A stretch of DNA of 38,993 nucleotides, taken from assembly GCA_031286325.1 (NCBI GenBank), contig JAITUT010000083.1, positions 1 through 38,993 of the forward strand, written 5' to 3'. Position numbers and translations under genes: made by a program. A model generated the notes under the pieces. It ran no database searches and was not told the origin of the DNA. It worked only from the letters and a program-made list of their open reading frames with translations. Every line of letters begins with the position of its first letter. The stretch's first letter is position 1. Of the stretch, positions 1-38,993 are shown piece after piece. The stretch is from Helicobacteraceae bacterium (GTDB lineage Bacteria > Campylobacterota > Campylobacteria > Campylobacterales > SZUA-545).

Positions 1-31
1 TATAGCTTGCGACGGCTTACCCCGCGAGAAG

Positions 32-520
32 TTATTTGAGCGGCGATCGCGATCTAATTTTAATCTCCGCAGGGTCGCAAAAATCGCCCAAACGATACGC
101 CTCGATCGCGGCGCGAGCGGTGAGGGGCGAGGGCAACGCGAATTTGACGCAAAGATCGCGCTCCAACTCGCGAAATTCGCCGCTATCCGTTTCGTGATCG
201 TGCTCCAAAAGGTGCAAAAGCCCGTGTAAAAATAAAACGGCGATCTCGTCCTCGAGATCGTGTTTTAGCTCCGCCGCGACGCGCTTTGCGGTATCCAGCG
301 AAATCACGATCGAGCCTAGCGGCGCCTTTGGAAAATTAGCGATCGGGAAACTCAAAACATCAGTCGGCAAATCCACGCCGCGCGAGGCGCGATTTAGCTC
401 GTGAATTTCAGCGTCATTTACCAAAATCAACTCAATTTCGCGATTGGAAAACTCCGCCGCGATCACGCCAAGCCGCGCCAAATCTGGCGTGAAATCAAGC
501 TGCGTTTCAAACGCGATCAA
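32..520 (-). CDS. ybeY: YbeY, rRNA maturation endoribonuclease
   Basis: Single-strand-specific zinc endoribonuclease acting in 16S rRNA 3'-end maturation and late ribosome quality control in the cytoplasm. The family signature H-x3-H-x5-H is present as HGLLHLLEHDH near residue 99, and the length of 162 aa is normal. The start is TTG: the only in-frame codons between the upstream purL stop (533-535) and this TTG are four sense codons, so no ATG is possible. The Shine-Dalgarno-like TGAGG overlaps the purL stop codon, which predicts translational coupling to purL. Identity is firm; the exact start is well constrained by the in-frame stop. Confidence 0.93.
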   Translation of the reverse strand: MIAFETQLDFTPDLARLGVIAAEFSNREIELILVNDAEIHELNRASRGVDLPTDVLSFPIANFPKAPLGSIVISLDTAKRVAAELKHDLEDEIAVLFLHGLLHLLEHDHETDSGEFRELERDLCVKFALPSPLTARAAIEAYRLGDFCDPAEIKIRSRSPLK

Positions 521-532
521 GTATCTTTTTCC

Positions 533-2746
533 TCAAGTTTCTTTTTCCATTAACGCGGCGAACGCGCCGAAATATAGCGAACTCGCCTTTTCGCTTGTAA
601 CGCTCACGCCGTTTAGCACGAGATCGCGCGCCGTTACTTCGCCGATCATCTCAAATTGTTGCGCGCTTTGCGCCGCTAGGCTCTCAAACGCGGCTTGCTT
701 TTCGGGGGCGATCTCTACGATCGCGCGGGCGAAACTCTCGCAAAATAGATCGCGCTCGTCGTTTAGCGTTACCATTCCCTCAAATCCTAGATTGCCCGCG
801 AGCGCCATTTTCGCTACCGCTACCGCGATCCCGCCCACGCTTACGTCGTGCGCCGCCCGCAAAAGCCCCGCGTTGTTAGCCGCGATCACAAACTCCCAAA
901 GCGCGCGTTCCGCCGCGAGGTCAAGGCGCGGCAATTTGCCCGCGACTTTCTTTTCGAAAACCTTCATATAGAGCGATCCGCCGAACTCGCCGCGCGTTTC
1001 GCCGAGCAAATAAACGAGGTTTCCTTCGGCTTTGAAGGGCATTGTGAGTAACTTTTTCGGCGCGTCCAAAAGCCCGACGCACGCGATCGTAGGCGTCGGG
1101 AATATACTTTTACCGTTTGATTCGTTGTAGAGGGAGACATTGCCGCTTACGACCGGGGTTTTTAACGCCAAACACGCCTCTTTGATACCATCGCACGATT
1201 CTTTGAACTGCCACATTACTTCGGGGTTTTCGGGGTTGCCGAAGTTTAAGCAATCAGTGATCGCAAGCGGCATAGCGCCGCTCATCGCGACATTGCGCCC
1301 CGCCTCCGCGACCGCCGCCGCCGCGCCGCCGCGCGGGTCAATGTAGCAAAATCGCGGGTTGCAATCCACGGCGAGCGCCAAAGCTTTGTTGTTTTCGCGC
1401 GTCCAGAATACGCCCGCGTCGCTCCCGCCGATTTTCGTCATACTCGCCGCGCCGATTGTCGAGTCGTATTGCTCGTAAATAAAGGATTTGTCGCAGACTT
1501 CGGGATCGGCGAGCAGAGTTTTTAGCGCGTCCGTTGATGAGATCGTGGTGTCGAAAAAGTCGAAATTTTGCGCGCTGTCAAGGTATGCGGGGCGCGCGAT
1601 CGGTCGGTTTAACACGGGCGCCGCGTCCGCCACGGGCGCGATCGGGATAACTCCGGCGATCTCGCCGCGCCAGAAAAGCTCCATTTTGCCTGTGTTAGTT
1701 ACCTCGCCGATTATCGCCGCGTCTAATTCGTATTTGTTAAATAGATGGATTACGTTTTCCTCAAAGCCCTTTTTGGCGCAGATTAACATTCTCTCTTGCG
1801 ACTCGGAGAGCATCAATTCGTATGGCGTCATTTCGGTTTCGCGCATAGGGACGCGATCTAAATAGAGCTTCATTCCGCCGTTGCCGCCGCCGCCGCGCGA
1901 AGCCATTTCAAAACTTGAACTTGCGAGTCCCGCCGCGCCCATATCTTGAATCCCTACGATCCAATCCTGCTCAAATAATTCAAGGCACGCTTCCATTAGG
2001 AGTTTTTCCGTAAATGGATCGCCCACTTGCACGGTCGGACGCTTTGATTTGGCGCACTCCGCGAAACTATCGCTCGCCATTACCGCGCCGCCCAATCCGT
2101 CTCGCCCCGTTTTACTGCCGACATAAATTACTGGATTTCCCACGCCTTCGCTGCGCCCGTAAAATATGCGATCGGCTTTCACGATCCCTAAATTAAAGGC
2201 GTTTACTAGAATGTTGCCGTTGTAGCTCTCGTCAAATGTTGTTTCGCCGCCTAGCATCGCCACGCCCATACAGTTGCCGTAACCCGCGATCCCCGCCGTA
2301 ACGCCGCGCAATAAGTGGCGGTGGAGTTTGCCAATTTCGCCTTCGTCCGCGATGTCGCCGAAGCGCAGGCTGTTTAAATTCGCCACGGATCGCGCCCCCA
2401 TTGTGAAAATGTCGCGCAAAATACCGCCCACGCCAGTCGCCGCGCCTTGATACGGCTCAATGAAACTTGGGTGGTTGTGGCTCTCCATTTTGAATACCGC
2501 CGCGTAGCCGCCGCCTATGTCAATCACGCCCGCGTTTTCGCCAGGACCTTGTAAGACCCATTCGGCTTTAGTCGGGAAGCCGCGCAGATATTTTTTGCTG
2601 GATTTGTAACTGCAATGCTCGCTCCACATCGCGCCGAAGATGCCGAGCTCTACGAGATTGGGATCGCGCCCTAATATACGCTGAATTTCCGCATATTCCT
2701 CGTTAGTAATTTTGTGCGCTTTAAGAAGTTCCGCTAAATTTTTCAT
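533..2746 (-). CDS. purL: Phosphoribosylformylglycinamidine synthase subunit PurL
   Basis: ATP-dependent conversion of FGAR to FGAM in purine biosynthesis, acting with PurS and PurQ (small PurL type, 737 aa; neither partner is in the window). The N-terminal [11 protein letters not shown] catalytic-loop motif, the [14 protein letters not shown] and [12 protein letters not shown]-binding segments, the [10 protein letters not shown] stretch, and the second-half [17 protein letters not shown] and [10 protein letters not shown] segments are all intact. The ATG start has an AAAGG ribosome site about 9 bases upstream. It leads a two-gene unit with ybeY, whose ribosome site overlaps its stop. A second purine gene, purT, lies at about 20.1 kb but in a different operon. 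Confidence 0.97.
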
Positions 2747-2853
2747 TCAAAGAACCTTTTTGTTTCGCGCATTTTAGCAAAAGGGGCTTTGAGCGGTTAA
2801 TTTGGCAAAAACTCCGCTCCCCGTCAATAAGCTTTTAATTCGCAATAACGAAA

Positions 2854-2968
2854 GGGGCGGAAGTTGCTTATTCGCAAGATCGCGCCCTTGCCGCCCCGCT
2901 TTTTGACGTCTTTTTGACGTTTATATTCGCTATTTTTTAGCGCGGCGCGTTGTTTTTGATCGCGCCGC
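2854..2968. terminator. Two GC-rich hairpins in the purL/lipoprotein gap
   Basis: The gap 2747-2977 holds two inverted repeats. GGGGCGG at 2854-2860 pairs with CCGCCCC at 2891-2897 and is followed on the plus strand by GCTTTTTG. GCGGCGCG at 2942-2949 pairs with CGCGCCGC at 2961-2968 around an 11-base loop, directly after the stop of the minus-strand lipoprotein gene. Neither has a clean T-run on the minus strand, so termination of the lipoprotein transcript is plausible rather than certain. Nothing else is recognisable in the gap. Confidence 0.4.
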
Positions 2969-2977
2969 TTGAAACCA

Positions 2978-4192
2978 CTATAGCGTCTCGTTACAAATAC
3001 CCGCGCTTCCTTTCTCGCTGATTACGACGTTGTTGAAAATTTCGCCGCCTGTTCGCTTTATACAGGGAGCGTCAGTCGTACACCGAGTGGTAGTAGACAC
3101 GCAAATAGCGCCGCCTTCAGCGTGGTTTTTGCCGCCGAGCGCGGTATTGTTGTAAATTTTACCGCCGTTTATTCTGATTGTGCTATCGCCGCCGGTTGAG
3201 AAAATAGCGCCGCCCAACACGCCGATGTTGCTGTTGGTTGAAATAACTTTGTTGTCGTAGATCTCGCCGCCGTTTATCGTAATTGTGGGGTTTCCGCCCC
3301 ATCCGTCGGCGTGAATAGCCGCGCCCGCCGCCGCGTAGGCAGCGTGGGAAGAGTCCGTCGTCGTTTCGTTTATCCGCCTATTGCCGTGAATAGAACCGCC
3401 GTTCATTGTGAAACTGCTATAGGCATAAACAAAAACGGCAGATCCCGCATATTCACTAGAAATAGTGCTTGCAAAAGGCGACCTGTTTGTATTGTTGCTA
3501 ATAGAGCTTTTGCCATTCATTGTAAAACTCCCATATAAAACATAGACTAGCTGCCTGTCGTTGTCTTGGCTATCGCCGTGCTCTACGCTTAAACCCTTTA
3601 ACGCTATGTCCTCTATCGTAATAACGACGGGATCGCCTTCTAAATAAAAAATATAGCCGGGCTGGGAAAGTTTGATCTCTCTTACCGCGCCGCCCGCGCC
3701 CTTTAATGTGAGCGTTTGATTATTTGAGATTTTGATATTGTATAACTTAGGGTCGTCGTAGATGTAGATCACGCTGTCTGTGGGAGCGTACTCGACCGCG
3801 TCCTGTAAAGCGTCGTAGCCCGTTGGCTCCGGATCGGAGTTAACGCCGTAGGTCGCTTTGAGCGTCATATTTTTGTTGGGCGGCGTATTAAAGTTAAAGG
3901 GCGAGCCCGAATCCTTGTCAACCCAGCCGTTAAACGGCAACGAATACTCCGCCAAAAGGTACTTTTTCTCTCCCGCTTGTTTCACCGGATCGGCGGGTTT
4001 TGTTACTTTCGCGTCTTTCGCGACGTGCTGACTAGGGATTTTATTGCCACCGTCCGTATCAAACGAGATCGTAAAGACCTGCCCTCCGCCGCTACTGCCG
4101 CCTCCGCAAGAAACGAGCAAAAACGCCCCCGCCAATAACGCGCAAATCGCCCCTCGCGCGGTTAATCGCCGCGCCTTAAAAAGACTTTCCAC
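2978..4192 (-). CDS. Secreted lipoprotein with InlB-type repeat and beta-helix-like repeats
   Basis: A 404-residue predicted surface or periplasmic lipoprotein. The signal peptide ends in the lipobox LLVSC (Cys29), followed by a Gly/Ser-rich tether. Residues about 40-115 (FDTDGGNKIPSQ..., ending in MTLKATY) resemble a Listeria-Bacteroides (InlB B / Flg_new) repeat. The rest has repeated FTMNGGSIHGN, ITINGGEIYDN and IRINGGKIYNN rungs, typical of a right-handed beta-helix adhesin-like domain. The start is GTG with AGGAG nine bases upstream; an ATG eight bases earlier is in another frame. C-terminal Cys residues may form disulfides. It stands alone between purL and a divergent permease gene. Function is unknown; adhesion or carbohydrate contact is inference. 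Confidence 0.75.
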   Translation of the reverse strand: MESLFKARRLTARGAICALLAGAFLLVSCGGGSSGGGQVFTISFDTDGGNKIPSQHVAKDAKVTKPADPVKQAGEKKYLLAEYSLPFNGWVDKDSGSPFNFNTPPNKNMTLKATYGVNSDPEPTGYDALQDAVEYAPTDSVIYIYDDPKLYNIKISNNQTLTLKGAGGAVREIKLSQPGYIFYLEGDPVVITIEDIALKGLSVEHGDSQDNDRQLVYVLYGSFTMNGKSSISNNTNRSPFASTISSEYAGSAVFVYAYSSFTMNGGSIHGNRRINETTTDSSHAAYAAAGAAIHADGWGGNPTITINGGEIYDNKVISTNSNIGVLGGAIFSTGGDSTIRINGGKIYNNTALGGKNHAEGGAICVSTTTRCTTDAPCIKRTGGEIFNNVVISEKGSAGICNETL

Positions 4193-4390
4193 CTTCCCAT
4201 TCTCCTTTTCTTTAGCTGAAATGTAAAATTTTATAGTTATTTAACTAAAGGTAAACTTAAATATATAAAAATATTTTCATAATGTTTTAGATTTGCTTAA
4301 AAATTATTCGCGCGGCATTGCGCCGCTAAGATCGGCTCGTTTAGCTCGCCTCTTTTAACCATTTAAGCCCCAAACGCGCATAATTCGCGA
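4193..4390. promoter_or_regulatory. AT-rich divergent promoter region
   Basis: This gap separates the minus-strand lipoprotein gene from the plus-strand permease gene. Positions about 4225-4310 are strikingly AT-rich compared with the flanking genes, with several TATA-like stretches (around 4260-4275). It most likely holds promoters in both directions. I cannot assign a single -10/-35 pair with confidence. Confidence 0.4.
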
Positions 4391-5413
4391 ATGTTTAGGC
4401 GCAATGTAATGGATCGTTACCTGCTCGCTCAATTTTGGACGAGTTTTTTTCCGCTCTTTTCGGCGCTCTTTGTGATCGCCTCGGTCGTGTCGTTTGTGCA
4501 GCTTTCGGCTATGACGGCGGTCGTGAAAATCACTATGAGCGAGCTTTTTTGGCTCTATGTGCTGCAGTTGCCCCGCCTAATTCTCTACACATTGCCCGTT
4601 ACATTTTTCGCCGCGCTTATCACATCGTTTTCGCGCCTTTCGGTTGATCTTGAAACGATCGCGATTTTTAGCCTCAAAAGCGGCGTGCTTCGCGTGGCGC
4701 GCCCCTTCGCGCCGATCGCGTTAATTTTGTCGCTTACGCTCCTTTACATCGGCTTTGTCCTCGCGCCGCAGACGCAATCAATGCTCAGGCACTTCGTATA
4801 TGGCAAAAAAGACGACGCGCTGATTAACATTCGCACGGGCGAGTTCGGGCAGAAGTTCGGCGATTGGATGATATTCGCGGGCGAAAAGTCGGGCGAAAAC
4901 ATTTATAAAGAGATCGCGCTTTACAACAGGAATGCCGACAAATCGGGCTTTCTCATAATGGCGGAAAAGGCGGAAGTTTTGAATGACGAGGGCGTTTTGC
5001 GGCTCGTTTTGATCGGCGGGCGCAGTTTTGAGATCAAAGACGGCGACATCGCGCAAATGGATTTCGCCAAAATGCGCCTAAACGAGGCGGGCGGCGTGAA
5101 AAACATAGAATTTAAGGGTGTGGCGGAGTATTGGGCGGAATTTATGGATAACCCTTCGAGGCGGCGCGAGTTCATTTGGGCGTTTATGGCGGGGATTTTC
5201 ACGATCGTCTGCCTGCCCGCCGCCGCGATCGGAATTCACTCGCCGCGCTTTACGAAAAACCGCGCGGGGCTTTGGGCGCTAGTTTTAGCTATGCTCTTTT
5301 ACATTCCCGCGATGACTTTGGGCGACAAATTAGGTCTTTATGTCTTTTTAGTCCCGCCGATCTGGATTGTCGGCACATATTTGCTCGCCGCTTCTAAACT
5401 CAAACGTTTTTAG
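4391..5413 (+). CDS. LptF/LptG family lipopolysaccharide export permease
   Basis: Inner-membrane permease of the YjgP/YjgQ family, which with LptB drives lipopolysaccharide transport through the Lpt bridge. The protein (340 aa) has three N-terminal membrane segments (residues about 15-35, 50-75 and 95-120), a central periplasmic jellyroll-type domain (about 125-255), and three C-terminal membrane segments, which is the family layout. An ATG at 4409 (six codons in) has AGG about nine bases upstream and gives MDRYLLAQF, the typical N-terminus; the ATG at 4391 has no ribosome site, so 4409 is the likelier start. The last four bases overlap the convergent nrdB. I cannot separate LptF from LptG. 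Confidence 0.9.
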
Positions 5414-6426
5414 AAATCGTCAAAGCTAAGACTGCCCTTTGAGTAATTGCTCACCGTCGCCTCGAAAAAGTTGCTTTTCTGATCGTTAAATTGGCTGAAT
5501 TTATCAACCCATTTGATCGGATGCGCCGCGTTGTAAAGCGGCTTCAAAGAAACGGCTTTCAGGCGGTTGTCGCACAAATACTTAATGTATTGCTCAATAA
5601 TCTGATCGGTGAAACCTAAAATGCTGTTATTTGAAATATGTTTGCCCCACTCAATCTCTAATTTCGCCGCTTCGTCAAACATATTATAAGCGCGATCTTC
5701 TAATTCTTTCGTGAATAATTCAGGACGCTCTTTGCGCAGCGAATTTAACATATTTTGAAAGATCAAAAGATGCGCGATTTCATCGCGCTGAATGAAGCGA
5801 ATCATCTGCGCGCTTCCGAGCATTTTTCCCGCGCGCGCCAACGTATACATCGCGGTAAAACCGCTGTAAAAATAAATTCCTTCCAAAATTTGCACCGCGT
5901 ACATCGCGAGAATTTTCATTTCGTCGGTGGGATTATTTACAAGCTCGTCATAGACGTTCGCTATGTAACTATTTTTGCGATATAAAATCGCGTCTTTTCG
6001 CCACATATCGTAAATCTCTTCGGTGTTTTCGCTAATGCTTTCAACCATCACCGCGTAACTCGAACTATGCAATGCTTCCTCGAAGCTTTGGCGCGCTAAT
6101 AAAACATTTATTTCAGGCGCGGTTATGAACGGATTTATATTATCTTGCAGCTGATTTGTTTGAATACTATCCATAAAAATCAGTTGCGATAGCACGAGAT
6201 CATACATTCGCTTCTCTTCCGCGCTCAAAAGTTTGTAATCTTTCGCGTCTTGAGTCATATCTACTTCTTTGGGAAACCAAGTATTCGCGAGCATTAAATC
6301 CCAGATGTTGATCGCCCATTGGTATTTGACCTTTGTGAGCTCCACTAAACCTGTGGGGTTTCCAGAGATGATCGCGCGATCGTCAACGCCTTCTTTAGAC
6401 GACGGGTTGTAGATTTTTTTACGCAT
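5410..6426 (-). CDS. nrdB: Class Ia ribonucleotide reductase beta subunit NrdB
   Basis: Radical-generating small subunit that supplies the tyrosyl radical for reduction of ribonucleotides by NrdA (not in the window). The di-iron ligands are all visible: Asp86 (MDSIQ), Glu117 and His120 (EEALH), Glu182 (LEGIYF), Glu216 and His219 (DEIAH). The radical tyrosine is Tyr124 in HSSSY. The C-terminal SLSFDDF tail matches the NrdA-binding tail type. Length 338 aa and ATG start are normal. It is tail-to-tail with the permease gene (4-base overlap) and appears monocistronic. Confidence 0.96.
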
Positions 6427-6469
6427 AAAAAGCCTTTATAGTTAATAAAAAAGCGGTATTTTAGCCAAA

Positions 6470-7696
6470 TCAAGGTTCGTCGTGAATTTTGCCGTCCGCG
6501 CCGCGTCTGGCGTCGCGCAATAGGGCGGGGCGGGCGATAAAAAGCGTAAGCGCGGCGATCAGAAGAAACGCGCCGAAGAGCGAAAAGACCTTATTAAGGC
6601 TCATAAACGCGAGCAAAGGATGCACGAAAAGCGGCGAGCTAAATTGCCCGAAAAAGAAGCTGCCCGTCAAAATTCCAGAAAGTTTCGCGCGTTTAGCGGG
6701 CGCGGCGACTTGTAAAAACCATATATAAGCGTTCGCCATCGCAAGCCCGTTGCCAAGCCCCGCGAGCACAAACGGCGCGTAGAGCTGCCAAGGCGCGCTC
6801 GCGAAACCCACCGCCGCCAGCCCCAGCCCCTGAGAAACGCAGACGAAAATGTAAATTTCGCGGAGCGAAAACCGTCGCCGCAAGCGGTTGTAATTATATG
6901 ACGCGATCGCGGCGAATAGAGGTCCAGTACCCATAATGAGTCCCGTTTCCTTGCCGCTGCCGCCCAAAGTTTCCATTACTAAAAACGGCAGCTGCGTAGG
7001 TACTATGAAAAAAATTACCATTGTGAAAAACGCCACGCAAAATACGGGGAACGCGCTCCAATAGCCGCCCGCGCCAAAGAGACTAGATTCTTGTTTGGTG
7101 GGCGTTTCTTTGGGTCGCGGCGGCTCGTAGAGGTATAAAATTACGAGCGGCAAGATCGCCAGCGACACGAAATAGACGCTAAACGGCGCGCGCCACGATA
7201 AATCCGATAGCAACCCGCCCCCAGAGAGGAAAAACACCCCGCTCAAAGTAACGAATACGCCTTGCATTGACATAAATTTCGCGCGTTCTTCTTCGCTCTG
7301 AAAGTAATCGCCCGTTAATGTCGTGCCCACGGTCATTATTACCGCGACCGCAACGCCCAGCCCGACGCGCCCGATTAACATTTGCGCGATCGTCTCGGCG
7401 AATATGCCGCTCACGCCAAATAAGGCGTATAAAACGAGCCCAATATAAAGCGGCTTCATTCGCCCGAATTTATGGACGATCACCCCGGCGAATGGCGCGG
7501 TAATCGCGATCGCGATCGCGGGGATCGTGAGGATTAGGCGCGAAAGTATTTCGTTTTCTTCGCCCCCGGCTGGGTTTGGCGGCAGAAAGTGCGACGAAAT
7601 TCCGGGCAAACTCGCCGAGATCGCCGCGCCCGAAAGCATTGTGAGGCTCGCTACCAACCATAAAACTACTTTTACCTTCGGGTTGTTTTCTTGCAT
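6470..7696 (-). CDS. Major facilitator superfamily transporter, probable drug efflux type
   Basis: A 408-residue protein with about twelve hydrophobic segments and the MFS loop-2/3 signature GVIVHKFGRMKP near residue 73, followed by the second-half repeat after a cytoplasmic loop at about 195-210 (PPRPKETPTKQ). It resembles the DHA1-type exporter group (Bcr/CflA-like) in size and pattern, but the substrate cannot be read from the sequence. The ATG start follows a 5' region that contains a hairpin terminator about 95 bases upstream (7789-7823), so expression may be controlled by attenuation. Confidence 0.82.
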   Translation of the reverse strand: MQENNPKVKVVLWLVASLTMLSGAAISASLPGISSHFLPPNPAGGEENEILSRLILTIPAIAIAITAPFAGVIVHKFGRMKPLYIGLVLYALFGVSGIFAETIAQMLIGRVGLGVAVAVIMTVGTTLTGDYFQSEEERAKFMSMQGVFVTLSGVFFLSGGGLLSDLSWRAPFSVYFVSLAILPLVILYLYEPPRPKETPTKQESSLFGAGGYWSAFPVFCVAFFTMVIFFIVPTQLPFLVMETLGGSGKETGLIMGTGPLFAAIASYNYNRLRRRFSLREIYIFVCVSQGLGLAAVGFASAPWQLYAPFVLAGLGNGLAMANAYIWFLQVAAPAKRAKLSGILTGSFFFGQFSSPLFVHPLLAFMSLNKVFSLFGAFLLIAALTLFIARPALLRDARRGADGKIHDEP

Positions 7697-8045
7697 TTTT
7701 TATCCACTTTTAATTTGAAAGAAAAGAATATATCAAAAAATCGCTACCGAACTTTTGGATCGCGCTCCGCAACGACTGGAAGAATGACTAAAAAGCCGCG
7801 ATCACGCGGCGTTTTTAGCCGCGAAAGCTAGACAAAAACTCAGTAGGGAGACTAACGGCGAATTTCGCGGGGTCAAGGGAAGAAGTTTCTTGTCGCAAAG
7901 GAGGGTTTTGTCAGATCGCGAAAGTAATCGCGCGATAGAGCTTCGCCGCCGCGAGAAGTTTTTCGCGGCGCGAAATTTAACGATCTAAATTGTCGGCGGT
8001 TTTATATATTTGAATTAAAATACAGTTAAAGTTAAGGAGTATTTA
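7697..8045. other. Intergenic region between divergent genes, possible leader RNA
   Basis: This 349-base gap lies between the divergently transcribed MFS and small secreted protein genes. Both ends carry likely promoters: AT-rich TTATATATTTGAATTAAAAT near 8002-8020 precedes the plus-strand gene, whose ribosome site AAGGAG is at 8034-8039. The middle (7817-7980) is GC-rich with several complementary GCG/CGC stretches and no open frame. It ends on the minus strand in a hairpin with a T-run (7789-7817), so an untranslated RNA or long 5' leader of the MFS gene is possible. I do not recognise a known RNA family. Confidence 0.35.
7789..7823 (-). terminator. Rho-independent terminator with competing antiterminator arm
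   Basis: On the minus strand GCCGCG (7810-7805), loop TGAT and CGCGGC (7800-7795) are followed at once by TTTTTA, a classic intrinsic terminator. A third arm, CGCGGC (7823-7818), lies just upstream and can pair with the same GCCGCG, which would disrupt the terminator. On the plus strand the same hairpin is followed by GTTTTTA. It sits about 95 bases before the MFS start, so it may be an attenuator; it could also simply terminate a short RNA. Confidence 0.5.
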
Positions 8046-8540
8046 GTGAATAAGTTAATAATTCTATTTTTTATCGCGATCGCCGCGAGCTTAGCGGGAG
8101 ATTGCGAATCGCGCTTTGAGTTCAAAGAGGGTTATTCAATTTGCCCGCCCGCGGGCTGGATCGCCGCCCCATTGACAAAAGGCGCGGCGGTTAGCGTCTC
8201 CGCGCCGTTCGCGCTTAAATCGGGCGATAAATTTATCGCGTATATGCAGATGATTGTAGAGCCGATCGCGGAAAGCTTCGATACGGAGGTGAAAAATTTT
8301 GCCGCCTCCGCGCGCGGCTACAAATTAAAGGAGCAAATCGAAATTTCCGCAGAGGGAATCGACGGCTATAAACTCGTCTTTACCCGTAACGCGGCGAAGC
8401 GCGAATTTACTTATTATCTCTTTCCGATTGACGAAAAAAATATGCCGCGCCTCTATTTAATGTACGGCGAGAAGAGGCGCGAAAAGCAAGTTGAAAATTC
8501 CGCGCGCACGCTGCGCAAAACAGATCGAGGCGCGAATTAG
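8046..8540 (+). CDS. Small secreted protein of unknown function
   Basis: A 164-residue protein with a hydrophobic Sec signal (residues about 3-18, ending near SLAGDC). The mature part begins with a short pattern, YSICPPAGWIAAP, like that of PsbP/DUF1795-type secreted domains, but I cannot assign a family. The start is GTG with AAGGAG six bases upstream (8034-8039), a strong ribosome site. The C-terminus is basic. It is convergent with sixA, overlapping by four bases. Location is probably periplasmic. Confidence 0.65.
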   Translation: MNKLIILFFIAIAASLAGDCESRFEFKEGYSICPPAGWIAAPLTKGAAVSVSAPFALKSGDKFIAYMQMIVEPIAESFDTEVKNFAASARGYKLKEQIEISAEGIDGYKLVFTRNAAKREFTYYLFPIDEKNMPRLYLMYGEKRREKQVENSARTLRKTDRGAN

Positions 8541-9004
8541 TCAAAGTAAAAAAGTTCTTTGCCGCTGCCCTCGCCGATCGTAGCGTTAAACTCTAATCCC
8601 AGCGCGGCGGCGGGAGTTAAAATTTTAGTCCAAGAATGCGCTAAAAGAGTGCATAAATCGGACAAAGTCGGATTGTGCGCCACGATAATCAAACAATCGT
8701 GCGAGTGAAAAAATGTATCCAAAATGCGCATATATTCGCGCGCGCCGCCGTCATAAAGCGTTTTTTCGATCTTCAAAAATTCGGAGCGGTTTAAGATACC
8801 AGCAAGAATCCGCGCCGTGTCGTATGCGCGTTTCGCCCCGCTCGTCAAAATAATCTGCGGATCAAATCCTAGCTCTTTTGACGCCGACAAAATTTTTTCG
8901 GAGATCGCGTAAGCTTGCTTCGCGCCCTCGCTTGTTAACGCGCGGTTTTGGTCGTCCGCTCCCTCGTACGCTTTCGCGTGGCGCATTAAAATTATTCTTT
9001 TCAT
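8537..9004 (-). CDS. sixA: SixA-type phosphohistidine phosphatase
   Basis: Member of the histidine phosphatase superfamily that removes phosphate from phosphohistidine on signalling or PTS proteins. The catalytic RHA motif is at the N-terminus (ILMRHAKAYEG, nucleophile His9). The second conserved segment TSGAKRAYDTA and the C-terminal VAHNPTLSDL with the second catalytic His are present. Length 155 aa is normal. The ribosome site TAAGGAGC overlaps the stop of the upstream bamD, so it is the third gene of a bamA-bamD-sixA unit. The substrate protein is not evident. Confidence 0.85.
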   Translation of the reverse strand: MKRIILMRHAKAYEGADDQNRALTSEGAKQAYAISEKILSASKELGFDPQIILTSGAKRAYDTARILAGILNRSEFLKIEKTLYDGGAREYMRILDTFFHSHDCLIIVAHNPTLSDLCTLLAHSWTKILTPAAALGLEFNATIGEGSGKELFYFD

Positions 9005-9013
9005 AAACGCTCC

Positions 9014-9637
9014 TTACTCAAAAATTCTTCGAATCCATAAAGTTTTGGATCGCTCGTATTCGCCGTCCTCAATTGGCGCGAACGCGCCCTTTTTGCGGTA
9101 GATCGCCGCCGCCCCCGGCTTATCAAGCCGATCGTAGAGTCCTGCGATCTCTTGGCTCAACTCGTAATTGTTGAGCAAAAGTTTGGCTTTGATCGTCTCG
9201 GCGTATGGCAAAAAATCGCTTGAAATACGAAGTTTCGCGAACTCCTCCGCGCGATTTATCGTATCCAAAACTAATTTCTGATCGCGCAAAGACCTTTTCA
9301 CGCCCTTATAATCGGCGTAAAGCTTCAAATACGCGATGAGATCGGCGTTCTTTCTGTCGCCGAATCGTTTCGCGTATTCGTCATAGTAAAAGTTCGCCAA
9401 AAGGTATTCTTCGTTGTCAATGTGCGCCGCCGCCATCATCAACGCCGCCTCCGCCAGCAGCGGCGACGCCAAATGCTCGCTGGCGAGGCTCGCGTAACGA
9501 TCGCCGGCTAACTCTAAATTGTTTCTCGCGATCTGTTGCGCCATTTCGCGATACCAATATTCGGCGGCTTGGTTGTTAACCTTCGCGCCGCAACCTATAA
9601 ACGTTATCGCGATCAAGATCAGTATTAATTTTTTCAA
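9014..9637 (-). CDS. bamD: BamD, outer-membrane protein assembly lipoprotein
   Basis: Lipoprotein partner of BamA in the machine that inserts beta-barrel proteins into the outer membrane. The signal peptide ends in lipobox FIGC (Cys16). The mature part is all-helical with TPR-like repeats: AEYWYREMAQQIARNN, then pairs of helices with the typical SPLLAEAALMMA and LANFYYDEYAKRF segments. Length 207 aa is normal for Campylobacterota. Its ATG overlaps the bamA stop by four bases (ATGA), so the two are translated together. Family membership rests on TPR pattern, lipobox and the bamA linkage. Confidence 0.88.
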   Translation of the reverse strand: MKKLILILIAITFIGCGAKVNNQAAEYWYREMAQQIARNNLELAGDRYASLASEHLASPLLAEAALMMAAAHIDNEEYLLANFYYDEYAKRFGDRKNADLIAYLKLYADYKGVKRSLRDQKLVLDTINRAEEFAKLRISSDFLPYAETIKAKLLLNNYELSQEIAGLYDRLDKPGAAAIYRKKGAFAPIEDGEYERSKTLWIRRIFE

Positions 9638-11883
9638 AATCTCTGCCCCAAAGTGAATTCAAAGCGCGAGGTTATGTCCTCTTCTTTTTTCGCGATCGGG
9701 TAGGCGAATATGAACTGTAACGGTCCCATCGGCGAAATCCATTCAAGCGCCCAACCCCAGCTCTTGCGAGCCATCGACAAATCATCAACGCCGATCGCGC
9801 CGTAGTCAAAAAATGTCGTGAGGCGCATATTAGACTCCGGAATCAGCGGGATACTTAACTCCGCCGAGTTGTTAAACGCGCGTTTGCCGCCGATATATAG
9901 CGGCGTGTCGCCGTCTTTGGCGATCGTGCCGTCCGAATTATACTGATACGGCGCGATCGTACCGCTTTGGTAGCCGCGCACGCTCCTTGTGCCGCCCAAA
10001 AATAGCCGCGAGCCGATCGGATAAGTCTTGACGTCGTCTATATTCGCTTGGACGATCTGAAACCTCGCGCGGTAACGTAAGATCAGATCGTATTCCAAAT
10101 ACTCCTCAAAACCTTTATAAACTCCGAGCGATGTTGAAGATCGCGTGTATTCTTCGTCCGCGCCGAAGCCCGCAAATTCCAGCGATTGCGAGAATGTCGC
10201 GCCCTCGCGCGGCAGGTAGTAATCGTCCGTGCTGTCGTAGTTGACAAAGGGCGTGAGCGAAAGTTTCGCCGTTTCGCCGTTCACATAGAATTGGCTGGGG
10301 TTTAAATATTCGTTGTAGTTGAGCGAATACGCGCTAGTAAGCCCCGCGCGCCAATTGCGCCCCAGCCTGCGCCCAAGCGTTACGCTGCCGCCTTTAGTAT
10401 CGCGAATGTAAGTTGTAGCCTCGTAGTGCGTTTTGTAGAGCGAAAAACTAAGAGAGTAGGGCGAGTCCATTACGCGCGGGTTTGTGAGCGAGAGTTCAAA
10501 GCGGCGCGTGAGTTTGCTGGTGTCCACAGCAAATTCGTATGAATAGCCGCTGCCGAATAAGTTGCGATCGCTGATCGCGGCGTTGACGATCACCCCCTCG
10601 TAGCTGCTGTAACCGCCGCCTAGCATAATGCTGCCGGTGTTCGTCTCTTTCACGACCACCACCAAATCCATCTCCTCTTCATTCACGCGCCGCTCTTCAA
10701 TCCTCACGCTTTCAAAATAGCCAAGCCGCCCCAGCGCGTTTTTCGCGTCTCTGATGTCTTTGAGGTTGTATAGATCGCCCGGCGCCAAATAAAGTTCGCG
10801 GCGGATTACGCGATCAATAGTGCGCGAGTTGCCGCTGATAATTACATCGCGAATTTTCACTTTTTTGCCGTAAGTTACTTGGTAGTCAATAGAGACTTTT
10901 AAGTTGTCTTTGTCTTTTCTCAGATCGGGGGTAACTCTGGCGAAGGCGTAACCGTCTTGCGCGGCGGTCTCAAAGATCGCGTCAATGTCGGCGCGCATTT
11001 TGGTTATGTCAAAGCGGCGCATAGATTGCAATCGCAAATCCTCGATCATCTCGTCAAGCGAAATATCGTCGCGATCGGCGATCGTGATAGAAATTTTATC
11101 TACGAAATACGGCTCGCCCTCCTCAATGTCGTATTCCAAAGCGGCGTAATAAGAATCCATATCCGCCGTCAAAAACGGCTCGCTCACGACAACGTCTAAG
11201 TGTCCCTTTGAGAGGTAGAAATCTTTCAGCCGCCCCGCGTCATAACCTAGCTCGTTGAGTCGCAAAACGCCGTCGCTGCGCCCGGGAAACCAGCTCATAA
11301 ATTGCGATTCGCGGTTAGCGAGGCGGCGCTCTATTTCGGATTTGCCGTAACTATTCGCGCCGTGAAAATCGCTCCTTTGAATCTCGATCTTACTGCCTTT
11401 GGCGTAGGTAACTTCCAACTCGGCTTTCGATCCTTCAATTTTCGCGTCGACCTCTACGAATGTGTCGTAGTAGCCTTCGGCTTGCGCGAGGGCGATCAGA
11501 CGTTTTTTGGCGGCGTCAATGCGCCTTAAATCATAAATTTCGCCCTGTTTGATACCGAAAACGGGCATAAGCCGATCGTCTTTTTCGGTGTCGCTCACGC
11601 CTTTGAAGTCAATTTTGCTGATCGCGGGTTTTTCTTTGAATGTGAAGCGCAAAACGCCCTTTTCGGGTTCGTCCGCCGCGATGTCGGTGAAGTATTCCAG
11701 CGCGAAGAATTTCTTGATCGCCGCGTCTATTTGCTCCGCGCTCACATCGCGCCCCGTTTGAATCTCGGCGATTTCGGTCGCCGACTGCGGCGAAAGGCGC
11801 ACGAGCGATTCAAAGCGAATTTCGTTATAAACCGCCGCGCTCGCGCTGAAAGTAAGACAACATATCGCCGCTAAAGCTCTCAT
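9634..11883 (-). CDS. bamA: BamA, outer-membrane protein assembly factor
   Basis: Omp85-family barrel that folds and inserts outer-membrane proteins. A signal peptide (MRALAAICCLTFSASA) is followed by five POTRA domains (residues about 20-410) and a C-terminal 16-stranded barrel. The loop-6 motif VRGYQSG and the C-terminal aromatic FTLGQRF signature are present. I start at the ATG at 11883; a longer TTG-initiated frame to 11922 would add 13 residues ahead of the signal peptide and has no better ribosome site. It leads bamA-bamD-sixA, all overlapping or within ten bases. Confidence 0.95.
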   Translation of the reverse strand: MRALAAICCLTFSASAAVYNEIRFESLVRLSPQSATEIAEIQTGRDVSAEQIDAAIKKFFALEYFTDIAADEPEKGVLRFTFKEKPAISKIDFKGVSDTEKDDRLMPVFGIKQGEIYDLRRIDAAKKRLIALAQAEGYYDTFVEVDAKIEGSKAELEVTYAKGSKIEIQRSDFHGANSYGKSEIERRLANRESQFMSWFPGRSDGVLRLNELGYDAGRLKDFYLSKGHLDVVVSEPFLTADMDSYYAALEYDIEEGEPYFVDKISITIADRDDISLDEMIEDLRLQSMRRFDITKMRADIDAIFETAAQDGYAFARVTPDLRKDKDNLKVSIDYQVTYGKKVKIRDVIISGNSRTIDRVIRRELYLAPGDLYNLKDIRDAKNALGRLGYFESVRIEERRVNEEEMDLVVVVKETNTGSIMLGGGYSSYEGVIVNAAISDRNLFGSGYSYEFAVDTSKLTRRFELSLTNPRVMDSPYSLSFSLYKTHYEATTYIRDTKGGSVTLGRRLGRNWRAGLTSAYSLNYNEYLNPSQFYVNGETAKLSLTPFVNYDSTDDYYLPREGATFSQSLEFAGFGADEEYTRSSTSLGVYKGFEEYLEYDLILRYRARFQIVQANIDDVKTYPIGSRLFLGGTRSVRGYQSGTIAPYQYNSDGTIAKDGDTPLYIGGKRAFNNSAELSIPLIPESNMRLTTFFDYGAIGVDDLSMARKSWGWALEWISPMGPLQFIFAYPIAKKEEDITSRFEFTLGQRF

Positions 11884-11938
11884 AAATTCCGTCTTTGCAA
11901 AATTGAAGCGAAATGATAGCAAAAAGCAGATCGGCGTT

Positions 11939-11959
11939 CGCGGCGGGGTTCGCGCCGCG
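11939..11959. repeat. GC-rich hairpin upstream of bamA
   Basis: CGCGGCG at 11939-11945 pairs with CGCCGCG at 11953-11959 around a 7-base loop. It lies in the 108-base gap between the end of the lipoprotein operon (stop at 11992) and the bamA start. There is no T-run, so it may be a weak or factor-dependent terminator, or a leader hairpin of bamA. Confidence 0.35.
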
Positions 11960-11991
11960 CGGGGATTAAAATTCGCAAACTCCGAGTAAAT

Positions 11992-12465
11992 CTATCGTTC
12001 GCACCGATCCGAGTCGTTATACGTCTTACCGCTTAAAAGCTCGTTGTAACGCCAATACGCGAATAAACGTTCGTCCGTGTTGGTTGTTTCAAGTTCCACA
12101 AAGAGCGAAGCTTCGTCATAACTTTGGCGATCGGCGAATGTCTCGCGCATACAGTTTAGGGCGTTTGCCATTTGAGCTCGCGCGATTTCGGCGGCTTTTT
12201 CGTCTTTTTGCCCGCCCGCTATGATCGCCGCTCCAAAGGCGCGAGCCGTTTTGATCATCGTCTCTTGCTCTTTGGCGTCGTTCGTGAAGCCGCGAATAGA
12301 GAGAGCGATGTCGTCTCGCATTAGATCGCCGTCTTTGTCCTCGCCTACGATCGCGTTATGATTGTTTTTGTTACCGCCGCCGCTACCGCCGCCTCCGCCG
12401 AAGCAACCGCCAAAGAGTGTTAATAAAAATACCGCGATTAACGCGAACTTTGTTTTAGTTTTCAT
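11992..12465 (-). CDS. EF-hand-like lipoprotein, cassette 1, distal gene
   Basis: A 157-residue lipoprotein: signal peptide ending in GGC (Cys21), then a Gly/Ser tether (GGGGGSGGG), then a loop DKDGDLMRDDIA that matches an EF-hand/dockerin-like calcium loop at positions 1, 3, 5 and 9 but lacks the final Glu. The remaining helical part carries the paralogous pattern ANALNCMRETF, NTDERLFAYWRYNELLSGKTY and a terminal Cys. The same pattern occurs in the next gene upstream and in the damaged copy at 22.5-23.1 kb. Its start overlaps the upstream stop by four bases. Function unknown; it may bind or protect against the hydrolase two genes upstream. Confidence 0.75.
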   Translation of the reverse strand: MKTKTKFALIAVFLLTLFGGCFGGGGGSGGGNKNNHNAIVGEDKDGDLMRDDIALSIRGFTNDAKEQETMIKTARAFGAAIIAGGQKDEKAAEIARAQMANALNCMRETFADRQSYDEASLFVELETTNTDERLFAYWRYNELLSGKTYNDSDRCER

Positions 12466-13469
12466 TTTTGATTCCTTAATGTATTAGTGTAATCGCAGTC
12501 CCATCTATTGTCGCGTTTTGGTTCTTTTTTTGCTTTACGAAAATATATTTCCGCCCATTCGCGCTCTCTCGTATTTAACATCAAAGTGTCAACCAAATAA
12601 TGCTCGGAAAAATCACTGCTTTTTGTAGTTTTCTGTTTCGCCATACACCGATCGGCTCTATCGTATTCCACGTTTGCCTTTTCAATTTCGTCTATATCTT
12701 TTGACGCGCCCGCAAGAATTATTTTTTGATAGCCTTTTGCTAATTGCAGCATCGCTTCTCTTAGCTCTATTTGAATATCAAGCGGCGCGTATTTCCAGAT
12801 CGCTCTTTCCGCATCGTCTCTTACGCCGTTTTCATTGCGATCTATTCCCACTAAAGTCGCTTTGCCCTCTTCGCCGGGATCGGGCGGCAAATCAGGATTT
12901 ATCTCTTCGGGAGCCATATTTTTATATTTTTCTTGGATTTCGCGATTTAATTCTTCATCGTAGAGGCAGGGGAAAGTATATTCTTCTTTATCGCGATAGG
13001 TATCGCCGCTTAACAATGCGTTATAATACCAATAGGCTTCCGATCTTTCTTCGGTATTTATCATTGCACCTTCTAATTTATCCCCATATTTTTGCCACTC
13101 TAGTACATATTTTCGCCAATCTAGTACAAGATCATTAAAGGCTGTATGCATACAGCTTACGGATCTGGACATTTCTTCATGTAATTCTTTCGCCTCTTTT
13201 TGGTCTAAAGCGTCTCCTACTATTATGGCTTTTTGATACCAGATCGCTTGTTGCTCTAACGCCTTTCTCTTTCTTATATCTTTTCTTTCGGGAAACCACT
13301 TATAAATTTTAATCTCAACATCGTCTCTAATTCCGTTATTATTAGCGTCTATCCCCTCTAATGTAGATCGGGAGGTAAAAAACCCCGGATCGGGCGGCAA
13401 TCCGGCGTCTTTAGGCAACGCGCAGCTTGCGGCAAAAAATATAAGAGGCAGAAATAAAAACTTTTTCAT
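12462..13469 (-). CDS. Double-repeat EF-hand-like lipoprotein, cassette 1
   Basis: A 335-residue lipoprotein (lipobox AASC, Cys16) built from two tandem copies of one domain. Each begins LPPDPG, then GID and a 12-residue loop: DANNNGIRDDVE (first) and DRNENGVRDDAE (second). Both fit the EF-hand loop consensus at positions 1, 3, 5, 6, 9 and 12. The first copy continues with SVSCMHTAF and EAYWYYNALLSGDTY, the second with DRCMAKQ and a diverged C-terminus. It overlaps the hydrolase stop and the next lipoprotein start by four bases each, so all three genes form one translationally coupled operon. It is probably periplasmic or outer-membrane anchored. Confidence 0.78.
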   Translation of the reverse strand: MKKFLFLPLIFFAASCALPKDAGLPPDPGFFTSRSTLEGIDANNNGIRDDVEIKIYKWFPERKDIRKRKALEQQAIWYQKAIIVGDALDQKEAKELHEEMSRSVSCMHTAFNDLVLDWRKYVLEWQKYGDKLEGAMINTEERSEAYWYYNALLSGDTYRDKEEYTFPCLYDEELNREIQEKYKNMAPEEINPDLPPDPGEEGKATLVGIDRNENGVRDDAERAIWKYAPLDIQIELREAMLQLAKGYQKIILAGASKDIDEIEKANVEYDRADRCMAKQKTTKSSDFSEHYLVDTLMLNTREREWAEIYFRKAKKEPKRDNRWDCDYTNTLRNQK

Positions 13470-14974
13470 TTATTCTCCCATTCTCCCGGATACTTTAGAG
13501 TTTTTATCAACTTATCAAAGTAAGCGTCAATTAAACCTCTGCTGGGCAAAGCCACAGTATAAGAACCCGCAGGGCAATCGTTCCCCGCGCCCAATAAAAA
13601 CTCAAATTCCGTGTCTTTCCACCAATAAGCTATGTTTACTATTCCATTAAAAAAATAGCCGTAGTATAAACTATGATTAAAGAAATCTCTTGCCGCGAAA
13701 GCGCAGGGAATATCATTATTGACGTTGCTTGGCAAAATCTCTAATCCCGCTGAAAGGAGCCAATTATACGCGCGGAGCGCGTTAATAACCAGATCGTCAT
13801 TAGCCGTTACATAGTAGTAATTTTTATTACTTTTAAGTCCCGCCGCGGAAGCAACCCCGATCATTCCGATCTGATTCGGATATTCTTTTTGCATTTCAAA
13901 CAAAACATAGTTCGCGAAGATATTGCCTTGGCTATGCGCGACAATAATTACTCTTTCGCCTTTTTCAAGACTATTTTTCACATTTTGCATTAGAATTGAG
14001 GTGTTTAAGCTCTCAATATCCTTAAAGCCGTATCGACCCATAAGATTTTTCATCTCTTCTTTAATCTCATCTTTCATTTTCACGTAATCAAGACATCTAG
14101 GATCGCTTTTGATCCAACGTTCTTGCTGGCACTTTTTCATAACCTCGTTTGCTTGAGCCATAGTAATGCTTTTCCCGGCTTTCTCAGCATATTTTTGTGA
14201 AAAAACTTCCACGAGATCGTAGACAAAACCAAAGCTAAAGTTATAGGCTGTTTCAAACTCTAATTTGTCGTGGATATAAGTTTCTTTTTTTTGTCCTTTA
14301 TATTTATCATTATATATACTGGCAATAAATCTTTTGCCGTCATCGGCGTCTTCGTTGGTGTTCATAATTCCGTTAAAATAATAAATGCGCGTAACTTTCT
14401 GCTCGCATTTTTTGGTTTTGGTATTGAAATATTTTCCATCATCACAAACTTCGGAAGCACCGCAATATTGATTAAAAAAACCAGGAGAGTTGCGAACAAA
14501 ATGATCAGAGCCATAATTAGAAGTAGAAGGAACAAGACTTAAAGCTCTAGCGTAAATAGAATCAAAAGTATCGCTAAATACAGGAATATATTGGGCTTGA
14601 ATAATAGTAGAAGAACCGTAAATCTGAAGAAAAAAAGAACCATCTGAATCTTCAATACAAGACGAATAAGCTACACTAGGAGTAGCATGAAGAGAAAAAT
14701 GACCTTCCCAAGCTCTCCAATGAGACAAACTAAAATAATAAACAGGAAGTACAGTAATTTTTCTAGAAACATCAGGCTTATTAGGAGAACTACAATAATA
14801 AAAAAAAGGACTTGAACCCGGATAAGGAAAATAATATCTATAGGAATAATCATAATCACCAGATGATGGATAACCAACATAAACATATTCAGAAAGATTA
14901 CAAGGTGGAGTATTAACATCTAGGCAAAAACCAATCTGGCAAAATAAAAAGATCAAAACCAAAATCTTTTTCAT
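13466..14974 (-). CDS. Secreted alpha/beta hydrolase (lipase-like), cassette 1
   Basis: A 502-residue exported protein. Residues 1-17 form a Sec signal. An aromatic and Cys-rich N-terminal region (about 20-190) precedes an alpha/beta-hydrolase core: strand IYYFNGIMN (about 197), nucleophile elbow VIIVAHSQGN with Ser348, acid candidate Asp393/394 in TANDDLV, and His434 in FFNHSLYYG. The order Ser-Asp-His matches the family. A helical insertion (about 255-335) separates the first strand from the elbow. The ATG start has AAGG nine bases upstream. The Cys content suggests disulfides outside the cytoplasm. The substrate is unknown; lipid or ester is likely. A paralogue with the same triad lies at 23.1-24.8 kb. 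Confidence 0.8.
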   Translation of the reverse strand: MKKILVLIFLFCQIGFCLDVNTPPCNLSEYVYVGYPSSGDYDYSYRYYFPYPGSSPFFYYCSSPNKPDVSRKITVLPVYYFSLSHWRAWEGHFSLHATPSVAYSSCIEDSDGSFFLQIYGSSTIIQAQYIPVFSDTFDSIYARALSLVPSTSNYGSDHFVRNSPGFFNQYCGASEVCDDGKYFNTKTKKCEQKVTRIYYFNGIMNTNEDADDGKRFIASIYNDKYKGQKKETYIHDKLEFETAYNFSFGFVYDLVEVFSQKYAEKAGKSITMAQANEVMKKCQQERWIKSDPRCLDYVKMKDEIKEEMKNLMGRYGFKDIESLNTSILMQNVKNSLEKGERVIIVAHSQGNIFANYVLFEMQKEYPNQIGMIGVASAAGLKSNKNYYYVTANDDLVINALRAYNWLLSAGLEILPSNVNNDIPCAFAARDFFNHSLYYGYFFNGIVNIAYWWKDTEFEFLLGAGNDCPAGSYTVALPSRGLIDAYFDKLIKTLKYPGEWENK

Positions 14975-14975
14975 T

Positions 14976-15218
14976 CTATCGCCTTAACAATGAAAACGCG
15001 GCGAAAAAGCCGGACATTATGATCGCTAGATACGCGATCACAGTAAAGAAATAGTTAAAAACCATATCTTGACTAACCAGAATGGCTTGAGCCTCGCTGT
15101 GGTTATAGAGAACACGCCCGCGTTGCTTACCGCCCGGTGTGAGGATCAGGCGGCAAGCGCGATCGCGCTCTCTATATGAAAGCCCCCGGCGGGCAGTTTG
15201 GACAAAGGACGCGGACAT
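14976..15218 (-). CDS. Small membrane protein ahead of the hydrolase
   Basis: An 80-residue frame beginning at ATG 15218 with GGAG six bases upstream and ending one base before the hydrolase start, so it looks like the first gene of cassette 1. The first half is basic and unremarkable; residues about 53-76 form one hydrophobic span (FNYFFTVIAYLAIIMSGFF), with LLRR at the end. No family is recognised. A hairpin with arms at 15126-15134 and 15149-15157 lies inside it. The second cassette lacks it, so it may be local rather than part of the system, or not a gene. Confidence 0.4.
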   Translation of the reverse strand: MSASFVQTARRGLSYRERDRACRLILTPGGKQRGRVLYNHSEAQAILVSQDMVFNYFFTVIAYLAIIMSGFFAAFSLLRR

Positions 15219-15254
15219 TATGAACTCCAAAAGACGCAATTTGAGTAATTCTAG

Positions 15255-15508
15255 CAAAGACAATCTAAAGCTTGTCAAGGGGTAAAGGCGAAAAATCAAA
15301 TTTTTCAAAGAATTTCAGAAATTGAGGGCGCAAAAACTATGAAAAGCCTAGCAGAAACGCTAGGCTTAACCACAAACAATATATACAACTACGAGAGCAG
15401 AAACGCCATTTCGCAAAAAGAGTCGCCGCGTGCGCCGCAAAAAATAGCGAAACCCCCTTTGAGCGCGCGGCGGAGGCTACAAAAGCGGCGATTGCGAAGC
15501 TTGGCTAA
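15255..15508 (+). pseudogene. Broken phage-type HTH repressor fragment
   Basis: An open frame with the sequence IFQRISEIEG, then MKSLAETLGLTTNNIYNYESR, reads as the N-terminal helix-turn-helix of a CI-like repressor. The only in-frame ATG (15339, with GAGGG upstream) falls after the first helix. Around 15415-15425 the natural continuation moves to another frame (VAACAAKNSETPFERAA, ending AAIAKLG), so one frameshift is needed. The 3' end overlaps the convergent hemerythrin gene. It is probably a relic of a mobile-element regulator, transcribed away from cassette 1. The reading as HTH is by pattern only. Confidence 0.45.
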
Positions 15509-15902
15509 ATAAGTAATCCCTGAATATTCGGTCTTTTTCGCAAATATGGTCAATCCACCAATTTTTAAGAAACTCCAAAAATTCCTGCGGATCGCGCCCC
15601 AACAAGCTTTTGCGTCCCACGGTAGAGAGCTTGCGCTTTAGCTCGTTATGCCATTCCTGATGTTGTTTGAAGTCCGTAAAACCGCTGCCGCGCAAAAAGC
15701 CCTCTTCAACGTCAAAATGAACGAGCGTGTATTCTGTAACCATACCAATTATAGGTCTTAACACGCTTTCGCCATGATTATTCTGCATCGCGTAAAAAAG
15801 AGAATTGATTGTGCTTACAATTCCCCGATGTTGTTCGTCAATAATGGGTATTCCCAAATTGTATTCGGGCTTCCACACAATAAAGAGACTATGCTTGAGC
15901 AT
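15477..15902 (-). CDS. Bacteriohemerythrin
   Basis: Single-domain hemerythrin of 141 aa that binds O2 at a di-iron site. All seven ligands can be placed: His25 (DEQH), His62 and Glu66 (HFDVEE), His81 and His85 (HQEWH), His119 and Asp124 (HICEKD). The N-terminal IVWKPEYNLGI is the standard opening. ATG start with GAGG about eight bases upstream. Such proteins serve O2 sensing, storage or delivery in microaerophiles; here nothing nearby specifies the role. Confidence 0.93.
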   Translation of the reverse strand: MLKHSLFIVWKPEYNLGIPIIDEQHRGIVSTINSLFYAMQNNHGESVLRPIIGMVTEYTLVHFDVEEGFLRGSGFTDFKQHQEWHNELKRKLSTVGRKSLLGRDPQEFLEFLKNWWIDHICEKDRIFRDYLFSQASQSPLL

Positions 15903-16001
15903 ATCTTTTCCTCATTTTGGGTTATAAAAATTCCGCGCCCTAATAGGGTCAATGGGCTTAAAGCTCATTGTAGTAAAGACGAGCTTTGCTTATCCGCGAA
16001 A

Positions 16002-16583
16002 TCAAAACGACAACCTCAAGCCGCCGTAAAACGATCTGTTGAGCTCATATTTTTCTTTTAGGACCACGCCGTCGTATTTGATTTTGAAGTCCATATCGCG
16101 CCAGCCGACAAAGATCATTCCGCCGTCAATCGGCTCGATTGAAAACTCCGCGCGCGCCTCCGTGTAGCGAGCGCAGTTTTTGAAGCAGAGCGCCGTGGGC
16201 GCGAAGTCGTATGAGAGCGAAATTGACGTTTGTATCGCGAACGGAAACGAATAAATTACAGCCGCCCCAAGCGGCGCGGCAAAAAGGACTTTGTCCTCTT
16301 TATTCAGCCACACGCCGAAAGCTTTTACGCCGAGTCCCACAGCCACGCCTTCAAGCGGCGTCAAACCGACCGCCTTAAAATGCGCGCTCGCGTTTGTCTG
16401 CATATTATCGTATTTGTCGTCGCCCTGCATCGCCCGAACGCCGAAAAAGCCGCTCGTATTTTTCGTGATCTGCGAGATCGCCTCATAGCCGCCCTCTAAA
16501 TCATTGCTGTTGAGGTTGATGAAAACCGAATTTTCAAAGGCGAAAACCGCCGCCGCGCTTGATAGAAACAACGCTAGTTTCAT
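16002..16583 (-). CDS. YfaZ-like outer-membrane beta-barrel protein
   Basis: A 193-residue protein with a cleavable signal (MKLALFLSSAAAVFAFE) and alternating hydrophobic pattern ending in the aromatic C-terminus GGLRLSF, typical of a small outer-membrane barrel. The mature N-terminus (FENSVFINLNSNDLEGGYEAIS) and GVRAM segment resemble the YfaZ family. The start overlaps the stop of hldE by four bases, so it is co-translated with a lipopolysaccharide-core gene. Function unknown beyond an envelope location. Confidence 0.7.
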   Translation of the reverse strand: MKLALFLSSAAAVFAFENSVFINLNSNDLEGGYEAISQITKNTSGFFGVRAMQGDDKYDNMQTNASAHFKAVGLTPLEGVAVGLGVKAFGVWLNKEDKVLFAAPLGAAVIYSFPFAIQTSISLSYDFAPTALCFKNCARYTEARAEFSIEPIDGGMIFVGWRDMDFKIKYDGVVLKEKYELNRSFYGGLRLSF

Positions 16584-18007
16584 TTGCCATCCTTAATTTT
16601 GCGAATTACATTGCTGGTGGAGCGACCCTCCGTCAAATCCACGAGCACGACTTTACCAGCAATTTTTGATCCCACTACCTCTTTGTCCTTGTAATCCGCG
16701 CCCTTTGTGAGAATATCGGGTTTGAGCGCCTCTATAACTTTGATCGGCGTATCTTCGTCAAAGATCACCACAAAATCCACAAACGGCAGCGCGGCGAGTA
16801 TAAAGGCGCGATCGCCTTCGCAATTTACGGGGCGCGAGTCGCCTTTGATCGCGCGAACGGAGCGATCGCTGTTGAGCCCTACGATCAGCAGGTCTCCCTC
16901 CTCGCGGCTTTTTTGCAGGTATTCAATATGCCCTTTATGCAAAATGTCGAAGCAACCGTTTGTAAAGACGACTTTGCGATCGGCGGCGCGGATACGCTCG
17001 CGTTCGGCGACAAGGCGATTTAACGGTATTACTTTGTCGGGGCTTTGGTTGATTGAATGGCGGTATTCGTAGGACAAAATTTCGTCGATCGTGGCGGTCG
17101 CGCTGCCGACTTTGCTCACCACGACCGCCGCCGCTAGGTTCGCGAAACGCGCCGCTTCCTCAATGCCAAATCCCGCCGCCAGCGCGAATCCCAGCGATGA
17201 AAGCACCGTATCGCCCGCGCCCGTTACATCATAAACTTCGCGCGCCTCCGCCGCGATGTGATCCGATCGATCGCCGCAGATCATCATTCCGTCCTCGCTC
17301 AAAGTGATGATCGCGTAGTCAAGATTTAGATCGCCGCGCAACTTCATTCCCGCCTCGCGTACTTCGGCGAGAGTTTTAAGTTCGCCGCGAGTCGCTTCCC
17401 CGGCTTCTTTGCGATTTGGCGTTACGATCGAGGCGTTTTTGTATTTGGAGTAATCGGAGCCTTTTGGATCGACTAGTACTTTTTTGCCGAGTTTTTTCGC
17501 CTCGTTGATGACCTTTTGCGTAACCTCAGGCGTCAAAACGCCCTTGCCGTAATCGCTCAAAAGGACGATATTCACGCTGGGCAAGACCCTAAAGATCGCG
17601 GTTAAAAGCGCGTCTTTTGATGTATCCGCGATCGCGGTTTTAGATTCTTTGTCAAAGCGGACGATCTGTTGGCGCGAAGCCACAAGGCGCGTTTTGCGGC
17701 TCGTTTTGCGCGTAGGCTCTTTAACGATCGCGTCCGTATTCACGCCGCTATTTTCGAGTAAGTTCAAAAGCTCCGCGCCGCACTCGTCGCCGCCCAAAAC
17801 CCCCGCCGCATAAACCTTTGCGCCGAAAGTCAGCAGGTTATTTATCACATTTCCCGCGCCGCCCAAAAGCGTGCTTTCGCGCTCAATCTCCACGATCGGC
17901 ACCGGCGCTTCAGGGCTGATCCTGCCGCACTTGCCCCACAGGTAACTATCAAGCATAAAGTCGCCCGCAACCAGCGCGGCGACATTCGCGTCTTTTAATT
18001 TATACAT
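16580..18007 (-). CDS. hldE: HldE, bifunctional heptose 7-phosphate kinase / 1-phosphate adenylyltransferase
   Basis: Makes ADP-heptose for lipopolysaccharide inner core. The N-terminal PfkB/ribokinase-like domain (to about residue 320) has GGAGNVINNLL and the catalytic VTGAGDT. The C-terminal nucleotidyltransferase domain has FTNGCFDILHKGHIEYL with the HxGH motif, and SRPVN and EGRSTSN near the end. I prefer the ATG at 18007 (AAGGA just upstream) to a TTG 21 bases earlier. The next pathway enzyme, hldD, lies directly upstream on the same strand about 100 bases away. GmhA and GmhB are not in the window. Confidence 0.95.
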   Translation of the reverse strand: MYKLKDANVAALVAGDFMLDSYLWGKCGRISPEAPVPIVEIERESTLLGGAGNVINNLLTFGAKVYAAGVLGGDECGAELLNLLENSGVNTDAIVKEPTRKTSRKTRLVASRQQIVRFDKESKTAIADTSKDALLTAIFRVLPSVNIVLLSDYGKGVLTPEVTQKVINEAKKLGKKVLVDPKGSDYSKYKNASIVTPNRKEAGEATRGELKTLAEVREAGMKLRGDLNLDYAIITLSEDGMMICGDRSDHIAAEAREVYDVTGAGDTVLSSLGFALAAGFGIEEAARFANLAAAVVVSKVGSATATIDEILSYEYRHSINQSPDKVIPLNRLVAERERIRAADRKVVFTNGCFDILHKGHIEYLQKSREEGDLLIVGLNSDRSVRAIKGDSRPVNCEGDRAFILAALPFVDFVVIFDEDTPIKVIEALKPDILTKGADYKDKEVVGSKIAGKVVLVDLTEGRSTSNVIRKIKDGK

Positions 18008-18127
18008 TTTCCTTGCTCTTTGCGCCAAAATTTTGGCGAATTATAGTTGATCCTCGCTACACAGCGATTTAGAGCAAGCGAAAAATTACGAAAAGAACGC
18101 CGTTTTAAGCGGCGAAACCGCAAGAAA

Positions 18128-19105
18128 TTACATTAACTCTTTCTCATAAATCTGCATAATCTTCGGCGCGTAAGAGGCGATCCCCTTTTCGACCGTAAAG
18201 CGCGGCTCGTAACCTAGATCGTCTTTGATCGGTCTAATGTCGGCGCAAGTGTGCGATTGAAAAAATGGATACGGGTTATCAATGTATTCCACTTCAATTT
18301 CCTTTTCAAGCGTTTTCGTGAGGTTGCCGAAAATCTCGTTAAACGCGCGCGCCTCGCCGCTACCCACATTATAAATCGCGCTCTTTTTCGCCGTCAAAGC
18401 GCGGATATTCGCCTGCACGACGTCGTCAATATACACGAAATCGCGCCGCTGCTCGCCCCATTTGAATAAGCGCGGTTGCATACCGCTCAAAATTTGCAAG
18501 CCCATCTGCAAGATCATAGACGCCGTCCTGCCTTTATACGCCTCGCGCTGACCATAAACATTGAAATATCGCAAGCCTACCACCTTTATACCGTATTCCG
18601 GCGCGTATTTCATCGCGATTTTATCCATCATCAATTTGGAAAACCCATAGGCATTCTCAGGTTTTTCCCCCTCGCCGACGCAATTTGGCGCGGTTGAATT
18701 GCCGTAAACGCCGGCGCTGCTCGCGTAAATCACCATTGAGCCCTGTTTGCGCGCGATCTGCAAAATGTCTTTGAAAGCGTTCGTATTCGCCGCCACAACG
18801 AGCTTTTGATCCATTACCGTAGTGTCGCTGATCGCCGCTTGGTGGAAGATGTAGTCAAATTTATGATCCTTGTCGAACTTTTCGAGCCGCGCCAAATCGT
18901 CGTGGCTCGTAATGTCGCCGCTGATAACTTCACCCTTGAAACCGCGCAGGTTTTTGAAGTGTCCCAGCACGAAAGCGTCAAAGACGACAATGTTCGCTTT
19001 CGGATACTTGTCTTGAATGTAGAGCGCGAGGTTTGAGCCAACAAAGCCCGCTCCGCCCGTGATCAGAACGTTTTTGCCGTTGAGGTCTAGTTCCGTGTAG
19101 CGCAT
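18128..19105 (-). CDS. hldD: HldD, ADP-glyceromanno-heptose 6-epimerase
   Basis: Extended short-chain dehydrogenase that epimerises ADP-D,D-heptose to ADP-L,D-heptose, the last cytosolic step before heptose transfer to lipid A-Kdo. The Rossmann motif GGAGFVGSN is at residue 17, SSAGVYG carries the Ser/Thr of the triad and YGFSK the Tyr-Lys pair. GLRYFNVYG and FVYIDDV are the usual substrate-side segments. Length 325 aa is normal; the ATG has a strong AGGAGG site. It precedes hldE on the same strand. Confidence 0.94.
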   Translation of the reverse strand: MRYTELDLNGKNVLITGGAGFVGSNLALYIQDKYPKANIVVFDAFVLGHFKNLRGFKGEVISGDITSHDDLARLEKFDKDHKFDYIFHQAAISDTTVMDQKLVVAANTNAFKDILQIARKQGSMVIYASSAGVYGNSTAPNCVGEGEKPENAYGFSKLMMDKIAMKYAPEYGIKVVGLRYFNVYGQREAYKGRTASMILQMGLQILSGMQPRLFKWGEQRRDFVYIDDVVQANIRALTAKKSAIYNVGSGEARAFNEIFGNLTKTLEKEIEVEYIDNPYPFFQSHTCADIRPIKDDLGYEPRFTVEKGIASYAPKIMQIYEKELM

Positions 19106-19150
19106 TTGCCCTCCTACTAAATTTCACTAATTATATACAATTTCAAAGAG

Positions 19151-20092
19151 ATGGCATATAAATTTGTGGAATTTGAATTAACAAGCCCTACGAAAGCGGT
19201 CTATGCGTTAATGCGCGAGTTAAAGATCGCGCGCGGCGAAGCGCAGCGGCTCATCGACAAGCGGCGCGTTACTTTAAACGGCGAAATTCTGCGCGAAAAG
19301 GACTTGATCGCGGGCGTGATTAAAGCGCGGGTTTGGGATTCAATTGGCGAAGCGCTTGCGCCCGTCTTTACCGCGCCCGATTTCGCGATCTTTGACAAGC
19401 CGCCCTTTATGCTCGCGCACCCGAACGGATTTGATTCGGGGGCGACTTTGCTCGACGCGGCGCGCCTCGCGTTTGGCGAGATCGCGCAACTTTGCCACAG
19501 GATAGATCGGGAAACGAGCGGCTTGGTCGCGATCTCGCGGAATAAGATCGCCGAAGCCGAACTCAAAGATTTATTCGCGGCGCGGCTCGCTGGCAAAACT
19601 TATTTGGCGTGGGTGCGCGGACGGCTGGAATTTAACGGCGTGATCGACGAGCCGATCGCGCAAGGTACTCGCGAGCGCAACGCCAAACTCGGTCTGCCGA
19701 AGGTAATCGGCGCGGCGAGCCGCGATCAGGGCAAGGCGGCGCGGACTTTCGCGCGAACGATCGCGGTTTTTGAATGCGCGGGTCTTGACGGCGGCGCGGC
19801 GACTCTTGTGGAGGCGAAGCCAGTTACGGGTCGCACGCACCAGATTAGAATTCACCTCGCGCATATCGGGTTTCCGATTTTGGGAGACGCGCTTTATGGC
19901 GCGAACGTTGATGCGGCGCGGCTTTGGCTCGATCGCGCGCTAGATCGCAAGGAGAAGATCGCGCTTACTGGCGCCGATCGCCTAATGTTGCACGCCGATT
20001 CGCTGGAATTTTGCTACAAACGATCGCGGTTTTTTATTAAAAGCGCGCCCGGCTTCGCGAGTTTTGAAACATTACAAAATCATATCGGGTAG
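19151..20092 (+). CDS. RluA/RluD-family pseudouridine synthase
   Basis: Isomerises specific uridines in rRNA or tRNA. An N-terminal S4-like segment ([21 protein letters not shown], about 20-40) is followed by the catalytic motif [11 protein letters not shown] (catalytic Asp) near residue 118 and the conserved [20 protein letters not shown] with LYG near residue 225. Length 313 aa is normal. It starts 45 bases from the divergent hldD, and purT follows 29 bases later on the same strand. Which RNA site it modifies cannot be told. Confidence 0.9.
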
Positions 20093-20121
20093 AATTTACG
20101 AAAAATTTGGAGGCTTTGGCT

Positions 20122-21291
20122 ATGGATTTCGGCGCGCCATTAAAATCAAATGCGATCAAGATAATGTTGCTCGGCAGCGGCGAGTTGGGGAAAGAAGTCG
20201 CGATCGAGGCGCAACGTTTGGGCTTGGAGGTGATCGCGGTGGATCGTTACGCGGACGCGCCCGCGCATCTAGTCGCGAACCGCGCGTACACGATTGATAT
20301 GAAAGATAAAGAGCAGATTTTGGAGATAGCGCGGCGCGAAAAACCTTCTTTCATTCTGCCCGAAATTGAGGCGATCAACATTGAGGCGTTGATTGAGGCG
20401 GAAAAAGAGGGCTTCAATGTGATCCCAAACGCCCGCGCGGTGGAGCTCACAATGAACCGCAAGGGAATCCGCAAATTCGCCGCCGAGGAACTTGGCGTCA
20501 AAACGAGCGGCTATCGTTTTGTACGGACTTTGGAGGAGTTAAAAGTCGCCGCGATCGCGCTTGGTTTTCCGTGCGTGATTAAACCTGTGATGAGCAGCAG
20601 CGGGCACGGGCAAAGCATTGCGAGGAGCGAGGCGGATTTAGCGCGGTGCTTTGAATTTGCCGTGGAGGACGCGCGGGGAGACGCGAGCGAGATGATCGTA
20701 GAGGAGTTTATTCCGTTTGATTTTGAGATTACCCTGCTCACGGCGCGGACGGAACGCGAAACGCGCTTTTGTCCTCCGATCGGGCATATTCAAAAGGACG
20801 GCGACTATATTTTTTCGTGGCAACCTATGGAACTTAGCGTTGTCGCGCGCGAAAAGTGCGAGGCGATCGCGAAAAAAGTTACGGGCGCGCTTGGCGGCCG
20901 CGGGATTTTCGGCGTGGAGTTGTTTGTGAAGGGCGACGAGGTCTATTTCAGCGAGGTTAGCCCGCGCCCGCACGATACGGGAATGGTTACGCTGATTACG
21001 CAAAGCGTGAGCGAGTTTGGGTTGCATATTCGCGCGGTTTTGGGCTTGCCGCTGGGCTTTGCGCTTTTGACGGCGGGGGCGAGCGCGGCGTATAAAGCCG
21101 CAAGCGAGAGCGCGAATCCAGTACTGGAAATTCCTGACGAAATCTGGACGGAAACCTCTTTCGCGCGGCTTTTTGGCAAACCTGTTAGCCATAAAGGGCG
21201 CAGAATGGCGATCGTACTCGCGGCGGATAAAAGCGCGGATCGCGCCAAAGATCGCGCGGCGGAGTTGGTATCGAAGATACGCGATCGCTAA
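20122..21291 (+). CDS. purT: PurT, formate-dependent GAR transformylase
   Basis: ATP-grasp enzyme that makes formyl-GAR from GAR, formate and ATP, an alternative to folate-dependent PurN. The [17 protein letters not shown] nucleotide-fold opening, [14 protein letters not shown] loop and [19 protein letters not shown] segment ([14 protein letters not shown]) are all intact. The ATG at 20122 has GGAGG eight bases upstream; an in-frame TTG at 20107 lacks one. It follows the pseudouridine synthase in a likely two-gene unit. Downstream lies the rearranged region with cassette remnants. Confidence 0.95.
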
Positions 21292-21415
21292 AAATTGCCT
21301 AAGATCGTTAAAATCGCCGAAAATTCGCGCGGAAACCGTATTTTTAAGATATATTTGGAAAGCGCGGATTAGAGAGTCGCCGTTTTTGTTTGCCGCCCAA
21401 ACAACAGCTTAAAAT

Positions 21416-21637
21416 CGCGGCGATCACGATCGCGAAATAGCTTTCTTTTTCATTTATTTTCCGCTTTATAATCGCGCGGGTTTAGGTTATTTTCTAGGCG
21501 ATATGTCCTAAACCCAAGCATTGCGTCATAAGCCATAAACGCTTTAATTTTATCGAGCGTATTTCCGATTCCGCAATTTGCGCGGCGGAGCATTTTGGAA
21601 TGTTTCAAATATATGATTGGCTGGCGCGGCTAGATGT
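21416..21637 (-). pseudogene. Shredded third hydrolase-lipoprotein cassette, distal part
   Basis: No open gene, but the DNA aligns with the cassette at 22.5-24.8 kb. Positions 21416-21570 match 22496-22650 (3' end of the lipoprotein gene, including AACCCAAGCATTGCGTCATA). A deletion then joins CAATTTGCGCGG (matching about 22742) to 21590-21637, which matches 23412-23466 inside the hydrolase gene (GATTGGCTGGCG). The copy breaks at 21637, where mntP begins. It is a decayed tandem copy; the order of the pieces is the same as in cassette 2. Confidence 0.75.
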
Positions 21638-21639
21638 CG

Positions 21640-22206
21640 CTATCCGTTCGTGAGTAAATGCTCAATTAGTATTTTTAATCCCAGCGCGACAAGAATGAAT
21701 CCTCCGGCAAATTCCGCCTTTGACTTAAATTTTATTCCGAATATATGCCCAACCTTTACGCCGGCTATTGATACGCAAAAAGTTACCGCGCCGATTATTA
21801 TAATCGCCGTAAAGATATATATGTCAAAAAACGCGAATGTTATTCCTATCGCCAGCGCGTCTATGCTGGTCGCTATCGCAAATAACAACATTTTTATAAA
21901 TTGAAACGGGTTTTTATTCAACTCCTCCTTGTCTTTGGAGAAACTATCTTTTATCATTTTCCCGCCGATAAAAGCGAGAAGAATAAATACCGCCCAATGA
22001 TCCAAATGTTGAATTTTTTTTTCTTAGTTAATACCCGCGCCATATCCGATAAGCGGCATAAGAGCCTGAAAAAAACCAAAATATATGCCCGGAAGTATAA
22101 TTTCGGTAATTTTCGGTTTCTTTACCGATAAGCCTAAAGTTATTGAAACAGCAAAGGCGTCCATTGACAGACCAACCGCAATTACCAAAATTTCGAAGAA
22201 ACCCAC
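21640..22206 (-). pseudogene. mntP: MntP-type manganese exporter, interrupted by a stop
   Basis: MntP is a six-helix Mn(II) efflux pump with two similar halves. The first half has LSMDAFAVS, the second TSIDALAIG, both with the conserved Asp, and GYFG/FQALMPLIGY-type segments. The GTG start at 22206 has AGGGG eight bases upstream. The frame is broken only by one in-frame TAA at 22024-22026, after GYGAGIN; reading continues in the same frame with KIQHLDHWAVF. An A9 run (minus strand) follows the stop. Base composition is more AT-rich than neighbours. It sits inside the hydrolase relic, so it probably inserted later. A sequencing error at the stop is possible. Confidence 0.8.
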
Positions 22207-22235
22207 GCTAATACCCCTGTAGTGAAGTTACAAAA

Positions 22236-22292
22236 AACTATGAATTATTTTAAAACTTTTCTCGCTGTCGTTTTGAGCGTATTTTCGCAAAA
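22236..22292 (-). pseudogene. Hydrolase relic fragment, proximal part of third cassette
   Basis: TATGAATTATTTTAA at about 22239 continues the hydrolase match where the 21637 fragment stops: it aligns with 23464-23510 of the cassette 2 hydrolase gene. It then jumps to the segment matching the gene's 5' flank (24788 onward). The mntP gene separates the two relic fragments, so the insertion split an already homologous sequence. Confidence 0.65.
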
Positions 22293-22503
22293 TTTCTTTT
22301 CCGATAAGAAAGCGAAATTGTATATAGAGTTTCCTTAAACTAACTTTTGAGATATATTTTGCTTGCGGTCACGGAAGTTCTCTCGCGTCGCAAAGCGGGG
22401 CGTTAAGCGACGGGTAATTTTGCGGCGACGTTAAGCGCGTTTTTTTCCAGAGTATAGAGCTCGTAGCGGATATTTTTGTATTTCGCGCTCTCTTTCGCGG
22501 CGA
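22293..22503 (-). repeat. Direct repeat, copy A: thiD2 3' end plus flank
   Basis: About 210 bases that match 24792-25005 in the same orientation at roughly 88-90 percent by eye. Positions 22403-22503 correspond to the last ~35 codons of the thiD2-like gene (SAKYKNIRYELYTLEKNAL, still open in frame) and 22293-22402 to its downstream flank. The repeat brackets the cassette 2 genes, the layout expected for a tandem duplication of a unit comprising thiD2 3' end, hydrolase and lipoprotein. Confidence 0.85.
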
Positions 22504-22529
22504 TCACGATCGCGAAAGTAACTTTCTTT

Positions 22530-23087
22530 TCATTTATTTTCCGCTTTATAATCGCACGGGTTTGGATTTTTTTCCAAGCGATATGTTCTAAACCCAAGCA
22601 TTGCGTCATAAGCCATAAAGGCTTGAATTCTATCGGGTGTATTTTTGCTCAGATCTCCTACAAAGTCAGTCTCTTCTTTCTCTTTTTCAAACGAAAAAAC
22701 TTTCCACATACACTCCAAAGCGCGAAAAGACTCTTTTTCGGCAATTTGCGCGGCTTCTTTGTCGCCTTTTTTGCCCGCGTTAAGCAAAGCTTGCGCCCAT
22801 TTTGCTTTTTGCAACAGCGACTCTCGCTTTTCTTCATCTTTCGCTTTTGAATAACGTTTATAGATCGCGATCTCTATATCATCGCGAACACCGTTATTGT
22901 TGGCGTCTATCCCCTCTACAGTCGCTTTTCCGGCTTTGCCCGGATCGGGCGGTAAGTTATAAGCCGATAGTTAAGGATCAATATTGTTACTGCCGCCGCT
23001 ACCGCCAACGCAACCGTCGAGCAGTAGCATATACAGAACCCCGTCGATTAAAACAATCGCGCTATTTTTGATCTCTTTTGATCGCAT
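22530..23087 (-). pseudogene. EF-hand-like lipoprotein, cassette 2, with in-frame stop
   Basis: The frame begins at ATG 23087 (AAGGGGG five bases upstream, inside the hydrolase 3' end) and encodes a lipoprotein-like start with LLLDGC followed by GGSGGS. A TAA at 22971-22973 interrupts it. Directly after, in the same frame, come LPPDPG, GID and the EF-hand loop DANNNGVRDDIE, then a helical region with ALECMWKVF, AFMAYDAMLGFRTY and CDYKAENK. Domain order equals the cassette 1 lipoproteins. One substitution would restore about 184 residues. Loss of function, readthrough, or an assembly error are all possible. Confidence 0.7.
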
Positions 23088-24788
23088 TGATCACCCCCTT
23101 GTGGTCTTTGTATGGATTATTTAGGCGCGGGAAATGAATAGTCTCTATTAAACTCCAAAACTGCTTGTCAATTTCCGCTCTACTTGGTAGTTGCGGGGCA
23201 AAATACGCTTGCAAGAAGGAATGGTTTAAGACGTCTCTTGTATCTTCCAACCCATCCGGATTGTTATCTATATTGCCGGGTAATATATCAGAATATATCA
23301 TCCTTACCCAATATATAACCAAATCGTCGTTAGCGGTTATGTATGGCGAAGCGTTTTGCCATGTTTGATACCAAGATTTGCCGTTCTCCCATACATTACT
23401 ATTTATATACATCTGTCCGGCATATTGGAATGTTTGAAATACATGATTGGCTGGCGTGGCTATATGAATTATTTTAAGACCTTTCTTGCTCTCCTCCTGA
23501 TTATATTTTCCTGAAAGTTCATTTGTTGCCAGCCTTGCCGCGGTATTAGCAAATAAATTACCCTGACTGTAAGCAAAAATAATCACTCTTTCGCTGTTTT
23601 CAAGAGCGTTTAAATATTTTTGCGTAATATTGTTTTCTGTTGTTATCAGCAACTCAAGCGTTTTTGATTTTTGAGCGGCGGTTTCGGCTAAAAGCCTAAT
23701 CATTTCATCGCTTCTATTCTGATCTAATTGAGGCAAAACGGTCTTTAAATACCATTCTATATTTTTTTCAAATATGCAAAAATTCGGATATTCGTCGCAA
23801 AATTCGTTATTGTATTTTATACCGCCCGTTAGAATGCCTTTCTCAATTGCTTTTTGGTGAACTACCTCGCTTAAATCGCCGAAAAGCGACACAGTAGGAT
23901 TATACACGAGCTCAAATTTAAAATATTCGTGCGGGTATCTGTTTTTTAATTCATTTGCGTATGCGGATTCAATTGCTTTTAAATTCCTGAACGCATCATC
24001 TGGTTGCGTGAAAATTCCGTTAGTAAAAAATATTGTAGTAGTCTTTTTGTGGCAAGAAAAAGAGTTGGCTCTATCACACCAAGGATAATCACATTCGTCT
24101 TTGGGCGTCCAAACCCAACCCTCTTCGCACTCGCATTGTAACTTATCTTTTTTCCACGACATATTTGAGGAGCATTGGAGAGTAACATTGCAATCCGCTA
24201 CGTCATTGTTAATCTCACATAAAGACGAGTTTTTAATATCGTCGCCAAATTTCTCTTTATAGCTGTTGATGCAATCTAGTGCGTTTTTGTCTTCAAGAAC
24301 AAATTGTAGATAACATCGCGCATAGCTTGCTTTGTCAAAAAAACTAGCAACAAAAGAAGTAGCAACAGTTGCATTTTGAGCGGATTGGTTATATGTTATC
24401 TCCCAATTTCTTGCAAAAAAATCGTTGGCTTATGAGGATATGTTCCTACTTGGTCAGAAAGGCTGTAATCACTAAAGCCAAATATTAAATAATATGGATT
24501 TTTCGGTTGTATTGGAGCGTGCATAGGATAATAATAACTTATATCGCATTCATCAAACCTTGAAACAAGAACGCTCATATCTACAATTTGGGACAACTCC
24601 GAGCTTTCAGGATAGATCGGCGCGAGAGTTTCGGAAAGGGAGAAAGGGCAAAAAAACAAGATCAAAACAATAGCGATTCTGGCGATTGCGCGTGAAGCCG
24701 CGCCGTCTTTGACAATAAACAAAGATCGCGATTCGCGATCGCAAGAGTTTTGCAAAACAGACGGGCAATTTGATTGATTAAGGGACAC
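23062..24788 (-). pseudogene. Secreted alpha/beta hydrolase, cassette 2, split by a homopolymer frameshift
   Basis: Paralogue of the hydrolase at 13.5-15.0 kb. GTG start at 24788 with AAAAAGGA six bases upstream, a signal peptide (IAIVLILFFCPFSLS), and an aromatic N-terminal region run to a 7-base T-run on the minus strand (24421-24415). There the frame ends 18 bases later. One extra T would join it to the downstream frame, giving PTIFFARNWE. The second part keeps FDKASYARCYLQF (matched in cassette 1), the strand TIFFTNGIF, nucleophile elbow VIIFAYSQGN, TANDDLV and LNHS, so the whole triad is intact. It would be about 575 aa if in frame. Either phase-variable, decayed, or a read error. Confidence 0.75.
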
Positions 24789-24791
24789 AAT

Positions 24792-25005
24792 ATTCCTTTT
24801 TTCCGACAAGAAAGCAAAATTATATATAAAGCTTTCTTAAACTAAGCTTTGAGATATATTTTGCTTGCGGTCACGGAAGTTCTCTCGCATCGCAAAGCGG
24901 GGCGTTAAGCGGCGGGTAATTTTGCGGCGAGGCTAAGCGCGTTTTTTTCCAGAGTGTAGATCTCGTAGCGGATATTTTTGTATTTCGCGCTTTCTTTCGC
25001 GGAGA
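24792..25005 (-). repeat. Direct repeat, copy B: thiD2 3' end plus flank
   Basis: Partner of 22293-22503. It includes the true 3' end of the thiD2-like gene (24905-25005) and the 24792-24904 flank that carries TTGAGATATATTTTGCTTGC-type sequence found in both copies. The hydrolase start lies at its inner edge, so part of the promoter or leader of cassette 2 is contained in the repeat. Confidence 0.85.
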
Positions 25006-25336
25006 TCGCGGCGAGATCGCCCTCAAAAATTTTGAAAATTTCCTCCAAAACGCGGGCGGCTTCTTGCGCTCTTTTGAAGTTTGCGATCAAAACATTTTTA
25101 ATTTCAAAAGAGCGATCGTTTTCTCCTGCGGAATTTGCGCGTAAAACATCATTTTCAGAATCGCGCGAATTTAACAACTCGTCGTAAATTTCCGGTATGC
25201 GGGAAATATGCCGCAACTCTTTTAATTTTTTCGCCAAAATTTCATCATTTAAGATATATCTGCAAATGTCTTCAACCACGCGAATTCCTTCGCGCAATCT
25301 ATTCAAATTCGCGTCTATAATTCGCGCGTCTTTCAC
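24905..25336 (-). CDS. thiD2: Stand-alone ThiD2-type HMP-P kinase domain
   Basis: Resembles the domain fused to the N-terminus of ThiE in some bacteria, known as ThiD2, which phosphorylates hydroxymethylpyrimidine phosphate to the diphosphate for thiamin synthesis. The opening RIIDANLNRLREGIRVVEDICRY is the family signature; KELRH and FKRAQEAARVLEEIFK follow. About 143 aa. The likely start is GTG 25336 (TAGG eight bases upstream, overlapping the preceding stop); TTG 25342 is the alternative. It is the last gene of a tight unit with the two genes upstream. Its 3' end is duplicated at 22.4 kb. Confidence 0.82.
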   Translation of the reverse strand: MKDARIIDANLNRLREGIRVVEDICRYILNDEILAKKLKELRHISRIPEIYDELLNSRDSENDVLRANSAGENDRSFEIKNVLIANFKRAQEAARVLEEIFKIFEGDLAAISAKESAKYKNIRYEIYTLEKNALSLAAKLPAA

Positions 25337-25345
25337 CCCCAAAAC

Positions 25346-26014
25346 CTAGACGATTAAATTTGCTTTTTCAAGTTTAACGGCAAACTCAGACGAGACATTA
25401 AGATAAAGTTGCAAAAAGAGATGCATTGTCGTATCCCCGATCGCGTCTTCGTTAATATCAAACCTAATAACAGACGAGTTATCCGCCGCGAGGGCGGTGA
25501 AAGTTCTAGCTTTCGCGCGCGAGGCGAACGCCGTTTCGCCGAAGACTTTAGGCGGCGTCAAAGTCGCGAGTTTTATAGGTTCCGCGCCCTCTACGGGCAA
25601 TAAAATATCCACCGATCCGCTCAAAACTACATAACACTCCGAGCCCGAATCGCCCGCCGAAAAGACTTTTTTCGCTTTGTCAAACTGCACGATCCTAGCG
25701 TTTCGGACGAGTTTTAGGACGTCGGCGCCTATCAAACCCTCAAACATATAAATTTTCGCGCACATTTCGGAGAGTTTTTGCTCGGCTTGCGATAGGTTGG
25801 GTCCAGGCTTCACAAAGTCTTCCGGAGCGGGTGATGCGGCGTTTGCGCCCGCGGGAGCGGCGGCGTTTTGGGCGACATTCGCGCCCGCGCTCGCGGCTAC
25901 TGGAGTCTTCGGCTTTTCGGGCGGATTGATCGCAAGCGGCGTGTAATTATTCACAACATATATGAGTTTTCTGATATCTTCTTCGGTGTATTCCGTGTGC
26001 AGAAATTTCGCCAT
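25346..26014 (-). CDS. Cyclic-nucleotide-binding-domain protein without HTH
   Basis: A 222-residue cytoplasmic protein. Residues about 1-30 are charged, 35-70 form an Ala/Pro-rich linker, and about 85-205 form a Crp-type beta-roll (FEGLIGADVLKLVRNARIVQFDKAKKVFSAGDSG, YVVLSGSVDILLP, VFGETAF). The GE..AF phosphate-binding cassette is recognisable, but the canonical Arg in the RxA position is replaced by a context reading ASRAKART, so ligand binding is plausible. There is no C-terminal DNA-binding domain. Its start overlaps the upstream stop by one base (TAATG). Confidence 0.75.
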   Translation of the reverse strand: MAKFLHTEYTEEDIRKLIYVVNNYTPLAINPPEKPKTPVAASAGANVAQNAAAPAGANAASPAPEDFVKPGPNLSQAEQKLSEMCAKIYMFEGLIGADVLKLVRNARIVQFDKAKKVFSAGDSGSECYVVLSGSVDILLPVEGAEPIKLATLTPPKVFGETAFASRAKARTFTALAADNSSVIRFDINEDAIGDTTMHLFLQLYLNVSSEFAVKLEKANLIV

Positions 26015-26856
26015 TATTCCATCTCCTTCAAAACTTCTTTAAGATATTGATGCCAATCTGACGCGCTCGATTTTTTCATATCAATATTTCGCAAATAATA
26101 TTTAATGAAAGTTTTCGTGCTGTAATCACCCTCAATTCTCGCTTGCGCGAAAAATTTATTGATTAGCTGCGAGTGCGCCGCCAAATACCAAAGCAAACGA
26201 TCAAGATAGTAGCTTTTAATTTGCAAAATTTCGCGCATAGATTCCTCTATATTTTGCACATATTCGTCAAAATTTAAGAAGAAATTTTCACTCATCGCAG
26301 CCTCTAAAGCTTTGATCTCTTTTGTGAGTTCCGCCAACTTTTCTTTGGATGTCGCAAAAGCGTCAATCGCGTCAACATACCGCTTGCTGAGCGATTTAAT
26401 ATACGCCACCTCCTCGGGTGTTTTCGGAGGGGGCAGGGCGTTTTTCTCGCGCTCGGAGCTAACCGCGATCGACTGCGATCTTTTTTTAAGCGCGTCCGTG
26501 ATCGTAATCTCATTCTCCAAAGCGCGGTATTGCGGCACATTCGGTAAGAAATCGCGCACATAAACGAGTTTGCTCATCTTGGTTTTTTTCATAAATTCGG
26601 TCAGAAATTCGTGAATGCGATCGCAATCCACGCGGATTTTCGCGAGAGTTCCGGCGTTAATTCCCGGGTCAACCGCGCGCAAATTGTTAAACGCCGTTAC
26701 GAGAAAGCGGCGCATTTTAATATAGTCAAGCTGCGGCTTCAAAAAGCCGTTCGCGTTTATGAAGTCAAGTTCGGTTTGCGCCATTGAGATGTCGTCTCCA
26801 AAAAATTTGTCCATAAAGGACGCGACTTCTTCCGTGATTTCCTCTTGCGTCATCAT
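26014..26856 (-). CDS. Uncharacterised helical protein
   Basis: About 280 residues, no signal peptide or membrane span. It is predicted mostly helical with a charged central coiled-coil-like stretch (about 155-195, KSLSKRYVDAIDAFATSKEKL). No domain is recognised. I prefer ATG 26856 (GGGG six bases upstream) over a TTG 12 bases earlier. The one-base overlap with the cyclic-nucleotide-binding gene suggests the two proteins act together. The gene is divergent from glyS. Confidence 0.7.
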   Translation of the reverse strand: MMTQEEITEEVASFMDKFFGDDISMAQTELDFINANGFLKPQLDYIKMRRFLVTAFNNLRAVDPGINAGTLAKIRVDCDRIHEFLTEFMKKTKMSKLVYVRDFLPNVPQYRALENEITITDALKKRSQSIAVSSEREKNALPPPKTPEEVAYIKSLSKRYVDAIDAFATSKEKLAELTKEIKALEAAMSENFFLNFDEYVQNIEESMREILQIKSYYLDRLLWYLAAHSQLINKFFAQARIEGDYSTKTFIKYYLRNIDMKKSSASDWHQYLKEVLKEME

Positions 26857-26966
26857 ATTTCGCCCCAAAATGCCGAATTAGTAATGGTATTTTAATTAAA
26901 AACGCCTTTTAGCGGTTTTCAGCGATTTTTGCCTAAAATCGCGCAATTTTTTAGCAAGGATTTGAT

Positions 26967-29033
26967 TTGGAAACCGCTTTGCGCGCCGCCTTAAACCACG
27001 CGAATTTTAAGCCGCTTTTAATAGAGATCGGCGTAGAGGAGTTGCCCGCCGCTCCATTAAACAAAGAGTCAAACGAGATCGCCGCGAAATACGATCGCGC
27101 GTTAAAATCGCGCGGGATTGAGAGCGAATTTGAGTTTAATTTTACGCCGCGCAGATTTGTATTTTTTCATGAGAAATTTCCCGAAAAGTTAAACGATAAG
27201 GTCGAAGTCGTTTTTGGACCGCCCGTTGAAGGATCATTTGCGAATGGATCGTGGTCAAACGCTGCGATCGGATTCGCGAAAAAGTGCGGCGTAGAAGTTG
27301 AAAAATTGAGCAAAACCACGCAAAAAAATAAAGAGGTTTTTTGCTACGAAAAAGTTGTAGCGGCAAAACCGATCGCAGATGTTTTGAGCGTTGTTTTAGA
27401 TGAATTTTTGCGATCGTTAAATCTCGGTAAAACTATGCGCTGGGACGCGCCGAATGCTGAATTTACGCGCCCCGTTAGGTATCTTGCGGCGATTTTGGAA
27501 AATGAGATCGTTAAAGGCGCGGAGGTTTTCGGAGTAAAAGCTTCGGATCAAACTTTCGCGCATAGAAGTAAAAGTTTTGAGCCGCAGAAGATCGGCGATA
27601 TTAAAAGTTACGAAAAGTTTTTAGAAGATCGCGGCGTAATTCTCTCCGCCGATCGCAGAAAACAAATTATTTTGGAGCAATTTAAGACGATAGAGACCAA
27701 GCATAATTTTACTATAGAAATTGACGAAGAATTATTAGCGGAAGTCGTAGCGATCACAGAGTTTCCAACGGCGATCGCGGGTAAATTTGACGAGCGTTTT
27801 TTAGAGTTGCCAAAAGAGGTGATAATTACCTCAATGAAAGCGAATCAACGTTATTTCGCGGTATTCAAAAACGGCGCGATGGTTAACAATTTTGTCGCCG
27901 TTTCAAACGCGCTCGCGAACGATTTCGCGAAAATTACGGCGGGAAACGAAAAAGTTTTGCGCCCGCGCCTTGCGGACGCCCTGTTTTTCTACCGCAACGA
28001 TCTTAAAAATGGCTTAAATCCAGAGCCGCTGAAAAAAATTACCTTTATGCAAGAGCTGGGCACGATCTACGAGAAGCAGGAGCGCGAGGCGAAGATCGCG
28101 GAGCTTTTATGCGGATTTTTTGGCGCGGATTTTAACGATAAAGAGACTTCGCGCAATGTCGAGCGCGCCGCTATGTTGTCTAAGTGCGATTTGGCGAGCG
28201 AAATGGTCTATGAGTTTCCTGAATTGCAGGGGGTAATGGGTATGCGCTACGCCGAAAAGTTGGGCGAAAACGCGGCGGTCGCGCGGGTGATCGCGGAACA
28301 ATATATGCCGCTCGGCGAAAATTTGGCGTTGCCGCGTAGCGAGGCGGGGGCGATTTTGGCGATCGCGGCGAAACTCGACAGCCTAATGGCGCTATTTTCA
28401 ATCGGCTTGATCCCAAGCGGCAGCAAAGACCCGTTTGCCTTGCGCCGCGCCGCCGCGGGGATAATTAGGATCGCGATTGATCGCGGGTGGGCGTTTTCGC
28501 TAAGCGAAGACTTTTTCAAAAATTTTGCCGATCACTACAAGGATTTTGATCTAACTAAATTAAGTTTATTTTTCAGAGAGCGGCTCAACGGCGTTATGGG
28601 GGCGAATCCGTCCGTGATTAACGCGGTTTTGGCGGCGGGTGAAAAAAATCTTGTAGAGATTTCGCGTAAAGTTTCCGCGCTGGAAACGCTCGCGAATCGC
28701 GCCGATTTCCGCGAAAATTTCGCGGTATTTAAGCGCGTGGCGAATATTTTGAAAGATACCGATACGGCAAATTGCGGCGATGTAAACCCCGCGATCTTTG
28801 AGACGAACGAGGAGCGCGATTTGCATACGGCGTTTAACGCGATCGGCGAAATTAAAGAATACGCGAAGTTATTGGAAAGTTTGTTTAATTTGCGCGATCC
28901 GCTCGCGAATTTTTTTGACGCCGTAATGGTAAACGCGGACGATCAAAAAATCCGCCTAAATCGCGTTGCTTTGATCGCCGCTATCTACAACAAATTTCTC
29001 GCGATCGCGGACATTAAAGAGATTGGAATTTGA
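26967..29033 (+). CDS. glyS: Glycyl-tRNA synthetase beta subunit
   Basis: tRNA-binding subunit of the alpha2beta2 glycyl-tRNA synthetase; the alpha subunit GlyQ is elsewhere. The N-terminal LLIEIGVEELPA, FTPRR, GKTMRWD and FTRPVRY segments and the HD-domain-like middle (LSKCDLASEMVYEFPELQGVMG, IALAAKLDSL-like IAIAAKLDSL) are intact, followed by GSKDPFALRRAA. 688 aa is normal. The start is TTG with AAGGA six bases upstream (26956-26960); no in-frame ATG lies nearby before the conserved region. Confidence 0.96.
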   Translation: METALRAALNHANFKPLLIEIGVEELPAAPLNKESNEIAAKYDRALKSRGIESEFEFNFTPRRFVFFHEKFPEKLNDKVEVVFGPPVEGSFANGSWSNAAIGFAKKCGVEVEKLSKTTQKNKEVFCYEKVVAAKPIADVLSVVLDEFLRSLNLGKTMRWDAPNAEFTRPVRYLAAILENEIVKGAEVFGVKASDQTFAHRSKSFEPQKIGDIKSYEKFLEDRGVILSADRRKQIILEQFKTIETKHNFTIEIDEELLAEVVAITEFPTAIAGKFDERFLELPKEVIITSMKANQRYFAVFKNGAMVNNFVAVSNALANDFAKITAGNEKVLRPRLADALFFYRNDLKNGLNPEPLKKITFMQELGTIYEKQEREAKIAELLCGFFGADFNDKETSRNVERAAMLSKCDLASEMVYEFPELQGVMGMRYAEKLGENAAVARVIAEQYMPLGENLALPRSEAGAILAIAAKLDSLMALFSIGLIPSGSKDPFALRRAAAGIIRIAIDRGWAFSLSEDFFKNFADHYKDFDLTKLSLFFRERLNGVMGANPSVINAVLAAGEKNLVEISRKVSALETLANRADFRENFAVFKRVANILKDTDTANCGDVNPAIFETNEERDLHTAFNAIGEIKEYAKLLESLFNLRDPLANFFDAVMVNADDQKIRLNRVALIAAIYNKFLAIADIKEIGI

Positions 29034-29251
29034 ACGAGCTCTTGGGAATGTAGCAGCATTTTTCGCCGTTTTCGCCGTTTTTTAAGCGGCGCGCTCGTTT
29101 GCGTAATTTCGGCGCGGCTTTTGCCGATCGCGCGGCTGTTTAGCGGGCATTTATAAAACGGCGAAACGCTCTCTTAGGACAGCTTCGGTCGTTTGCGCTC
29201 TCTTATGAATTTTTGCGGGATTTTAATTAACATTCTTTGTGATAGGGTTAT

Positions 29252-29270
29252 GATAATTGTTAAAAAATTC
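29252..29270 (+). repeat. Short direct repeat at the VOC gene end, copy 1
   Basis: GATAATTGTTAAAAAATTC. A near-identical copy (17 of 19 bases) is at 29751-29769. Each copy ends within the stop codon of a minus-strand gene, so the VOC gene and its neighbour have the same 3' flank. The preceding gap 29034-29251 after glyS has only scattered GCG/CGC inverted repeats. Confidence 0.6.
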
Positions 29271-29731
29271 TATTTGCTCTCCTCAAGCCATTTTTCAACA
29301 TATTCCTCTTTCACGTCCATACGGACGGCGATTTCAGGTATAGTCATACCGCTTGCAGCAAACCGCCGCGCCGCGGGAGCTAAATTTTCTCCAACTTCAA
29401 CGATATGCCCGTCCGGGTCATAGAAGCGAACGCACCGCTCTCCCCACGGCGCTTCATAAGGCGGATTGACAAATACTACGTCATTGAGATTTTGTGCGAA
29501 AGCGTCAAAGTCCTCGGCTTCAAAGTAGAGTTCGGCATTATTTCCTTTGAAACTTACGTCAAGATCGCCGATAAAGCCCCGCCACGATTCGAGCGTTTGC
29601 AAACTGAACCCGCCAGTCAGTATGACATTCGCGCCATAATCAACGACGACATCTTGGTCTAGATACTTCTTGTAGAAGGCTTTCGAACGTTCTAAGTCCT
29701 TTACTACAATAAGATTCGCAATGTATTTCAT
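29270..29731 (-). CDS. Glyoxalase/bleomycin-resistance (VOC) family protein
   Basis: A 153-residue single VOC domain: MKYIANLIVVKDLERSKAFYKKYLD opening, YGANVILTGGFSLQ strand, and VRFYDPDGHIVEVGE closing with the metal-side Glu. A C-terminal extension (SGMTIPEIAVRMDVKEEYVEKWLEE) looks like a small helix-turn-helix, as in some gut-bacterial VOC proteins. Function is not determined; such proteins include thiol transferases and antibiotic-binding proteins. Codon and residue style is less GCG-biased than neighbours, which hints at acquisition. ATG start with GGGAAACG upstream. Confidence 0.8.
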   Translation of the reverse strand: MKYIANLIVVKDLERSKAFYKKYLDQDVVVDYGANVILTGGFSLQTLESWRGFIGDLDVSFKGNNAELYFEAEDFDAFAQNLNDVVFVNPPYEAPWGERCVRFYDPDGHIVEVGENLAPAARRFAASGMTIPEIAVRMDVKEEYVEKWLEESK

Positions 29732-29750
29732 TTTCGTTTCCCGGTCTTAG

Positions 29751-29769
29751 GATAATCGTTAAAAAGTTC
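29751..29769 (+). repeat. Short direct repeat at the acetyltransferase gene end, copy 2
   Basis: GATAATCGTTAAAAAGTTC, matching 29252-29270 with two differences. It covers the first two bases of the minus-strand acetyltransferase stop and lies just upstream of the VOC ribosome site. The two copies bracket the VOC gene. Confidence 0.6.
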
Positions 29770-30403
29770 AGGAAAGCCGCTTTTTTAACTCGCGTTTGAC
29801 GCGTTCTAGATCGCTATCATTCAGAAGCGGTATCAGTTCTTGAATCTCATCAACCGTTTTGTCCCACCATTTGAATTTCTGCATAAGCGAAATCAATTCA
29901 TCATCAAAACGCTTGCGGATAGGTTTCGCGGGGTTGCCCGCAACGATTGTATATGCGGGAATGTCGCTTCCGACGACCGCGCTTGCGCCGATAATCGCCC
30001 CATCGCCGATATGAGCGCCGGGCAGGATAGTAGCGTTTTGACCAATCCATACGTCGTTTCCGATAATCGTATCGCCCTTGTTTGTCATAACGGCGACAGG
30101 GGGCGTTTCCTGATTCCACCCTTCGAGGATATAAAAGGGAAACGTGCTCGCGCCGTTCATTTTGTGATTTACGCCGTTCATAATGAATTCCACGCCCGCC
30201 GCAATTTGACAGAACTTTCCAATTATTAGCTTGTCGCCGTAAAACTCATAATGGTGCGTAACGCAACTTTCAAAATCCTCGCCGCTATAATAGGTGAAAT
30301 CACCAACCTCTATGTTGGGTCGGGTAATCGTCGGTTTGATATATATGACGGGAAAACCCTGCACAGGGCGCGTTACAGTCGGGTCAGGTTTTTGCGTGGT
30401 CAA
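29768..30403 (-). CDS. Vat/CatB-type xenobiotic O-acetyltransferase
   Basis: Hexapeptide-repeat acetyltransferase of 211 aa that transfers acetyl from acetyl-CoA to a hydroxyl of a small molecule, in this subfamily classically streptogramin A or chloramphenicol. The catalytic His is in FIMNGVNHKMNGAS; the left-handed beta-helix continues with IIGNDVWIGQNATILPGAHIGDGAIIGASAVV and closes with AGNPAKPIRKRF. Starts at TTG 30403 with GAGGG just upstream. The resistance role is inference from the family; many such proteins act on other substrates. It follows hoxH on the same strand with a 48-base gap and may be read from the hox transcript. Confidence 0.85.
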   Translation of the reverse strand: MTTQKPDPTVTRPVQGFPVIYIKPTITRPNIEVGDFTYYSGEDFESCVTHHYEFYGDKLIIGKFCQIAAGVEFIMNGVNHKMNGASTFPFYILEGWNQETPPVAVMTNKGDTIIGNDVWIGQNATILPGAHIGDGAIIGASAVVGSDIPAYTIVAGNPAKPIRKRFDDELISLMQKFKWWDKTVDEIQELIPLLNDSDLERVKRELKKRLS

Positions 30404-30451
30404 AGCCCTCTATTTCCTCATTATATTAGGCGGGGGAGTCCCCGCCCGAAA

Positions 30452-31876
30452 TTAAACGCGCTCTTTTATGTCGAGCAAAGCGCCGTCGGCGTCTAGTAAT
30501 TCTATTCGCATTGGCATTTTGCCTAAGGCGTGCGTGGAGCACGAGAGGCACGGATCAAAGGCGCGGATTACGGCTTCGACGCGGTTTAACGCGCCGTCCG
30601 TGATGTTTTTGCCGTCCACAAAGTGCTTCGCCGCTTGCTCTACGCCGTGATTCATCGCGAGGTTATTGTTGCCGCTCGCGATAATCAAATTGACCCACTC
30701 AATCAAGCCGTTTTTGTCGATCTTGTAGTGGTGCATCAACGTGCCGCGCGGCGCTTCGCTCATACCCACGCCCTCAAAGCGGTTGGGCTCGGCTTTCGCG
30801 CGGATATGCGGGTTCAAAATCTCTTCGTCTTTCAAAAGCGCCTCAATTTTTTCCAACCCGTAAATAATCTCAATCAGCCGCGCGTAGTGGTAGTAAAAGC
30901 TACTCAAAATGGGTCCGCGCTCAATCTGGCGAAATTCCGCTAACTCTTCTTCCGCGATCGGCGTTCCCATACGATCGGCGATGTTTAACCGCGCCAAAGG
31001 TCCCACGCGATAGACGCCGCCTGGATAGCCCATCGGTTTATAATATGGCGATTTGAGGTAACTTTCCTCTTCAACCGCCTCGCCGATATAGTCGCGGTAA
31101 TTAGCGGGGCTAATCTTGTCTGCCAGAATTTTGCCGGTGTGGTCAATCACGCGGAGTTTGCCGTCATAGTGCTCAATTTCGCCGTTTTCGCCGACCAAAC
31201 CCATAAACAGGGTAGGGTAGTTGCCAAAGACGCGCGCCTCTTCCTGAAACTTGCCCATATTTTTCTTAAACCAGTTAAGAGTCTCGCGAGCCGCTTTAAG
31301 GCGCGCGGGCAACTCCTCTAAAATCTCCGCGCGAACTTTCGGATCAAGCGGCTTTCTAACGCCGCCAGGCACGATCCCGATCGGGTGAATCCGCTTGCCG
31401 CCGGCAACGCGCTCAATCACGCGCTGACCGAAGCTTCTGATGCCGATTCCTGCTTTTGCCATATCGGGAAAAGCTTCCATTACGCCGAATACGTTGCGTT
31501 TTTTCGGATCGCTGTCAAAGCCCAGCAAGAGATCGGGCGACGACAAATGGAAGAAATTCAACGCGTGCGACTGCACGATCTGTCCCAGATTGATGATCCT
31601 GCGCAGATTCGCCCCAGTGCGCGGAATTTCAACCGCCAAAAGCATATCCGCCGCTTTGGAGGAGCTAATCAGGTGGCTTACGGGGCAGATACCGCAAGTT
31701 CTCGCGGTCAAGCCCGGCATCTCGGTATAAGGTCTGCCTTGGCAGAACTTCTCAAAACCGCGAAACTGCGTTACGTGCATATTCGCTTTCGCAACCGCGC
31801 CGCTCTCGTCAAGTTTGATCGTGATCTTCGCGTGCCCCTCAATGCGGGTTACGGGATTTATAGTTATCGTTTTCAT
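30452..31876 (-). CDS. hoxH: HoxH, [NiFe] hydrogenase large subunit
   Basis: Catalytic subunit of an NAD(H)-linked bidirectional hydrogenase (group 3d). The NiFe ligands are RTCGIC (Cys61, Cys64) and DPCLSC (Cys443, Cys446). The sequence continues after His449 with a 25-residue tail (ALGKMPMRIEL...), so it is translated as a precursor that needs a HoxW-type protease, which is not in the window. 474 aa is normal. It ends the hoxEFUYH operon, nine bases after hoxY. Confidence 0.96.
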   Translation of the reverse strand: MKTITINPVTRIEGHAKITIKLDESGAVAKANMHVTQFRGFEKFCQGRPYTEMPGLTARTCGICPVSHLISSSKAADMLLAVEIPRTGANLRRIINLGQIVQSHALNFFHLSSPDLLLGFDSDPKKRNVFGVMEAFPDMAKAGIGIRSFGQRVIERVAGGKRIHPIGIVPGGVRKPLDPKVRAEILEELPARLKAARETLNWFKKNMGKFQEEARVFGNYPTLFMGLVGENGEIEHYDGKLRVIDHTGKILADKISPANYRDYIGEAVEEESYLKSPYYKPMGYPGGVYRVGPLARLNIADRMGTPIAEEELAEFRQIERGPILSSFYYHYARLIEIIYGLEKIEALLKDEEILNPHIRAKAEPNRFEGVGMSEAPRGTLMHHYKIDKNGLIEWVNLIIASGNNNLAMNHGVEQAAKHFVDGKNITDGALNRVEAVIRAFDPCLSCSTHALGKMPMRIELLDADGALLDIKERV

Positions 31877-31885
31877 CTGCGGCTC

Positions 31886-32422
31886 CTATTTGCCAAAGCG
31901 CGTGTGATCGAATACATTCGGCTCTTTGCCTTCGATCAGACTCGTCAAAATGTTGTAGATCGCGTCCGCCGGCGGGGGGCAACCGGGCAGGAAGTAGTCG
32001 ATCTTGACCTGCTCGTGCAACGCGCTGACGCGATCTAACTGCTTCGGCACCACGCGGCACGGGCGCGCCCCCGTGTTGTGATCGCTCAAATTATCATAAG
32101 CGTGTTTGAGCGCCGCTTCCACGCCGTAGTTGTTGCGCATTGCCGAGACGTTGCCCGTAACGGCGCAATCGCCGAACGCCACCACGATCTTCGTGTTTTT
32201 GCGGATTTTGCGCAACTTCTCCACATCTTCTTCGCTGCTCACCGCGCCCTCTATGAGAGCCAGATCGACATTCTCTGGAAACTCTTTCATATCCACGTAT
32301 GGCGAGCACACCACCTCAACTTTGGAGGCGATCTCAATGAGTCTCTCGTCCATATCCAAAAACGACATATGGCAACCTGAACAACCGTCCAGCCATACTG
32401 TCGCAAAACGAATCTTCGCCAT
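31886..32422 (-). CDS. hoxY: HoxY, [NiFe] hydrogenase small subunit
   Basis: Short small subunit (178 aa) carrying only the proximal [4Fe-4S] cluster, as in group 3d enzymes. The ligands are Cys14 and Cys17 (DGCSGCHMSF), Cys86 (FGDCAVTG) and Cys148 (LPGCPPPADAI). There is no Tat signal, so the enzyme is cytoplasmic. It starts one base after the hoxU stop. Confidence 0.95.
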   Translation of the reverse strand: MAKIRFATVWLDGCSGCHMSFLDMDERLIEIASKVEVVCSPYVDMKEFPENVDLALIEGAVSSEEDVEKLRKIRKNTKIVVAFGDCAVTGNVSAMRNNYGVEAALKHAYDNLSDHNTGARPCRVVPKQLDRVSALHEQVKIDYFLPGCPPPADAIYNILTSLIEGKEPNVFDHTRFGK

Positions 32423-33145
32423 TTACCGCCCCCTAATCGTGGTCAAATACGGCAAGAAGCCGCGCCGTTTGTGTTGTTCCGCCACAGACAAGCCCTTTTC
32501 GCTCAAAGCGCCGGTCGGGCAGACTTGAACGCACTTGCCGCAACCCGTGCAGTTTTCGCTATCGCCCCAAGGCTGACCCATTTCGGCGATGATTCTCGCG
32601 TCTACGCCGCGCGCGAACAAATCAAGAATATGCGCCCCTTCAATCTCGTCGCAGACGCGCACGCAACGGGTGCAAAGAATACACCTATTCGGATCGTTAA
32701 TAAACCTTCTGTGCGAGGCGTCTATTTGGAGTTTCGGATATAGGTATGGAACCTCAATGTGCGTCAAACCGACCTTCGCCGCCATTTTTTGCAACTCGCA
32801 ATGCCCGTTGCTAACGCACACGGAGCAGACGTGGTTTCGCTCGGCAAAGAGGAAACTCAACACTTTCCTGCGGTGTTTTTGCAGCTTCTCGGTGTCGGTG
32901 CGAACGATCATTCCGTCTTTAATGCGCGTTGTGCAAGCTGGGCGCAATTCGCGCTGACCCTCAATTTCCACGAGGCAGAGGCGACAGCCGCCGATATCGC
33001 TTAATCCGTCAATGGCGCACAGAGTCGGAATATCTATGCCGTTTTCTTTCGCCACTTGCAAAATAGTTTGATCGCTGCGCCCGCTAAACGTCTGTTCGTT
33101 GATCGTTACAGTTTTAGTGCGCGCGCGTTGTTGGATGTCGCTCAT
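32423..33145 (-). CDS. hoxU: HoxU, diaphorase iron-sulfur subunit
   Basis: Electron-transfer subunit resembling the N-terminus of NuoG. A plant-type [2Fe-2S] site uses Cys43, Cys54, Cys57 and Cys71; a second group is HVCSVCVSNGHC (about 105-116). Two ferredoxin-type [4Fe-4S] motifs follow: CILCTRCVRVC (155-165) and CTGCGKCVQVC (199-209). 240 aa is normal. Overlaps the hoxF stop by four bases. Confidence 0.95.
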   Translation of the reverse strand: MSDIQQRARTKTVTINEQTFSGRSDQTILQVAKENGIDIPTLCAIDGLSDIGGCRLCLVEIEGQRELRPACTTRIKDGMIVRTDTEKLQKHRRKVLSFLFAERNHVCSVCVSNGHCELQKMAAKVGLTHIEVPYLYPKLQIDASHRRFINDPNRCILCTRCVRVCDEIEGAHILDLFARGVDARIIAEMGQPWGDSENCTGCGKCVQVCPTGALSEKGLSVAEQHKRRGFLPYLTTIRGR

Positions 33146-34776
33146 TTGCTCTCCTTTTTAATCCCAGAGATATACTCCTCTTTGAAGTAGCGCAGTGTGG
33201 ATAGCACTGGATTCGGCGCGGTTTGCCCCAGCCCGCAAAGGCTGGTTTCTTTGATCATATGACACAGCTCTTCAAGGAGTTTCAAATCCTCTTCAGTCGC
33301 CTCTTTTTTACCGAATTTGTCAAGAAGGTGGTGGAGCTGCACGGTACCCACGCGGCAAGGCGTACATTTGCCGCACGATTCGGTCATACAAAACTCTAAA
33401 AAGAACTTCGCGACATCTACCATTGAGCTAGTCTCGTCCATTACGATCACGCCGCCGCTGCCCATAATAGAGCCTACGGCTTTGAGCGATTCATAATCGA
33501 TCGGCTGATCTAATAAAGAGGATGGAATACAACCGCCGCTTGGACCGCCGGTTTGCACGGCTTTGAACTCTTTGCCGCCGTCAATGCCGCCGCCGACTTC
33601 GTAAATTAACTCGCGCAATGTCATGCCCATCGGCACTTCCACTAAGCCTGTGTTTTTGACCTGCCCCGTGAGCGCGAAAACTTTCGTCCCTTTGGACTTT
33701 TCGGTGCCGAAAGCGGCATACCACTCGCCGCCGTTTCGCATAATCGGCGGAATGTTCGCGAAAGTTTCGACGTTGTTTAAGATCGTAGGGTGACCCATAA
33801 AGCCGTGGTCGCTAAGGTGCGGCGGCTTTTGGCGCGGGTTGCCGCGATTGCCTTCGATTGAAGTAATAAGAGCGGTCGCTTCGCCGCAGACAAACGCGCC
33901 GCCGCCTAAACGGACTTCCACGCTGAAATTAAACTGCGTACCCGCGATCTTCTGCCCAAGCAAACCGTTCTTTTCAGCTTCTTTAATAGCGCGTTTTAGG
34001 CGATCAACCGCTACGGGATATTCGGCGCGGACATAGACAAATCCTTGATCGGAGCCTACCGCGTAGCCGCAGAGCGCCATTCCCTCTAAAACCCTGTGCG
34101 GATCGCTCTCCATTAACGCGCGATCCATAAAGGCGCCAGGATCGCCCTCGTCTCCGTTGCAGATCACATATTTTTTATCGGCGATCGTCTTCGCTACGCT
34201 CTCCCACTTTAACCCTGCGGGATAGCCGCCGCCGCCGCGCCCGCGTAAACCAGAGGTTTTGACTTGCTCGATTACTTCCTCGGGGCTTAAATGCGTGAGC
34301 GCGTAAAAAAGCGCGTGGTAGCCTTTGTTCATAATGTAATCGTCAAGGCTGTCTGGGTTGATCACTCCTGAGTTTTCAAGGACGATCTTCTGTTGTTTCG
34401 TGAAAAAGGGAATATTCGTGTCGCATCTAAGGTCTTTCGCCTTTTTCTCATCGCCGCTTGTGATCGCGTCAATAAGGCGATCGGCGTCCTCAAGCTTGAC
34501 TTTTTCGTAGATTACCTCTTCGTGCTTGCCTTTGCAACTATTGACCATTACCAAAGGTCCTTGCGCGCACAAGCCGTGGCAGCCTACGGGTTTAATTTTG
34601 AATTTAGAGGCGTTTGGTTTCTTCGCCAAAGCTTCCTCTAACTTTTTCTTCGTAACATCGTTGCCGATCGCGAGGCAATTTGTGCCCATACAGACGGCGA
34701 TCTCGTCGTCGAATTCGGCGTGTTTTTCCGCGAGAGTTTTGCTGAGCTCCTCTAACTCTTCAAGCGTTTGCAACAT
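33142..34776 (-). CDS. hoxF: HoxF, NADH/FMN-binding diaphorase subunit
   Basis: NAD(H)-oxidising/reducing subunit, NuoF-like. An N-terminal thioredoxin-like [2Fe-2S] domain has Cys29, Cys34, Cys66 and Cys70. The glycine-rich NADH loop SGLRGRGGGGYPAGLKW is at about 176-191 and ICNGDEGDPGAFMDR marks the FMN site. A [4Fe-4S] motif SCGKCTPCR is near residue 462 with a distal Cys in SLCGLG. 544 aa is typical for HoxF. It overlaps hoxE by 17 bases. Confidence 0.95.
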   Translation of the reverse strand: MLQTLEELEELSKTLAEKHAEFDDEIAVCMGTNCLAIGNDVTKKKLEEALAKKPNASKFKIKPVGCHGLCAQGPLVMVNSCKGKHEEVIYEKVKLEDADRLIDAITSGDEKKAKDLRCDTNIPFFTKQQKIVLENSGVINPDSLDDYIMNKGYHALFYALTHLSPEEVIEQVKTSGLRGRGGGGYPAGLKWESVAKTIADKKYVICNGDEGDPGAFMDRALMESDPHRVLEGMALCGYAVGSDQGFVYVRAEYPVAVDRLKRAIKEAEKNGLLGQKIAGTQFNFSVEVRLGGGAFVCGEATALITSIEGNRGNPRQKPPHLSDHGFMGHPTILNNVETFANIPPIMRNGGEWYAAFGTEKSKGTKVFALTGQVKNTGLVEVPMGMTLRELIYEVGGGIDGGKEFKAVQTGGPSGGCIPSSLLDQPIDYESLKAVGSIMGSGGVIVMDETSSMVDVAKFFLEFCMTESCGKCTPCRVGTVQLHHLLDKFGKKEATEEDLKLLEELCHMIKETSLCGLGQTAPNPVLSTLRYFKEEYISGIKKESK

Positions 34777-35254
34777 TTCGCATCCTTTCGCTCTCTTCTA
34801 TTATTTTGGTTTCGTCCAGATAGCCCACGGTGCGCTTGTCAAAGACCGCGACCGCCGCTAATGAGCACGAGCCGAAGCAACGCGCTGTCAAAAGCGAAAT
34901 TTCGCCGTCTTCGGTGGTTTCGCCCGGTTTGATTCCGTAGCGCTTTTCCATAGCCTCGATCAGCCTATTCGCGCCTTTTATATAACAGGCTGTGCCAGTG
35001 CAGACTACGCAGGCGTGTTTGCCTTTGGGTTTGAGTTGGAAGAAGTGGTAGAAAGTCGCTACGCCAAAGACTTTGCTTTGCGGTAGTTTTAGCCCCGCGG
35101 CGATAAATTTCAGTACGTCGTTTTCCAGATAGCCGAAAACTTCTTGCGCCGTGTGGAGCGACTCAATCAGCGCGCTCTTGTCGTAACCAAGTTTGCGCAT
35201 CGTGCGATCCACCTGCTTGTAGCGGGTATCTTGGGTGGTGGTTGCCTCCGCCAT
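34760..35254 (-). CDS. hoxE: HoxE, diaphorase [2Fe-2S] subunit
   Basis: NuoE-like thioredoxin-fold subunit of 164 aa. The cluster ligands are Cys85 and Cys90 (VCTGTACY) and Cys126 and Cys130 (ARCFGSC). It is the first gene of the operon. ATG start with AAAAGGA about eight bases upstream. HoxE is present in cyanobacterial-type hydrogenases and absent from the Ralstonia-type HoxFUYH enzyme, so this is the five-subunit form. Confidence 0.94.
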   Translation of the reverse strand: MAEATTTQDTRYKQVDRTMRKLGYDKSALIESLHTAQEVFGYLENDVLKFIAAGLKLPQSKVFGVATFYHFFQLKPKGKHACVVCTGTACYIKGANRLIEAMEKRYGIKPGETTEDGEISLLTARCFGSCSLAAVAVFDKRTVGYLDETKIIEESERMRNVANA

Positions 35255-35268
35255 TGCCGTCCTTTTCC

Positions 35269-35325
35269 GCGATCAATTGATCGCATATTAATTTCGAGCA
35301 TATACTATCATTAAAAAGATTGTAA
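35269..35325 (-). promoter_or_regulatory. hox operon promoter and palindromic operator candidate
   Basis: On the minus strand TTACAA (35325-35320), a 17-base spacer and TATGCT (35302-35297) form a sigma70-like promoter. Thirteen bases later is GCGATCAATTGATCGC, a perfect 16-bp palindrome at 35269-35284, between the likely transcription start and the hoxE ribosome site. A repressor bound there would block elongation. The promoter match is moderate; the palindrome is exact. GATCGC is common in this genome, which lowers its weight a little. Confidence 0.5.
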
Positions 35326-35644
35326 GCGATAACCAAAAGGTAACTTTTTCACTAAAGTTTTTTGTGGTTTTTAATGAAAGTTTAAGGAATACTGGAGGGC
35401 GACCCTGTATATCTAAGTTAAAAGAAAAGCTTTCGTTCCGTCATTGGGCTTTTCAAGAAAGCTTTTGTTTCCGTCATTCCGTAGCCGAAATCTTATATTT
35501 GAGAGATTGCGCCTCAAGCTCCCATACGAAACAGAGAGCGTTTCTATTTGGAAACTCTTATGTCCGCACTGACGGGAAACGTTTACGGCGTTATCTAATA
35601 TAGATCGCCGCGCGCAATAAATTACGCCCGCGGCGACAAAAGAT

Positions 35645-35750
35645 CGTCATTGCGGCTAAGCCTAAATCTTGTAAATCAGTCGCGGCTTAAAGATCGCGGG
35701 TCAAATCGTAGCCCGCTTACGACATTATCCCGCAAAAACCCGCAATGACG
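35645..35750. repeat. Nested palindromic element
   Basis: Outer arms CGTCATTGCGG (35645-35655) and CCGCAATGACG (35740-35750) are exact reverse complements, 84 bases apart. Inside, AAGCC (about 35658-35662) can pair with GGCTT (35684-35688), and GCGGG (35696-35700) pairs with CCCGC (35712-35716). The result is a multi-hairpin RNA or DNA structure of about 106 bases, like a REP or MITE-type element. No open frame runs through it. Confidence 0.6.
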
Positions 35751-35786
35751 GAAACGCCCAAGTTGTTTAATCGGGTTTAACGGGAA

Positions 35787-36125
35787 TTACGCGGTTTTGC
35801 GCGCCAAATCCGCCTCAATATTGCCGATGTCGCTCGCTACCGACTCCAAACCGACGCCCAGCCGCGCGGTTTCAAAGAGAACATAGCCGTGTTTGGCGCC
35901 CGCGGTTTTACTCTGTTTTATAAAGCTTTTAATGCCGTTTTCGGCGAAGCCCTGATCTAAAAAATGCTTCACGCCGTCTTCCACAACCGAAAGTTTGCTG
36001 GTTGTTTCGCCGCCTTTTTTGATCGTGTATTCAAGCGCGACCGCGCGATGAACGCCCGTATCTAAAAAGGTCTCGATCGCCTCCAAAACGCTTTTTTTCA
36101 CCTTCGGTTCAAGTCCTAAAGCCAT
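35787..36125 (-). CDS. Small conserved-looking protein of unknown function
   Basis: 112 residues from ATG 36125, which has AAGGAG about four bases upstream; a longer frame to 36167 lacks a better site. Cytoplasmic and helical, with paired segments VLEAIETFLDTGVHRAVALEYTI and VVEDGVKHFLDQGFAENGIKSF. No family is recognised. It is divergent from uvrB. Confidence 0.6.
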   Translation of the reverse strand: MALGLEPKVKKSVLEAIETFLDTGVHRAVALEYTIKKGGETTSKLSVVEDGVKHFLDQGFAENGIKSFIKQSKTAGAKHGYVLFETARLGVGLESVASDIGNIEADLARKTA

Positions 36126-36224
36126 TTTCGCTCCTTCTTGCGAACTAATTTTTGATCGCCTGATCAATGCCGCCCATTATAGCAAAAGCAATTTAAGGCT
36201 TATTCTTGCGCGGTAAATTTTTGT

Positions 36225-36230
36225 CATAAT
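36225..36230 (+). promoter_or_regulatory. Possible -10 element for leaderless uvrB
   Basis: CATAAT lies five bases before the uvrB ATG (36236) and would place transcription start at or next to the ATG. There is no Shine-Dalgarno sequence upstream. The protein N-terminus is conserved, so the start codon is right. A leaderless or nearly leaderless transcript is the simplest reading. A clear -35 is not seen. Confidence 0.35.
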
Positions 36231-36235
36231 TTCAA

Positions 36236-38212
36236 ATGCCAAAATTTCAACTAAACAGCGAATATAAAGCCGCCGGCGATCAGCCGCAGGCGATCGAGCA
36301 ACTTGCTAATTCCATTAAAAACAAGAACCGCTATCAGACGCTTTTGGGCGTTACGGGCAGCGGCAAAACTTTTACAATGGCGAGCGTTATCGAGCGGCTA
36401 CAAACCCCGGCGCTCATTATGACGCACAACAAAACATTAGCCGCGCAGCTCTTCCACGAATTTAAGGGCTTTTTCCCGAAAAACCGCGTGGAGTATTTCA
36501 TTAGTTATTACGATTATTACCAGCCTGAGGCGTATATTCCGCGCCAAGATTTATTTATAGAAAAGGACAGCGCGATCAATGACGAATTAGAGCGGCTGCG
36601 CCTTTCGACAACGGCGAGCTTAATGCACAGCGACGATGTGATCGTGATCGCCTCCGTCTCCGCGAACTACGGTTTGGGCAGCCCTGAAGAGTATCGCGAG
36701 ATGATCAGCCGCGTGAAAACGGGCGACGAGTTGCCGCGCCGCGAGTGGCTTCTGCGCCTTGTGGATATGGGTTACAAACGCAACGATAATTTCTTTGAGC
36801 GCGGCAATATCCGCGTAACGGGCGAGGCGGTTGAGGTCTTTCCGACTTATACTGATAATGAGGCGGTTCGCGTGGAATTTTTCGGCGACGAGGCGGAGCG
36901 GATTCTTTTGTTTCACCCGTATACTGGCGAGATCGGCGAAAAGCGCGATCAGATTGTAATTTACGCCGCTACGAACTTTGTAGTTCGCGCGGATCGTCTC
37001 GCGAAAGCGATCGCCTCGATCGAATCGGAGCTTGAAACGCGCCTTTGCGAGTTTGAGAAAGCGGGCAAGATCGTAGAGTATCAGCGGCTTAAACAGCGCG
37101 TGGAGTTTGATTTGGAGATGCTCCGCGCGACTGGATCGTGCAAAGGCGTTGAAAATTATTCGCGCCACTTTACGCTGAAAAAGCCCGGCGAAACGCCATA
37201 TACGATGATGGATTATTTTGAGGGCTTGAACAAGCCGTATCTCGTGATCGTAGATGAGAGTCACGTGAGTTTGCCGCAGTTTCGCGGAATGTTCGCGGGC
37301 GATCGCAGCCGCAAAGAGGTTTTGGTGGAATACGGCTTTCGGCTGCCCAGCGCGCTTGACAATCGTCCGCTGATGTTTGACGAGTTTATCAACAAAGCGC
37401 CGCATTATTTGTTTGTCAGCGCGACTCCTGCAGAGTGGGAGATTTCACATTCGCGGGTTGTGGCGGAGCAAGTCGTGCGCCCGACGGGTTTGCTTGACCC
37501 GACGATTGAGCTTCACTCCAGCGAAAATCAAGTCGCGATCCTATATGACGAGGCGAAAAAAGCGATTTCGCGCGGCGATCGCGTCCTTGTAACGACGCTA
37601 ACCAAAAAAATGGCGGAGGAGTTGCAAAAGCACTATGTTGAGCTAGGTTTGCGCGTGCGTTATCTGCACAGCGACATTGACGCGATCGAGCGCAACGAAA
37701 TTATTCGCGGTCTGCGCGGCGGCGCGTTTGATATTTTGATCGGCATTAACCTTTTGCGCGAGGGGCTTGACCTACCGGAGGTCTCGTTGGTGGCGATCTT
37801 TGACGCCGACAAAGAGGGATTTTTGCGCTCCGAAACCGCGCTGATTCAAACGATGGGTCGCGCGGCGCGGAACTTAAACGGCAAAGTGCTGATGTTTTGC
37901 CGCAAAGAGAGCGAGGCGATGAAAGCCGCGATCGCGACAACGAAAGCGCGGCGCGAAAAGCAGACGGCGTTTAACGCGGCGCATAACATCACGCCGCAAA
38001 GCGTGAGCCGCAAAATGGACGAGACATTGCACCTTGACGATTATAAAGATATTGTAGAAGTCAAGCGCGAAAAGTTGATGAAAATGCCCGCCGCCGAACG
38101 GCAAAAATTAGTAGCCGAGTTGTCTAAAAAAATGCAGCTCGCCGCGAAATCTTTGGAATTTGAGGAAGCCGCGAGATTGCGCGACGAGATCGCGAAAATT
38201 CGCGCTCTTTAA
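36236..38212 (+). CDS. uvrB: UvrB, excinuclease ABC subunit B
   Basis: DNA damage-verification helicase of nucleotide excision repair. Walker A is GVTGSGKT (38-45). The beta-hairpin segment [15 protein letters not shown] follows near residue 92, DESH is the Walker B, and the helicase motifs SATPAEWE and QTMGRAARN are present. The C-terminal UVR domain ([24 protein letters not shown]) is complete. 658 aa is normal. No UvrA or UvrC in the window. Confidence 0.97.
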
Positions 38213-38256
38213 CTTTTTCGCGGCTAATGTAAAAAATTCGCGAGCGCGTCGTAAAA

Positions 38257-38346
38257 TTTGCGCCTATTAAAATCGTAGATTTTTGGGGCAAATAGGCGCA
38301 AAGGCTTGCGCCGTTACCGCGCAAAAGCTAAAAAATTAGCTTTTGC
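38257..38346 (+). terminator. Compound hairpin region after uvrB
   Basis: TTTGCGCCTATT (38257-38268) pairs with AATAGGCGCAAA (38291-38302), and inside it AAAATC pairs with GATTTT. GGCGCAA (38295-38301) can alternatively pair with TTGCGCC (38306-38312). A second hairpin, GCAAAAGCTAA (38321-38331) with TTAGCTTTTGC (38336-38346), has an 11-bp stem. It starts 45 bases past the uvrB stop, so it probably ends that transcript, though T-runs are short. The remaining stretch to 38498 shows no convincing gene. Confidence 0.5.
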
Positions 38347-38498
38347 AGCCTCTACTAGCCCTTTGGAAACCTACGAAAATCGTTGCCGCTTTCGCAATCA
38401 TCGCGGGCTTCTTTGCTAAACGGCGCAAACCGCGCTCCACGATCGCAATCTCTAAGGCAAAAGCCGCCATTTTCGCCCGCTATGTTACTCGCTACCTT

Positions 38499-38993
38499 TC
38501 AATTCGCGCTCTCTTTTGCGCGAAATAACTCTACTACTCCTGGGTACTGAACATACTGTATAACCGTCCAAAAAATGTCTGCGCCAATCAATTTTTTACA
38601 CTCCAAATACTCAGTGTAATAAAAAGAACTAAAGTCTGGTATGTCGCAATAAAACCCCGCGCTTTTCAGGTCGTTATAATATTGCTCGAATTTGCCATAC
38701 TGAGCGTACCAAGAGGATACGTCAAAAACCGAAGAGACGCAAGGCATGTAGGCGTTTGGATCGCCATCGTCGCAATAGATTTCAAAAGTCTCGCCTTTAA
38801 TGTTAACATAAATCGCACCTTTATCGTCATAGACATACTCGCCGATTTTAGGCAAATTTATAGACGGATTGGGGAATTGAGCGAGCCAACTTGTATCTAT
38901 ACCGCCTCCTCCATCTCCTCCGCCTCCTCCTCCGCACGAAGCTAGCAGGAATACGGTAAATGTCAACACTAAAGCTTTTTTAATACCGCCGCT
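38499..38993 (-). CDS. Gly-tethered lipoprotein, 5' end cut by the window
   Basis: The frame is open to the window edge. The signal reads KKALVLTFTVFLLASC, a good lipobox, followed by GGGGGGDGGGG, then about 130 residues rich in Tyr, Asp and Cys (YVYDDKGAIYVNIKGETFEIYCDDG). The Cys pairs suggest a folded extracytoplasmic domain. An in-frame GTG at 38969 would remove most of the signal's basic start, and an ATT just before KKAL is the only closer option, so the real start is probably an ATT or lies beyond the edge. No family recognised. Confidence 0.6.
   Translation of the reverse strand, partial: SGGIKKALVLTFTVFLLASCGGGGGGDGGGGIDTSWLAQFPNPSINLPKIGEYVYDDKGAIYVNIKGETFEIYCDDGDPNAYMPCVSSVFDVSSWYAQYGKFEQYYNDLKSAGFYCDIPDFSSFYYTEYLECKKLIGADIFWTVIQYVQYPGVVELFRAKESAN

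What the first reader, a model, noticed from the sequence alone, without database searches (positions are those of the whole stretch)
11992..15218. Operon of a secreted lipase-like hydrolase with EF-hand-loop lipoproteins, a candidate undescribed system
A signal-peptide hydrolase with a Ser348-Asp393/394-His434 triad is followed, with 4-base overlaps, by two lipoproteins that share a domain beginning LPPDPG-GID and a 12-residue loop fitting the EF-hand consensus. The pairing recurs at 22.5-24.8 kb and as a relic at 21.4-22.3 kb, so the genes travel together. Reported secreted lipases with cognate lipoproteins include effector-immunity pairs (for example type VI Tle/Tli), but a lipase with a dedicated folding or anchoring partner would look the same. 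Duplicated and diversified lipoproteins favour a protection role; that is inference.
Basis: partly seen in the sequence, partly recalled or inferred. Interest (0 to 1): 0.8.

Follow-up and report, generated by a model that had tools for sequence, protein, structure and literature searches.

The report
Lipase-like exoenzyme with dedicated calcium-loop partner
A secreted lipase-like enzyme and an exported partner protein carrying a calcium-binding-type loop are encoded side by side in at least four bacterial phyla, are fused into one protein in Deinococcus, and in three lineages sit inside the genes of a protein-secretion machine, so they form a real, undescribed enzyme-partner module rather than the toxin-antidote pair first suspected.

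Summary
The hydrolase (13466-14974, minus strand; Ser348, Asp394, His434) overlaps by 4 bases with a two-domain lipoprotein, which overlaps with a one-domain lipoprotein. A second, broken copy and a relic lie at 21.4-25.0 kb. Neither family is in Pfam, NCBIfam, PADLOC or, by sequence, the PDB.

The pairing is real. In a 399-genome order survey, 55 of 60 hydrolase loci have the partner within 2.5 kb on the same strand; a 56th has a partner fragment at its contig end, three more are contig ends and one is a weak hit. Pairs recur on plasmids of beta- and gammaproteobacteria. Three Deinococcus plasmids carry partner domain plus hydrolase in one polypeptide; a Nitrospirota plasmid has a frame-split fusion.

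A T6SS effector-immunity reading is not supported: T6SS is absent from the window genome and 31 of 33 carriers tested, the hydrolase has its own signal peptide, the partner is more conserved than the enzyme, and it can be fused to it. In three lineages the pair sits inside or beside type II secretion operons. Best reading: a T2SS-exported lipase-like exoenzyme with a dedicated folding, activating or anchoring partner, analogous but not homologous to LipA-Lif. Unpaired partner genes keep an inhibitor role possible.

The parts
13466..14974 (-). Secreted lipase-like alpha/beta hydrolase, 502 aa: signal peptide, phage-derived N-domain (about residues 1-178), hydrolase core (about 180-492) with Ser348-Asp394-His434
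13931..13933 (-). Codon of the catalytic Ser348 in AHSQGN
12462..13469 (-). Partner lipoprotein with two calcium-loop domains, 335 aa, lipobox FAASC; overlaps the hydrolase gene by 4 bases
   Evidence: (E 2e-49 and 3.5e-43)
11992..12465 (-). Second partner lipoprotein, one divergent domain, 157 aa, lipobox LFGGC; overlaps the first by 4 bases
   Evidence: E 4.9e-18
14939..15330 (-). Remnant of a filamentous phage: 5' end of an integrase gene joined to a small membrane-protein ORF and the start of the coat/adsorption-like gene; about 90% identical to contig C83 and to two pieces of the prophage on C9
23062..24809 (-). Second hydrolase copy, decayed (frame-split between 24396 and 24162; active-site motif reads AYSQGN)
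22530..23087 (-). Second copy of the partner lipoprotein, decayed (in-frame TAA at 22971-22973)
21415..22300 (-). Relic of a further copy: fragments of partner and hydrolase around a broken mntP-like gene
22297..22508 (-). Duplicated 3' end of the neighbouring gene (92% identical to 24799-25010), marking the duplication that made the extra copy

Best explanation
The two genes encode an exoenzyme and its dedicated partner. The lipase-like serine hydrolase is exported by Sec and, most likely, carried across the outer membrane by the type II secretion system. The partner is an all-helical domain with one calcium-type loop and two conserved cysteines, held by a lipid anchor, joined to Ig-like domains or, in Deinococcus, fused to the enzyme. 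It binds the hydrolase in the periplasm or at the cell surface and helps it fold, become active or stay anchored, in the manner of a steric chaperone such as Lif. Shown here: gene linkage, export signals, fold and catalytic residues of the hydrolase, natural fusions, placement in T2SS operons. Inferred: physical binding, calcium binding, the folding or activating role, and a lipid-ester substrate.
For: Linkage: 55 of 60 hydrolase loci have a partner within 2.5 kb on the same strand, and all 36 genomes with a hydrolase have a partner (hypergeometric p 5e-34). The C62 exception has a partner fragment at the contig end, three others are contig ends and one is a weak hit. Of 72 distinct pairs, 68 are fused, overlap or lie within 13 bases; in 62 the partner gene comes first. 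Breadth: pairs on plasmids of Cupriavidus, Paraburkholderia, Aeromonas, Methylibium, Comamonas, Photobacterium and Vibrio. Fusions: three Deinococcus plasmid proteins and a frame-split one in Manganitrophus. T2SS: in L234 the order is partner, hydrolase, gspG-H-F-K-L-M-N-C-D-E-I with 70 bases to gspG; in L235/L087 the pair lies between gspH and gspF; in L236 between divergent gsp blocks. GspD above cut-off in 23 of 29 carriers against 9 of 29 non-carriers, Fisher p 5e-4, not corrected for phylogeny. Fold: core modelled well, best PDB match Archaeoglobus lipase 2zyr, E 2e-4. Partner modelled at pLDDT 93.5, all helix. Partner more conserved than enzyme (34% against 27% mean identity; distance correlation 0.78, 0 of 1000 permutations).
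Against: 63 of 117 partner clusters have no detectable hydrolase, including a row of four tandem partner lipoproteins in a complete chromosome: a pure chaperone should not outlive its client. A solo partner also occurs in Vibrio penaeicida beside alginate lyases. A few hydrolases have lost the catalytic Ser yet keep their partner. Most module copies are not next to T2SS genes.
Confidence: 0.6

Rival explanations
1. Effector-immunity: the hydrolase is an antibacterial lipase and the lipoproteins are antidotes that inhibit it at the membrane; unpaired lipoproteins are orphan immunity genes.
For: The hydrolase is almost never without a partner while partners often occur alone, even in tandem arrays. 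Lipoprotein immunity to T6SS lipases is documented (PMC9860674), as are orphan immunity arrays (PMC12247911). Copies are patchy, duplicated and decaying.
Against: No T6SS in the window genome or in 31 of 33 carriers. The hydrolase has a Sec signal and no delivery domain was recognised. Partner and enzyme are one polypeptide in Deinococcus. The partner is more conserved than the enzyme. Partner domains are often attached to Ig-like domains instead of a lipid anchor. Some enzymes are catalytically dead but still paired.
Confidence: 0.2
2. Surface complex: the partner is a calcium-stabilised structural or anchoring subunit that holds the enzyme on the cell surface for attachment or for scavenging lipids or polyesters; folding help is not its role.
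For: Several hydrolases are 1,100-2,500 aa proteins, some with cadherin and LVIVD repeats. Partners are lipoproteins or carry Big_2/Big_5 domains. A few hydrolases have lost the catalytic Ser but keep their partner. Solo partners could anchor other proteins.
Against: Two of the three Deinococcus fusions lack a lipobox, so anchoring is not always the point. The partner gene comes first and overlaps, which suits a folding helper as well.
Confidence: 0.15
3. No functional pair: the genes are linked by shared mobility only.
For: Copies lie on plasmids and on phage remnants in this genome.
Against: Linkage with overlapping frames persists at about 27% mean identity of the enzyme across four phyla, with fusions.
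Confidence: 0.03

Closest known systems
LipA-Lif (LipH) lipase and lipase-specific foldase of Pseudomonas and Burkholderia
   Same: Sec-exported alpha/beta hydrolase lipase; dedicated membrane-tethered helical partner in the same operon; T2SS context; steric chaperones may act in trans or as a propeptide in cis (PMC13381987, PMC3352829)
   Different: Neither protein matches the Lif or lipase families by profile; the partner carries a calcium-type loop and two conserved cysteines, is a lipoprotein or Ig-fused protein, is usually encoded first, and also occurs alone
T6SS lipase effectors Tle with Tli lipoprotein immunity
   Same: Lipase-like enzyme encoded beside a lipoprotein; one Tli both activates and neutralises its Tle (PMC10294624)
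   Different: No T6SS in nearly all carriers, own signal peptide on the enzyme, partner fused to the enzyme in Deinococcus, partner better conserved than the enzyme
Archaeoglobus fulgidus lipase (2zyr) and the cutinase/LipA fold
   Same: Best structural match of the hydrolase core
   Different: About 14% identity; no sequence relation detected; no known partner of this kind
Dockerin-like and EF-hand calcium loops
   Same: DxNxNGxxDDxE loop followed by a helix
   Different: Single loop with no proper entering helix; the domain as a whole has no significant PDB match

Membership tests
alpha/beta hydrolase (lipase-like) | Nucleophile elbow and Ser-Asp-His triad in order | tested here: met
   Ser348 in 50/56, Asp394 in 56/56, His434 in 52/56
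alpha/beta hydrolase (lipase-like) | alpha/beta hydrolase fold | tested here: met
   Model core (mature residues about 162-473) matches A. fulgidus lipase, E 2e-4, then B. subtilis lipase and cutinases more weakly; sequence profiles only weak, DUF676 E 0.015
alpha/beta hydrolase (lipase-like) | Lipid-ester hydrolysis | not testable with these tools
   Needs an enzyme assay
EF-hand protein | 12-residue loop with ligands at 1, 3, 5, 9 and 12 | tested here: met
   Loop conserved in nearly all of 82 domains
EF-hand protein | Helix-loop-helix, usually paired | tested here: not met
   Model has an exiting helix (30-39) but no entering helix beyond residues 11-14, and one loop per domain
Lif lipase foldase | Match to a known lipase-chaperone profile | tested here: not met
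   No Pfam or NCBIfam hit to such a family
Lif lipase foldase | Operon with a Sec-exported lipase and membrane tether | tested here: met
Lif lipase foldase | Client exported by T2SS | tested here: inconclusive
   Pair inside or beside T2SS operons in three lineages; GspD enriched in carriers; most copies elsewhere
Lif lipase foldase | Folding or activation of the client | not testable with these tools
   Needs expression with and without the partner
T6SS Tle/Tli | T6SS in the same genome | tested here: not met
   VipB absent from the window genome and 31 of 33 carriers
T6SS Tle/Tli | Effector without its own Sec signal | tested here: not met
   Signal-peptide-like N-termini on the window hydrolase and on 48 of 72 paired hydrolases by a simple pattern scan, the rest unclear or cut
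T6SS Tle/Tli | Antidote neutralises the enzyme | not testable with these tools
   Needs a toxicity and rescue assay

The most novel reading that the evidence does not exclude
A previously undescribed class of lipase helper: a calcium-loop helical domain, unrelated to Lif, that folds, activates or controls a widespread family of secreted hydrolases in trans (lipoprotein or Ig-anchored) or in cis (N-terminal domain), exported by type II secretion, with solo copies that may control other enzymes.
Probability: 0.4. Interest if true: 0.75.

Novelty: new variant of a known kind. Interest (0 to 1): 0.62.

Why it matters
Two protein families without a name in Pfam, NCBIfam or the PDB turn out to be a conserved pair in Campylobacterota, Pseudomonadota, Deinococcota and Nitrospirota. 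The pair gives a concrete handle on T2SS substrates in Campylobacterales, where such operons exist but cargo is little studied (own knowledge). If the partner is a chaperone, it is a second, independent solution to the problem that Lif solves for LipA, and a useful tag for finding and producing new secreted lipases. The natural fusions make the hypothesis testable with one protein.

Tried and rejected
A T6SS Tle/Tli pair was rejected as a family label. Anti-phage defence: no PADLOC match. Relatives of the partner on viral contigs: none confirmed. A single-protein scan of genome contigs with the hydrolase found nothing; the partner-domain alignment worked. Solved structures by sequence: nothing meaningful for either family. 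A solved fold like the partner domain: none significant. Literature searches found no paper on this pair, but the library lacks most subscription journals. A tRNA next to the phage remnant as insertion site: none found. Whether the phage-like N-domain is general in the genus: it was found only in this genome.

Full report
What is in the window. The hydrolase is 502 aa with a signal peptide; the two lipoproteins are 335 and 157 aa. Ser348, Asp393/394 and His434 were read correctly. In 56 relatives Asp394 is invariant, Ser is present in 50 and His in 52. The first lipoprotein carries two copies of the domain, the second one divergent copy. The copy at 22.5-24.8 kb is broken in both genes, and the relic at 21.4-22.3 kb consists of short fragments at 76-90% identity around a broken mntP-like gene. 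A 92% identical repeat (22297-22508 and 24799-25010) shows that the tail of a neighbouring gene was duplicated with it.

Known families. Pfam, NCBIfam and PADLOC give no family for either protein above cut-off; the hydrolase touches DUF676 at E 0.015. The modelled hydrolase core (mature residues about 162-473) matches the Archaeoglobus fulgidus lipase at E 2e-4, then more weakly Bacillus lipase and cutinases. The partner domain is modelled with high confidence (pLDDT 93.5) as five longer helices after a loop segment and has no significant PDB match. The loop fits the EF-hand consensus but lacks a proper entering helix.

The genome. The window is contig C64 of a Campylobacterales genome; relatives in the same genus match contigs of 'Helicobacteraceae bacterium' MAGs (for example G003 contig C46 and JAISMA010000116.1 have the same length of 12,870 bases). 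That these are termite-gut MAGs is my own reading of the sample codes. The genome has hydrolases on C64 (two), C83, C1 and C62, and ten matches to the partner domain.

Linkage. In 399 genomes of the order, 64 have the partner domain and 40 the hydrolase by the tool's tally. Leaving out the weakest listed places, 55 of 60 hydrolase loci have a partner within 2.5 kb on the same strand, and all 36 hydrolase genomes have a partner (hypergeometric p 5e-34). Of the five exceptions, C62 has a partner fragment reaching the contig end, three others lie at contig ends and one is a weak partial hit. Of 72 distinct pairs, 62 have the partner first, 8 the hydrolase first (the window type, seen in the window's family) and 2 are fused in that set; nearly all overlap or are within 13 bases. 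The reverse does not hold: 63 of 117 partner clusters have no hydrolase nearby, some in complete chromosomes.

Outside the order. A hydrolase query against plasmids found relatives in Cupriavidus, Paraburkholderia, Aeromonas, Photobacterium, Vibrio, Candidatus Manganitrophus and Deinococcus. In the Proteobacteria the gene just upstream, overlapping by a few bases and annotated only as hypothetical or wrongly as ParA, is a partner domain with E 1e-18 to 1e-26. A wider query added Methylibium and Comamonas. In three Deinococcus plasmids the partner domain and the hydrolase are one protein; one of the three has a lipobox. The Manganitrophus gene is the same fusion with a frame break. Solo partners exist in Vibrio penaeicida and apparently in some Aeromonas plasmids.

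Secretion context. The T6SS sheath protein VipB is absent from the window genome and from 31 of 33 carriers, which removes the Tle/Tli route for nearly all. By contrast, in L234 the pair is the head of a complete T2SS operon (70 bases to gspG), in L235/L087 it sits between gspH and gspF, and in L236 (Sulfurospirillum arcachonense) between divergent gsp blocks (Pfam confirms T2SSG, T2SSF, secretin and T2SSE in L234). The three junctions differ, which suggests separate arrivals; this is inference. GspD reaches the family cut-off in 23 of 29 carriers and 9 of 29 non-carriers (Fisher p 5e-4, not corrected for relatedness). The window genome has such a GspD on contig C85.

Evolutionary pattern. Partner domains are on average 34% identical between pairs and hydrolases 27%, with strongly correlated distances (r 0.78, 0 of 1000 permutations). 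Correlation is expected for linked genes, but a partner more conserved than the enzyme is not what an arms race would give. The fusions, the Ig-like attachments and the few catalytically dead but still paired enzymes also argue against a simple antidote.

Mechanism. Most likely the hydrolase passes Sec, meets the partner in the periplasm, is folded, activated or held by it, and is then exported or displayed, in many cases by T2SS. This is how LipA and its foldase work (PMC13381987); steric chaperones are also known as propeptides in cis (PMC3352829), which matches the Deinococcus fusions. What is shown is linkage, export signals, fold, fusions and operon context; binding, calcium dependence and activity are inferred. 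The unpaired partners are the main unsolved fact. An inhibitor role, or a dual role as described for one Tli (PMC10294624), remains possible.

A second layer in this genome. The 392 bases upstream of and into the hydrolase start (14939-15330) are about 90% identical to the same place at the C83 hydrolase and to two separate pieces of a filamentous prophage on contig C9 with integrase, Zot/pI and pIV-type secretin. The first 178 residues of the hydrolase align with the first 172 of the prophage's coat/adsorption-like 614-aa protein (26% identity, E 8e-5, 0 of 1000 shuffles). So in this genome the hydrolase carries a phage-type N-domain and stands where the phage gene stood. This domain was found in none of the 16 relatives searched.

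Noticed in passing
window 14939-15330; L037 8007-8410; L038 239-7085: Remnant of a filamentous phage (integrase start joined to a small membrane ORF) directly upstream of two hydrolase genes; the hydrolase N-domain resembles the phage's adsorption-like protein. A prophage with these genes sits on contig C9.
   Followed up: partly
L232 3904-6216 (G191): Row of four tandem partner lipoproteins without any hydrolase in a complete chromosome.
   Followed up: partly
L042 6018-7529, L094/L098 6483-8288, L113 6473-12406: Hydrolases that lost the catalytic Ser (Gly or Ala) but keep a partner gene next door.
   Followed up: partly
L046 5348-11350, L235 8908-16467: Giant hydrolases (2,000-2,519 aa) with cadherin-like and LVIVD repeats behind the hydrolase domain.
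   Followed up: partly
L214 3657-4277, L215 3433-4011, L231 3812-4402: Diverged solo subfamily of the partner domain next to a conserved metallophosphatase-like gene.
   Followed up: no
L198 4887-5435 (Vibrio penaeicida plasmid): Solo partner-domain protein among alginate lyase genes.
   Followed up: partly
window 21640-22260: Broken mntP-like manganese exporter gene lying inside the relic copy.
   Followed up: no
L202 1244-2469, L205 1869-2468: Partner-domain lipoproteins on Photobacterium and Vibrio plasmids are annotated as chromosome partitioning protein ParA, a likely misannotation; Photobacterium has a second partner copy with a hydrolase relic.
   Followed up: no
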